From IMG/VR virus record IMGVR_UViG_3300043788_000228, positions 1-48,003 of that record: a DNA stretch of 48,003 bases. One strand, 5' to 3'. Source of the DNA: a virus. This document shows positions 1-48,003 of this stretch, in pieces (the first letter of the stretch is position 1; each line of letters starts with the position of its first letter). Both the position numbers and the translations under genes were made by a program. Below the pieces are notes generated by a model. That model was not told where the DNA came from. It saw nothing but the letters and a program-made list of their open reading frames with translations, and did not search any database.

Positions 1-1
1 C

Positions 2-547
2 TTCGGGCGCTCGATCGAGGTCACACGCGAGCGCTGTGTTGCGCATGCAGCTGACTTCGATTGGCGGTGGGCTGCATCGCATCTCCTCCGCCCGCCCGCG
101 CAGGCGGAATTCGAGCGCGCGACGGCGGCCGCGCAGGCGGAATTCGACCGCGTGAGGGCGGCCGCGCGGGCGGACTACGACCGCGCGACGGCGGCCGCGT
201 GGGCGGAATTCGAGCGCGCGACGGCGCCCGCGCAGGCGGACTACGACCGCGCGACGGCGCCAGCGTGGGCGGACTACGACCGCGTGAGGGCGGCCGCGCA
301 GGCGGACTACGACCGCGCGACGGCGGCCGCGCAGACGGACTACGACCGCGTGAGGGCGGCCGCGCGGGCGGACTACGACCGCGCGACGGCGGCCGCGCAG
401 GCGGAATTCGAGCGCGCGACGGCGGCCGCGGGGGCGGACTACGACCGCGCGACGGCGGCCGCGTGGGCGGACTACGACCGCGCGACGGCGGCCGCGTGGG
501 CGGACGCGTACCTGGCAGACACGGGCACGGAGGAGGCGAAAAAATGA
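2..547 (+). CDS. 11-residue-repeat protein, second copy (5' end missing)
   Basis: The reading frame is open from the first bases of the window, so the start lies outside it. The first residues (FGRSIEVTRERC...) match residues 31 onward of the complete gene at 47462-47998. After a short globular-looking stretch it consists of 12 tandem 11-residue units of the form A-x-A-(D/E)-(Y/F)-(D/E)-R-(A/V)-(T/R)-A-(A/P), then a degenerate unit and a charged tail (GTEEAKK). An 11-residue period with alternating Ala, aromatic and charged positions suggests a long amphipathic or coiled helix; this is inference. The stop overlaps the next start by ATGA. I do not know its function. It has three more repeats than the copy at the right end. 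Confidence 0.75.
   Translation, partial: FGRSIEVTRERCVAHAADFDWRWAASHLLRPPAQAEFERATAAAQAEFDRVRAAARADYDRATAAAWAEFERATAPAQADYDRATAPAWADYDRVRAAAQADYDRATAAAQTDYDRVRAAARADYDRATAAAQAEFERATAAAGADYDRATAAAWADYDRATAAAWADAYLADTGTEEAKK
98..493 (+). repeat. 33-bp in-frame tandem repeat array, 12 units
   Basis: Twelve consecutive 33-bp units, each coding 11 residues, built round gcggccgcg and gcgacggcg/gtgagggcg blocks. Units differ at a few codons (Y/F, D/E, AT/VR, Q/W/R/G) but never break frame. The right-end array (47648-47944) has nine units of the same family. Such arrays change copy number by slippage or recombination and are difficult to assemble from short reads. Confidence 0.9.
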
Positions 548-795
548 GCGATTACGTGGTTACGCATAACGTATTCGCCGAAGCGCTCACAACTTGGAAG
601 CGAAAAAGTGAATGGTCCGATCAGCGCATTGCAGATGCTACTGGACTGCACCGCGACACTGTCCAAGAGATTCGACTTGGCCGGAACACTCCACAATGGC
701 GCACAAAGGTCACGCTTTTTGAAAATTTGCCGGGATTTCGCGCATTCTGTAAGATTCACGCGCCAGCAGCGCTAGAGCGCTACGTGGAAAAATAG
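544..795 (+). CDS. Small helix-turn-helix DNA-binding protein
   Basis: An 83-residue protein starting at ATG 544, which overlaps the TGA of the repeat gene (ATGA), so it is probably translationally coupled. The middle (WSDQRIADATGLHRDTVQEI, about residues 23-42) reads as a helix-turn-helix: a polar helix, a Gly turn and a recognition helix, as in XRE/Cro-type regulators. A longer frame open from 61 exists only because the repeat DNA has no stop in that frame; its Gly/Arg-rich translation is a shadow. Role as a phage transcriptional regulator is inferred from the motif and from its place in the early operon. Confidence 0.7.
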   Translation: MSDYVVTHNVFAEALTTWKRKSEWSDQRIADATGLHRDTVQEIRLGRNTPQWRTKVTLFENLPGFRAFCKIHAPAALERYVEK

Positions 796-804
796 GATAA
801 AAGC

Positions 805-1110
805 GTGAACGAAATAGGAATAGACCGCGCAGTACTCATTCGTGCAAACGCCGTAATCGACGTGGCTTTACAAGCCGCGCCCGCAGGAGAGCGCCGGGCG
901 TTGAAGCGCGTGCTGATAGCTAAGGTCGAAGCGGCAGGAAATGAATGCACAACTCTATGCGATATGGCAGAGTGGCTAGATATATTTGTAGAGCATATAC
1001 TGATAGCCGCGTATGCTATGCGTGTAGCTGACCATTCTCGAACGGCCGCGCGCGGGCTACAAATGATAGCCGCACACGGCAGCTTGAAGTCGGCATTGCA
1101 AGCAGAGTAG
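805..1110 (+). CDS. Hypothetical protein
   Basis: A 101-residue protein with a GTG start preceded by AGGA seven bases upstream, nine bases after the HTH gene. It is Ala-rich, mostly helical in composition, with an acidic middle (CDMAEWLDIFVEHILIAAY, about residues 51-69). I do not recognise the family. It is the last gene before a strong hairpin terminator, so it ends the early operon that begins near 46.4 kb if the contig ends join. Confidence 0.55.
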   Translation: MNEIGIDRAVLIRANAVIDVALQAAPAGERRALKRVLIAKVEAAGNECTTLCDMAEWLDIFVEHILIAAYAMRVADHSRTAARGLQMIAAHGSLKSALQAE

Positions 1111-1130
1111 AATCAAAGACCGGAATACGC

Positions 1131-1162
1131 AAAAGCCGCCCCCGGAAAGGGCGGCTCTTTTC
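1131..1162 (+). terminator. Rho-independent terminator
   Basis: GCCGCCC (1135-1141) and GGGCGGC (1149-1155) form a perfect 7-bp GC stem with a 7-base loop. It is flanked by AAAA upstream and TCTTTTC downstream, so it could work as an intrinsic terminator on the + strand. It lies between the small early genes and the PrimPol gene, which has its own AAGGAG ribosome site at 1171-1176. Confidence 0.8.
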
Positions 1163-1186
1163 GACAGAGTAAGGAGTCAAGTAGCA

Positions 1187-1717
1187 ATGGATAGCGTATC
1201 ACGTTCGCTGCCCGAAGGTCAACTTCATGGGGCATTGTTGAATTTTTTTTTACCCGATGCGCCGCTAGCTGAAACTGCGCTAGATTACGCACGACTATTA
1301 CGCTGGTTCATATTCCCGCTTAAAGCGTACGGAAAGCGTCCGCGCATCGGATCGCACGGGCTCAACGACGCAACACGTGAACTCAAACAAATAGAAACCT
1401 GGTGGAAAGATGATCCGCAGGCGAATATCGGCATAGATTGTGGACGCTCAAATCTGCTCGTTATCGACGTGGACCCGCGGAACGGCGGAGATGCGGCACT
1501 GCTGCGATGGACGGCCGAGCACGGCACTCTACCCGACACGCAGCTTGTCGCGCGAACTCCCTCTGGCGGTGTCCATTACTACTACACAACGCCACCCGAT
1601 TGGCGCGGGCGTAAGGGCAAACTCTGTCAAGGTGTAGACATTCAAGCCGCAGGAGGATACGTGGTCGCGCCTCCAAGCGTCACACTCGATGGACGTTGGG
1701 AGTGGGCGCAGCAGTGA
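1187..1717 (+). CDS. PrimPol (bifunctional DNA primase/polymerase, N-terminal type)
   Basis: A 176-residue archaeo-eukaryotic-type primase domain (Prim-Pol, PF09250 family). Visible marks are FPLKAYGKRPRIG with a basic patch, a DxD metal site in VIDVDPRNGGD, the histidine motif PSGGVHYYY, and VDIQAAGGYVVAPPSV near the C-terminus. It would synthesise primers for phage replication. In many phages this domain is fused to a helicase; here the ATPase follows as a separate gene with a 4-base GTGA overlap. A run of nine T (about 1242-1250) sits near the start of the gene. The ribosome site AAGGAG is ten bases before ATG. Confidence 0.85.
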   Translation: MDSVSRSLPEGQLHGALLNFFLPDAPLAETALDYARLLRWFIFPLKAYGKRPRIGSHGLNDATRELKQIETWWKDDPQANIGIDCGRSNLLVIDVDPRNGGDAALLRWTAEHGTLPDTQLVARTPSGGVHYYYTTPPDWRGRKGKLCQGVDIQAAGGYVVAPPSVTLDGRWEWAQQ

Positions 1718-2925
1718 GCGACGAGATTCGCCCGCTTTCTTCTGCCGAACTCGCACGATTCCAACGTGGACAGGCGCCCGCAATAGAGAATGCATGGGAG
1801 CAAGATCGATTGCCACAAGGTGTGCAAGATGACGCACTCGTGGCATTAGCTGGATGGGTTCGAGAACATCAACTATGGCGTTTTTCGGAGGAGGGAATCT
1901 ATCATCTGCTGCTCGCCGTAACCTCTAACGGCACACTCGACCAAGACCCGCGCCGTCCGTATACGGAGCGCGACTGTCGCCGCATTGCTCGATCGATCGC
2001 TGCGCATCCTGCGGGCGACCCGTCATTCGAAATCAAGCGATCGCGTCTTGTGTGGGACACACCAATCGTCGGGGAGCCCGCAGATTGGTGGCTGCACGGA
2101 TTCGTGCCAAAAGGCGAATTGGTCATGCTCTACGGCGCGAAAGCCGCCGGCAAATCGACGACAGGAAGTTGGCTGAGTACTGTCGTTACGCAAGCAGGCG
2201 GAACCTTTCTACATATCGGCGTCGAGGAGCCGCATGCACGCTTCCGCGGTCGAGCAGTTATTGGCGGTGCAGTGAACAGCCGTCTTGCTGGGTGGGTCGA
2301 TTCTTTCCGGCTTCCGCACGACGTAGCGGAGTTGGAAGAACTTGTTACGGAGCACCGCATTGACTTTGTGTACTTCGATTCGATTTATTCTCATTTTTCC
2401 GCGCCGCGCGGTACGCTCGAAAACACGCGCGCACGCGGAAATTTAGAGCCTCTCGCGCAAATGGCTCAGCGTACGGGTGCTACGGTGCTCGGGAGCTTCC
2501 ACGATCGTCGATCAGACGGGTCGTATATGGGCTCGACTGAGATGGTCAACGTAGCCCGCGTAGTGCTCAAACTCACGCGCCCGCGTGGCGGATCGAGCCG
2601 CTTAGCGTATGAAGTCGGAAATTACCCGGAACCAGGATACGAGCTTCGTCTGGACGCCGAAGAGCGAGTGCTCACGGACCCGGTAACCGGGGAGGTACAG
2701 ATGGAGCGCCAGCGAGACGGAAGTCTTAAGCCACAAAAGCTACGAGTGGTCGTGGCAGTCGAGGAGATACCCGAAGGGGGAACGAGTGCCGATTTGGCGG
2801 AGGCGGGCAGCGTAGATCACGGGCAACTTGCGCGGGAACTCTCGAACGACGGCCTAAGCAGCGCCGATATAGCCGGGAGGCTGCAACTATCTGTGCGTGC
2901 CGTTAAGCGCTTTTTGTCTAGCTAA
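1714..2925 (+). CDS. RecA-like AAA_25 replicative helicase/ATPase
   Basis: A 403-residue protein counted from GTG 1714, which overlaps the PrimPol stop (GTGA); an upstream TTG at 1696 is the alternative. A Walker A (GAKAAGKST, residues 141-149) is followed by IDFVYFDSIYSHF as Walker B and by GSFHDRRS as a likely sensor, the pattern of RepA-like hexameric helicases (AAA_25). The C-terminus carries a helix-turn-helix-like segment ending RAVKRFLSS. The last six residues are encoded by the start of the 387-bp repeat and are shared with the downstream HTH proteins. With the PrimPol it probably forms a primase-helicase pair at the replication fork. Confidence 0.82.
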   Translation: MSDEIRPLSSAELARFQRGQAPAIENAWEQDRLPQGVQDDALVALAGWVREHQLWRFSEEGIYHLLLAVTSNGTLDQDPRRPYTERDCRRIARSIAAHPAGDPSFEIKRSRLVWDTPIVGEPADWWLHGFVPKGELVMLYGAKAAGKSTTGSWLSTVVTQAGGTFLHIGVEEPHARFRGRAVIGGAVNSRLAGWVDSFRLPHDVAELEELVTEHRIDFVYFDSIYSHFSAPRGTLENTRARGNLEPLAQMAQRTGATVLGSFHDRRSDGSYMGSTEMVNVARVVLKLTRPRGGSSRLAYEVGNYPEPGYELRLDAEERVLTDPVTGEVQMERQRDGSLKPQKLRVVVAVEEIPEGGTSADLAEAGSVDHGQLARELSNDGLSSADIAGRLQLSVRAVKRFLSS

Positions 2926-3003
2926 TATGCGTGTTCGTTTTACGAAACACATATATGGTATATATATGTTCAAAAAAAGTAACACGTATTGAGGGGTACC
3001 CGC
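2926..3003 (+). promoter_or_regulatory. Promoter/operator region of HTH repeat, copy 1
   Basis: An AT-rich island in GC-rich DNA. TTTACG (2939-2944), a 16-base gap and TATATA (2961-2966) form a sigma-70-like promoter. An interrupted inverted repeat, GTGTTCG-TTTTA-CGAAACAC (2931-2950), covers the -35, so the HTH product could bind here and repress itself (inference). GAGGGG at about 2991-2996 is the ribosome site for GTG 3004. Confidence 0.5.
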
Positions 3004-3312
3004 GTGCCAAAGAACCCGCTCCCGTGGCATGAGCTACTACATCGTCGGCAAGAGCGAGTCAAAGAAAAAGGCGATGCCCGCTGGGCAAAAATGTACGCCC
3101 GCGCCCTAGTGAAATCTGCGCGCAGCATCGCTACGCACTATCAGTTTGACCTCGACGAGGCGAGCACGTCGCACCTACAGCGGACAAAACGCTGGCGGAT
3201 GAAGGAAGCTAAGCGCCTGCTTGGTGAGGGAAAAACAACCGCAGAGGTGTGCGCTGCACTTGGAGTCGTCCGGCAAACTCTGTACCGATATAAGCGCTTT
3301 TTGTCTAGCTAA
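3004..3312 (+). CDS. Helix-turn-helix protein, duplicated gene copy 1
   Basis: 102 residues from GTG 3004, chosen over an upstream TTG at 2989 because GAGGGG lies just before it. The N-terminal two thirds are basic and helical (HRRQERVKEKGDARW...). The C-terminus GKTTAEVCAALGVVRQTLYR is a clear resolvase/Hin-type helix-turn-helix, then YKRFLSS. There is no catalytic recombinase domain, so it is a DNA-binding protein only. It may regulate its own promoter or the phage early genes. Identical to the next gene. Confidence 0.8.
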   Translation: MPKNPLPWHELLHRRQERVKEKGDARWAKMYARALVKSARSIATHYQFDLDEASTSHLQRTKRWRMKEAKRLLGEGKTTAEVCAALGVVRQTLYRYKRFLSS

Positions 3313-3390
3313 TATGCGTGTTCGTTTTACGAAACACATATATGGTATATATATGTTCAAAAAAAGTAACACGTATTGAGGGGTACCCGC
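3313..3390 (+). promoter_or_regulatory. Promoter/operator region of HTH repeat, copy 2
   Basis: Same sequence as 2926-3003: interrupted inverted repeat, TTTACG-16-TATATA, GAGGGG ribosome site. It serves the second HTH copy. Confidence 0.5.
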
Positions 3391-3699
3391 GTGCCAAAGA
3401 ACCCGCTCCCGTGGCATGAGCTACTACATCGTCGGCAAGAGCGAGTCAAAGAAAAAGGCGATGCCCGCTGGGCAAAAATGTACGCCCGCGCCCTAGTGAA
3501 ATCTGCGCGCAGCATCGCTACGCACTATCAGTTTGACCTCGACGAGGCGAGCACGTCGCACCTACAGCGGACAAAACGCTGGCGGATGAAGGAAGCTAAG
3601 CGCCTGCTTGGTGAGGGAAAAACAACCGCAGAGGTGTGCGCTGCACTTGGAGTCGTCCGGCAAACTCTGTACCGATATAAGCGCTTTTTGTCTAGCTAA
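3391..3699 (+). CDS. Helix-turn-helix protein, duplicated gene copy 2
   Basis: Identical at DNA and protein level to 3004-3312, with the same GTG start, ribosome site and promoter. The C-terminal Hin-like helix-turn-helix and KRFLSS end are intact, so both copies should be functional. Gene dosage is doubled if the duplication is real. Confidence 0.8.
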   Translation: MPKNPLPWHELLHRRQERVKEKGDARWAKMYARALVKSARSIATHYQFDLDEASTSHLQRTKRWRMKEAKRLLGEGKTTAEVCAALGVVRQTLYRYKRFLSS

Positions 3700-3777
3700 T
3701 ATGCGTGTTCGTTTTACGAAACACATATATGGTATATATATGTTCAAAAAAAGTAACACGTATTGAGGGGTACCCGC
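3700..3777 (+). promoter_or_regulatory. Promoter/operator region of HTH repeat, orphan copy 3
   Basis: The third copy of the promoter and ribosome site no longer has an HTH gene behind it. It now lies upstream of a 26-codon frame and the exported-protein cassette (3855-8907), so it probably drives that cassette under the same control as the HTH genes. Confidence 0.45.
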
Positions 3778-3858
3778 GTGCCAAAGCTCGCGTCATTTCT
3801 CTGGGCCTGGTACAATCACGGTGACAATCTCCCGCAGTCAGAGAGGACACGGCTTTGA
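3778..3858 (+). CDS. Possible 26-residue leader peptide
   Basis: The GTG and first three codons (VPK) come from the partial third repeat; then the frame reads new sequence (LASFLWAWYNHG...) to a TGA at 3856-3858. That stop overlaps the TTG start of the exported protein (TTGA), so translation may be coupled. It could be a remnant of an older gene joined to the repeat. No family is recognisable and it may be only a leader. Confidence 0.35.
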   Translation: MPKLASFLWAWYNHGDNLPQSERTRL

Positions 3859-5306
3859 GGCGTTCCCGCAATCTCGGCGCAAAGCTCGCGCTATTACTCA
3901 TTGGAGCATCAGCACTTGTGCCCCTCATGAGCGGCGCGCAAAGCAGCGGTGCGGCGAGCACGCCCGCCGCATTCACCCACTTTGGCGGGTCGTTGACGGC
4001 CGTAGGAGCCACGGTAGCCCTGCCGTTGAGTATTGGGGGCTACAGTACATGCTCTCTCGTCGTGAGCGGCACGGGAAGCGGCGTTACGGCTACGGCGCAA
4101 GTCGCCTCAAACCATCCGGAGAACAGTACGAGCGCAACGTGGATTACGGCGACTACGCTTGGGACCTCCGGCATCGTGTCGGCGAACGGCACGTATGTCG
4201 GCAACATCGCCTCAACCGGCCTCACCTGGTTTCGGGTCAACGTAAGCGCAATTGCGGGTGGAACCTGGACGTACGACGAGGTGTGCTCACGAGCACTCGG
4301 GCTAGGCAGCGGCGGAGGAGGCGGGGGCAGCGTAACGGTCACCAACACTCCCGGCGTCACGATCCAGAACACTCCGGGGTTCGTGTGCATCTCCGGCTGC
4401 GGTGCGGGAGGACAAACCTTCCCGACAAGTTCCCCCGGCAACGCGCAGATCGTCGTTCCCGCGAACGCTTCAGCGGCGCCGTACACAGCGGCGAACCCGT
4501 TGCCCGTCACAACTCCCGCGCCCGGCGCGACGCCGATCGCATGGACGACCGCCTCACCGCAGCCTGTGAGTTGCGTGATCGTCGCAGGAGTAGGTATCTG
4601 CCCAACCCCGATTCCGACGACTGTGCCAACGCCGCTTGCCACAGCTAGCGCAGGCGCCGCGCCGACTGCCGCTCCGCCTAGCATCGCGCAGGTGCAGTGT
4701 GCCGTACCTGCCGGGGCAACGCCGAATGCAACGGCCGGAAACAGCATTGCCGTACAGTGTCAATCCAATGGCGCAGTCAACACGAACGTCGTCTCTGGCG
4801 TATCTGCGCCGACCGCTGCCCCGACCGCGGCCGCGTTTTCGCCAACGAACGCGAATATCGTGAACGGACTGAACTACGTCTGGAACGGCACAACGTGGGA
4901 CGCGCAGACGGAAGAAGGCACCGGCATTGCGCGAGTTGCAGCACGACGTGGCGGACCAGACGTGTTTAACTGCTCGCTCGCGATCGCGTCGGCCGCAACG
5001 GCACAATGCCAAGCGGCGCCTGCCGCTGGCTTAAAAAACTACGTGACCGACATCGTGATTATCGGCACCGCTACGAACGCAGCCGCCACGATCCAAGTAA
5101 AATTTGGAACGGGTACCAACTGCGGCACTGGCACAACCTCGATCGGCCCACTCTTCAACGCGCCGACCGGCGTAACTGTTGCCCAGACCGGCGCGGATTT
5201 GCAAACGCCGCTTGCGCCTACAGCCGCGAATGCCGTATGCATCACAAGCGCGGGAACAACGTTAGGCGGCATCGCAGTGCTACTTACTGGATACATCGGA
5301 CCCTAA
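3855..5306 (+). CDS. Exported fibre-like protein, Thr/Ala/Pro-rich
   Basis: 483 residues from TTG 3855, supported by GAGAGGA just upstream and by overlap with the preceding stop. The N-terminus is a Sec signal peptide: basic MRRSRNLGAK, a hydrophobic LALLLIGASALVPL core, then small residues near GAQS. The body has a beta-rich domain (about 40-150), a Gly-rich linker, a long Ala/Pro/Thr region, and a second beta-rich domain (about 360-483) with paired cysteines. It resembles phage fibre or surface proteins in composition; I cannot name a family. It is first of three overlapping exported genes, lying among replication genes rather than in the late block. Confidence 0.65.
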   Translation: MRRSRNLGAKLALLLIGASALVPLMSGAQSSGAASTPAAFTHFGGSLTAVGATVALPLSIGGYSTCSLVVSGTGSGVTATAQVASNHPENSTSATWITATTLGTSGIVSANGTYVGNIASTGLTWFRVNVSAIAGGTWTYDEVCSRALGLGSGGGGGGSVTVTNTPGVTIQNTPGFVCISGCGAGGQTFPTSSPGNAQIVVPANASAAPYTAANPLPVTTPAPGATPIAWTTASPQPVSCVIVAGVGICPTPIPTTVPTPLATASAGAAPTAAPPSIAQVQCAVPAGATPNATAGNSIAVQCQSNGAVNTNVVSGVSAPTAAPTAAAFSPTNANIVNGLNYVWNGTTWDAQTEEGTGIARVAARRGGPDVFNCSLAIASAATAQCQAAPAAGLKNYVTDIVIIGTATNAAATIQVKFGTGTNCGTGTTSIGPLFNAPTGVTVAQTGADLQTPLAPTAANAVCITSAGTTLGGIAVLLTGYIGP

Positions 5307-6049
5307 TGCGCCGGATTGCTTGGATCGCATTCGCGCTGCTTACGCTCGGTATCATCGCGTTACCGGCTCAAGCGCAGCAGGCCTGTCCGTGTAATTGGCT
5401 ATTCATGAATACCGGACCAACACCGACGCCAGGTGTAACGCCGGGATTCGTGCAAGCTGCGATGATCGCAACCGCATCTCCTGGCGCGTCGCCTAACGTG
5501 ACATTCAGTGCAACCCCGGCTGCCGGAGATTTGCTTGTAGCCATGTACATGGCCACGCAAGAAACTAACCAAGGCACAAATATAGGCTGGACCCAGATAG
5601 CTTTTATTTCCCAAGCGACTTACGATTGCGAACTGGCGTGGCGTATAGCAGTTCCCGGCGAGCCCGCGACTGAGCAGCCCTTCGATCAACTCGGCGGCAC
5701 AACGGTGGTTAGCATCACGGAAGTAAAAAATTTTCCAGGAAACGGCACAACGGGTACGTTCGATGGCAGCGGGTGTGTGGAAGCTGTGGCAGCTAACCCG
5801 GCAACGGCAACGCTCACGGTGACAAATACTGCAATCAATGATTTCGGCGTTGCGCTGGCCATTGCAAACGTAAACGCCGAAACCGCAATATTTTCAACAG
5901 GATGGGCCAGCGAACTGCACCTCACGACGAATAGCTCGTACGCGCTCGCCACATCAACGCTCACGTCTATGCTCGCGCCGAGTCTTATCGGCACGTGGAG
6001 CGGCGGCACAAGCTCGATTTCAGATATTGTGGGAGTCTATATCAAATGA
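5306..6049 (+). CDS. Exported protein with one fibre-like beta domain
   Basis: 247 residues; ATG 5306 overlaps the previous stop (TAATG). Signal peptide [25 protein letters not shown] with a likely signal peptidase site after AQA. A short Thr-Pro stretch leads to a ~200-residue domain with the pattern [38 protein letters not shown]. The same pattern occurs twice in the next protein ([21 protein letters not shown]). I infer a jelly-roll-like adhesive domain. Function in virion or host surface is unknown. Confidence 0.65.
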
Positions 6050-8907
6050 ATCGGATATGCGCGGTAATTCTTTGCATACTCGCTATGACGCTCGGTCTGT
6101 ACCAAACAAGCAGTCAAGTATCCGCGCAGATTGCGCCGTCCCCCGGCCCGAATCCGTACTCATTCGCGTGTACGATCAACACCAACACGCCGAATTGCGG
6201 GTTCAACCTCAACGGGCAAACATTGTGCAGCGTAGACGTGAACGGATCGTGGTCGCCCTCACTTGCCGTTAAACTGTCCACGAGCAAGTGGACAACGGGC
6301 GTAGTGGCTTTAGGGGGTAGCACAACGCAGGCGGTGATCTCTGCGGACGGCTTATATTTCACGTCTACAGCAGCCGTGAGCGCTATTCAAGTAAGCGCTG
6401 CTACTCCATTCATTGGCACGGCTTCAATTAATTTTTACTGTGTTTATGCGGCGAACGGAGGAAGCGCAAGTACGACGCTTCCGACCCCCACGCCCTCTAT
6501 GACGCCTACGCCTACACCGACTCCAACGCCTACTCCAACGCCTACACCGACTCCAACGCCCACCCCAACACCGACGCCCTCGCCTAGCCCGACCCCCACG
6601 CCGACGCCTGTGCCAGGACCGCAGCTTGCACAAAATCCTGCCGCTGCGGCTGCGAATTGTGCCGCTTCGAACACAACCGGCACGCTGGCAATGCAGCCCG
6701 CGGCGGGTGACCTCATCGACATCATCCTGAAGACTAGTACGACAACTGGCACACTGACCGTTCCTCCGAGCGGGTTCACGCAAAAAAACACTGTGACCAA
6801 CAGCCTCGTGTATGTCGAGTGGTTCACCATTTCCAACGGCGCGAGTGGCGAGACATTCACGTACCCAATGGGCGGCACGCCGAACGGTCGGTGTGACACG
6901 TGGGTCATCGACGTAAGCGGCGAAAATCAATCCGCTCCGTTTGATATTAACAACGTGAATGCAAGCACGCTTACCGGAAGCGCAGGACCGTTTATCACCA
7001 ACGCCGTCACGGCTTCCAACCCGGATGATTTTGCCATCGCAGCGGTCGATGCTGGCACAACCGGATTAACGCTTACGGGCTTCGCTCCATCAGGCGCAAC
7101 GAATTGGGGAGATTCAGGAGATTTTTCAAACCACTTATTCACGCAGGCCGACGTACCTAACGGAGCAGGAACGTATTCTGTTCAGTGGTCGGCGTCTTCT
7201 ACGAACAGTTTCGCGCACCAACTCGAAGTGCTCGATATGATAGCACCAGCGTCGAGCGGCGGAAGTGCAGCCGGCCCCGATCTCGCGCAGCCGGTGTGCC
7301 ACTCGGTCGGGTCGTCGAGTTGTACGATGATGTCCGCTCCCGCGGACGGAGATGTACTCATAGCGGTCGTAGAAAACGCGGGTGCATCCAATATGGGAAA
7401 TTGCGCTTCGGGATGGACGCTGCGCTCTAGCGCGTCACCGTCAAGCTCGACGATTGCGGCGAATACTTGCACACAAGTCGCCAGTTCCGTTACGACAACG
7501 GTTACACCGGACGACGGCACTGGGCACACAACGACGAACGACATCACGGTATACGACGTAACCGGTACGGGTTTGGCCATCGACGCATCAAGTGGTGCAA
7601 TCAGTGGAACCGGATCGCAGAATCTTGCGATTGCGCCGACGCAAGCGAACGACTTGATCCTGTCGGCGGCCTTCGCCGGTGGATCAGGAACGACGCAGCT
7701 TCAGACGCCAAAAACACCGAACGGTTTAGGCTGGTATCGCGTAGCTGAGTCGAGCGCTGCTCCGGTAGCGGACACGTTCTTTGACGGCGCGGCGTACCTT
7801 ATGCAGGCTGCGAGCGGATCGCAGGCGGTCGGTTGGGGCTTTACCGGATCGTCGGCTTCACCGCTCGTTGTCGCGATCGCGATTTCCGGCAGCACTACGG
7901 CAACGTCCTACGCCTACCAGGGCTGTAAGGTGTTCGGAAATAACGATCTAGTCGTCGATCGAAACCTCTCAACAGCATCCATCGACCCGAATAGCGCGAC
8001 GATCATCTCACAGCTTCCCGGAGGATCGTTCGATACCGGAGACGACGCGCCAGACGAGCAAATGAATGTTGGCACAAGCGCTACGAATCTCGAAGTGGTC
8101 GGCACGAATGGCGGCCACAATCCGCCGATGAACAACGGTTCGGGCGCGACGATCCCCTGGATCAACTGCACGACGAGTTGCAATGGAAACGGCGGAGGCA
8201 CAGGGTTCGGCGGTACAGGCGGATTCATCGAGTCGCTCTCGGACGCCCACGCGCACGTCATCACAACCGATACCTGCGACCTATGGGAAACCTTCGGATC
8301 AAAGTCTACAAGTACGACATTTGCCGCGAGCGCGGGCTTCCACGCGCATTTGAATAATAACTACTACACGCAGCCAACCAATGTGAATTTCGCTGGTAAG
8401 CTCATCTATGACGACGCCGGGCAGGTTTCCGGCATGCCGATGACCGGCGTGATCGATTGGGGCGAAGATGCGAGCTTGCCAGCGATCAATCATCCGCTTT
8501 CGCTCATCGTGCCTGGCGGAACCGGACTCTCGGCAGATGGCTACGTGTTTCCCGCGACGTGCCAAGGCGCATGTGCAGTAGCGGATACCGGCTGCGGCGG
8601 ATCGGCATGCACGCATCCACTTCATATGGGCGACCTTATACGACTCGCGCCGTCGTTTTCGTGCGGCTCATACACGACCATCGGGCAACTCGTATGCAAT
8701 CAGCTTAAGAACTACGGTGCCTATATCACCGATACCGGCAGTTCTTATGAGTTGCGTTTCGGACTCTCGGCGGCTGGAATCGACACGTGGAACTATACGA
8801 CAAACCTTAAACCGCTGTTTTCGGCGCTCTCCATTAGTGTGTTCCAGATCGTCAAAGAGCCGACTATCCAGTGTGCAAGCGGCACGTTCGGCTCGACCTG
8901 CTTCTAG
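6046..8907 (+). CDS. Large exported multidomain protein (two fibre-like domains plus C-terminal module)
   Basis: 953 residues from ATG 6046, overlapping the previous stop (ATGA). Order: signal peptide ([15 protein letters not shown], cleavage near SAQ); a beta-rich region to about 145; a (Thr-Pro)n linker; domain 1 (about 190-410) and domain 2 (about 415-625), both of the same family as the 5306 gene; and a ~330-residue C-terminal module rich in His, Cys and Asp. The end of that module (GDLIRLAPS..., [19 protein letters not shown]) has the pattern RLxPS...L.NYG also found at the end of the - strand protein at 25437-26522. I infer a receptor-binding, carbohydrate-active or adhesive role. It may act outside the cell or on the virion. 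Confidence 0.68.
6481..6612 (+). repeat. Low-complexity Thr-Pro coding repeat
   Basis: Imperfect tandem 6- and 12-base repeats (accgactccaacgcc and variants) encode about 20 Thr-Pro pairs. They act as an extended linker between the N-terminal region and the first beta domain of the 953-residue protein. Length variation among relatives is likely. Confidence 0.85.
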
Positions 8908-8909
8908 CC

Positions 8910-9101
8910 GTGACGCTTGCAGACGTAGCGGACTACCTCGATTGGGTCGCCGATGCGACCTTGAGGCAGTACATGACCTGCTGCCCGTCCTGCGGCCACG
9001 CGATGTGTCCGATCGACGAGGCACTATTTAGCGGCTACCAGGAGGGCTTGCGTGCGCGAGCGCGCTTGCTACGCGCCGGAGACTTGCACAGTAAGTCCTA
9101 A
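8910..9101 (+). CDS. Small CxxC protein
   Basis: 63 residues from GTG 8910, two bases after the previous stop. A CCPSCGHAMC cluster could bind zinc; the rest is helical with an Arg-rich C-terminal half (LRARARLLRAGD). No family recognised. Its position at the head of the helicase/polymerase genes fits a small DNA-associated factor, which is inference. An earlier TTG-type start would overlap the preceding gene and is less likely. Confidence 0.5.
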   Translation: MTLADVADYLDWVADATLRQYMTCCPSCGHAMCPIDEALFSGYQEGLRARARLLRAGDLHSKS

Positions 9102-9110
9102 CGGTGTACG

Positions 9111-9290
9111 ATGTATGCCATGAAGAAAGAGGTATACGTCCGCACGCAGGTCTATTTGACGCAGCAGATGCGTCAGCTTCTCGATCGGACGGCCGCGCGT
9201 CTATCGCAAGACGGCCCTCGCCGCTCGCGCTCAGACCTCATTCGCGAAGGAGCGCAACGCATTCTCGACGAGTTCTGGCGCAAGGGCTAG
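9111..9290 (+). CDS. Ribbon-helix-helix DNA-binding protein
   Basis: 59 residues from ATG 9111 (or 56 from ATG 9120). The pattern is that of Arc/CopG-type ribbon-helix-helix repressors: a beta strand with alternating residues (KKEVYVRTQVYL), helix 1 (QQMRQLLDRTAARL), a turn with RRSRSDLI at the start of helix 2, and helix 2 (REGAQRILDEFW). Such dimers bind operators through the strand. It ends four bases before the helicase start, so it is in the same operon and may control it. Confidence 0.75.
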   Translation: MYAMKKEVYVRTQVYLTQQMRQLLDRTAARLSQDGPRRSRSDLIREGAQRILDEFWRKG

Positions 9291-9294
9291 CCGC

Positions 9295-10707
9295 ATGCTT
9301 GACTTGGGCGCGTACGCGCTGCCCACGCTGCGGGCATGGCAGAAGCGCGAACTCCTCGGCAATTGGTCGAAACCCAAGCATGCGATCCACGCAGACCCGC
9401 GCTTGGGTAAGACCGTCGTTGCGTGCGCGTGGCTGCGCGGCCTCGCAAATATCGGTGTTGAGCGCATGCTTGTGACCGCGCCGCTTTCGACGTGTACGGA
9501 CCCGTGGGAGAACACCCTCAAGGCCGCAGGGTTGCCTGTACTGCCCTACTACGACTTGCCTTCTAAGAAGGTGCGTGCGCTGCTTCGTCCAGGGCGCAGC
9601 CGTAAGCCTGAGTGGAAGGGCGTCCTGCTGCTCAACATCGACGCCTTGTGGGGCCTGCGTGACTTGTTGTACGACAACATCGAAGCCTATGTGTGCGACG
9701 AGGCGCACGAGACGGCCTCGCCTTCGTCGCACCGTGGCTTGGCCGCACGGCGTATCGCCAAGGGCGCACGGTATGTTCGTACTCTCACCGCGACGCCGAC
9801 GCCCAATCATCGCGGTAATCTGTGGTCCCCGCTCTACATGGTCGGCGCGTACACAGAAAGCCACGGCGCATTCATGGAGCGCTACACGGTGCGCGATTTT
9901 TACATTCCGTCGATTATCCGCGACTACGTGAACGTACAAGAACTCGACGGGCTGTTAAAAACGCATGCATCGGTTATTCGGCGCGAGGATGTGTTTGGGC
10001 CGGATGAATACACGTTCACGAATCGAAATGTATGCTTACCGCAACCACTCCAGCAGGCGTACCGCAAGCTCGCAAAGGAGTGGGTTCTCGACGCAACTGA
10101 GGGCGATCCGGTGTCGATGCTCGCCGATCATACATTAACGCGCATGCTGCGATTGCAGCAGTTCACGTCCGGCTTTCTTCCGGCGTCAGACGGAACGGAT
10201 CGCCTTGTATCCATACACGAATGCAAGATCGATGCAGCGCTCGCAGACCTAAGTGAGATCGTCGAAGCGGGACAAAAGGCCGTAGTGTTCCATCGCTGGG
10301 TCGAAGAAGGAAGAGTGCTTGCGGATAAGCTCAAAAAACGCCGTATACCGATCTACGTGATAAACGGATCACTGGACGGGCGAGAGCGCGAACAACAGCG
10401 CTCGGCGTTCCAAGCTCATGCGGATGCGGCGGTGATCGTCGTACAGATTCAATCGGGCGGTCAAGGTATATCGCTATCGAGCGCGCACCACGCCTTGTAC
10501 CTCTCGCGGACCTTCTCGTTCGTACATGATAAGCAAAGCCGCGATCGCATTTTCTTGGAGCACCAGCCTCGCCAGATAACCTACTACAACATACCAGGCA
10601 CAATCGATATGACCGTAGCGCACGCGTTGCATAGTAAGCAAGACCTGCACGAACTGCTTCGCAATGTCGGGGCACGCAATGCGGTATTTGGCGAGCACGC
10701 AGCGTAA
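9295..10707 (+). CDS. SNF2-like superfamily 2 DNA helicase
   Basis: 470 residues. Motif I is DPRLGKT (residues 34-40), motif II CDEAH (D135-H138), motif III LTATPTP, motif V QSGGQGISLSSAHHALYL and motif VI QSRDRIFLEHQP, the last a variant of the QxxDRxxRxGQ of SNF2/Rad54 translocases. The short length, without accessory domains, is typical of phage SNF2-like helicases. It probably remodels or unwinds DNA during replication or recombination. The next gene starts at the base after its stop. Confidence 0.87.
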   Translation: MLDLGAYALPTLRAWQKRELLGNWSKPKHAIHADPRLGKTVVACAWLRGLANIGVERMLVTAPLSTCTDPWENTLKAAGLPVLPYYDLPSKKVRALLRPGRSRKPEWKGVLLLNIDALWGLRDLLYDNIEAYVCDEAHETASPSSHRGLAARRIAKGARYVRTLTATPTPNHRGNLWSPLYMVGAYTESHGAFMERYTVRDFYIPSIIRDYVNVQELDGLLKTHASVIRREDVFGPDEYTFTNRNVCLPQPLQQAYRKLAKEWVLDATEGDPVSMLADHTLTRMLRLQQFTSGFLPASDGTDRLVSIHECKIDAALADLSEIVEAGQKAVVFHRWVEEGRVLADKLKKRRIPIYVINGSLDGREREQQRSAFQAHADAAVIVVQIQSGGQGISLSSAHHALYLSRTFSFVHDKQSRDRIFLEHQPRQITYYNIPGTIDMTVAHALHSKQDLHELLRNVGARNAVFGEHAA

Positions 10708-13062
10708 GTGGCGCAAGATCATCCAGAATGCACGCGCTGCCCGCTATATGAAAGCGCATGCTCCGTCGGTGTGGGCGGCGTCGGGAGCGGAGACGTGCTC
10801 ATTGTCGGCCAAAACTGCGGCGCAGAAGAGGACTTGGCCGGAGAGCCGTTCGTTGGGCCCTCCGGTAAGCTGCTCAAGTCCATGCTCGCTGATGCCGGCT
10901 TTCAGACAGATGATTATCGCCTTTCCAATGCCGTGCGGTGCCGTACACCGAAGAACCGGCCGCCGGAACACAAGGAGATACTTGCATGCCGTCCGCACTT
11001 GATCGAGGAAGTCCAGTCGTGCAAGCCATCGGCTATCATCGCGCTTGGCGACGTGGCGCTTACCGCTCTTACCGGACTGTCCGGTATATCATCCAAACGC
11101 GGTCAGCCTTTACCGCTACTTGGCGCATTCGGTTATACCTGCGAAGTGTACGCTGCGTGGCATCCCGCGTATGTTATGCGTGTACCAATGTCTCGCGCCA
11201 CGGTTGTGTCGGACCTACGCCGTGTGCGAGATCGCGGGCTAGAACAGGAAGAGATCGCGTGGACTCATGACGCAATCGCCTGTGATCGTCGTGTGGCATA
11301 CGACATCGAAACGTACGACGAGGAGGGAAATATCACAGAAGAAATGACCTCTATCGCTGTTTGCGGCGGTAGCGATCTAGCGCTTGTATCACGAGATCGC
11401 AAGCACGCGAAGCAGATCGTGCGCGAAATTGCGCGCTATAGTAAGGGCGTTACAATATCGCATTTCGGCTGGGATTTTGATGATAAAAAAACAGGATTAC
11501 GCTCGGATTATGATACGGCTGCGCTCGCGTACCTCATGGACGAGACACAGCCTTTAGGCCTTGAGTCGTTGTGCGTGAAGTACCTCGGCGCGCGCGGTTG
11601 GAAGGAAGCGCGCGATGGTGCTAAGCTCGGCACGGAAGAATTGAAAGTCTACAATGCGCGGGACGCCGTGCTTACGAGGAGATTGTTCGATTATGAATAC
11701 CAAGCTCTCCAAGAAACAACGCGTGCAGGTGTACCGCGAATACGAGTTGCTGAAAGCATTCTGCGCCCTCTTCGATTGGCGCTTGACGCCTGCTCATCGC
11801 GTGGTATTTTTATCAATGCGCGCGAAGTCGCTGCGGAAAAAGAGCGACAAGTTCTTCGTGTTGCCGAATCGTTGGCGCTAGTCAACGTCGAAGCGCACAA
11901 AGCACTCGGTGCGGGTGCATTCGATAAGCCGCTTAAGACGAAGGTGAAGCAGACACCATTTAACCCCGGATCGACATTGCACGTGGGTGCGGTGTTGTCT
12001 GCGCTCGGATTCACGAATTTGCCAAAAACGGGCAAAAAAAGGCAGATAAAAACAGACGAAGAGACACTAGAGATGCACGCGGGGTGCGCATTCACCGATG
12101 CGCTACTCGCGTGGCGTCAGGCCGAAAAGCGCATGAGCACGTATATTCTGCCGTACGAGCGTGCGGCTGCATCGGAGAGCGGACGTATTTTCTCGCAGTA
12201 TACGGTCATTCGCGTGCTGACAGGCCGCACGAGCGCGCGCGGGCGCAACATTCAAAATCTGGACCGCGAGCTTAAGAAGTTCTTTTCTGCTCCCGAAGGT
12301 CGTGTGCTCGTGCGCGCGGACTACCAACAAATCGAGTTTTGGGTGGCCATGTGGATGGCGGGGGTGGAGCGGTTAATCGTACGCCGTGCGGATGATTCTG
12401 CGTTCGATCCGCACACCTACTTTGCTTCGATCATGTACCGTTGTAGCGAGGCAGATATTCTAACGGAGGCGGCTCAAAAGAAAGCATCCGGTGACCCAAA
12501 TAGCCGAAGGCAGATCGCAAAATCCGCCCACTTCGCCTTGCTCTATATGGGTGGACCGCAAACACTCATCGATTACGCGGCCGGGTACGGCATCATGCTC
12601 ACGCGCGACGAAGCACAAGCAATTTACGACGCATTTCATCGGGCGTACCCCGAGGTACGAGATTGGTGGGGACGCGTGAAGGCCGAGATGAACCAGTATG
12701 GCTATGTCGAGAATCCGACAGGGCGCCGACGGCATTTTGGCGACGTTTCGCTCCTCAAGGCGGGCGGTATGTTTGAGAGCGCGCACCGAGAAGCAACCAA
12801 CGCGCTGGTACAAGGATTCGCTACAGGCGACATCAGCGAACTTGGGCTAATCGCATGCCACGAAGCGGGATTGCCGGTCGTCGGATTTATCCACGACGAA
12901 GTCCTTTTGGAGTTTAAAACGGAAGCTTTGCAGCACAAAGATATAGTCGAGCGCGCTGTTAGCGAGGCGATGATCGATGCGCCGGTACGCGCGTTGCGCG
13001 AGAAATTTAACGTCGATTTCCCAAAGCATCTCCTAGCCGTTGACTTTACATACAGCGCGTAG
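10708..13062 (+). CDS. Uracil-DNA glycosylase / family A DNA polymerase fusion
   Basis: 784 residues from GTG 10708. Residues 1-180 form a family 4/5 uracil-DNA glycosylase: cysteines C8, C11, C78, C94 in the 4Fe-4S spacing, GQNCGAEED at the motif A position, GEPFVGPSG, and WHPAYVMR. Then a 3'-5' exonuclease (DIET with D199 and E201; a second Asp in SHFGWDFDD). The C-terminal half is a PolA palm/fingers: motif A DYQQIEFW (D538), motif B RRQIAK (R600-K605), motif C HDE (729-731). It would replicate the phage genome; the glycosylase could excise or sense uracil. The QNC at motif A differs from the usual EAP, so excision activity is uncertain. Confidence 0.9.
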   Translation: MAQDHPECTRCPLYESACSVGVGGVGSGDVLIVGQNCGAEEDLAGEPFVGPSGKLLKSMLADAGFQTDDYRLSNAVRCRTPKNRPPEHKEILACRPHLIEEVQSCKPSAIIALGDVALTALTGLSGISSKRGQPLPLLGAFGYTCEVYAAWHPAYVMRVPMSRATVVSDLRRVRDRGLEQEEIAWTHDAIACDRRVAYDIETYDEEGNITEEMTSIAVCGGSDLALVSRDRKHAKQIVREIARYSKGVTISHFGWDFDDKKTGLRSDYDTAALAYLMDETQPLGLESLCVKYLGARGWKEARDGAKLGTEELKVYNARDAVLTRRLFDYEYQALQETTRAGVPRIRVAESILRPLRLALDACSSRGIFINAREVAAEKERQVLRVAESLALVNVEAHKALGAGAFDKPLKTKVKQTPFNPGSTLHVGAVLSALGFTNLPKTGKKRQIKTDEETLEMHAGCAFTDALLAWRQAEKRMSTYILPYERAAASESGRIFSQYTVIRVLTGRTSARGRNIQNLDRELKKFFSAPEGRVLVRADYQQIEFWVAMWMAGVERLIVRRADDSAFDPHTYFASIMYRCSEADILTEAAQKKASGDPNSRRQIAKSAHFALLYMGGPQTLIDYAAGYGIMLTRDEAQAIYDAFHRAYPEVRDWWGRVKAEMNQYGYVENPTGRRRHFGDVSLLKAGGMFESAHREATNALVQGFATGDISELGLIACHEAGLPVVGFIHDEVLLEFKTEALQHKDIVERAVSEAMIDAPVRALREKFNVDFPKHLLAVDFTYSA

Positions 13063-13093
13063 TACGATCTAGTTCTAATGCGGTATACACCGC
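13040..13093 (+). promoter_or_regulatory. Sigma-70-like promoter with downstream palindrome
   Basis: TTGACT (13040-13045), a 17-base gap and TACGAT (13063-13068) overlap the end of the polymerase gene. GCGGT-ATAC-ACCGC (13080-13093) is a perfect inverted repeat at the expected start of transcription and could be an operator. The promoter would drive the nuclease-ATPase-SSB cassette beginning at 13109. Confidence 0.6.
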
Positions 13094-13108
13094 GCCAGAA
13101 AGGAACAG

Positions 13109-14086
13109 ATGACGCACCTTCCTATTGTCATATCATTTACCGACTTCTCAAACTTTAAGCGCTGTAGAAAGCTCTTCGATCTTTCGTATCTGCGGCAACT
13201 CTCGCCGAAAGGCGATGCGAGTCCAGCTATGCAGTCCGGCACCGATATTCATAAGCTATTGGAGCTAGAAGCGCGCGGTCTACCGTGGACCGGCAGCGCG
13301 CCGGTAGAGCACGCGGAAGTTACGCGCGCGTATCTCAATCGGCACCCGCTGCCGAACGGTATCATTTCCGCCGAAGAGCCGATCTATCTACGCGTGCTCG
13401 GGGAGACGGACGCGCAGCCTGCCGTTTATATCCGCGTAACGCTTGACTTGATTTACACACGTGGTAAAAAGACGATCGTTGGCCGCGACTACAAAACATT
13501 CATGACTGCGCCGTCGTTCGACTTCGATCTTGATTTTCAGGGGCGCATTTATTCCACCGTGTTGTGGCGCACGTATCCTAGCAACGACATCGAGTTCGAA
13601 TGGGTTCCAATTCGACAGGCGCTCGGACGCGATCTTAAGGGCAAAGGCTTCGTCGCGTGGACAGAAGAGGAGCGGTATCCGCAAATCCCGCCGATTGTGA
13701 TGTCAGACATCGAGTACGAAACCACCTGGCGAGAGTTGCAAGAAACGACGCACGATCTCATACGCGCTGTGTTGGAGAATCGACTTTATCGCTCGGACCT
13801 CAAAGCCGGTCCACATTCGTGTGATAACTGCCACTATAAAGGCGCATGTAAGGCGGAATACTCGCATGGCGAATTGACTCCAATGGACGCCGCGTTATTC
13901 ACAGATAAGACCAATCCCGGTGCACGCGCGACTCTCCAAGGCATGCTCGCGGACCCGCGCGTGGTATTTCACGCCGAGCATGCGGACGATCCGACTGCGG
14001 TTGGCGCGATCGTTGACGCTGTTAATAACGTCTACGGAGCTACCGGCATACAACTACTTCAAGGAGCTACTCATGCACACCGATGA
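13109..14086 (+). CDS. PD-(D/E)XK nuclease, RecB/Cas4-like
   Basis: 325 residues. The N-terminus has SFTDFSNFKRCRKLFDLSY and SGTDIHKLLE (the His of motif I). The core has VTLDLIYTRGKKTIVGRDYKT, giving the D...D-x-K catalytic pattern, then QGRIYSTVLW for the Q-x3-Y motif. Cysteines CDNCHYKGAC near residues 240-250 may be part of an iron-sulphur cluster as in AddB/Cas4-type nucleases; a fourth cysteine (C17 region) is available. It is expected to process DNA ends for recombination or degrade host DNA. It heads the recombination cassette. Confidence 0.82.
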   Translation: MTHLPIVISFTDFSNFKRCRKLFDLSYLRQLSPKGDASPAMQSGTDIHKLLELEARGLPWTGSAPVEHAEVTRAYLNRHPLPNGIISAEEPIYLRVLGETDAQPAVYIRVTLDLIYTRGKKTIVGRDYKTFMTAPSFDFDLDFQGRIYSTVLWRTYPSNDIEFEWVPIRQALGRDLKGKGFVAWTEEERYPQIPPIVMSDIEYETTWRELQETTHDLIRAVLENRLYRSDLKAGPHSCDNCHYKGACKAEYSHGELTPMDAALFTDKTNPGARATLQGMLADPRVVFHAEHADDPTAVGAIVDAVNNVYGATGIQLLQGATHAHR

Positions 14087-14360
14087 ACGTGAAGGCGTGT
14101 TCGAATCTATCATCGAAGAGCTTGCGCGCCAGAACGAGTTAAAGGCCTCTGGTAAGTTCTCGCACACAGCCGAGAATCTCATGTTCAACCCGACGACGCT
14201 GCGCGTCATGCAGATGGTCAGCGTGTTGACGGAAGAAGTCGGTGAGGTTGCGCGCGCCGCGAATGACGATGCGTTCGACGAACTCGACAAAGAACTCATT
14301 CAGGTCGCCGCGGTCGCAGTGAGCGCGCTCATCGGATTCCGCGCGTTTAAGGCCATCTGA
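14073..14360 (+). CDS. MazG-like nucleotide pyrophosphohydrolase
   Basis: 95 residues from ATG 14073, with AAGGAG six bases upstream; it overlaps the nuclease gene by 14 bases. LTEEVGEVARA with DELDKELIQVAA carries the EExxE...ExxD metal-binding helices of all-alpha NTP pyrophosphatases (MazG). Phage members hydrolyse dNTPs or (p)ppGpp-like molecules. It is shorter than full MazG, but similar to single-domain phage forms. Confidence 0.65.
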   Translation: MHTDEREGVFESIIEELARQNELKASGKFSHTAENLMFNPTTLRVMQMVSVLTEEVGEVARAANDDAFDELDKELIQVAAVAVSALIGFRAFKAI

Positions 14361-15142
14361 TGCCGACCATTTATCGCCTAGATGCCGACTCTACCGGCAC
14401 CGATTCCATTCAATCGTACGTGGACGAACATAAAATCATCAACATTCCTTGTCCAACGTTCAAGGCGTTCGATATCGCCGCAGCCGATTTACAGGATAAG
14501 GTCGAGCCCGGCGATGCTGTGATATTTGACACACTCACCGTGCTACTCGATACCACGCGCGGCGACATGATGCATGGCGACGACCCAAGTAAGCTGCTGT
14601 GGAATGAGCATGAGAAGTACTACGGAGATAAGCAGTATCTCAACACGTATAAGGGCTCGCAAAACCTTACACTGAGACGCGTGCGTAATCTCGTGAATCG
14701 GGGAGTACATGGGATTATCGTCTGTCACACAAAGGAAGGTAAAGACCAATGGGACACGCTCGACAAGCGTGCCGTTCCGCTCGTCAACCCAGCGATGGTC
14801 GATGATCTCATTGGTGCCTGCTCGGACGTATTCATGCTCGAAGTGCTGGAGACAGACTTCTATGCAGGGGAAAAAGTAGCGATACCGGCGGGCGAGCACG
14901 TCCTATGGTTGCGGCGTACGGCTGCGCACACAGCTAAGTTTCACGTCGATCCGAAGCGGGTCGATCCAAAAAAGATACCCGACGGCATCAAAGACCCCAC
15001 GATGGAAAAGTTGTGCGGCGTCTTGCATAAGGTTCCCAAGTGCCTCTGCATCTACGGGCACCCTGGATCGGGAAAATCCACGCTCGCTGCGGGCATCGTC
15101 GAAGCACTCACTGCCAAGCCTACCGCTAAAAAGAAAGAGTAA
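14360..15142 (+). CDS. RecA-like (Sak4/AAA_24-type) ATPase, apparently circularly permuted
   Basis: 260 residues; ATG 14360 overlaps the previous stop (TGATG). Sak4/AAA_24 recombinases normally begin with Walker A, followed by Walker B. Here the order is reversed: Walker B-like DAVIFDTLTVLLD (D57) and HGIIVCHTKEGK come first, then the AKFHVDPKR region, and a canonical Walker A, GHPGSGKST (233-241), lies 20 residues from the C-terminus. The N-terminus (PTIYRLDADST) matches what usually follows the Walker A helix, so the ends have been moved into that loop. Role: single-strand annealing or strand exchange with the neighbouring SSB-like protein and nuclease (family knowledge and context). Confidence 0.8.
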   Translation: MPTIYRLDADSTGTDSIQSYVDEHKIINIPCPTFKAFDIAAADLQDKVEPGDAVIFDTLTVLLDTTRGDMMHGDDPSKLLWNEHEKYYGDKQYLNTYKGSQNLTLRRVRNLVNRGVHGIIVCHTKEGKDQWDTLDKRAVPLVNPAMVDDLIGACSDVFMLEVLETDFYAGEKVAIPAGEHVLWLRRTAAHTAKFHVDPKRVDPKKIPDGIKDPTMEKLCGVLHKVPKCLCIYGHPGSGKSTLAAGIVEALTAKPTAKKKE

Positions 15143-15146
15143 AATC

Positions 15147-15815
15147 ATGTCTACCGATAAAAATCAAGAGCATTACAGTTCATCGCAACTATCCTCCTTC
15201 GGCGATGTCGTGCCTGTCGGCACGTACACGCGCGTCAAGCTCAAGACCCTCGACGCAAAGGAGAGCGAGAACGCAGAAAAGCCATCGAATTTCGTGTCAC
15301 TCTCTTTTGAGATTCTCGACAAAGGCGAGCAAGAAGGCCTCAAGGCGTTCTTGACGCTGTTCCCCACGGTCACGAAGTCGCCAAAAAACGGTAAGCTCTA
15401 TTCCAAAGGCCTCTTCGAGGCGCAGCAGATGTGCGCAGCTTGGGGCGTGCCGCTGGTGGAGTTCTCGCTCGACGAGTACATCAAAGACGAAGAGCACGGT
15501 CGGAAGGGCTGCACAATCAAAGGCGCGCGCGCGCTCGTCAAGATGATTGGCGACTCATACAAGAAGGCCGGTGCTCCGCTATTGCGTATCAAAGTGCAGA
15601 ACGAAAAAGCGCAAGAGGCTGTCGAGCAGAACGGTAAAAAAGTTTGGGTAGATAAGAAGGACGAGGACGGTAACCAAGTCTATAACCGCGTGACGCACGT
15701 ACTTGGCCGCGCCGCCGAGGTGCAGACTAACGCTACGGTATCGGTCGGTAAGGCCGCTTCCGCGCTAGAAGATAGCGTAGATGACGACGTTCCTAGCGCG
15801 TTGAACTTCGTATGA
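15147..15815 (+). CDS. Single-stranded DNA-binding-like protein
   Basis: 222 residues. It is Lys- and Asp-rich with an OB-like beta pattern (VPVGTYTRVKLKTLDAKE; FVSLSFEILDKGE; GLKAFLTLFP). It ends in an acidic tail closing DDDVPSALNFV, like the SSB tail (DDDIPF) that docks partner proteins. Similar phage proteins (DUF669-type) sit next to Sak4-like ATPases, as here. It would coat ssDNA and load the recombinase. Confidence 0.7.
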   Translation: MSTDKNQEHYSSSQLSSFGDVVPVGTYTRVKLKTLDAKESENAEKPSNFVSLSFEILDKGEQEGLKAFLTLFPTVTKSPKNGKLYSKGLFEAQQMCAAWGVPLVEFSLDEYIKDEEHGRKGCTIKGARALVKMIGDSYKKAGAPLLRIKVQNEKAQEAVEQNGKKVWVDKKDEDGNQVYNRVTHVLGRAAEVQTNATVSVGKAASALEDSVDDDVPSALNFV

Positions 15816-16000
15816 GCGCAGATGTTGTGCCCTGCCCGGCTTGCGCAAGCACCGGGCGGGACGCGCTCTATCAGCCATGCGGAGTATGCGACGGGCATGG
15901 CAGTACGACACGTGAACGCGCGTACGCGTTTGCAGATGATAACCGCACGTGGCATATTAAGCGGCAGAGTAACATAAGTACGCATATTGGGGGATTTTAG
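15812..16000 (+). CDS. DnaJ-type zinc-finger mini-protein
   Basis: 62 residues; ATG overlaps the previous stop (ATGA). CPACASTG and CGVCDGHG are two CxxCxxxG knuckles, the DnaJ central-domain pattern. There is no J domain. It probably binds one zinc ion; role unknown, but this type of small protein is common in phage replication operons. Confidence 0.65.
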   Translation: MSADVVPCPACASTGRDALYQPCGVCDGHGSTTRERAYAFADDNRTWHIKRQSNISTHIGGF

Positions 16001-16102
16001 ATGGTAGCCGCGTTGCTTGTCGGGATGATGGTACTAGTATGCGCTGGCAGTGCGATCGCACTCGCGTATTCAGATAAGTTTTTTGGCCCGTACGATGAAT
16101 AA
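16001..16102 (+). CDS. Single-pass membrane mini-protein
   Basis: 33 residues starting directly after the previous stop. VAALLVGMMVLVCAGSAIAL is a clear transmembrane segment, followed by a short polar tail ending FFGPYDE. No family recognised. It is probably a real coupled gene because it fills the space between two genes exactly. Confidence 0.5.
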   Translation: MVAALLVGMMVLVCAGSAIALAYSDKFFGPYDE

Positions 16103-16213
16103 GTGGAGCAGATAACGGTAGAAGGGGTTTTTATCGGTTTTATGTGCGCGTCTCTTGTGGTGCTTATTTTTGAGATTGGGATGCACTGCGGCCGTCGCGG
16201 TAGGCGCAATTGA
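16103..16213 (+). CDS. Single-pass membrane mini-protein
   Basis: 36 residues from GTG 16103, directly abutting the preceding stop. GVFIGFMCASLVVLIFEIG is a likely transmembrane segment, with a basic C-terminus (CGRRGRRN), so the N-terminus would face out. Its TGA overlaps the TTG of the next gene. Function unknown. Confidence 0.45.
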   Translation: MEQITVEGVFIGFMCASLVVLIFEIGMHCGRRGRRN

Positions 16214-16602
16214 AGGAGACGCCTTTTAAGCTGCGCATACGTCGTTGGCTCGTAGCGCAAGGATTCCCAACTTGGAATAATAAGCGCGACCGTTTCACGC
16301 AATCTGGGTTGCCGGATATCATGGGAGTGTTTCCCGACGGTAGGCTGTTTGCGATCGAGGCCAAAGCGCCGGGTCGCTATAAGGACGCTTGGGATGGGCT
16401 CACCCCCGCCCAAATCGTGTGGTGTAGGCGGTTAGCGCAAAGCGGCGTATACGTGCTTATCGTCGATGATTTTAAGGCGTTGACGACGGCGTTTGCGGCG
16501 CTGTGTTCGCCTTCAAGTACCGATCGACTTTCAGCCGAAAGCGCGCGTACGCGTTCGCTTCAAGCTGGTGATCGTGATGTGCGCGGAAGTACTCGCGATT
16601 AA
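16210..16602 (+). CDS. VRR-NUC / PD-(D/E)XK nuclease
   Basis: 130 residues from TTG 16210, overlapping the previous stop (TTGA). SGLPDIMGVFPDG and RLFAIEAKAPGR give the D...E-x-K catalytic core of VRR-NUC/Holliday-junction-resolvase-like nucleases, and LTPAQIVWCRRL with VYVLIVDD completes the fold. The last ~35 residues overlap the 3' end of the opposite-strand virion gene by 131 bases and look unlike any domain. It probably resolves replication or recombination intermediates before packaging. It is the last + strand gene before the convergent late block. Confidence 0.75.
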   Translation: MKETPFKLRIRRWLVAQGFPTWNNKRDRFTQSGLPDIMGVFPDGRLFAIEAKAPGRYKDAWDGLTPAQIVWCRRLAQSGVYVLIVDDFKALTTAFAALCSPSSTDRLSAESARTRSLQAGDRDVRGSTRD

Positions 16603-19600
16603 AGGTATCCAAGAATCTATCAAGCACTTTTTGCTCGGCGGGCGTCCTACGGTCGTATTGAAATCCGCCAAGTAGTACGGGTGCGATGAGGCTCGGATTG
16701 CCTTTTGTTATTGCTAAGGAGAGCGCATGCGCGAGGTTACCAACTTGGGACCCGAATGGGATGCTATTCGCGCCGAGGTATTGAGCGATCTGCTGCGCTT
16801 GCGTGTCGAGCGGCGCATGGCGGTCAAAGAGCACGTCATTGCGCGGCGATACGCCTGGCTCCTCGGCTTCGTTATTCGCAAGCTCGCGGCCAAAGGATAC
16901 CGCGTCAGCGAGCAGCGGCGTCAGATGCTCTTGCGCTACCTGACCGGCAGCGTTCAGACGCTCCGGGATACCCGCTCCAATGTCTGTCTGCCCGCTGACA
17001 CGCGGAGCGAGGAAGTCGAGCACAGGCTCGATGCGCGTTTGCGGTAACCCTGATGATGTGTAGCTCGCCTGGCCGTTCACGTCCGTGCCGTTGTAGATCG
17101 TGCCGAGGCTTTCGGTGTCTACGTTGGGATCGCCCGCTACGGCGTTGTGTGTTTGCATCGCACGAAGCGGTGCGGTAACGAGTTGCGGACGCTTCACTGA
17201 TGCCGAGAACCAAAACGGAACTACAGTTTTTAACCACGGATAGAAGTATAACGCCCGGCTAAATTTCTGCTCGAATGCCGTCAGGTTGCTGTAATCACCA
17301 AATGCCTTGCGCACTTGTTCCGCCGCATCGCGTTTCGCCGTAGACTCTTCTGCGCCTTTGGCGATATTTTGTTGCGAGAGGTGGTCCCAAAGCTCCGTTG
17401 CCATATTTCGTTCTAGGCGGTCGAACACAAGTTTTTTATTGGCATTCGCTACGCGCGTGAGTATATAGTCTATCTTTCCACCTAAGCCTCCCGGTGCTTG
17501 TCCGAGTGTGCCGTTCAGCAGCGCTTGTACGTCTCCGCCCAATGCACTGCGTTCGGGAAACATCGCATGCGCGCCGTACGACCGGGCCTCTTCGTCGAGC
17601 GGTGCCGCCGCTCCGCGGAACATGCGAGTCAAACGCGCCGGATTTCCGCCTGCGCCTAAGTAGTTCCAGAACAAGTTCTTGAACGGATGCACGATCGGAT
17701 TCGTGATGACGCCCATTCGGTACAGCCAATTGAAGCGATCGAGCCATGTAGCGACGGCGTTCGCTTCCTGCGGGGGGGCTCCAGCTTGGGTGAAATACGG
17801 AATCAGTTCATCCCGCACGGCGGTGTAATGCGCCGATTCTAGACCGGATAGACCCGGAATGTCACTCATGAGCGAGAAGCCTTTCGGTACAACTTCTCCG
17901 CCCGCTATAAACGCCTGCTTGATATACTTTGCAGTCAACTCTTTCGTGTACTCGTTGCGCGCCTTAACGTATGCGTCTCGGACACCGCGGCGCGGATCGG
18001 TCAAGTTCGCCCATAGCTGCGCGCCGCGTTTGGTAGTCTGCCGCTCGGTGGCATTCATCGCGCGCACGATGCCGTTCGGCGTTCTTGCGGCGATGTTCGC
18101 TGCGCTTCGCGCCTGACGCTCGGCGGCACGCGCTGCGGCTAGCTCGCGCGGGCCTACCTGCGTATGTAGTCGCGGCTGGCGCGCGCCAAGTGCGACTGCG
18201 GCATCGCGATCGAGCGCCGTCGGCGGTACTCCACGCTTCTCTAGTTCGGCGTCGGCCTGCTTTTCTAGCGCCCCAGCCGCTTGCGCTTTGAGCTTATCGG
18301 CCGTACCCTGCGCGACCCCGGCTGCGCGGTTGCCGAGTTTCGTCTGCTGGCGCGCGCCATGCTCTAGTTCGGCGATCTGTCCCTTGAGGCGTTGCGGCGA
18401 AGCGAAGCGGGTTTTGATGAGCCACGCTTTGTCTTCGTCCGATAGACCGAATTGCCTCGCAACGTCGTCGATCGCGCGGCGAACCGCAGTCGCACGCGCG
18501 TCTTCTTTCGACTGCCGAAGCGTGAATGCGGCGATCCCGTGCGCTGCGGGCACGTCGCGCGTGTGCGGATTGACTACGCCCTTTGTCACTTGGCCGGGAG
18601 CGATAAGGCCTTCTTCTAGTGGCTGTAAAAGCTCTTGCGCGGCTTCGGGCTCGGTGATGAGCGCCTTGCGTAGGGACTCTAGCGCGACGTTGGACGCCAC
18701 GCGATTAAAGTGGGCGAGGTCGTTTTTCGGAATGCGGAAGTCGGGATTGAGCAGCGTCTTGCCGTGCTCAGCGTACCACTCATTTGCTTCGAGTACTTGA
18801 GTCGGTGTGCGGAACGTCTTAGATGCGCCGTTCGGCCCACGGAAGCGCAAGTTCGTAACACGTCCGTTCGCGCGCTGGAAGGAGTTGGGTAGCTCCTCTT
18901 CGCTGTGGAGCGTGTAGTCCTCGCCCGGATTCATGCGAAAGTAGTTCTGCATCATCGTGTCCGGGTTCGCGCCGAGATCGAGTTGGGCGCGGTCGGCCGC
19001 CAGATGATCGACGCGCGACTGCTGCGCCGCTTTCGTGATCTCGTCGTCGGTGAGCGTCGGGGTGTACGGTTTACCGAGCGGCGTGAATCCCGGTGTATGC
19101 GGGTAGTTCTGGCGTAGCTGCTCGATCGGCATTGGCGACTCGCCCGTTGCGCGTCGCTTGATCTCCCATTGCTCTTCTGCCGTTGTGCCTCCTTTGAGCC
19201 CGCCTACGCTCTCGTGGGGGTTATACACGGCATGCACGAGCGCCTCATTGTGGGCAGCTACCTGCTTCGCGTTTGCGTCCTGCGCGCGTAGAATCGATTC
19301 CACGTTATCGTTGACCTTCCGACCCGGGGCGTACTTGTTGAAGAGTTCGTGCCCGTAATCGGCAGCGGCGTCGAGCGCGCGCGCTACGCCGGGTACTGCC
19401 CTCGCGCTAGCGTTGAGCGCCTCGCCGCCGTACTTGACCAAGGGCCCAAGAAGCGCGTTTGACGGGTTGGCGAACTCGGCAGCGAAGTCTCCGGCCGCCG
19501 CCCCCCATGGATTCTTTAGAAGGGCCTGAGACGCGGCTTTCTCCCCTTCCGTGGCGCTCGGGTCGGCAAGGACGCGCTTGAGCGATCCTGGTCGAAAATA

Positions 19601-19993
19601 GACATCATTCTGTGCGACCTGGTGCGCCCCGCCCTCAGAATAATCTTTGTTGACCTGCTCCATCTGCGAACCCGGTTCATGCGGATTCCAAGTGATGCCG
19701 CCCGGTTTAGCCAGGTCCGAGATGCCCGCTTCGAGATAAGCAAGCGGTGCGTCGGTCGCGTCCATACCCGCTTCGAGCGCGGAAGCGGCTCCACGTTTCG
19801 GCGCAAACACGTTCCCCGGCAGTCGAGCGATCGGGCTCTCTTGCGGCGCAGTGCCGTTACCCGGCGCTCCTGCCCACACGTGCGCATCGGGCGCGGTAGG
19901 CGCGCCCGTCCACAGTTTGCCCACCCTTTGCGCGCGCGAAGGGGCCGGAGCTTGCGGCGTTGCCACGCCGGGGGCTCCCGCCCAAGCGGTCAA
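16472..19993 (-). CDS. Giant internal virion (ejection) protein
   Basis: 1173 residues from TTG 19993, which overlaps the previous stop (TTGA). The N-terminus has three WAGAPG/WTGAP-type repeats; the middle is Ala/Arg/Gln-rich and helical. Near residues 900-980, KAFGDYSNLTAFEQ and YPWLKTVVPFWF resemble the large polyvalent-protein domain (LPD38-like) of phage internal proteins. Such proteins are packed in the capsid and injected with the DNA in short-tailed phages. It is the last gene of the late operon. Its 3' end overlaps the VRR-NUC gene on the other strand. Confidence 0.72.
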   Translation of the reverse strand: MTAWAGAPGVATPQAPAPSRAQRVGKLWTGAPTAPDAHVWAGAPGNGTAPQESPIARLPGNVFAPKRGAASALEAGMDATDAPLAYLEAGISDLAKPGGITWNPHEPGSQMEQVNKDYSEGGAHQVAQNDVYFRPGSLKRVLADPSATEGEKAASQALLKNPWGAAAGDFAAEFANPSNALLGPLVKYGGEALNASARAVPGVARALDAAADYGHELFNKYAPGRKVNDNVESILRAQDANAKQVAAHNEALVHAVYNPHESVGGLKGGTTAEEQWEIKRRATGESPMPIEQLRQNYPHTPGFTPLGKPYTPTLTDDEITKAAQQSRVDHLAADRAQLDLGANPDTMMQNYFRMNPGEDYTLHSEEELPNSFQRANGRVTNLRFRGPNGASKTFRTPTQVLEANEWYAEHGKTLLNPDFRIPKNDLAHFNRVASNVALESLRKALITEPEAAQELLQPLEEGLIAPGQVTKGVVNPHTRDVPAAHGIAAFTLRQSKEDARATAVRRAIDDVARQFGLSDEDKAWLIKTRFASPQRLKGQIAELEHGARQQTKLGNRAAGVAQGTADKLKAQAAGALEKQADAELEKRGVPPTALDRDAAVALGARQPRLHTQVGPRELAAARAAERQARSAANIAARTPNGIVRAMNATERQTTKRGAQLWANLTDPRRGVRDAYVKARNEYTKELTAKYIKQAFIAGGEVVPKGFSLMSDIPGLSGLESAHYTAVRDELIPYFTQAGAPPQEANAVATWLDRFNWLYRMGVITNPIVHPFKNLFWNYLGAGGNPARLTRMFRGAAAPLDEEARSYGAHAMFPERSALGGDVQALLNGTLGQAPGGLGGKIDYILTRVANANKKLVFDRLERNMATELWDHLSQQNIAKGAEESTAKRDAAEQVRKAFGDYSNLTAFEQKFSRALYFYPWLKTVVPFWFSASVKRPQLVTAPLRAMQTHNAVAGDPNVDTESLGTIYNGTDVNGQASYTSSGLPQTRIEPVLDFLAPRVSGQTDIGAGIPERLNAAGQVAQEHLTPLLADAVSFGRELANNEAEEPGVSPRNDVLFDRHAPLDTQAQQIAQYLGANSIPFGSQVGNLAHALSLAITKGNPSLIAPVLLGGFQYDRRTPAEQKVLDRFLDTFNREYFRAHHDHQLEANAYARFRLKVDRYLKANTAPQTPSSTP

Positions 19994-22062
19994 ATGGCGC
20001 CGTCCTGTTGCGAGGTGCCGAGAAACTGCCGATAGAGGCCCAGCACGCGCTTGACGTACTGCTGCGTCTCCGGGAATGGCGGAATACCGCGGTACTTCAT
20101 GACCGCTTCGGGCCCGGCATTATACGCAGCGAGCGCAAGCGGAATCGATCCAAAGCGCTTGAGCAGCGACGAGAGGTACTGCGATCCGCCGATGATGTTT
20201 TGCGCGGGATCATGCGGATCGACGCCGAGTGTTGCGGCCGTCCCGGGCATGAGTTGCATTAGACCGATTGCGCCCGACTTGCTCGTTGCGCGCGGATCGC
20301 CGCTGCTCTCAGATTGCACGATCGCCGCGATGAGCGGGATCGCCTGTTTACCGAGTCCCGGCGTCGTCATCGCAACATGCGAGATAACGGAACCAATCGT
20401 AGACGGCTCATAGGCCTGCACATGCGTCTCGTACGTGGGCTGCGCCGCTGCTGAAGCAGATGCGGCAGGATGGGGCCCAAATACGTTACCAGGCGCGTCG
20501 AGGAGAGAACTCGGCGCGGGCGCACTAGCCGCAGCGGGCTGCGCCGCTGCCGAAGCAGGCGGTACGTTTTGAGCGGCATGCGCGTGCAGCCACGCCATGC
20601 CTAACTGTCCAGCCTGCTGCGGGCTCATAGCAGGATAATTGACGGCCAAACTCTGGTAGAAATCCGCTAGGGAAGGCTCGTTAAATGCCGGGCTATCAGG
20701 CGTTGTGACGAACTGCCGCGCCGCATCATAGCTTGCGTTATCCATACCGATGCCGCGCCCGGCAGACGACGTTCCCAAAGCTTGCGTGACCGCCGCAATG
20801 CGCTCTTGCGGGCTAGCGTGGAGAAGGTCCGCACCCGGTTTAATTGTTGGACTCTGCGGCGTACGCGGCGCATCGTTTTCTATCGCGTGCGGCGTAAGCT
20901 GTTGCGTGTACCAAGAAGGATACGCACCAGGACTGGCGCTCTCGGGTGTTCCTTGTCCGGCATCAGAAGGCTGCGGCACAGACGACGGCGCCGTGCCGGC
21001 AGTCGTGAGCGACGCATCAATGCGTGCCGCTTTGTCCATGAGCGGTTCAATGCGTGCTTGCGCGCCTTGTACCAATGTTGCGGCTGCGGCGGAAGCCTGA
21101 TCCGGCGTCATTTGCCCGGATGATACCGCCGTCCGAAGGCCGGATAAGCCGTCGTCTAGCTGCTTCTGCGCTTGATTTGCCTGCGTAAGATACACACGTA
21201 GCGCGCCGTTTTGCGCGTTGCGCTTATCGGCATTCGCGTCGTTTAATGCCGCCACTTGATAATGCACTGAATCGGCAGCAAGCGCATCCTCGCGCGTGAT
21301 CGCATTGCGGGCAGCCATTTCGGCAAGCTGGCCTTGCCAGTGGTTGACCGAAGCGCGCAGTGTAGCAGACTTAAGCTGGTAGGTCTGCGCGAACTGCGCG
21401 TTCTTTTCTTGAAGTGTTTGGAGAAATTCGTTATGTTTCTCGGCTAACGCGTCTTTGCGGTCCTGCGCTTCGTCTTGACGCGCTTCGATATTCCCCTGCT
21501 GCGAGGCAATCGTACCTGCCAATTGTACGCGCTTTTCATTCTCCGCTTCCGTCTTATCTTGTGCAGTATTTTCCTGCGTTGCCTGCTGCTGCGCTCGCTC
21601 GAACTTTGATTCTTCGCCTTGGTTTAAGCCGCGAAGTAGTCCCGCACCAAGCGCGCTGCCCGTGCCGGGCCCACCGAGCAGCGTAAGAAGGGCCGCACCG
21701 AGCATTGCGTATTTGTTCGGCGCTTGATATTGCGCGGGCGGGATCGGCGTTGGCGGAGGCGCGTTGAGGAGCTTGTTTTCTTGTGCAATTGCATTCTGCT
21801 GCGCAACGACGTATGGATCGGACGGAGGCGGCGCGGGCGGTGTAGGGGCAGCCTTAGGTAATCCGCCAACGGGGTCCGGTTGAAGTTTGACGGAAATCTC
21901 CGCGCCTTTTTGCTCGGAGCGTGTAGACTTCGGATTTGCGGGCTGCGTGGGCGGCTGCTGAGGAACGTGCAACTGCGCCCCGTACTGTGCATAAGCGGGC
22001 GGGACCGGCGGCGCAGCGGGCGCACCGTATTGCGCGTATGCGCTAGGCGGAAGCGCTGCCAT
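19990..22062 (-). CDS. Internal virion protein with lytic transglycosylase (SLT) domain
   Basis: 690 residues. The N-terminus is Pro/Ala-rich with two AYAQYGA repeats; the middle is a long Gln/Ala/Glu-rich helical region. The C-terminal ~116 residues are a Slt35/GEWL-type transglycosylase: IVQSESSGDP (catalytic E585), GAIGLMQLMPGTA, and ALAAYNAGPEAV. It would cut peptidoglycan during DNA entry, as do T7 gp16 and similar ejection proteins. Overlaps both neighbours. Confidence 0.85.
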   Translation of the reverse strand: MAALPPSAYAQYGAPAAPPVPPAYAQYGAQLHVPQQPPTQPANPKSTRSEQKGAEISVKLQPDPVGGLPKAAPTPPAPPPSDPYVVAQQNAIAQENKLLNAPPPTPIPPAQYQAPNKYAMLGAALLTLLGGPGTGSALGAGLLRGLNQGEESKFERAQQQATQENTAQDKTEAENEKRVQLAGTIASQQGNIEARQDEAQDRKDALAEKHNEFLQTLQEKNAQFAQTYQLKSATLRASVNHWQGQLAEMAARNAITREDALAADSVHYQVAALNDANADKRNAQNGALRVYLTQANQAQKQLDDGLSGLRTAVSSGQMTPDQASAAAATLVQGAQARIEPLMDKAARIDASLTTAGTAPSSVPQPSDAGQGTPESASPGAYPSWYTQQLTPHAIENDAPRTPQSPTIKPGADLLHASPQERIAAVTQALGTSSAGRGIGMDNASYDAARQFVTTPDSPAFNEPSLADFYQSLAVNYPAMSPQQAGQLGMAWLHAHAAQNVPPASAAAQPAAASAPAPSSLLDAPGNVFGPHPAASASAAAQPTYETHVQAYEPSTIGSVISHVAMTTPGLGKQAIPLIAAIVQSESSGDPRATSKSGAIGLMQLMPGTAATLGVDPHDPAQNIIGGSQYLSSLLKRFGSIPLALAAYNAGPEAVMKYRGIPPFPETQQYVKRVLGLYRQFLGTSQQDGAI

Positions 22063-22594
22063 GCGTTTTCCACTTCTTTGCCATCACGCCGATCTCCCAA
22101 GCGAAATGCTTGAGCTTGGCCGCGATCTGCACGGAAAGGAAGATAGTGGCCGGGTCAACGCCGCCGGTCGGACCCGCGAGCTTGAAGATATCGGCCATAT
22201 GCTCGGCGACTTTTTCGTACGCGGGCAAGAGAAAATTGTAGATTTCGGCAGGATGCGTGAGCATCTTATCAGCGTCTTTGACCAGCGACAATTCGTCGAT
22301 CTCACGCAAAGAGTGCAGCGCATTTCCGTACATAGTAAGGATATGCTCGCCGATCATATAATCCGCATCGTGTAGCCACGTTCCGGTCAAATTTAAGAAC
22401 TCATGGTGCTCGTAGAAACTCTCGTCTTGGAGGTTCATAGAAAACCCGCGCGTGAGCACGCAAAGCATTTTTATCGACGCTTGCAGCTTACGCAAGTTCT
22501 TGATTTGCATATCCTCGTACTTGGACGCAGGAGATACGGAATCACGCTTCGTCTCGACAAGCGGAGCATACTGATTGTAATGATCTACGTGCAT
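22043..22594 (-). CDS. Virion-associated protein, unknown
   Basis: 183 residues, mainly helical with many His, Tyr and Met residues (HHEFLNLTGTWLHDADY; MYGNALHSLREIDEL). No recognised motif. ATG 22594 overlaps the previous stop by one base and its end overlaps the transglycosylase gene by 20 bases. Position between two internal-protein genes suggests an ejection or assembly factor. Confidence 0.6.
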   Translation of the reverse strand: MHVDHYNQYAPLVETKRDSVSPASKYEDMQIKNLRKLQASIKMLCVLTRGFSMNLQDESFYEHHEFLNLTGTWLHDADYMIGEHILTMYGNALHSLREIDELSLVKDADKMLTHPAEIYNFLLPAYEKVAEHMADIFKLAGPTGGVDPATIFLSVQIAAKLKHFAWEIGVMAKKWKTHGSASA

Positions 22595-23565
22595 TATTGA
22601 TCTCCTGGCGCGATGCCCGTAACCGGGTTATTTTCGTTAAAGGCGCCGTTACCGCCTTGACCTAGATAGCTAAGATAATTTCCACCGAATGTTCCTAAGG
22701 TTCCAAACTCGCTAGCAGTAGCTGCCTGCGAGCCAGCAAATGCGTTGTTTGCGGCGCTTCCCGCATCCCCTATAGACGTGCCGTACGCACTCGTAACACC
22801 GCTCTGCGGCCCGAAACTATTAAGGTAAGCAGACTGGAGTGCGCCTTGGTCCTGAGCGCCTAATCCAAGCAATTCATTTTGATACGCATTGTACGCGTTG
22901 TAATTTGCAAGCACGTCGCTATTGTACGCGCTAGCGTTCGCTCCAGTTGCGGCGTTTGCGGCTGCCGCGTTCGCGCCAGAGGCGGTATTTTGCGCGCTTG
23001 CATTGAACACGCCGGCGCTATTGAGCGCAGCCTGATTGGCCGCTACATCGGCCTGCTCGTCGCCAAACATTTGCGAAACGAATCCGGTATCCGATCCGGC
23101 GATCGTAGCAGCTTGTTGCGCTTGTAGGTTACCTAAGTCGTACGAAGCTGCACCGGTATTCGATATGCCACGCGCCGCAAGATCGTCTTGAAGCGACTGG
23201 TCTTGCAATGCGAACGTTGGCTGGAGACTTTGATTCAAGAGCGACGAAAATTGGTTGTACGCCTGCGTCGATTGGTTCGGATCGACCAGCGAGGCGTTGT
23301 ACCCCGTAGCCGTCTGATACGTCGGAGCGACTTGCGCGATTCCGCCGAATGCTTGAATCGGGGCAGGAGCGGTACTTACAGGCGGCCCCGACGTGATATT
23401 CGACGGCGCGCTTCCAACGGGATTCGTCTGCGTTGAGGCCGTCGGACCAGATGCGCCGCCGGGCGCCGCCGTCGTGGCCTGCTCGGCAAGGGCAGGCCCG
23501 GAATTTGTAGATGCGTTCGATCCGGGCGCATTGCGCGCGAGCGTGTTCGTCGGCGATCCGTACAT
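22594..23565 (-). CDS. Ala/Asn/Ser-rich internal virion protein
   Basis: 323 residues of low complexity (Ala, Asn, Gln, Ser, Gly). A disordered N-terminus precedes helical segments such as NQFSSLLNQSLQPTFALQDQ and DLGNLQAQQAATIAG. This fits small ejection proteins (P22 gp7- or T7 gp14-like) by size, composition and place, but no diagnostic motif is visible. Confidence 0.6.
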   Translation of the reverse strand: MYGSPTNTLARNAPGSNASTNSGPALAEQATTAAPGGASGPTASTQTNPVGSAPSNITSGPPVSTAPAPIQAFGGIAQVAPTYQTATGYNASLVDPNQSTQAYNQFSSLLNQSLQPTFALQDQSLQDDLAARGISNTGAASYDLGNLQAQQAATIAGSDTGFVSQMFGDEQADVAANQAALNSAGVFNASAQNTASGANAAAANAATGANASAYNSDVLANYNAYNAYQNELLGLGAQDQGALQSAYLNSFGPQSGVTSAYGTSIGDAGSAANNAFAGSQAATASEFGTLGTFGGNYLSYLGQGGNGAFNENNPVTGIAPGDQ

Positions 23566-23566
23566 A

Positions 23567-23935
23567 CTAATTCACCAACTTGCCGGGCGTGCGCTGCACG
23601 AGGCCATTCGAGGGCGGCGGTTGATTGAATGTACCAGCCGGAATCGTATTCGGCGACCCGCTCGGCGCGCCCATCGTGATCGTGTTCGGCGCAGCAGGCG
23701 TACTAAAGTTCACCGTATCACTCGGGTTGACCGCATAGCTCGATGGATTAATCTGCTGCGATGCAGCAAAGTACGGATTCGGACCGACTGCCGCGATTCC
23801 GCCACGCAGATTGCCAAGCTGCGTGTTCTCGTATTTTTCGAGATTGGCGATCTGCGGGTTCGTTGCATTCGTTGACGCATTTGCGGCTTGACCTGCTTGC
23901 TTACCCGCACTACTAAAAACGTTTCCTAGCGACAT
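23567..23935 (-). CDS. Small virion protein, Asn/Pro-rich
   Basis: 122 residues: an Ala/Asn/Gln-rich helical N-terminus (SSAGKQAGQAANASTNATN) and a Pro/Thr-rich C-terminus. It overlaps the GNAT gene by 10 bases and ends one base before the next gene. Its composition matches its neighbour, so it is probably part of the ejection set. Confidence 0.55.
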   Translation of the reverse strand: MSLGNVFSSAGKQAGQAANASTNATNPQIANLEKYENTQLGNLRGGIAAVGPNPYFAASQQINPSSYAVNPSDTVNFSTPAAPNTITMGAPSGSPNTIPAGTFNQPPPSNGLVQRTPGKLVN

Positions 23936-24372
23936 TCCGATTCAATCCGATCTCCCGCACGGGGTATCTGCTTGCCGTACACGTACGCTTGTCGCGTATA
24001 GCCGCGACTCTCCATCGCTGCCGCATGGCGCGTGCGGTCGAGCGTGACGATTCCGCCGCAATAGAGGTCCTCGCCACGCGCCACTCCCAATTTAGCCGTC
24101 AGGTCTTCCGCCCAAGAGTACAGCAGATTGAGGCCGCGTAGTCCCTTCGCTGCCTGTTTGCACCAAAGCTCATCGATGACGAGTCCGGTCAATATCTCAC
24201 GCACGGCACAGAACGCCACAATCTCGCCGTCAACCTCGGCAACGGTGCCGTACGCCCCCTGCGGCCATTCCCAACGGGTTAAGCCGCACTCGCGCGCTAT
24301 GGCGAGTGCGGCTTCTGCGTCGTCCGACGTAATAGCGCGCACTGCGTAGTGCTGCGCTGCTACCTCGACCAC
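23926..24372 (-). CDS. GNAT-family acetyltransferase-like protein
   Basis: 148 residues from GTG 24372. It follows the GNAT outline: YAVRAITSDDAEAALAIAREC, then GTVAEVDGEIVAFCAVREI, IDELWCKQAAKGLRGLNLLY (acetyl-CoA-binding region, with loop altered from Q/RxxGxG/A) and AMESRGYTRQAYVYGK. Similar proteins occur in short-tailed phages beside structural genes. Substrate unknown; it may modify a virion or host protein. Confidence 0.65.
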   Translation of the reverse strand: MVEVAAQHYAVRAITSDDAEAALAIARECGLTRWEWPQGAYGTVAEVDGEIVAFCAVREILTGLVIDELWCKQAAKGLRGLNLLYSWAEDLTAKLGVARGEDLYCGGIVTLDRTRHAAAMESRGYTRQAYVYGKQIPRAGDRIESECR

Positions 24373-24374
24373 GG

Positions 24375-24668
24375 CTAGCCCCCGAGGTTTTTCGCTTCGG
24401 CTGTAAGTAGCGCACCGATGAGCGCGTAGATTTCTGCCGGAGTGTACTTCGCGATGATTTGCGCAGCTACACTCTCCGCGCTGCCTTCGACTGCATTGAA
24501 AATGACGCCGATGATGCCGCCGATCTTCACGCTTTGAAGTACGTCCACGATGAAGGTCTGTAGCTCGCCTTCGCCTTTAGCGATGATCGCTTCGATTGCG
24601 GTCGAGTCCGCATTGTAGTAGGCAACGAGCGCATCCGCAATCGCGCCTTGAATGGTGGGATTAGCCAT
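24375..24668 (-). CDS. Hypothetical small protein, hydrophobic
   Basis: 97 residues from ATG 24668, overlapping the previous stop by eight bases; earlier in-frame starts would run across the gene upstream. It is Ala/Ile-rich with one hydrophobic stretch (IGGIIGVIFNAVEG) and acidic flanks. It follows the endolysin and a hydrophobic protein, so it may belong to the lysis group; this is inference. Confidence 0.55.
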   Translation of the reverse strand: MANPTIQGAIADALVAYYNADSTAIEAIIAKGEGELQTFIVDVLQSVKIGGIIGVIFNAVEGSAESVAAQIIAKYTPAEIYALIGALLTAEAKNLGG

Positions 24669-24891
24669 TTGAGTTCGTTCCTTTTGCCGCCGCGACGGCG
24701 CGTAGAGCAGGAGTGATGACATTAGCGATGAGGTACCCAAGATAGTTCGCCTTGGCGTACGCGAGATACTCTTCGAGCGAGTGCGCTCCGGCCGCCGAAG
24801 CGGCCGTGAGCAAACCTGCCAATAAGGCAGCGCCGGTGATATACGCGCTGTGCAACGCCGCCCAAAGCGCTGCCTCGACTTTTGCCGCCAT
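24661..24891 (-). CDS. Hydrophobic small protein, holin candidate
   Basis: 76 residues from ATG 24891 (82 from GTG 24909). There are two hydrophobic stretches, AYITGAALLAGLLTAASAAG and YLGYLIANVITPALRAVAA, with a charged loop between and a Lys end. It lies directly downstream of the amidase endolysin. A holin role fits size and context, though the segments are Ala-rich and could be amphipathic helices. Confidence 0.5.
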   Translation of the reverse strand: MAAKVEAALWAALHSAYITGAALLAGLLTAASAAGAHSLEEYLAYAKANYLGYLIANVITPALRAVAAAKGTNSNG

Positions 24892-24918
24892 AGCAAGAGT
24901 ATACCGCACGGCTGCCCG

Positions 24919-25440
24919 TTACCCTAGAGCGGCGGCCGTCTTGGACCGCAAATCCGGTAGGAACGCTTCAAGCTGCGTCCCAGGACACGCGGTCGCGTAC
25001 GGGCCCGGATTGTCCGGGTAATACATCTTCACCACGTCCCCGTGCCCGATGGTCCGTGAGATTGAGGGATAGCGCCGATGGAGATCGATTGAGAGTGCCA
25101 ACAGGCTATCAAGCTGCGCGCTCGTCGGAGGACCCGTATGGCCCGAATCGTCCTCCTGGAAATTACCGATGAGGCAAATATCCACGGAGGCCATATTATC
25201 GCCGTAGGCCGCCGACGGCTCGACATCCAGAGGGCGTCCTGTGTAGACCGCGCCGTCCGGCGTGATAACGAAGTTGTAGCCGATTTCAGCCCACCCTTCG
25301 GCACGATGCTCGACGTCGATCTCCAACGGCGTTTGCGTGAGTGCGCCAGCCGAATGGTGTACAATCATGTCCGTAATCGTACCCGATCGCGGAGTCATAG
25401 GGAACGCTGGAGTCGGATACGACACGGGAATGATGTTCAT
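24919..25440 (-). CDS. N-acetylmuramoyl-L-alanine amidase (endolysin)
   Basis: 173 residues. Amidase_2/PGRP fold: MIVHHSAG (zinc ligand at H28/H29), EIGYNFVITPDGAVYTGRP, IGHGDV (H133) and ATACPG (C152) provide the zinc site and core. It cleaves the amide bond between N-acetylmuramic acid and the stem peptide. There is no signal peptide or cell-wall-binding domain, so it probably needs a holin. ATG overlaps the previous stop (ATGA). Confidence 0.9.
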   Translation of the reverse strand: MNIIPVSYPTPAFPMTPRSGTITDMIVHHSAGALTQTPLEIDVEHRAEGWAEIGYNFVITPDGAVYTGRPLDVEPSAAYGDNMASVDICLIGNFQEDDSGHTGPPTSAQLDSLLALSIDLHRRYPSISRTIGHGDVVKMYYPDNPGPYATACPGTQLEAFLPDLRSKTAAALG

Positions 25441-26522
25441 TTTACGACGACCTCGAAATTAGATATGCGCAGAGTGCTCAAAAAATAAGATACAGCTACC
25501 GGAATCGAACTGGGATACCCCGGATTATCGGCGCGCTCAATTGTGTATATTCCCCAGCAGCAGCCGTTCTCGCTTGTGTCCATGCCGTAATTTACCAATG
25601 CGTCATAGAGCGCTGCTGCATTCGGATCGCTCGGGCGCACGACGAGCGAAGGGTTCAATCGCACCCGCGTACATGTATCGCGGCAATTGAACGATGCATT
25701 CATGGCATTTACTGGAACGGTTCCGCCACACGTACCGGAGACGTTACATGGCCACTCTGCGTGCAACGCGTGCAGAATCGGCTTTGACACCACACCTAAG
25801 GCGCTGCCGGTATTAGCGTTCATCTCGTAGTACGTGAGATCGCCTTCGATGTCCTCGCCGCAAAGCGATGCTACCCCATTACACGTCTCGGCGGGCATAA
25901 CGCCGTTCATTTGGACATGATCCCCAGAGTATGCCGAGTACGACGTGCCTGCGCCGGTGAACCCGTATCCATCCCACCCCCGGCAGTCGCCTGAAGGACT
26001 CGTCAACTGAATAAGCTCGCTCATCTCGTCGCCCGTCGTTACAAGCGCTGCCATATCTGCCGGAATCGGCCAGCCTACGAGCGTCGGTGCCGCGATGTTC
26101 GCAGGCACCGCATGACTGGACGTAGACTTCACACCGTAGAGCGCCGCACCCGCAGGTACCACTTCGTAGCGGTAAGGCGCATTCAAGTTTGGTGCTCCGC
26201 TGATTTGCGTAGCGGCGTACGCGATTTTTGTCGTCGAATTTGCGGCTACTGTCCACGTGTTGACCGGCGTATTCCAATAGTCTGCGGCTGCCATCGCTTG
26301 GCATCCCGTATTATCCAGCATATGAACTGCGGACGCCGTGGCCGCTGGCGGCACAGGCGTCGGCATAGGAGTAGCAACTGGCGTGGGGGATACAAGCGTG
26401 CAGTTGATATTCGATGGGGTAACCGTGCATATATGCGGCATTGGACTTACCTGCGCGCTCGCATGCGCGCACGATAGCCCAAGGATGGCAGTAGCTAGGC
26501 CTGATAGCCAAATACGATTCAT
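25437..26522 (-). CDS. Exported protein sharing a C-terminal module with the + strand 953-residue protein
   Basis: 361 residues with signal peptide (IWLSGLATAILGLSCAHASA) and a short Thr-Pro linker near 45-58. The ~300-residue domain has eight or more Cys, plus WPIPADMAA, DGYGFTG and LHALHAEWPC. It ends RVRLNPSLVV..., LYDALVNYGMDTSENG, as in the C-terminus of the 6046-8907 product. The overall layout resembles a bacterial secreted-protein family whose members end in 'LRLKAS...L..YG...AD.G'; I cannot name its activity. It is next to the endolysin, so it could act on the envelope. Confidence 0.6.
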   Translation of the reverse strand: MNRIWLSGLATAILGLSCAHASAQVSPMPHICTVTPSNINCTLVSPTPVATPMPTPVPPAATASAVHMLDNTGCQAMAAADYWNTPVNTWTVAANSTTKIAYAATQISGAPNLNAPYRYEVVPAGAALYGVKSTSSHAVPANIAAPTLVGWPIPADMAALVTTGDEMSELIQLTSPSGDCRGWDGYGFTGAGTSYSAYSGDHVQMNGVMPAETCNGVASLCGEDIEGDLTYYEMNANTGSALGVVSKPILHALHAEWPCNVSGTCGGTVPVNAMNASFNCRDTCTRVRLNPSLVVRPSDPNAAALYDALVNYGMDTSENGCCWGIYTIERADNPGYPSSIPVAVSYFLSTLRISNFEVVVK

Positions 26523-26917
26523 GTCTTATCCTCGCAGAGTAGATCAGCGCTCAAGACTTGATTCGGATCAAGTAGCCTAGCCGGCATCGTCACCGCGATC
26601 ATCATACGCGTGGGATACCATGCCGGTACGACCGGATAGTCTTTGCGCTGTAAGTGCGTCACACCCCACGTTGTTATTTCATCTGTTCGTAGATCGGCGG
26701 GTAGCCTGCGCCACTGGGCTACGATACTAGAAGGCGGCTGACCGAGCAGGTACAGACGTATGCCGCCAATTTCTACGGCGCGCTGAGTCCGCGCGGTTAC
26801 GGCAAACGTCGGCTCAGATTGAAGCGATTCCACAGCCGTGCGCGCAGGCGTACTCCAGCGCACGCCTAGCGTGTGTACAACGCTATGAGCGCAAATAACT
26901 AAAGCCGCAAGTATCAA
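26519..26917 (-). CDS. Membrane-anchored or exported small protein
   Basis: 132 residues from TTG 26917, chosen because it overlaps the preceding TGA (TTGA); a longer frame would lie inside the gene upstream. ILAALVICAHSVVHTLG is an N-terminal membrane anchor or signal peptide. The rest is soluble, with no recognised motif. By position between a holin-like protein and the exported protein it could be a spanin-like factor, but the sequence does not show it. Confidence 0.5.
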   Translation of the reverse strand: MILAALVICAHSVVHTLGVRWSTPARTAVESLQSEPTFAVTARTQRAVEIGGIRLYLLGQPPSSIVAQWRRLPADLRTDEITTWGVTHLQRKDYPVVPAWYPTRMMIAVTMPARLLDPNQVLSADLLCEDKT

Positions 26918-27171
26918 TGTCCGCGCTCGATGTACGTTGCAGCGACTGCGGTGATGATCCCAATGAGGATTGTCACGAATGTTCCGCCGACGATTGTTGC
27001 TACTTTGATCCAAGAAAAGAAGCCCATCATGTATTTACCCTCGTCGTTCAACCCGCCGAGCAGCGCCATGCGTATCTCTTTCACGTCCCGCATGCCGGCT
27101 ACAATGCCTTGATACTCGCTCGACTCAAGTCGAACGTAGCGCTTGTCCAGTGCGTCGAAGTCTCCGTACAT
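26914..27171 (-). CDS. Holin-like / XhlA-type membrane protein
   Basis: 85 residues: a charged helical N-terminus (DALDKRYVRLESSEYQGIV) and one strong transmembrane segment (IVGGTFVTILIGIITAVAA) at the C-terminus. This is the layout of haemolysin XhlA-type phage proteins that assist lysis. GGGAGG precedes the ATG. It is a better holin candidate by layout than the protein at 24661. Confidence 0.55.
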   Translation of the reverse strand: MYGDFDALDKRYVRLESSEYQGIVAGMRDVKEIRMALLGGLNDEGKYMMGFFSWIKVATIVGGTFVTILIGIITAVAATYIERGH

Positions 27172-27180
27172 TGTGCCTCC

Positions 27181-27501
27181 CTACCCGACCAGGATACCAT
27201 AGTTACCGGCTACCGTAGCACGAAGCACGATCTCCGAAGATGTCCAATCTGAGCCGTCGTGCGAGCCGTCGTAAACACTTCCCGCAACTTGCGCGCGCCA
27301 GAGAATATAGCCGCTCGGTATGCGTCCGAGCTTGTGCGGTAACGTCGTATCTGTTGTGCCAATCGCGACTATTCCGAGATACCAAAATGATCCGATCCTC
27401 GTTTGTCCAACGAGTGGCTTAAGTATCGGTAGTCCTGTGTTATAGAAAAGATTTGCGCGGTTTACGGACGGAGTTTCTGAGGCGTTTTTAACGACAGACA
27501 T
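27181..27501 (-). CDS. Tail fibre/receptor-binding subunit, small
   Basis: 106 residues. LPHKLGRIPSGYILWRAQ and SDWTSSEIVLRATVAG are typical of the C-terminal tip of phage tail fibre proteins. Overlaps the preceding gene by 14 bases. It probably forms a virion surface protein along with the two proteins before it. Confidence 0.6.
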   Translation of the reverse strand: MSVVKNASETPSVNRANLFYNTGLPILKPLVGQTRIGSFWYLGIVAIGTTDTTLPHKLGRIPSGYILWRAQVAGSVYDGSHDGSDWTSSEIVLRATVAGNYGILVG

Positions 27502-28210
27502 AAAACACCGTAGCGGTGATAGCTCCGATACTAGCGCCAGTCACGTTAACTAGGCCGATGGTCGCAGGTGTCGTATCGCCTATGATTACTGGTTCTAGAT
27601 TATTCGATGCGCCGGTAAGTAAAGGCCATGTTTCTCCAGTAACGCACTGATTTGCCGTCGTCGTTCCGCTGCAAAGTCCCGTGCCTACGCTCGTGCAATT
27701 TACCGAAAAAGATCGAGCATTATTACTATCGCAATTTGTTATCGATCCGCCCGATACCGCGCACAAAGCCTCAGGCGCAAGCGTCGAAATAGTTACCGAG
27801 TTTGCGGATATAGCAGGGGCATTCAACTGGCCTGCGGATGAGAAACTAAACATGCACGAAAAGTTAGGGCACAGCGTCATACTACTAGCGGGCGATTCGA
27901 TACCGCCTTCAGATGTCTCCAAGCTACCAAGCACACCGAAGTTACCTCCAGTAGCAACACACCCCAGCGGAGTCGGTGTGCCGCCGATAGTTTCCCAGCC
28001 AAACGCGGAGCATGTCACATTTGCAACAACCGTACTACTGGACGGTACAAGCTGCGCCGTAGTAGTAAACCCAACCTGCCCATTCGATGGTACGCTCACT
28101 GATCCCGTAAAAAGAGGCGGAAGAGCTGTAGCGCCGACCACTCCTCCGAAGAGCGCCAGTGCGAGCCATGTTAGCATTGTCAGCCATAACGGCGTCGGTC
28201 GCGTGAGCAT
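27488..28210 (-). CDS. Fibre-like protein with N-terminal membrane/signal segment
   Basis: 240 residues. LWLTMLTWLALALFGGVVGATALP is a hydrophobic N-terminal signal or anchor. The rest is beta-rich with many Thr/Ser and four or more Cys, closing IGAITATVFYVCR. The end resembles phage fibre tips, but the signal is unusual for a virion protein. It starts one base before the fibre gene upstream ends. Confidence 0.55.
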   Translation of the reverse strand: MLTRPTPLWLTMLTWLALALFGGVVGATALPPLFTGSVSVPSNGQVGFTTTAQLVPSSSTVVANVTCSAFGWETIGGTPTPLGCVATGGNFGVLGSLETSEGGIESPASSMTLCPNFSCMFSFSSAGQLNAPAISANSVTISTLAPEALCAVSGGSITNCDSNNARSFSVNCTSVGTGLCSGTTTANQCVTGETWPLLTGASNNLEPVIIGDTTPATIGLVNVTGASIGAITATVFYVCR

Positions 28211-28211
28211 A

Positions 28212-28625
28212 TTATTGTCCTATCGCAATATAGAAGGCGGACACGGTTGAACCGATCGATCCGCCGGTTGTGATTGCCTGGAATCCGCTTACCGTAAAAT
28301 TAGAAATTACGATACCTCCGAGCGACGCCACCGGCGATCCGATAGACGTAAGCGTCACGTTTGCGATTACGCCGAAACACACAGTCGGAAAAGCCGTAGT
28401 AAAATCAATTGTAGACGATAGTTCCGAACCGTCCGCGGGAACGTTCGCAATCGTTCCCCACTGAATGATGATCCCGCCGGGTAGCGTCATCGAGCCGCTG
28501 GGCCCGGCTTGACTAAGAATGCCCGAGTTTATGAAGTTTGCCAGGACGGAGAAATTAGCATTCACCTGTCCGGCTTGAGCTAACGTATTCGGAACAAATA
28601 CATTCGGTATCGTAACAAGCGACAT
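28212..28625 (-). CDS. Tail fibre protein (gp53-like C-terminal domain)
   Basis: 137 residues. N-terminus IPNVFVPNTLAQAGQVNANF is the common fibre trunk start (pN...aNxNFxxL). The C-terminal part, MTLPGGIIIQWGTIANVPAD then TTAFPTVCFGVIANV, matches the putative tail-fibre gp53-like C-terminal domain. It would be part of the receptor-binding apparatus. Confidence 0.72.
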   Translation of the reverse strand: MSLVTIPNVFVPNTLAQAGQVNANFSVLANFINSGILSQAGPSGSMTLPGGIIIQWGTIANVPADGSELSSTIDFTTAFPTVCFGVIANVTLTSIGSPVASLGGIVISNFTVSGFQAITTGGSIGSTVSAFYIAIGQ

Positions 28626-28626
28626 A

Positions 28627-30285
28627 CTACGTCCTTCCCTGCTGACAGTACGTTCCCGTTATTCCGCCAAAAATCCACGGTAGACTTCCGCCGTTCGTAC
28701 TGATACCAAACGCGCATGATTCAAATTGGTCGTCCACGTCCACGCGTGAGTTCGGTGCCTCAAACGGCACAAAAAATGCTTGTGCTGCCCACACGCCGAC
28801 GTTCCAATCCATAACGTTCCACATCCCGCCGCCCGCCGGTGGCACGAGTGCTAGCGGAAGATCGACATTAGTTTCCGTGGCGCCGTAATCAAAAGAGAGT
28901 GTAAGTTGCCCAGTAAACGCCCCTGAAACATACAGTTCCGGGTAGACGCGTTTGAGCGATTTTATCGTGCCAGGTACTCCGACTTTAAAGTATTTCGTTT
29001 GCATCGAAGCGGGTATATTTGCGCCTGCATCGGTTGCGATCTCGCCGCCAAGCGGATAAATATCCCAGTCGTAAATAACGGGCGTCGTAGCCGATCCCAT
29101 TACCATCTGAAACGGTTGCGGGTCGTTCGGCGCGTCCATCGCCGCCGCGCAACCGATTCCAGGCGTGGCCGTGAGGGCTCCGTCCCAAGCGTTGAGCAGA
29201 AGATTGTACGATACCATGACGTTCGGCGTAGGCGAGTTCGAGCAGTACCCGATATGCAGTCGGTTATTGTAGACGAACGAGAACGCAATCTGTCGATCGT
29301 TCGTGATTGGAAATCCGGGTATCGTCGGGTTATTGAGTATCCACGGTTCTATGTTCTCGGAGATCGTCACCGGAACGCCGCTACCGCCGATTGTGTACTC
29401 CGCCTGTCCGCCGAGAAAGTATACTGCGCCCTCATATGTCACCATCGAGTAGCCGGATACAACACCATCGGCGAAGCTCGGTATATCCTGTAGATCGTAA
29501 TTGGATACGCCGGTTCCGTACAGGATGCTCGCGCCAATGGTCATCCCAATGACAAGCATATCCACACCCCCTGTGGATAGTAAGGATAACCCCGTCACTG
29601 GGTACGAGAGATTGAACACCGCGTATCCAGGGAGCGTTTCGAAGCTAGCGATAATTCCATCGCCTGCGCCGTACACTATTCGTGGGTTATTCGGTATCCC
29701 GCCGAAGTACACGATCCCATTGACCAGCGCACACCACTGCGCTCCCGCCGCGTCGGCCCAACCGGCAGGCGTGTAGAGATTCACGCCGTCGTAGATATAC
29801 GGTCCGCCTGAGCCTGAGCAGATGACGATGACATCATTCGTGCCCCCACTGAATCCGGTATGGGTATTATTAGGATCGGCGCAAAGCACGTAGGTGGCCG
29901 GAGTCGGCGAACTCGACGTGCCGATTATGCCAATAGCTATGTTGTTGTCGTAGTCGTAGAGCGTATTTCCGACTTGCGCTAGTAGCTTGACCGTAGGCGG
30001 CACGACCGACGCGCCGTTCTTCACTGTCTGCCAGAAGCGCGCAGCGGATAGAATACCGCCCGTCGCGCCAATACCGGCTAGCCCCGTGCCGCGCTGCGTC
30101 ATTCCATTGCGCATGAGCCAGCCGCCAGCGTCTTGCAAGTAGCCGTTGATGGATTCAGTTAGCTGCGAATCGTCCACATCTTGCGGCACATCCTTGACGT
30201 TTAGGCCGCCGCGGAATCCGTATATGCCGAAGTCTTCGGTGCCGACCGTCTTACGCCGTGTGGGGCCCAATCGCGAGAAGGGCAT
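28627..30285 (-). CDS. Tail propeller/stabilisation protein (P22 gp10-like)
   Basis: 552 residues. Start region FGIYGFRGGLNVKDVPQDVD followed by repeated beta-propeller-like units (VYFGGIPNNPRIVYGAGDG; AVYFLGGQAEYTIGG; LHIGYCSNS). This is the layout of the gp10-type tail accessory factor that closes the portal channel in short-tailed phages. It directly follows the adaptor gene. Confidence 0.68.
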   Translation of the reverse strand: MPFSRLGPTRRKTVGTEDFGIYGFRGGLNVKDVPQDVDDSQLTESINGYLQDAGGWLMRNGMTQRGTGLAGIGATGGILSAARFWQTVKNGASVVPPTVKLLAQVGNTLYDYDNNIAIGIIGTSSSPTPATYVLCADPNNTHTGFSGGTNDVIVICSGSGGPYIYDGVNLYTPAGWADAAGAQWCALVNGIVYFGGIPNNPRIVYGAGDGIIASFETLPGYAVFNLSYPVTGLSLLSTGGVDMLVIGMTIGASILYGTGVSNYDLQDIPSFADGVVSGYSMVTYEGAVYFLGGQAEYTIGGSGVPVTISENIEPWILNNPTIPGFPITNDRQIAFSFVYNNRLHIGYCSNSPTPNVMVSYNLLLNAWDGALTATPGIGCAAAMDAPNDPQPFQMVMGSATTPVIYDWDIYPLGGEIATDAGANIPASMQTKYFKVGVPGTIKSLKRVYPELYVSGAFTGQLTLSFDYGATETNVDLPLALVPPAGGGMWNVMDWNVGVWAAQAFFVPFEAPNSRVDVDDQFESCAFGISTNGGSLPWIFGGITGTYCQQGRT

Positions 30286-30287
30286 AC

Positions 30288-31373
30288 TCAGTACCAGAAC
30301 GGGCGCGTAGACCCGTGCATTGGCGAGCTTACATCGCGCACCTGACCGCTCTTCGGAACTAGGCGGCGCTGCATTGCCGTCTTGATCTCTTCGATCGTTT
30401 CGGCAAGCTGCGGCATGTAGATGTCTTTGGCCTCATCGCCACGGCCACGGTTCTCTAGTACGCGGCACATCGCCCAAAGGATTGCCGCTTCCTGCGCCAT
30501 CGAGTCCAAGTTTGTGAACGAGTTGGCCGTCGTGTCTGCCCATAGCGCCGGACGGCCGCGGTAGTACAAGTTCACCTGTCCGGCCATCGCAGGCGGGTAA
30601 AGCTGCATCACCATGAACCCGCCCGACGGGTAACTCGCGGTTGCGACGGTCGGCGGCATGCCGGCAGTGTTGAGCGGGTCCGATAGCGTGACCGGGGAGC
30701 CGATCGCCGCAGACCCCTGAAAAAAGTACGGACCGCCGTTATTCGTGCTCGCGTAGACTCTGTAGCCCGTACTATTTCCCATTTGCGGCGGAGAGCTTAC
30801 CTGCGCCTGAAATTCACCGGTGAGAACGCATGGCTGCGACTGCAATGATGCCGTCGATTCGCCCGCAGGATTGACGTACGTCGTCACGGCATAGATCGGC
30901 GCAGTGGTCGTAGATACGCCGCCGACCTGGCCGATGATCGGTGTCTGCGGCGCTGGCAGCGAGCCGCTTGGGCCAGTGCCGAAATCCGACGTGAGCAAGA
31001 ACGCCGTCGGCGGACCTGCGCCTACGCCGGGATACCCCGCAGCGAAATCCATGAACTTGATCGGATCGAACTGCTCAAGCGGGTAGACCGTCGAAGGCTG
31101 GAGCGGATTCGCTCCGGTCGGGTCCCCGGTTGAGTACGACGCCGAAACAATATCTTGAACGTCGTTATTGAGCGTGAGCAGGTTCTGCCCGTTGAGTACC
31201 GGGTACGCTTGAAAAAGATGAATGCCGCCCATGCGCGCCGTGACTTGCTCGATACCCGCGTTCAAGAACGACAAAATCGTCGCCGGTGTAGGCAACGTGT
31301 ATTCATCAACGCGATTCTGTACCATCGCAATTGCCGATGCGCCCGAATACCCGAGCGGAACGAAGTTTGGCAT
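30288..31373 (-). CDS. Head-tail adaptor (gp4-like) with inserted FN3-like domain
   Basis: 361 residues; ATG 31373 overlaps the previous stop (TAATG). The N-terminal (MVQNRVDEYTLPTPATILSFLNAGIEQV...) and C-terminal helices (AAILWAMCRVLENRGRGDEA) match the short-tailed phage connector that sits under the portal. Between them, about residues 140-240, IYAVTTYVNPAGES, GYRVYASTNNGGPYF form a fibronectin-III-like insertion. Such decoration on a connector is unusual. Confidence 0.65.
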   Translation of the reverse strand: MPNFVPLGYSGASAIAMVQNRVDEYTLPTPATILSFLNAGIEQVTARMGGIHLFQAYPVLNGQNLLTLNNDVQDIVSASYSTGDPTGANPLQPSTVYPLEQFDPIKFMDFAAGYPGVGAGPPTAFLLTSDFGTGPSGSLPAPQTPIIGQVGGVSTTTAPIYAVTTYVNPAGESTASLQSQPCVLTGEFQAQVSSPPQMGNSTGYRVYASTNNGGPYFFQGSAAIGSPVTLSDPLNTAGMPPTVATASYPSGGFMVMQLYPPAMAGQVNLYYRGRPALWADTTANSFTNLDSMAQEAAILWAMCRVLENRGRGDEAKDIYMPQLAETIEEIKTAMQRRLVPKSGQVRDVSSPMHGSTRPFWY

Positions 31374-31561
31374 TAGCGCTTACTCATTCGGCGCACACGC
31401 TTCGCTGCACGCTTACGGTATTTTTTCTTCGACTTTTTGCCCTTACGCGAGACTTTATACGCGATCGCAAGTTCTTGCGCGCGTGTGCGATCCTTGTGAT
31501 GTGGTCCTCGCTTGAGATCGTGTAACACGCTCTCGAAGCGCTCGCCTGCGCGTAACGGCAT
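31373..31561 (-). CDS. Small, very basic protein
   Basis: 62 residues; the C-terminal half is nearly all Lys/Arg (KGKKSKKKYRKRAAKRVRR). It probably binds DNA or RNA by charge, like other small basic phage proteins in this window. It could be packaged with the genome. No family recognised. Confidence 0.6.
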   Translation of the reverse strand: MPLRAGERFESVLHDLKRGPHHKDRTRAQELAIAYKVSRKGKKSKKKYRKRAAKRVRRMSKR

Positions 31562-31570
31562 ATTTCTCCA

Positions 31571-31810
31571 TTAGTGTCGTGTGGATACAGGCCCAGACGC
31601 GGGCTGCGTACCTGTATACGGCTCGGCGACCGTAAGCGGCGCCGTGACGTTGCCGGAAGCGATCTGCGCGATGAGCGCATTAGCCAGCATCTGGACTGCC
31701 GCGGCAAGCGCCATATCGTTATCGGTTGTTTGCGGTTGATTATTTCGACCCGCTACGCCCGAAGCGATATTGAGCGCCTGCTGCGCTGCCTGCGTCGGCG
31801 TGAGGGACAT
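31571..31810 (-). CDS. Hypothetical virion-block protein
   Basis: 79 residues, Ala/Gln/Thr-rich (TPTQAAQQALNIASGVAG; AAAVQMLANALIAQIASG). ATG 31810 overlaps the preceding stop by one base (TAATG). No motif seen. Confidence 0.55.
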   Translation of the reverse strand: MSLTPTQAAQQALNIASGVAGRNNQPQTTDNDMALAAAVQMLANALIAQIASGNVTAPLTVAEPYTGTQPASGPVSTRH

Positions 31811-31968
31811 TAGCGCTTACCGCCGCCCTTACGCACGCGCTTGGCTGTCCCGCGCTTGGACTTCTTCTTCCCGCGTTTAGACACTTTGCGCCCCTTCTTT
31901 TTGCCCTTTTGGTCCTTCTCTTCTTTCTCTTCCATCTGCTCGTCGTACTCGTCAGACTTCTTCACCAT
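31810..31968 (-). CDS. Small protein: acidic head, Lys/Arg tail
   Basis: 52 residues from ATG 31968. The N-terminus is acidic (KKSDEYDEQMEEKEEKD); the rest is Lys/Arg/Gly (KGKKKGRKVSKRGKKK..., KRVRKGGGKR). Stop overlaps the next ATG. The dipolar layout suggests a nucleic-acid condensing protein or an assembly tether, by inference. Confidence 0.6.
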   Translation of the reverse strand: MVKKSDEYDEQMEEKEEKDQKGKKKGRKVSKRGKKKSKRGTAKRVRKGGGKR

Positions 31969-32221
31969 TGGCTCCTTCTATCTTACGTCGATTGCTCTCG
32001 CGCGGCGCTTCCCACGCCGATACCGTACGGATACGCGGTGCTTCTTGCTTCACGCGCTTACCGGACATCACGCCAGAACAGTGCATTTGTCCACCTTGTA
32101 ACGCCGCGTTTTGACTATTACGCCACGGAGAAAGATCGTTGAGGAGCCCACCGGGAGTACGCGGGGGCTCCTCTTCCATCGGCAACCCGATTGCGAGTAT
32201 CACGCGCGATCGCTTTGCCAT
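31952..32221 (-). CDS. Hypothetical protein
   Basis: 89 residues, Pro/Arg-rich, with no recognised motif. It fits neatly between a virion protein and the basic protein, overlapping the latter by 17 bases. The C-terminus is charged (RRKIEGANGEEV). Confidence 0.5.
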   Translation of the reverse strand: MAKRSRVILAIGLPMEEEPPRTPGGLLNDLSPWRNSQNAALQGGQMHCSGVMSGKRVKQEAPRIRTVSAWEAPRESNRRKIEGANGEEV

Positions 32222-32227
32222 CTGCTA

Positions 32228-32974
32228 CTACCCTTCGACCAGATCGAGCGCCGTCACGAAATCGCGATCCACCGTCTGCGGCGCTTCCTTCTCAATCACA
32301 CGACGAATTTCGATGTACCCGAACTCCTGCCGCGACTCGTCTCCGACATCCTCGACTAGTGTCTCGTCGCCTTCCTGGTACACCGCTTTGAACACCGGAT
32401 TGCGCGTGTACGGCGCAGGCCACATACCCGTAAGGCGTAACAGTGCGGCGTCGCGCTCGCGCGCGTCCTGACTGTGCATCTGCTGGTAGTTACCCATGAA
32501 TCGATCCCACACGCCGTCATCGACGACGAGCATCGGTTCGGGATTTTCGGGATCGTCTTCCGGCGCCGGTTTGATATAGTACCAACGATTATTATGCTGG
32601 AACCGATACACGGCGGGTACGATCTTATGCTCGTACACGTTCATGTCCCGGCCCTCTTTGACTTCATCATAGACCGCTTGCGGGCCGACAAACTCCGCCT
32701 TGAGTACCTTGTCGCCTGCCATCGCCTGGCGCGCGCCGCGCCGGAACGAAACGCCAAACTTGACCACGTTTCGCGCCTTCGTGCGCGAATGGTTGATGAA
32801 GTAGATTTTCGGTCTGACGCCTGGAGCGTTATACGGCAAGCCTGGAATCGGCTCGCCCGCAAGCGTCCCGAGCGGACGCGCTCCCGCCTGCGCCGCGCTG
32901 CCGAGATCGCGGATTGCCGCATCCCGCATGAGCGCGGATGGCCCTGGACCCTGGTATGCCTCGACTCCGTGCAC
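32228..32974 (-). CDS. Hypothetical virion-block protein
   Basis: 248 residues from GTG 32974, chosen because GGAGG lies eight bases upstream; a longer frame would run into the gene before it. The protein has many Arg and acidic residues with segments VRPKIYFINHSRTKARNVVKF and HNNRWYYIKPAPEDDPENP. Its place between capsid-associated genes and the adaptor suggests a head protein. No family recognised. Confidence 0.6.
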   Translation of the reverse strand: MHGVEAYQGPGPSALMRDAAIRDLGSAAQAGARPLGTLAGEPIPGLPYNAPGVRPKIYFINHSRTKARNVVKFGVSFRRGARQAMAGDKVLKAEFVGPQAVYDEVKEGRDMNVYEHKIVPAVYRFQHNNRWYYIKPAPEDDPENPEPMLVVDDGVWDRFMGNYQQMHSQDARERDAALLRLTGMWPAPYTRNPVFKAVYQEGDETLVEDVGDESRQEFGYIEIRRVIEKEAPQTVDRDFVTALDLVEG

Positions 32975-32975
32975 G

Positions 32976-33521
32976 CTAGCAGCCTCCGACCCAGACGGGG
33001 GTGAGCGTCGGCGTAGCCGTGCTACCGGCGAGAACGCCGAGCGAGAACGCGAGAATCGTGCCGAACGTCGGAGACGCAACTGCCGTTAACGTTCCAACGT
33101 TGGTCGAGCCGCCTGCAACGAGCGGAGTACCGTACGTTACTGCGGTCGAACCGGTGTACACTAGCGCCATGCATGGGCCGTTGGTCACGACGAGGGCCTG
33201 TGCGCCCTGCGAAATTGCCGGACGCCAGACAATCCCGTACATGAACGTGCCGAACTGCTGACTCGTCGTCGCGTTGGCGATCCAATTCGCGCCGAGACTA
33301 TTCCCGCTTGCCTCAACGACGTTGAGCAGCGAGCCGTTAACCGCGGGCGTCGTCGCCGTCGTGTCAAAGACCTCGCGAACGATCAACTCCGGGAAGGGAC
33401 CCGAATAGAACGGCGCTGTAGTGGTTCCTGAGACTTGCGTGTTGGCGCCGCCGGGTAGGAGGCCGGTGAGGTAGGACGGGTTACCCGACGCCATATCCTC
33501 CGCTTGGAGCATCAAAAGCAT
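32976..33521 (-). CDS. Possible capsid decoration/minor head protein
   Basis: 181 residues, beta-rich with many Gly, Thr, Val and Ala, like head decoration proteins. It follows the coat gene by one small gene. The start region (LLMLQAEDMASGNPSYLTG) has a second possible Met. Function assigned by position only. Confidence 0.55.
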   Translation of the reverse strand: MLLMLQAEDMASGNPSYLTGLLPGGANTQVSGTTTAPFYSGPFPELIVREVFDTTATTPAVNGSLLNVVEASGNSLGANWIANATTSQQFGTFMYGIVWRPAISQGAQALVVTNGPCMALVYTGSTAVTYGTPLVAGGSTNVGTLTAVASPTFGTILAFSLGVLAGSTATPTLTPVWVGGC

Positions 33522-33524
33522 GGC

Positions 33525-33767
33525 CTATTTTCCTTCCCAAAGTTCGTCGTACGCGCCCTTGCGCAACTTCGCACCGCCGCCCTCGAACGTTGTCGAGTTA
33601 TCCGAGAACACGTCCTTCTCGTCGTGCGATCCGAAGGGCGTGGACATTCCGGCATCGACCGGGTTATTGAATCGATCGGCCGGGTAATTGTCGCCGACCG
33701 CCTTACCACGCGTATTCTCGTAGCCCCGACGCGAGCCACCGAACGTCGCGTTGTTTTTCTTCGCCAT
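33525..33767 (-). CDS. Hypothetical Gly/Asp-rich protein
   Basis: 80 residues: a polar, low-complexity sequence (KKNNATFGGSRRGYENTRG, FEGGGAKLRKGAYDEL) that is likely disordered. It lies directly after the coat gene and ends three bases before the next gene. No family recognised. Confidence 0.55.
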   Translation of the reverse strand: MAKKNNATFGGSRRGYENTRGKAVGDNYPADRFNNPVDAGMSTPFGSHDEKDVFSDNSTTFEGGGAKLRKGAYDELWEGK

Positions 33768-33787
33768 ATTTTTAGGCTGCCTTTCCG

Positions 33788-33801
33788 GCCGCCGAAGCGG
33801 C
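33788..33801 (-). other. UUCG-tetraloop hairpin after coat gene
   Basis: On the - strand, GCCGC-TTCG-GCGGC forms a perfect 5-bp stem with the very stable UUCG tetraloop, about 30 bases after the coat stop codon. There is no U run, so it is more likely an mRNA 3'-end stabiliser or processing barrier than a terminator. A 15-codon frame (start near 33818) spans it but has little support. Confidence 0.5.
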
Positions 33802-33829
33802 GTAGGGATAGTACGTCATTGCCTACGAC

Positions 33830-34849
33830 CTACAGGTTTTGCAGATCGTTGACATTGGCCAAATACCCGTTCAAGCGCGGCTCGTCCGACGCATTCTGGA
33901 GCACCGTCACGTAGCGCGACGTTTTCGAGAGCACGCCAGGCGTATCGATCCACGGAACGTAGTCGAAGCCCTTCTCGCCGAAGAAGAACATGCGCGTGTG
34001 GTTCATGTTCACGTAGTAGAACGTGTACCCGATTTTGCCCGAGTTCGTCGTGAACCCGAAGTGATCGTCGCCGACCACCACTGCATTCAAGATATGCGGG
34101 TCGCCGGTGTACGGGTTAGCCGTGTCGCCGGGGCTGACACGGATCATCGAGTTGAGCGAGTACATGTACGAACCGACACCCTGTTGACGTGTGAAGACGT
34201 GTGTCGGGGTAGCCGAACCGATCGATGTTCCAACGTAGACCGCCAAGAATAGATTGAGCGGCGCATCGTTAGCCGCAGTGCCGATCGCGCCCGAAGAGAG
34301 GGACACGTCATATCCTGCCCACGTCGAGAGGGCGTTGGTTCCGGTTCGGGCGATATTGCCGTACACGTTGTAGAGCGTACCGTTATCGCAAGCCTCAACC
34401 ACACCGAGCGCCGGAATGCCGCTTTGTGCGTTCGAGCCTTTCGTGAGGGAGGTCGTATCGCCGCCGAGCAAGTCGGCAAGCGAAGCGATGGCCGTCTGAA
34501 TTTGCAGCGTGAGGTTATCCACGCGCATGTTGATACCGCGCACAAGCCGCAGCGTCTGGTAGTCGATTGTCACGCCCGCTTGGTACCACGACCATGGGAA
34601 CGAGGCCGCAGAGAGAATCTGCTGCGGACCCGACGCGAGCGTATCGTACTGTCCGAACGACTGCGCGGTGAGGTTCTTTCCGGTCAAGAGCGGCACAGCG
34701 AGAAAGCGACCCTCTTCAACACGAAGCGAGGAATCGTAGAACACTTCAGTTACGCGATTCGAAATGAACGTGTTGTCGGAAACGTACGGGACGAACGACT
34801 CAGCCAAGCTCGCACTCAGTTGGTCGTATCCGCCGAGGTTATACGCCAT
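33830..34849 (-). CDS. Major capsid (coat) protein
   Basis: 339 residues from ATG 34849 with GGAGAAA just upstream (an earlier in-frame start at 34879 lacks a ribosome site). It follows the scaffold gene, has its own promoter, and has the usual size and composition of an HK97-fold coat: an N-arm (SASLAESFVPYVSDNTFISN), long helix (RGINMRVDNLTLQIQTAIAS) and beta-rich P-domain. No motif is decisive; the assignment rests on order (portal, scaffold, coat) and strong expression signals. Confidence 0.72.
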   Translation of the reverse strand: MAYNLGGYDQLSASLAESFVPYVSDNTFISNRVTEVFYDSSLRVEEGRFLAVPLLTGKNLTAQSFGQYDTLASGPQQILSAASFPWSWYQAGVTIDYQTLRLVRGINMRVDNLTLQIQTAIASLADLLGGDTTSLTKGSNAQSGIPALGVVEACDNGTLYNVYGNIARTGTNALSTWAGYDVSLSSGAIGTAANDAPLNLFLAVYVGTSIGSATPTHVFTRQQGVGSYMYSLNSMIRVSPGDTANPYTGDPHILNAVVVGDDHFGFTTNSGKIGYTFYYVNMNHTRMFFFGEKGFDYVPWIDTPGVLSKTSRYVTVLQNASDEPRLNGYLANVNDLQNL

Positions 34850-34876
34850 GTTTTTTCTCCGTAGGATTGCGTAATT

Positions 34877-34892
34877 CAAGCTAGGTAGCTTG
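34877..34892 (-). other. Hairpin in coat mRNA leader
   Basis: CAAGCTA-(2 bases)-TAGCTTG is a perfect inverted repeat in the ~125-base untranslated leader of the coat mRNA, about 30 bases before the start codon. The rest of the leader (34893-34980) has no gene. It may stabilise the mRNA or affect translation. Confidence 0.4.
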
Positions 34893-34981
34893 TCGTTCGC
34901 CGCTGCGGAGAACTTTCGCTCAGTCTTTGCGGGCTGTTTCCAGGGACCGCGTGAGGCGGAAGGTCGTTGGCTGCTAGCCTG

Positions 34982-35010
34982 ATCCTACCGCCACACCCGT
35001 CTTACGTCAA
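34982..35010 (-). promoter_or_regulatory. Promoter for the coat gene
   Basis: On the - strand TTGACG (35005-35010), a 17-base gap and TAGGAT (34982-34987) make a sigma-70-like promoter. It lies in a 182-base gap between scaffold and coat and gives the coat gene separate transcription, fitting its high demand. The parS-like palindrome ends one base upstream of the -35. Confidence 0.6.
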
Positions 35011-35032
35011 GGTTGCTTCACGTGAAACAACC
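35011..35032 (-). promoter_or_regulatory. parS-like palindrome abutting coat promoter
   Basis: A near-perfect 22-base palindrome. Its 16-base core TGCTTCACGTGAAACA (35014-35029) differs at one position from the bacterial ParB site consensus TGTTTCACGTGAAACA. It begins inside the scaffold stop region and touches the -35 hexamer. It could recruit host ParB, bind a phage regulator, or form a hairpin in scaffold mRNA. No ParB gene is visible here. Confidence 0.55.
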
Positions 35033-36462
35033 TACATACCATCTGCTTGCACAGCTACCCTAGCAACCGCTTGGCGCATAAACTCCTTGATGTCCGTCTG
35101 CTGGCCGTTCTGCCGCGTTGGCGGTAATTTCGGCATCGCCTTCTTCGCCGGAGCCGTAGTCACGCGCGCGGCGCCCGCCGGAGTCGTTGCATTGCTCGCA
35201 GCTACCCGCTGGGCCGCGCTACGCTCCGCGTCTTGTATCGCCGCTACTGCGGGTGACCCCGCCGCCGCTAGGCGCTCATCTCGCAGTTGTTCGTATGCCA
35301 GTACCAACGTTGGAACCGACGCGCCCCAGCGCTGAAGTAGGCCGGATCGATTCGCGTAAGCAAGCGTGCGGCGGATAAGCTGGTCATCGCGCACCACGTC
35401 GCCCGTCCACTCGTTCGGATACATCTGCGCTAATTCTCGATGCATGCCTGCAACTGTAGCGTTCGACTGCTCCTGTATCCGACGCTGTGCTAGTTCACGT
35501 TGCTCTCGCTCGGCTTGCGCTTTACGCTCGACCTCACGGTCCGCGGCCATCGCAGCGATCTGCTGTTGAAGCGGAGTGAGCACCCGCCCGAGCGTCTGAG
35601 CGAGATACGGGTCCTCGTTGGGGTCCAGTGCGAGCGCGGCATCGTACGCAGGCGCGGCCGGAGCGGGCGCGGGTGCCGCAGCTACGGGAGCTTGTGCCTC
35701 ACGAAGCGGCATACCCGTCACGCGTCGGTTGTACGCCTCGATCACGAAATTTCCAAATTCTTCGTCCTGCGTTGCGCGCTGGATGAGCGGGAGAATCTGC
35801 CGCATACGGCCGTCGTTGATGAGCGGCTCTAAAACTGGACGCGCTTCGCCCAAGAACGTCCCGCTGCGGTGCATGGCCGAGCGGCGCGCGTAGCCCTGCT
35901 GGACGCGCTTCGCGACAGCCTTCGGCGCGCGCACGACGAACGTGTCGCCCGTATCGTCGTCTGTGTACGATACGTCTTCATAATCATCTGCCGCTTGCGC
36001 CGCAGGCGCGGGCGCCGCAGTCTCTTTGCGCTGCGCGCGGAGCGCGGCGGCCGCTGACTCGTCGGAAGCAATCTGCTGCTCTTCGGGCGTCGGCGCGGGC
36101 TTATCGGCCTTGAACTGGCCGGTGCGCTCATCGCGCTCGGGCACCGCTCGCCCTTCGATTTCGGCGACTGCTCGATCGAGTTGCGCGGTACTCGACGGAA
36201 TCTGCCCCCCTTCCGGGTGCATCTCTTCACGCGTCGGTTGAATCGTTTGGCCCGAGAGAATCGGCTTGCCGGTTTCTTCGTCAATCGCGGCGGTCGCTCG
36301 GGAGAAGTCCGGCATCGCCGCGGCCGTGACTTGTTGGAGCGTCGAAGCGCCACTATCTGCGCCTTCGGCCTTCTGCAACAGATCGTTTGCGAGTTTCTTG
36401 CCCATCTCATGCACGTCGGCGGGCGACGGCACACTGTGCGTTTTCTTGATGTCAACTGCCAT
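35032..36462 (-). CDS. Scaffolding protein
   Basis: 476 residues, highly charged and helical, rich in Ala, Glu, Gln and Arg, with two Ala/Pro-rich linkers. Long helix regions include QQQIAAMAADREVERKAQAE, and the C-terminus is basic (KKAMPKLPPTRQNGQQ...), as needed to bind coat. The position between portal and coat supports a scaffold that guides procapsid assembly and leaves afterward. AAGGGG precedes the ATG. Confidence 0.7.
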   Translation of the reverse strand: MAVDIKKTHSVPSPADVHEMGKKLANDLLQKAEGADSGASTLQQVTAAAMPDFSRATAAIDEETGKPILSGQTIQPTREEMHPEGGQIPSSTAQLDRAVAEIEGRAVPERDERTGQFKADKPAPTPEEQQIASDESAAAALRAQRKETAAPAPAAQAADDYEDVSYTDDDTGDTFVVRAPKAVAKRVQQGYARRSAMHRSGTFLGEARPVLEPLINDGRMRQILPLIQRATQDEEFGNFVIEAYNRRVTGMPLREAQAPVAAAPAPAPAAPAYDAALALDPNEDPYLAQTLGRVLTPLQQQIAAMAADREVERKAQAEREQRELAQRRIQEQSNATVAGMHRELAQMYPNEWTGDVVRDDQLIRRTLAYANRSGLLQRWGASVPTLVLAYEQLRDERLAAAGSPAVAAIQDAERSAAQRVAASNATTPAGAARVTTAPAKKAMPKLPPTRQNGQQTDIKEFMRQAVARVAVQADGM

Positions 36463-36488
36463 CGGATCGTACCCCTTAGAGAAAGTGA

Positions 36489-36518
36489 ATCCCAGGCGGA
36501 GTAAGCCCCGCCTGGGAT
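36489..36518 (-). terminator. Strong hairpin between basic peptide and scaffold genes
   Basis: ATCCCAGGCGG (36489-36499) and CCGCCTGGGAT (36508-36518) form a perfect 11-bp stem with an 8-base loop. On the - strand only TTCACTTTCTC follows, so termination would be partial; it could instead protect or process mRNA. The gap 36463-36547 holds no gene apart from the scaffold ribosome site. Confidence 0.55.
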
Positions 36519-36547
36519 CGGTTCGTCAGCTTACCGACGATGAGCGC

Positions 36548-36661
36548 CTACTTGCGACCGTGCTTACGACCGCGCCGGGATGACTTTTTGCGGCCCTTTT
36601 TGTGACGCATCACATGTTCTTTCAGACCGCCAGCTTGCTTAGCCTTTTTGCGACCACGCAT
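36548..36661 (-). CDS. Tiny Lys/Arg-rich protein
   Basis: 37 residues from ATG 36661 with an excellent ribosome site (AGGAGGG, seven bases upstream). About half the residues are Lys, Arg or His (MRGRKKAKQ..., RHKKGRKKSSRRGRKHGRK). It is probably expressed well. It could neutralise DNA in the head or bind RNA; this is inferred from charge only. Position beside scaffold and portal favours a virion role. Confidence 0.65.
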   Translation of the reverse strand: MRGRKKAKQAGGLKEHVMRHKKGRKKSSRRGRKHGRK

Positions 36662-36696
36662 ATTTCTACCCTCCTTTCTTGCCTAGACAGGCCCAT

Positions 36697-37155
36697 CTAC
36701 GCTTCGGGCACCGTCCCCGCGTCCGCGGAGTCGAATGCGGCACTCGAATCGCCGTTATCCCCACCGTCGTCGGGGAGGTCGGCCGTGTCCGGCGACGAGC
36801 TTAACGGCCCGGCGTCGTTTTGTCGCCCCTTACCTTGATGATGGGAAACCAGTGTGCTCAACGTGTGAATCGCGTCCGTGATGACTGCGGAAGTTTCTGG
36901 CCTCTCCGCGAAGTCCGCGTGCGCGCCCGCGAGCTTGAGCATACGAACCGTGCCGTCGAGCATCTGCCAGCCCTCGGACATCTCGTTCGAAACGTTCTGA
37001 AAAATATTCGCAAGCGGCCCCGACCCCGGTGCTTGCGGTGGACGCGGCGGCGGTAATGGTGCGGCCGGACCGCCTGGCGGGATTACCGGAAGCTGCGGTG
37101 CCGCCCCCGGCGGTGCCCCAGGCACAGGCCCGGGTCCGGGTGGTACTGTGCTCAC
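36697..37155 (-). CDS. Hypothetical protein with Pro-rich head and acidic tail
   Basis: 152 residues from GTG 37155. The first ~48 residues are Pro/Gly/Ala-rich; a helical centre follows (LANIFQNVSNEMSEGWQMLD); the C-terminus is acidic and disordered. AAAGGG is upstream of the GTG. An extended -10 (TGCTATGAT, 37186-37194) may drive it. It lies between portal and scaffold genes and may be a minor head or assembly protein. Confidence 0.55.
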   Translation of the reverse strand: MSTVPPGPGPVPGAPPGAAPQLPVIPPGGPAAPLPPPRPPQAPGSGPLANIFQNVSNEMSEGWQMLDGTVRMLKLAGAHADFAERPETSAVITDAIHTLSTLVSHHQGKGRQNDAGPLSSSPDTADLPDDGGDNGDSSAAFDSADAGTVPEA

Positions 37156-37212
37156 GTTGAATCCCTTTCGCGTTCCATCGTCTGCATCATAGCATGTACT
37201 CCCTTACTCTCT

Positions 37213-39267
37213 CTAGCCCTGCTTTTTATTCGATCGCCGCCCGTTCGCTTTTTTCGCCTGCTTTGCGCCCTGCTGCTGTTGCTGCGGACGGCCTGGAACT
37301 TTCCACGCCTGACGCGGATCGGCCATCTCTTTCTCGATGCGCCGCTCCAACGCAGACGCTGAATCGATATATCCGACCTGCTCGAAGAGGCTCCACACTT
37401 CCGGCAGATCGACGAGTGGCTGCCCCGACTGCACCATGTTCAGCATCATATTCAAGCGCGCCGTCGGACTATTCGGCATGGAACTTCCAGGCTTCGCTTC
37501 TGTCCGCAATGGCGTGACAAAGTGCGTACCGAGGAAGGGAATAGACTCATCGACGCCTGCCGCGTTCTTCACCGAAACGAGTTGCGGCGTTGTGTAGAAG
37601 CGCGACATAAGCTTGACGAACTGATTGCCGAGCTTGACATCAAAGCGTTGAATCGACCCGAGCGCATCACGGAACGACACCGCCGCCGTATCCTGATACA
37701 TCGACACTGTTTCTGCCGACTGCTGCCCCTTGAACTTCGCTTGTCCGGTTGCGATCTCAGATAGGTTGGACAGCTTCATGATCGTATCTTCAATGCGCTG
37801 TAGCAACTGCATAACGTACGGCGGCATATCCGGGCCAGGCTCACGTTTGGAAAGTTTCAACGACATCATCGTCTCGCGCATGATTGCGCCAGGCGCATTC
37901 GTAATATCGTCGTCGGAAATTTCTTCGCTCAAAAGAATGCGCCATACCGGATTACTCGTCAGGTTTGCAGCGTCAAGTAGCGAGCAGAGAAGTCGAATAT
38001 AGTATTCGTATGCATCAGCGATAATATCGACATTCGATTGGCCCCAGAACACACAGTCTGGGTTTGACTCGATCTCGATGAACGGCGTGTAGCCAAGCGG
38101 GTTCATTCGATCCTCGGCACGCCACTGGTTATCGACGATGATTGTTAAGCGCCCGAACGGATAGAGTAGATACTCTTTATCGTCCTTAACGACCTCGACC
38201 GCTTGCATGTCTTTTAAAATACGCAACCCGCCCAGTTCTTCCATACCGACGACAATATCGACGAAGCTCTGCGGCCATTCGTAGATGATATTACCCTCGG
38301 TAATCACACGGCGTAATGGATCTTCGCTTCCGTCTTTAAACCGCGTATACTTCTCTTGCGTTACAGGGTCACCGGCAACGGTAAATTTAACAGACGAAAC
38401 CTTCGTCGTCTTTTTGGGAAACGTCCAAAACTCACGCACCATAAATCCCGACGTTGAACCTGCATTATCCGGCGGGTTAGATTGCGCTGTGTACGGCGCA
38501 TTCGTCACAGAATTTCCGGTCGGTAGTAACTGCTGTGTTGACGGCGAAAGCACTTCTTGGCGGTTGGTATCTTCTGGGTGTCCTTGGTTTTCGCGACGCT
38601 GCCCGCGCATTTTTGCACGAAGCTTCGGCCATTTCGAGAAAATGTAATTCGCTGATTTCGGATACTCGTACATGATGACTTCGGCGTCGTCGATCGTGTG
38701 CGCATTTCGATCGACAAATATCTGCTCTCCGGTCACGAGTGTGAGCACGGCGCGGCATCCGTTCGAGTCGATTTCCGGCGTTAGGCGCCCAAACGCTTTC
38801 TTTTGAATTTGCGAGTTTAGGATGATGGAGCGTTTGATACGATCCCATTCTCCATCGATTGCCGCCTGCTTGATCGCAGCCGTTGCAATATCCGCAAAGC
38901 GTTGGTCCTCTACTTTATACGCCGCGTAGTTGATCTTGGAGTATGAATCATTAAGCACCTGCGTCCACTTTTGTGGAACCCAGTAGCACCAGTTTAGCCG
39001 TTTTCCGATTTTCCAGCGTGGACGCTTGCTCCACCACGGGGTGCCGCCCTTATACAAATTCATGGCGGCAGTCATCTCTTCGGTGATCTGCGTCTTTTCA
39101 CGCCGAAGGATACCCTCGGCATTCGCGCACCACTCGACAAGCGGATCGGCGTTGGGTTCCGTGTAGACCTGCTGCCGTTCGTTCCACGCGCTCGGCGGTG
39201 CCTGCACATACCACGAGCCCGCCGTAATTGCTCCGAGGGATGAGCGGTCGGTACCGAAGAGCCCCAT
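37213..39267 (-). CDS. Portal protein
   Basis: 684 residues from ATG 39267, with GAGGAGAA upstream; an earlier frame start at 39315 overlaps the preceding gene. Large portals of this size are typical for short-tailed phages. Visible features: a wing region (PWWSKRPRWKIGKRLNWCYW), a beta-rich part (YEWPQSFVDIVVGMEELGG), helix QLLQRIEDTIMKLSNLSEIA before the crown, ATGQAKFKGQQSAETV, and a Gln/Lys-rich tail. The dodecamer forms the DNA channel and docks the terminase. The order TerL - co-chaperonin - portal - scaffold - coat supports it. Confidence 0.8.
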   Translation of the reverse strand: MGLFGTDRSSLGAITAGSWYVQAPPSAWNERQQVYTEPNADPLVEWCANAEGILRREKTQITEEMTAAMNLYKGGTPWWSKRPRWKIGKRLNWCYWVPQKWTQVLNDSYSKINYAAYKVEDQRFADIATAAIKQAAIDGEWDRIKRSIILNSQIQKKAFGRLTPEIDSNGCRAVLTLVTGEQIFVDRNAHTIDDAEVIMYEYPKSANYIFSKWPKLRAKMRGQRRENQGHPEDTNRQEVLSPSTQQLLPTGNSVTNAPYTAQSNPPDNAGSTSGFMVREFWTFPKKTTKVSSVKFTVAGDPVTQEKYTRFKDGSEDPLRRVITEGNIIYEWPQSFVDIVVGMEELGGLRILKDMQAVEVVKDDKEYLLYPFGRLTIIVDNQWRAEDRMNPLGYTPFIEIESNPDCVFWGQSNVDIIADAYEYYIRLLCSLLDAANLTSNPVWRILLSEEISDDDITNAPGAIMRETMMSLKLSKREPGPDMPPYVMQLLQRIEDTIMKLSNLSEIATGQAKFKGQQSAETVSMYQDTAAVSFRDALGSIQRFDVKLGNQFVKLMSRFYTTPQLVSVKNAAGVDESIPFLGTHFVTPLRTEAKPGSSMPNSPTARLNMMLNMVQSGQPLVDLPEVWSLFEQVGYIDSASALERRIEKEMADPRQAWKVPGRPQQQQQGAKQAKKANGRRSNKKQG

Positions 39268-39268
39268 A

Positions 39269-39574
39269 TTACGCTTCTCCTCTACGCGAGGCGATATACG
39301 ACTCGCATGCGGCAATTGCCGCTTCCGTTTTAGCCGCGATCAGCTCCGGTATATCTTCCTGATAAGCACGCATGTCACGCAGAGTGATCGTGATCTTCAT
39401 GCGTATGTATTCGTTCGGCGGGTCAAACGCCTTCTTATACACCTCCGAAAAATAGTCATCGCCGCGGTTTTCCCAGTCGGTCATACTATACCCATACGGA
39501 AGTTTTGTCCCCTTGAGCAGCTTATGTACTTGCTTTTGGCTTTCGCGTCTAGCGTGACGTGCGATATTGCTCAT
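39269..39574 (-). CDS. Hypothetical protein
   Basis: 101 residues, charged and helical (ARHARRESQKQVHKLLKG; YIRMKITITLRDMRAYQED). ATG 39574 immediately follows the previous stop, and its own stop is one base before the portal ATG. No family recognised; likely a head-assembly factor by position. Confidence 0.6.
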   Translation of the reverse strand: MSNIARHARRESQKQVHKLLKGTKLPYGYSMTDWENRGDDYFSEVYKKAFDPPNEYIRMKITITLRDMRAYQEDIPELIAAKTEAAIAACESYIASRRGEA

Positions 39575-40372
39575 CTAATCCCCCGCCCGCGCGCGCGCTG
39601 CGCTTATCGGCTTACTCACCATCTTTGGCGGGAGCGCTTTGATTGCGCCCTCCGTATGCTTTTCTAGGCGCTCTTGCATAGCGACTTTCTTACCGTGCTG
39701 CGCACGTGCGCGCTCGGTCATCGTGCCGGAATCCCAATGCGCAAAACCTGCCGTCTTTTCGCGGTACTCGCGACGACCTTGCGTGATACGTGTACCGCCC
39801 TTAGCAATCCCGAATGGAGTAGCAATCGAATCCTGCCCGGGAACGGTCGGCATAAATACGTTATACGAGTCATCGGCGGCCGGTATCGAAAGCGACGCTA
39901 TGTTCTCGATATAGTCATCTGCGTCGCACTTAGACGGCGCAGCACGACCGCATGCCACATGCGCCACTTTTCCGTGGTCGTTTTCGAATTTTGCTCCCGG
40001 ACAGTCGCATACATCCGCTCGTACGAACTGCGATACACGCCACCCAACGATATTGTTCGCAGTGTTGACTGCACGTATTGCCTCCGTAATGGACGTAGGC
40101 TGCGCATAGATCGGGGACCATCTCTCTTCGACGTAAGCCGAAACCATACGGATTCTTCCGTTGGGTACGATAGCGGTAGTAGACTCAACTCGCTCGGGAG
40201 CGAGGGCGTGTTCTGCAAAATCCGGGGCTTTCTGCGCCTGTAGACGCATCGTGTGCGGCGCATCAATGGGAAGGCCTGAGCGTTCCTTAAACACATCGGA
40301 CGGGGATATAACCGCACCGAGCGGGCCCCGCGGGTCCAACATTTTTTCAAGGAACGCCTTCACCTTACGCAT
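39575..40372 (-). CDS. Hypothetical protein with Cys cluster
   Basis: 265 residues. The N-terminus is basic; around residues 120-150 there is CDCPGAKFENDHGKVAHVAC with a further Cys nearby (SKCDADDY), which could bind zinc. ATG overlaps the previous stop (TAATG). No family recognised. Position between co-chaperonin and portal suggests assembly. Confidence 0.6.
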   Translation of the reverse strand: MRKVKAFLEKMLDPRGPLGAVISPSDVFKERSGLPIDAPHTMRLQAQKAPDFAEHALAPERVESTTAIVPNGRIRMVSAYVEERWSPIYAQPTSITEAIRAVNTANNIVGWRVSQFVRADVCDCPGAKFENDHGKVAHVACGRAAPSKCDADDYIENIASLSIPAADDSYNVFMPTVPGQDSIATPFGIAKGGTRITQGRREYREKTAGFAHWDSGTMTERARAQHGKKVAMQERLEKHTEGAIKALPPKMVSKPISAARARAGD

Positions 40373-41019
40373 TATGCTACCGGCACTTCCGCATCATTGA
40401 TCGTCTCTGGCTGCGGTTGCGCATCACCGGCGGGCATAGTTACAAGTCCTTGTTCTAAGGCTTCATTCATACTCACCCACGAGCCATCCATACGCAGCAC
40501 GTACTTGAGATTGACTGCGGTCGCGAGTACGTCCATTTGATCCACCATCGCGTACACGCGGCCATTTAGCGTGATCTCGCGCTTCGCGAGTCGTTCAATA
40601 AGTACGACATCGCCACGCTTCCACGGCATCGGCACTCGCGCTGGCGAATCCACCGCAACGATACCGTCGCCGGTTTGCGGATCGTACGCGCGTAGTCCAG
40701 GGGCCGTCGATAAGGCGCCAGCCTCAATGTCTTCTTTCGTATAGCCGAGCTTCATCGTGACCGCCTGCGTAGCAATAGGCGTCGTGAGGACGTGCCCATC
40801 GCCGACGTGAATCACGATCCCGGCGCAGAAGCCGCGCTTCCACTCTTCCGTAAGCTTTCCGTCGCGGTCGCGATTATTCATCGGAGCCGTATATAGGGTA
40901 TGTCCGTTTGCGTCGATAGTGTTATCCAGTTCGACGGCCTCGACGAGTAGCCGATCTCCGTGCGGTTGGATAAAGAATGGAGAAATATCGACCTGCTTGA
41001 TGATCGGACGTTCACTCAT
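40372..41019 (-). CDS. GroES-like co-chaperonin with large insertion
   Basis: 215 residues from ATG 41019, overlapping the previous stop (ATGA). The GroES landmarks are in order: QPHGDRLLVEAVEL at the start, a mobile-loop-like GHTLYTAPMNN, GIVIHVGDGHVL, then GDVVLIERLAKREITLNGRV and YAMVDQMDVLA. A ~45-residue insertion follows the HVGDG turn, and a ~45-residue tail follows the domain; usual GroES is ~97 residues. Phage co-chaperonins (T4 gp31, RB49 CocO) help host GroEL fold the coat protein. Its place next to the head genes fits. Confidence 0.75.
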   Translation of the reverse strand: MSERPIIKQVDISPFFIQPHGDRLLVEAVELDNTIDANGHTLYTAPMNNRDRDGKLTEEWKRGFCAGIVIHVGDGHVLTTPIATQAVTMKLGYTKEDIEAGALSTAPGLRAYDPQTGDGIVAVDSPARVPMPWKRGDVVLIERLAKREITLNGRVYAMVDQMDVLATAVNLKYVLRMDGSWVSMNEALEQGLVTMPAGDAQPQPETINDAEVPVA

Positions 41020-41270
41020 TTCTGCCACGCTTTCAGATCGACTGCTTCTTGTTGAGACGGATCAACAATATCGTGAAGAAAACGCGCGCATGCCTGGCGT
41101 AGCTCATACACATCGTCCTTCACTAGTGTGCTTTCCGTCGTTGCTACTCCGGCGTTGACCGTCGTCTTGGATTCGGCGACGGGACCGACGGACTGAAGAA
41201 ACACCATTGCAATTCGTATCCGCTCTTCGAGCGGTACGGCTTGTATTGCGCCGATAACTGGTAGTGCCAT
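41016..41270 (-). CDS. Hypothetical protein
   Basis: 84 residues, helical, with a strong AAGGAG site before ATG 41270. Segments: AIQAVPLEERIRIAMVFLQS and VYELRQACARFLHDIVDP. No family recognised. It sits between terminase and co-chaperonin genes and overlaps the latter's start. Confidence 0.6.
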   Translation of the reverse strand: MALPVIGAIQAVPLEERIRIAMVFLQSVGPVAESKTTVNAGVATTESTLVKDDVYELRQACARFLHDIVDPSQQEAVDLKAWQK

Positions 41271-41285
41271 ATTCTGTACTCCTTC

Positions 41286-43307
41286 TTAGATAGTACTCAC
41301 GTCCGGCTGGTTCCGAGAACCGCCGTATGTACGAGGTCCGAATCGTTTTGCGGTGTGCTCGGCCTCTGCGAATGCACGCTCAAAATCTTCCGCTTTACCT
41401 GTGCTGTTCCGCTTGTTCATATCTTTGACGAAGCCGCCCCACGGGTCGCGCTGAATGTAGAGCGCGATCGCGAGGGCGTCTGCACAGTCGTCGTGCCCGT
41501 TCTGGGCCTTAAGCGCGCCGGTTTGTGTACGCGTTAGGCTTTGAAGCTGCTTGAGCGTCGATCGGTCAGGGCAAATGAATCCCGGCATTGGCCGGTTTGT
41601 CTCGGGATTTCGCTCGCAGATTCCCTTGATGAGCACTTCGTCCATGAGCGGTCTAGTTCGCGCATTTGTATCCCAGCCCGGAAAAGACGTAGGTTCCGCG
41701 TGATCTTTATCGTACCGCCTCCAATAGTAGCAATTTGTCATGCCCATGTCGATACAATCGCGGACCAGTGCGAATCCGATGCCCTTCGTTTCGATCGCAT
41801 AGTACGGATGCTGGTACCAGAGATAAATGAGCCAAAGCTGCTTCATGAGCGTGTGGGCCGGGACGCGCGCTTCATACGTGGCGCACACCTTTTGATCGCT
41901 AAACCGCACGACTTGGCAAACGGTCGCATCCGACTCGATGGATTCGAAATTGGTCTGTGTGTCGATACCAAGTGAGTACATTTGATTCGAGCGCGGAGGC
42001 TCATAGAGCCGAAACTCTTGCCAGTCCGACACGAATGTTTGATCTACGCCGATCACGCCTTTGTCGTTTTCGCGCAGGATACCCCGAGCCTTCGGCACGC
42101 AGCCCTGCCGCATTACCGCGTCCATACATTCCGAGTCAAACGGGGACCGCTCGTAATTGACGAACCCCGAATCGATATCTGCCGGAAATTCTTGGTGAAA
42201 GCTTAAAAGCCGCGCTTCTGGCGTCGGCGCGTTACTATTATCGATCTTTCTACGCCGCCAATACAGCTGGCCGTCTGAAAGATTCCAGTATTTTTGAAGG
42301 TGTAGTTCTTCTTCGTTACCGTATCGGTTCATCTGGCCAATCGATGACTGTAGTTCTCCGATCTGCTCGCGTGTCATCTTTCGCAACTCGCCCCGCGGAT
42401 TATCGTCGCGGGTCGTATACCCTTCGTGGTGGTGCCAGAACGAGATAGCAGGAACCGCGCGATCGAGCCGATCCGGTACCCCGAGCTTGCCCGCTAGCAC
42501 TTGTTCCGCCGTGAGATTACGCGCTTCCATAATCCGTTTCGTCCACTTCGGATTATCTGCCATGATCTCGCGTATCTTCGGCTCGTAATACAAGTCGAAC
42601 CCATTGGGGGTAGTATCGACGATGAGCGTGACGTGCTCGGTCATATGCATGGCCGGAATCAAGCCCTCGGTCACAAGTGCCTTACGTTGATCGTTCATAA
42701 ACGCGAACTCGGAGATCAGCACGAACGGCGGCGTATCACCGCGAAACGAAGTCGGCACGGCAATCTGCAAACTGGAGTTTAGCCCCGGCTCGTAAATACG
42801 TTCTTTCGGATTCGGATTCTCGAAATGAATGTACTTGAGCGACTGTAAACGCCGCATCGGCTGCATCCAGTCGGGAATCGAGTTGACCATCGTCGCGACC
42901 TTCGTAGCGATCTTATCGCCCACATCTTCGTCATCGACGAGTATCAATGAACTCCGGTTTGGCTGCAATGCGTTGAGGATCGCAAGTCCGAGGTCCCAAG
43001 AAGTCCACCCGCATTGCCGCGGCTTATATTCCCAAATCTGCCGTGCGTATCCAGCGCGCCGCTGCGCTTCATAGCACACGGAAAGGATCGCTTGGCCGGT
43101 GAATGGACGCATGCGCGTGAGGTTATTGGTAATCTCGTCGCGCGTCATAAAGTAGTTGGATACGGCGAAATGCGGAGAGCGGGCGAACTGTCGAAGTTCC
43201 GCATACTGCCACTGCGCGAGTGTATCTTTCGTCGGGCGTGAATCGCCGAACTTAGATCGAAGGAACTCCTCGACAGTCATTAAATCTTCGGGCGTGTAGA
43301 GGTTCAT
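41286..43307 (-). CDS. terL: Terminase large subunit
   Basis: 673 residues. ATPase: a Walker A variant KPRQCGWTS (95-103), Walker B FVLISEF with E200, coupling motif DTTPNGF (231-237). RNase H-like nuclease: D449 in LGIDTQTN, E506 in AIETKGIG, and HDDCAD (D606, D607, D610) near the end. The lysine usually at the end of the Walker A loop is replaced by Trp (GWTS); the KxRQ lysine probably serves instead, as in many terminases. It cuts and pumps DNA into the head. Its start overlaps the small subunit gene by four bases. Confidence 0.92.
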   Translation of the reverse strand: MNLYTPEDLMTVEEFLRSKFGDSRPTKDTLAQWQYAELRQFARSPHFAVSNYFMTRDEITNNLTRMRPFTGQAILSVCYEAQRRAGYARQIWEYKPRQCGWTSWDLGLAILNALQPNRSSLILVDDEDVGDKIATKVATMVNSIPDWMQPMRRLQSLKYIHFENPNPKERIYEPGLNSSLQIAVPTSFRGDTPPFVLISEFAFMNDQRKALVTEGLIPAMHMTEHVTLIVDTTPNGFDLYYEPKIREIMADNPKWTKRIMEARNLTAEQVLAGKLGVPDRLDRAVPAISFWHHHEGYTTRDDNPRGELRKMTREQIGELQSSIGQMNRYGNEEELHLQKYWNLSDGQLYWRRRKIDNSNAPTPEARLLSFHQEFPADIDSGFVNYERSPFDSECMDAVMRQGCVPKARGILRENDKGVIGVDQTFVSDWQEFRLYEPPRSNQMYSLGIDTQTNFESIESDATVCQVVRFSDQKVCATYEARVPAHTLMKQLWLIYLWYQHPYYAIETKGIGFALVRDCIDMGMTNCYYWRRYDKDHAEPTSFPGWDTNARTRPLMDEVLIKGICERNPETNRPMPGFICPDRSTLKQLQSLTRTQTGALKAQNGHDDCADALAIALYIQRDPWGGFVKDMNKRNSTGKAEDFERAFAEAEHTAKRFGPRTYGGSRNQPDVSTI

Positions 43308-43894
43308 TCAGCCTCGTCTAACACAACCCGGATATACCGCTCGTAGAGATTACCGGAGCGCGGTTTATCGTCGATCTCGCCGATCATCTCAACCGACTTC
43401 AGTGCGGCTGCTGGATTATTCGACAGCATCCATTTGCGTAGCACCTTCACGCGCGTCGCTTGGCTTACGTCCATGCGTTCTAACATTTCACTCACGGAGC
43501 TATGCGGCACGCCGATCTGTACTTCTTCTATAAGCTCGTCGTACCGCGCGATGACTTCATCCGCATCGAGTTTGAATACTGCTGCGAGCGCAGACACACG
43601 ATCGCCCGCAAATTCTAAGAGCGCGTCCAAGTAAAGATCGTACCGACGACCACGCTCTTTCGCGTGCGTTTGCGCCGCGGCAAGGTCGTCGGTGATCTGC
43701 TGCTTGATCGGCTTACGCGCCTTCTTGGGTTTAGCCGGAGCCGCCTCTTGCACTGCCACCCCGCCCTCAAGCGCGAGGTATGGGTCGATCTTGCGCTCAT
43801 GCTCGTGCGGATGACGAATGACCACGGCAGGCATGATCGCCGTACCGAATCGATCCTCAAGAACGTCCTGTGGCGGTAGCTTTTTCCGTGGCAC
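43304..43894 (-). CDS. Terminase small subunit (probable)
   Basis: 196 residues directly upstream of TerL. A Lys/Pro-rich linker (KPKKARKPIKQQITDDLAA) precedes a helical half (LDALLEFAGDRVSALAAVFK; SVSEMLERMDVSQATRVKVL) that could form the DNA-recognition helix-turn-helix and oligomer helices. Assignment rests mainly on position and helical make-up. Confidence 0.6.
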   Translation of the reverse strand: MPRKKLPPQDVLEDRFGTAIMPAVVIRHPHEHERKIDPYLALEGGVAVQEAAPAKPKKARKPIKQQITDDLAAAQTHAKERGRRYDLYLDALLEFAGDRVSALAAVFKLDADEVIARYDELIEEVQIGVPHSSVSEMLERMDVSQATRVKVLRKWMLSNNPAAALKSVEMIGEIDDKPRSGNLYERYIRVVLDEAE

Positions 43895-43897
43895 GCG

Positions 43898-44263
43898 CTA
43901 GCCTTCGACCGGCATCGGCATTTCAGGTAACCCAGTACCCTCTTCATCGGTTGGCGGTCCCCCATACATGTTCAAGGGGATACCGAGCCGCTTCGCTTCG
44001 AAGGCCATCTCTGCCTCATCGTCCAGTATTCGCGGGCCGCCGCCCTTTGCCGTATCCGCATTCTCTTGCGCCTTCGCGATCCGCTTCGCTTGCATAGCCA
44101 TGAACTCTGCCGTACGTTGATCGATCCGCGCGCCCACGCGTTCCGCGATCTCGAACGCCTTTGCCATTTCCATGACGGCGCTAGCCATGCGTGTGATGAA
44201 CCACGCCCAGCCTCCAAGCGCGGCTACAAGGAGGCAGGCAAATACGCTCCCCTCATTCCACAT
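43898..44263 (-). CDS. Membrane-anchored coiled-coil protein
   Basis: 121 residues: an N-terminal transmembrane segment (VFACLLVAALGGWAWFI), then a charged helix (MEMAKAFEIAERVGARIDQR...AKAQENADTAKG) and a Pro-rich tail. Such a layout resembles i-spanin or membrane-assembly proteins. ATG overlaps the preceding mini-gene by 11 bases. Confidence 0.55.
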   Translation of the reverse strand: MWNEGSVFACLLVAALGGWAWFITRMASAVMEMAKAFEIAERVGARIDQRTAEFMAMQAKRIAKAQENADTAKGGGPRILDDEAEMAFEAKRLGIPLNMYGGPPTDEEGTGLPEMPMPVEG

Positions 44264-44354
44264 CGGTCGGCCACTTTACGATCGCCACAACGCCGACGCC
44301 GCCAACGATCCATAGCGTTGCAAGCAGGCACACGAATCCCGTCCAGAGGTCCAC
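44253..44354 (-). CDS. Single-pass membrane mini-protein
   Basis: 33 residues from GTG 44354, sharing one base with the previous stop (TAGTG). FVCLLATLWIVGGVGVVAIV is a transmembrane stretch with a short charged end. It exactly fills the gap between two genes, which supports it. Role may be in lysis or holin function, by inference. Confidence 0.5.
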   Translation of the reverse strand: MDLWTGFVCLLATLWIVGGVGVVAIVKWPTDVE

Positions 44355-44551
44355 TAGAATGTTCTCGCGATCTGCGCCACGAGCGCCGCGAAGCATATAA
44401 GCGTTAGGAGCCCAAGCGCGATCGGTCCGCTATTCTGAAAGGCGTTGATTCGCCCGTCGCGGTGATGCGCGAGAGCGTCCTCTTTCAAAGCCTGTGCGCC
44501 GATCGTTAGGCACCCAAACAACACGACTAGTGCCCCCACGTCAGCCACCAT
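44354..44551 (-). CDS. Two-span small membrane protein (holin-like)
   Basis: 65 residues from ATG 44551. Two hydrophobic stretches (VGALVVLFGCLTIGA; GPIALGLLTLICFAALVA) are separated by a charged loop (KEDALAHHRDGRINAF). The longer frame from 44626 runs over the upstream gene. This layout fits a class II holin, but the amidase is 19 kb away in the same operon. Confidence 0.5.
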   Translation of the reverse strand: MVADVGALVVLFGCLTIGAQALKEDALAHHRDGRINAFQNSGPIALGLLTLICFAALVAQIARTF

Positions 44552-44601
44552 TGCTCCGGCGTCGGTACACGCCCCCACGCGCGTTGCTCCTGCTCGTTCA
44601 T
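44527..44601 (-). CDS. Possible 24-residue peptide
   Basis: ATG 44601 overlaps the previous stop (ATGA); the frame reads MNEQEQRAWGRVPTPEQWWL and stops inside the beginning of the holin-like gene. It contains CAGGAG close to the next start. It could simply be a coupling leader. Confidence 0.3.
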   Translation of the reverse strand: MNEQEQRAWGRVPTPEQWWLTWGH

Positions 44602-44801
44602 AATTCCGGCATCTCCCGCTCGGCAATTTGTGCGGCGCGGATCAAGTCGCACGCGATCGACTTCGCCTTGTGCGGAGTAAACTCCGATGTCACTTCCGTG
44701 CACGTTCTTCCCTCCTCGTCCACTTGTACAATCAAAAATACCACGTTACCCTGCCGGGGGAAGCACGTCATCGCCCCCGTCGCTCCGGTCAGGCTACTCA
44801 T
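44598..44801 (-). CDS. Hypothetical small protein
   Basis: 67 residues from ATG 44801, eight bases inside the end of the regulator gene. Beta-like VVFLIVQVDEEGRTCTEVTS then a helix KAKSIACDLIRAAQIAERE. No family recognised. Confidence 0.55.
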   Translation of the reverse strand: MSSLTGATGAMTCFPRQGNVVFLIVQVDEEGRTCTEVTSEFTPHKAKSIACDLIRAAQIAEREMPEL

Positions 44802-45126
44802 CGAGACCACCACGTCCGGCCAGCGCGCGCACGACCCTGCGCGCGACCGCCGTCGTGAGCGCCGCACGCTGCGTTCCCACTGTCGGCCGCGGTACGTACG
44901 GCGCCACCGGCAGCACGCCGAGCATCGTCCACCCTGCAGCGGTGATCCCGTAAATCCCCCGTCGATACGGCCGTTTGCGTTCGAGCAGCCCCTCTTCGGT
45001 CAGCGCTCGCAGGTACCACCCGACGGCATACGACGTGGCCCGCATGGTCCGGGCAAGCTCGATCTGCCTCGGCCAGAACCCGTAATTCCGCACGAACTTC
45101 GCGACGGCGCGCAGCGTTTCGGTCAT
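44794..45126 (-). CDS. Winged helix-turn-helix regulator (LexA N-terminal-like)
   Basis: 110 residues from ATG 45126; TTG 45186 is the alternative (130 residues), but its ribosome site would lie at or upstream of the expected transcription start. VAKFVRNYGFWPRQIELAR is helix 1 and 2, MRATSYAVGWYLRALTEEG the recognition helix, and LLERKRPYRRGIYGIT the wing, as in the LexA DNA-binding domain. There is no protease domain. As the first gene of the late block it may repress or activate that block. Confidence 0.65.
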   Translation of the reverse strand: MTETLRAVAKFVRNYGFWPRQIELARTMRATSYAVGWYLRALTEEGLLERKRPYRRGIYGITAAGWTMLGVLPVAPYVPRPTVGTQRAALTTAVARRVVRALAGRGGLDE

Positions 45127-45191
45127 CCCGCGCGACCGCTCGCGTTCCGGGTTGAGTTGTGGGGCGATCTTCGTCTTGTGTCTCAAGGGTC

Positions 45192-45644
45192 ATGCCTCGT
45201 ATCATACAAGTGATGCCATACCGCGACAAGTTGACCAAGGTTCCGTACCGCGCGCGCCCCCCATTCGTAGCTGCGCCGCGCACGTGCGCCGCTTGCGGCT
45301 CGCCGTTCGATGGGACGCACCTCAACGCTAACGGTCTCCAGCTTGTCGGCCAGCGGTGGTACTGCGGCGTAAACTGCCGGACCCGTGCCTGGAAGCGCCG
45401 CGGGCGTCGCACGCCCAGTCTACCCCCGCTCCCCGCGGTCGATCCGACTGCGGGCAAGCAGACGTGCCGCATCTGCGCGAGCCCGCTTACTGAGGCCGGA
45501 CTCTGCCCCTCGTGCCGTATTGCGCAGGAAGTCCACCGCGTCTTTCGTGCGCAGGCGAAAGTCGCCGATCGGTTGCGGGTCCGGCAGCGCCGTCTTTCCG
45601 CGCATCTGATCGATCAACGCGCGAAGCCGCGCTTGGAAGAATAG
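45192..45644 (+). CDS. Zinc-ribbon protein
   Basis: 150 residues from ATG 45192 (ATG 45213 is also possible). There are two cysteine sets: CAACGSPF...WYCGVNC and CRICASPL...CPSC, each like a zinc ribbon. The C-terminus is Arg-rich (RVRQRRLSAHLIDQRAKP), suggesting nucleic-acid binding. It is divergent from the regulator and overlaps its promoter. Function unknown; perhaps a host-transcription or early regulatory factor. Confidence 0.55.
   Translation: MPRIIQVMPYRDKLTKVPYRARPPFVAAPRTCAACGSPFDGTHLNANGLQLVGQRWYCGVNCRTRAWKRRGRRTPSLPPLPAVDPTAGKQTCRICASPLTEAGLCPSCRIAQEVHRVFRAQAKVADRLRVRQRRLSAHLIDQRAKPRLEE
45201..45229 (-). promoter_or_regulatory. Late-block promoter
   Basis: On the - strand TTGTCG (45224-45229), 17 bases, and TATGAT (45201-45206) form a good sigma-70-like promoter. 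It lies just before the winged-helix regulator and terminase genes and is the only promoter I see at the head of the late operon. Confidence 0.6.
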
Positions 45645-46299
45645 CCAGCCTCGACGCATACCCCGTCCCTCCACGTTTTTCTTTGTATCAGCCGCTACGC
45701 CGCCGAAACCTAAAAACGGCGTAGCGTGCGGCAATCATACACCGTTTATACACCGGTATGCAAGCCCGTTTTTTTTTTTTTTTCAAAAAATTTCGGGCAA
45801 CCCGGCTGAAGACTCAGCCTTGTAAACCCGTCTCAAGTGCGCGCCGTGCGCGCGGGTTGCCACCCCGAGGTGGGTATGCGTGGCAAGTGCGCCGACCGCA
45901 CGCGGATGGCCGTACATCCTCAAATATTTAATTTGGTGACATGCACCACGAGGGAATCGGCGCCTGCTCATTTACTTAGCATACTAACCGTAAGTCTTAA
46001 TAGATACTTTTATCGCAATGGGCGCGTGAACATTAAGATACGCCCGGCTTCGTGGAAGCCCGGTCTACGCAGTTCGGATGACCTGGAGTACTCCCCGATA
46101 ACTTCGATGGGCCTCCCTACGGACGAGAGGGTCCAGCTTTGGGCGCGTGCGAGCGCGTATGAGTGCGTGCAGTGGCATACTCCGTACGCGAACATATGTA
46201 CGTGATAGGCGCACTACTCACCTCATACGGGATACCTACACGTAGCGTGTGATAGGATGCCGGAGTGACGAGACTGCCGGACGGCAGGACGAGGAGCCA
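45645..46299 (+). promoter_or_regulatory. Hairpin-rich intergenic region
   Basis: This 655-base stretch holds no convincing gene. It contains the poly-T element (45764-45798), a hairpin GGCTGA-AGAC-TCAGCC (45804-45819), an AT-rich island with possible promoter hexamers (about 45925-46020), a hairpin GGCTTC-GTG-GAAGCC (46046-46060), ACACG-TAG-CGTGT (46238-46250) and CTGCC-GGAC-GGCAG (46274-46287). GTGATAGG occurs twice (about 46202 and 46249). It is the only large gap, so early promoters, an origin or a structured RNA could lie here. Confidence 0.45.
45764..45798 (+). repeat. T15 run inside GCCCG/CGGGC inverted repeat
   Basis: GCCCG (45764-45768), 15 T (45769-45783), C, six A, three T, then CGGGC (45794-45798). 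The A and T tracts can pair within the GC clamps. On the + strand it could terminate the zinc-ribbon transcript. The homopolymer length is prone to sequencing error. Confidence 0.6.
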
Positions 46300-46365
46300 A
46301 TGGGGACACAGACAATGAAAGTAGGCAGGCTACATATAGTGGGCAGTCGAGAAGATTGCGTTTGA
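46300..46365 (+). CDS. Possible 21-residue peptide
   Basis: ATG 46300 follows GAGGAG by three bases; the frame reads MGTQTMKVGRLHIVGSREDC and one more residue before TGA. The spacing is short and it ends at the operator-like repeat, so it may not be translated. Confidence 0.25.
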   Translation: MGTQTMKVGRLHIVGSREDCV

Positions 46366-46397
46366 GCTGGTGTATGGTGTACTATACATACACCAGC
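46366..46397 (+). promoter_or_regulatory. 11-bp perfect inverted repeat, probable operator
   Basis: GCTGGTGTATG and CATACACCAGC flank a 10-base loop. TATACA (46383-46388), a -10-like hexamer, lies inside it with TTGAGC (46362-46367) 15 bases upstream, so it may be a repressed early promoter. It stands 86 bases before the first gene of the small-gene operon. As RNA it would form a strong hairpin. Confidence 0.5.
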
Positions 46398-46482
46398 CGG
46401 ATTTCCTGGCAGGATTTTCCGCCGAGGGATCAGCGCGACCGCATAATCTTGCAGCCCCGCAGGCAAGGAGGAGATACCACTC

Positions 46483-46623
46483 ATGGCATACCGCTCGCTC
46501 GCTATCCACACCTATCAGTGGCCGGAGGCGGTCACCGCCCCTCAGCGCCGCGCGCTCGTCGCGGCTACCGCTATCGTCGCTACGCTGCCCGGCAGCGCAT
46601 CGTTTGGCGGGTGGCGCGCATGA
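46483..46623 (+). CDS. Small hypothetical protein
   Basis: 46 residues, with a strong AAGGAGGAG nine bases before ATG. Sequence is Ala/Arg-rich (PQRRALVAATAIVATLPGSA), with one weakly hydrophobic stretch. It is the first gene of the early operon; its stop overlaps the next ATG (ATGA). Confidence 0.6.
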   Translation: MAYRSLAIHTYQWPEAVTAPQRRALVAATAIVATLPGSASFGGWRA

Positions 46624-46997
46624 GTACCGCCGAGATGCCCCACGTCTACGACGGCATCATGTATACGATCCGTCATATCATCGACGGACGCCTCGGCGAG
46701 ATCGAGCGTGTTCGTGGCGAGGAGCTGCGAGCGAAACTCGAAGTTCTCCCCGCGACCCACGGCATCGTTATTTTCGGCCACGATGAAAAGTATGAGGCTT
46801 GGGGCGATACGCGCCTGCGCGTCTATCGCATCATCCACAACGCTCTTGATCTTGCTAACCACCTGTCGCTTACGCGCCCGACGCAATCCTGCGTCCATGC
46901 TGGCACGCCGCGCACGGCAAGCGATATCGAGGAGGCCACGATCACCTACGCTCAGGCCGTGCAGTACGGGCTAGTGACCAGCGAAGGGCGGTGGTAG
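46620..46997 (+). CDS. Hypothetical protein
   Basis: 125 residues from ATG 46620. It has helical, charged sequence (IRHIIDGRLGEIERVRGEEL), HGIVIFGHDEKYEAWGDTRL, and a C-terminal helix (SDIEEATITYAQAVQYGLV). No family recognised. It is coupled with its neighbours in the early operon. Confidence 0.6.
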   Translation: MSTAEMPHVYDGIMYTIRHIIDGRLGEIERVRGEELRAKLEVLPATHGIVIFGHDEKYEAWGDTRLRVYRIIHNALDLANHLSLTRPTQSCVHAGTPRTASDIEEATITYAQAVQYGLVTSEGRW

Positions 46998-46999
46998 TC

Positions 47000-47122
47000 A
47001 TGGCGCAGACGCAAGACGCGCTCGCACGCGCAATTCTTCCCTGCGGCTGCACGGGAACGTGCTGGCTCGACCGACAAATAGCTGCCGCGAGGCCGCAACG
47101 CGATCATGCAGCCACGCCATGA
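47000..47122 (+). CDS. Small Cys-containing peptide
   Basis: 40 residues from ATG 47000. The core LPCGCTGTCWLD has three cysteines in CxCxxxC order, perhaps a metal site. Its TGA overlaps the next ATG (ATGA), which supports it. Function unknown. Confidence 0.5.
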   Translation: MAQTQDALARAILPCGCTGTCWLDRQIAAARPQRDHAATP

Positions 47123-47469
47123 GCACGGGGAACGAACTCATGGTCATATCACCCTACTACGCGGACGGCGTGTGGGCGTTCGACGATCCCGCGCGCGGGC
47201 TCGCGCGCGAAGCGCTCGTCGCAGGCATGCCGGAGATCATCCGCGCGATGGTAGGTGAGCGCACGTCATTCACTGCGATCATCAGCGCTGCGCCGTTCCC
47301 CGGCGCGGCCTATCGACTCGACCATGAGCGCCACGACACTGTATCTGGCGACTGGTACCAGATGCACAGCACCGAGCTACACGGATGGCTGTGTCCAGCG
47401 CTACTGCGATTCTTCGCGACCGCTCCCGCACATATCTACATCTCGATAAAAAGAGAACAATATGACTGA
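47119..47469 (+). CDS. DUF6717-like protein
   Basis: 116 residues from ATG 47119. VISPYYADGVWAFDDPARGL then LVAGMPEIIRAM, FPGAAYRL, GDWYQM, GWLCPALLRFFATAPAHIYI follow the layout of a small conserved phage and bacterial family (I recall it as DUF6717). The biochemical role is unknown. It ends eight bases inside the repeat gene. Confidence 0.65.
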   Translation: MSTGNELMVISPYYADGVWAFDDPARGLAREALVAGMPEIIRAMVGERTSFTAIISAAPFPGAAYRLDHERHDTVSGDWYQMHSTELHGWLCPALLRFFATAPAHIYISIKREQYD

Positions 47470-47998
47470 CCACTCATCTAGGACCCTGACACTGTGGCAG
47501 CTCGTCGCTGCGGGCGCATGCGAGGATCAGCGCCGCAAATTCCGGACGCTCTTCGGGCGCTCGATCGAGGTCACACGCGAGCGCTGTGTTGCGCATGCAG
47601 CTGACTTCGATTGGCGGTGGGCTGCATCGCATCTCCTCCGCCCGCCCGCGCAGGCGGAATTCGAGCGCGTGACGGCGCCCGCGTGGGCGGACTACGACCG
47701 CGTGAGGGCGGCCGCGCAGGCGGACTACGACCGCGCGACGGCGGCCGCGCAGGCGGAATTCGACCGCGTGAGGGCGGCCGCGGGGGCGGACTACGACCGC
47801 GCGACGGCGGACGCGTGGGCGGAATTCGACCGCGCGACGGCGGCCGCGTGGGCGGAATTCGACCGCGTGAGGGCGGCCGCGCGGGCGGACTACGACCGCG
47901 TGAGGGCGGCCGCGCAGGCGGAATTCGAGCGCGCGACGGCGGCCGCGTGGGCGGACGCGTACCTGGCAGACACGGGCACGGAGGAGGCGAAAAAATGA
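47462..47998 (+). CDS. 11-residue-repeat protein, complete copy
   Basis: 178 residues from ATG 47462. The first ~62 residues (TLTLWQLVAAGACEDQRRKF; WRWAASHLLRP) look globular or helical; nine 11-residue repeats follow, then GTEEAKK. See the entry at 2-547 for the repeat form. The next gene appears to start at its stop (ATGA). Function unknown; the variable helical array could be a ruler, a binding scaffold or an inhibitor. Confidence 0.75.
   Translation: MTDHSSRTLTLWQLVAAGACEDQRRKFRTLFGRSIEVTRERCVAHAADFDWRWAASHLLRPPAQAEFERVTAPAWADYDRVRAAAQADYDRATAAAQAEFDRVRAAAGADYDRATADAWAEFDRATAAAWAEFDRVRAAARADYDRVRAAAQAEFERATAAAWADAYLADTGTEEAKK
47648..47944 (+). repeat. 33-bp in-frame tandem repeat array, nine units
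   Basis: Nine 33-bp units of the same family as 98-493, in the same place in the gene, but in a different order of variants and three units shorter (99 bases). Confidence 0.9.
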
Positions 47999-48003
47999 GG
48001 ACC
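47995..48003 (+). CDS. Start of the second repeat-gene copy (cut by window end)
   Basis: ATG AGG ACC overlaps the TGA of the first copy. It matches codons 7-8 of the first copy (AGG ACC, reading RT before LTLWQL), so it is probably the beginning of the gene whose remainder opens the window at position 2. Confidence 0.4.

Follow-up and report, generated by a model that had tools for sequence, protein, structure and literature searches.

The open reading frame at 14360-15142 (+ strand, 260 aa) of the window, a virus record of 48,003 bases analysed at its full length, very probably encodes a natural circular permutant of the phage protein Sak4, with the RecA/Rad51 core. The protein, cpSak4, would bind ATP and anneal single-stranded DNA, and its gene may have arisen by duplication. 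That the parts of this frame stand in permuted order is near certain. The protein was matched by Pfam AAA_24 (PF13479; E=5e-8, 33.4 bits against a Pfam cut-off of 27) and by PHROG_124, 'Sak4-like ssDNA annealing protein' (E=2e-14). The AAA_24 match was out of order, with residues ~24-193 on profile positions 40-192 and residues 227-246 on positions 3-22; matches of both families in out-of-order pieces are the signature of a permutation. The initial annotation had read the protein as a circularly permuted Sak4-type ATPase with a RecA-like fold, and this is supported by a rotation test, by homologues with the same order and by an AlphaFold2 model.

Order of parts and the rotation test

The cpSak4 frame opens at 14351, just three codons upstream of 14360, and its ATG overlaps the stop codon of the upstream gene by one base. 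The ATG of the next gene (15147) lies 4 bases past the cpSak4 stop codon. Both ends had been described as fixed by overlapping neighbours, which holds for the 5' end and not for the 3' end, where there is a 4-base gap.

All parts of the protein were placed on the + strand. The chain starts at strand β2 (residues 4-8), followed by the acidic D10 (14369-14389; alignment and AlphaFold2 strand). The Walker B block DAVIFDTLTVLLD occupies residues 52-64 and includes D57 (14513-14551; alignment, model strand 53-57), and strand β4 runs up to H123, a sensor-like histidine (14708-14728; alignment and model). The basic K193 (14936-14938; alignment and HHalign) lies past the C-terminal β-hairpin. At the junction (15002-15040; HHalign and model) the last helix of the conventional order (residues 215-222) is linked by about five residues (223-227) to β1. 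The relocated β1-Walker A-α1 unit (residues 228-251; 15041-15112; HHalign, alignment and model) falls in the last ~35 residues and contains the Walker A motif GHPGSGKST (15056-15082). A short low-confidence tail (15113-15139; pLDDT < 50 at residues 256-260) ends the protein. The positions first given for the two motifs, residues 52-64 and 233-241, were confirmed. When the window protein was shuffled, GxxGxGK[ST] occurred anywhere in 119 of 200,000 shuffles. The old C-terminal helix is kept, as [ND]PTxxKLxxxLG in the permuted set versus NPxYxxLxxLMKGE in conventional Sak4.

An end-to-end alignment to an unpermuted profile was sought and not found; AAA_24 and conventional Sak4 profiles both matched in two pieces. 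Rotation was tested using HHalign, with the profile of the permuted family compared to a profile of 18 conventional Sak4 proteins. The unrotated profile aligned in two pieces, scoring 76.7 and then 46.9 (17 columns). A scan of cut points gave a clear optimum at residues 225-231 with a score of 110.8, covering conventional positions 21-250, and E fell from 1e-10 in the native order to 6.5e-16 after rotation at residue ~225. Re-cutting the sequence for profile searches had been proposed with the initial annotation, and the rotated protein aligned in one piece using HHalign, Pfam and PHROG alike. Residues 2-222 of the rotated window protein lay colinearly on positions 3-192 of the 195 of AAA_24 (E=4.2e-10, versus 5.2e-8 native), and PHROG_124 gave a single colinear match (E=2.8e-16, versus 2.1e-14 native). 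A colinear, Walker A-first match to the Sak4 family thus fails for native cpSak4 and is reached after rotation only; since its native matches are not colinear, the protein is classed as a permuted variant and not as a standard Sak4 member. NCBIfam models were uninformative, and a sequence search of the PDB returned generic P-loops only.

The AlphaFold2 model built from 17 sequences had a pLDDT of 85.9 and a pTM of 0.85 (an earlier model from 6 sequences had a pLDDT of 73.6). Its elements, which came in the expected order, included β2 at residues 4-8, β4 at 117-128, β1 at 228-233 and α1 at 239-251 in two pieces, and the C-terminal segment was modelled as strand (228-233), P-loop and helix with a pLDDT of about 94-96. 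In ASCE folds strand β4 sits between the Walker A strand and the Walker B strand. Foldseek searches of BFVD with the 6-sequence model gave phage nucleotide-binding, AAA, Sak4 and RecA-like proteins as best matches (E down to 4.5e-9). Against the PDB, XRCC2, DMC1 and RecA led for the 17-sequence model at weak E (0.01-0.04); low scores are expected where a permuted chain is aligned sequentially, but these are weak all the same. The cpSak4 chain is predicted to fold into an ordinary RecA-like core.

Permuted relatives, gene cassette and likely function

Homologues with the same order were sought and found in 16 further IMG/VR contigs (L002, L003, L004, L008, L010, L036-L040, L042, L044-L047 and L052), giving 17 viral contigs in all. 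They were reached via the neighbouring polymerase, and the alignment of those proteins then retrieved more; cpSak4 as its own query retrieved no close relatives. Identity to the window protein was 21-44%, and the median pairwise identity in the permuted set was 33%. Each of the 16 relatives carries one permuted copy, and no conventional Sak4 copy was found in the permuted-Sak4 contigs. The permuted proteins all start with a strand of the MIYLLDAD type and have the P-loop near the C-terminus, with 5-26 residues between it and the protein end. The place of the P-loop was kept in 16 of the 16 complete proteins first compared and in the full-length L042 copy. The known permuted members are all encoded on metagenomic contigs; a search of 50,697 phage records found none, and neither did scans of a bacterial genome collection with ATPase and polymerase profiles. 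A tblastn search of cultured phages and plasmids for close relatives yielded nothing of substance; with L052 as query there were partial matches only, to RecA-like proteins of conventional order and to one annotated replicative helicase. Search patterns could not be built from the 17-row alignment because of its divergence. L075, retrieved by a P-loop pattern, was set aside as a conventional AAA_24-like protein. In L004 the frame has no ATG, GTG or TTG ahead of strand β2, and the apparent start of the permuted Sak4 is a rare ATT codon (L004:9735) after an AAGGAG-like site.

In the 17-row alignment D10, D52, D57, Y97 and P140 were invariant, and G13, G115, H123, R159, L160, K193, P213, Y232, G236, G238 and K239 nearly so; the L042 row is shortened by the end of its locus, and the last positions rest on 16 rows. 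H123 is kept in 16 of 17 proteins (Q in L036), and R159 is M in the window protein. The Walker B aspartate D57 was present in 17/17 and the Walker A lysine K239 in every complete member. A catalytic acidic residue and a basic finger from the C-terminal β-hairpin region are among the signatures listed in PMC8093625. D10 and K193 stand at plausible positions for these. D10 is a candidate catalytic acid and candidate equivalent of RecA E96, the catalytic glutamate of the RecA superfamily. K193, which HHalign aligns to the TK(I/V)R region of conventional Sak4, is a candidate trans-acting finger.

The gene lies in a cassette on the + strand, which starts with a UDG-domain and family A DNA polymerase (PolA; 10708-13062; PF03167, PF00476). 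A PD-(D/E)XK (Cas4-like) exonuclease follows (13109-14086; PF12705 E=3e-12, phrog_69 E=1e-13), which is also found upstream in homologous loci. Directly 3' of cpSak4 is the gene for a protein with an acidic C-terminus (..DSVDDDVPSALNFV; 15147-15815), in the same place in related loci. It had no family match above threshold, and its profile resembles the protein after the conventional Sak4 of phage Lebethron (HHalign probability 84%), which weakly suggests an SSB-like identity. The cassette ends with a VRR-NUC, Holliday-junction-resolvase-like nuclease (16210-16602; phrog_93 E=2e-12; PF08774 E=1e-4, which narrowly misses the cut-off), again at the equivalent position in related loci. This arrangement of polymerase, PD-(D/E)XK exonuclease, cpSak4, SSB-like protein and VRR-NUC, in that order, was shared by 14 loci, the window among them. 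In L042, L046 and L052 a longer distance separates the exonuclease and cpSak4 from the polymerase, and the locus stops short of the remaining genes. The UDG-superfamily domain is fused to the N-terminus of the polymerase in relatives too; the L010 polymerase copy is shorter, and its match begins past that domain. A small MazG-like open reading frame (14073-14360; phrog_2831 E=4e-11; MazG E=4e-4, narrowly missing the Pfam cut-off) is inserted between the exonuclease and cpSak4 in the window, and other loci have different short inserts or none.

In the cultured phages MW202455, Lebethron, Biskit and Muddy a conventional Sak4 occupies the equivalent slot, so that both forms stand between a Cas4-like exonuclease and an SSB-like protein. 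The Sak4 of HK620 binds ssDNA, and its annealing is ATP-dependent and stimulated by the neighbouring SSB (PMC5928155); replication of phage phi11 requires Sak4 and Ssb (PMC5499656). According to a report cited in PMC5499656, PA73 Sak4 with a mutated Walker A recombines normally, and on that second-hand account some Sak4 proteins may be able to work without using ATP. By analogy, cpSak4 is most simply read as doing the job of conventional Sak4, and its most likely function would be ATP-dependent ssDNA annealing together with the exonuclease and the SSB-like protein. It would bind ATP as other Sak4 proteins do and act in phage replication and recombination, binding and annealing ssDNA made by the neighbouring exonuclease, and the SSB-like protein may help the annealing.

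It is unlikely that cpSak4 is a true RecA-fold ATPase that no longer anneals and serves, for example, to load or regulate the SSB-like protein or the polymerase in an ATP-gated way. Such a change of role would suit the great length of the branch that parts the permuted proteins from the conventional ones (1.45 changes per column to one side of the midpoint and 0.37 to the other) and the loss of the N-terminal segment before β1, but the main residues of the ATPase are kept, as is its setting between exonuclease and SSB-like genes, and no conventional Sak4 was seen in these contigs that could anneal instead. A defence role was dropped, the PADLOC matches being generic P-loop ones.

Tree and origin

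When 16 permuted and 25 conventional proteins were placed in one tree, a single branch (100/99) parted the two sets, and the split was also obtained from the protein bodies after removal of the P-loop and of the longest branches. A single origin of the permuted Sak4 fits this tree, which is not proof of it. Duplication and trimming are the textbook route to circular permutation. Here sak4 could have been duplicated in tandem, after which the first copy lost its 5' part and the second its 3' part. The old C-terminal helix would thereby have been joined through about five residues to β1-Walker A-α1, and the chain opened in the α1-β2 loop, such that the protein begins at β2 and ends just past α1. 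Leftover duplicate sak4 pieces were sought in the related contigs and none was found, and no intermediate was seen.

The same topology might have been reached by fusion, if a Sak4 had lost its own β1-Walker A-α1 and later gained a foreign P-loop at its C-terminus. A P-loop of ~30 residues is too generic as proof of descent, and the C-terminal piece alone weakly matches many unrelated P-loop families. Yet the added piece is β1-P-loop-α1 only and brings nothing further from a donor domain. In the profile comparisons it fits best as the missing N-terminus of Sak4, where the score has a clear peak, and the tree is consistent with one origin; fusion is accordingly rated as quite improbable. An artefact (gene-calling error, frameshift, chimeric assembly or chance P-loop) would be conceivable for a metagenomic virus record, but with 17 separate contigs sharing the order, firm frame limits and conserved catalytic residues its likelihood is negligible, and the initial exclusion of a gene-calling error stands. 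Mending of the permuted gene by a circular RNA was also rejected, because the stop codon at the end of the frame would break reading across the join.

Related systems and the remainder of the window

Phage Sak4 proteins (AAA_24, PF13479; PHROG_124), for example those of HK620, phi11 and Lebethron, share the catalytic blocks and, by prediction, the RecA-core body with cpSak4. The Walker A motif is near the N-terminus in conventional Sak4, whereas it is C-terminal in cpSak4, which lacks the segment before β1. RecA, Rad51, RadB and XRCC2 core ATPases have the predicted fold in common with cpSak4 and are not permuted; RecA and Rad51 have an extra DNA-binding domain, which Sak4 lacks. The YjeQ/RsgA and YlqF/RbgA GTPases are P-loop NTPases in which circular permutation has also arisen naturally (PMC6912228). 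They differ as TRAFAC GTPases of ribosome assembly with another breakpoint, not sharing the ASCE/RecA fold predicted for cpSak4. Circularly permuted DNA methylases of phages are a recorded permutation of a phage DNA-metabolism enzyme (PMC7824862), unrelated in fold and chemistry. No report of a permuted Sak4, RecA or Rad51-core protein was found in the literature searched, which covered a minority of subscription papers.

The N-terminal lead before β1 is the place of the polymerisation motif in Rad51/RadA. In cpSak4 β1 has no free N-terminal lead and the new ends lie at the α1-β2 loop, so oligomer and coupling may differ. It is possible, though doubtful, that the permutation alters recombinase assembly, giving another oligomer or a new ATP-DNA coupling in an annealase with re-wired protomer contacts. 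The conserved permutation would mean that a RecA core can be opened at the α1-β2 loop and have its old ends joined, and cpSak4 would be a natural experiment on the termini needed for filament or ring formation. The proteins are also compact candidates for recombineering, and colinear profile searches miss part of such permuted proteins.

Phage portal, major head and lysozyme-like virion proteins are encoded elsewhere in the window. An open reading frame of 970 aa in the replication half (5995-8907, +) had no Pfam, PHROG or PADLOC match, and one of 1,173 aa, convergent with the cassette (16472-19993, -), had no Pfam or PHROG match; a large minus-strand frame downstream of the cassette is also present in L002, L003, L004, L008 and L010. 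At 1696-2925 (+) the window encodes an AAA_25 (RepA-like) ATPase in conventional order (E=1.7e-14).
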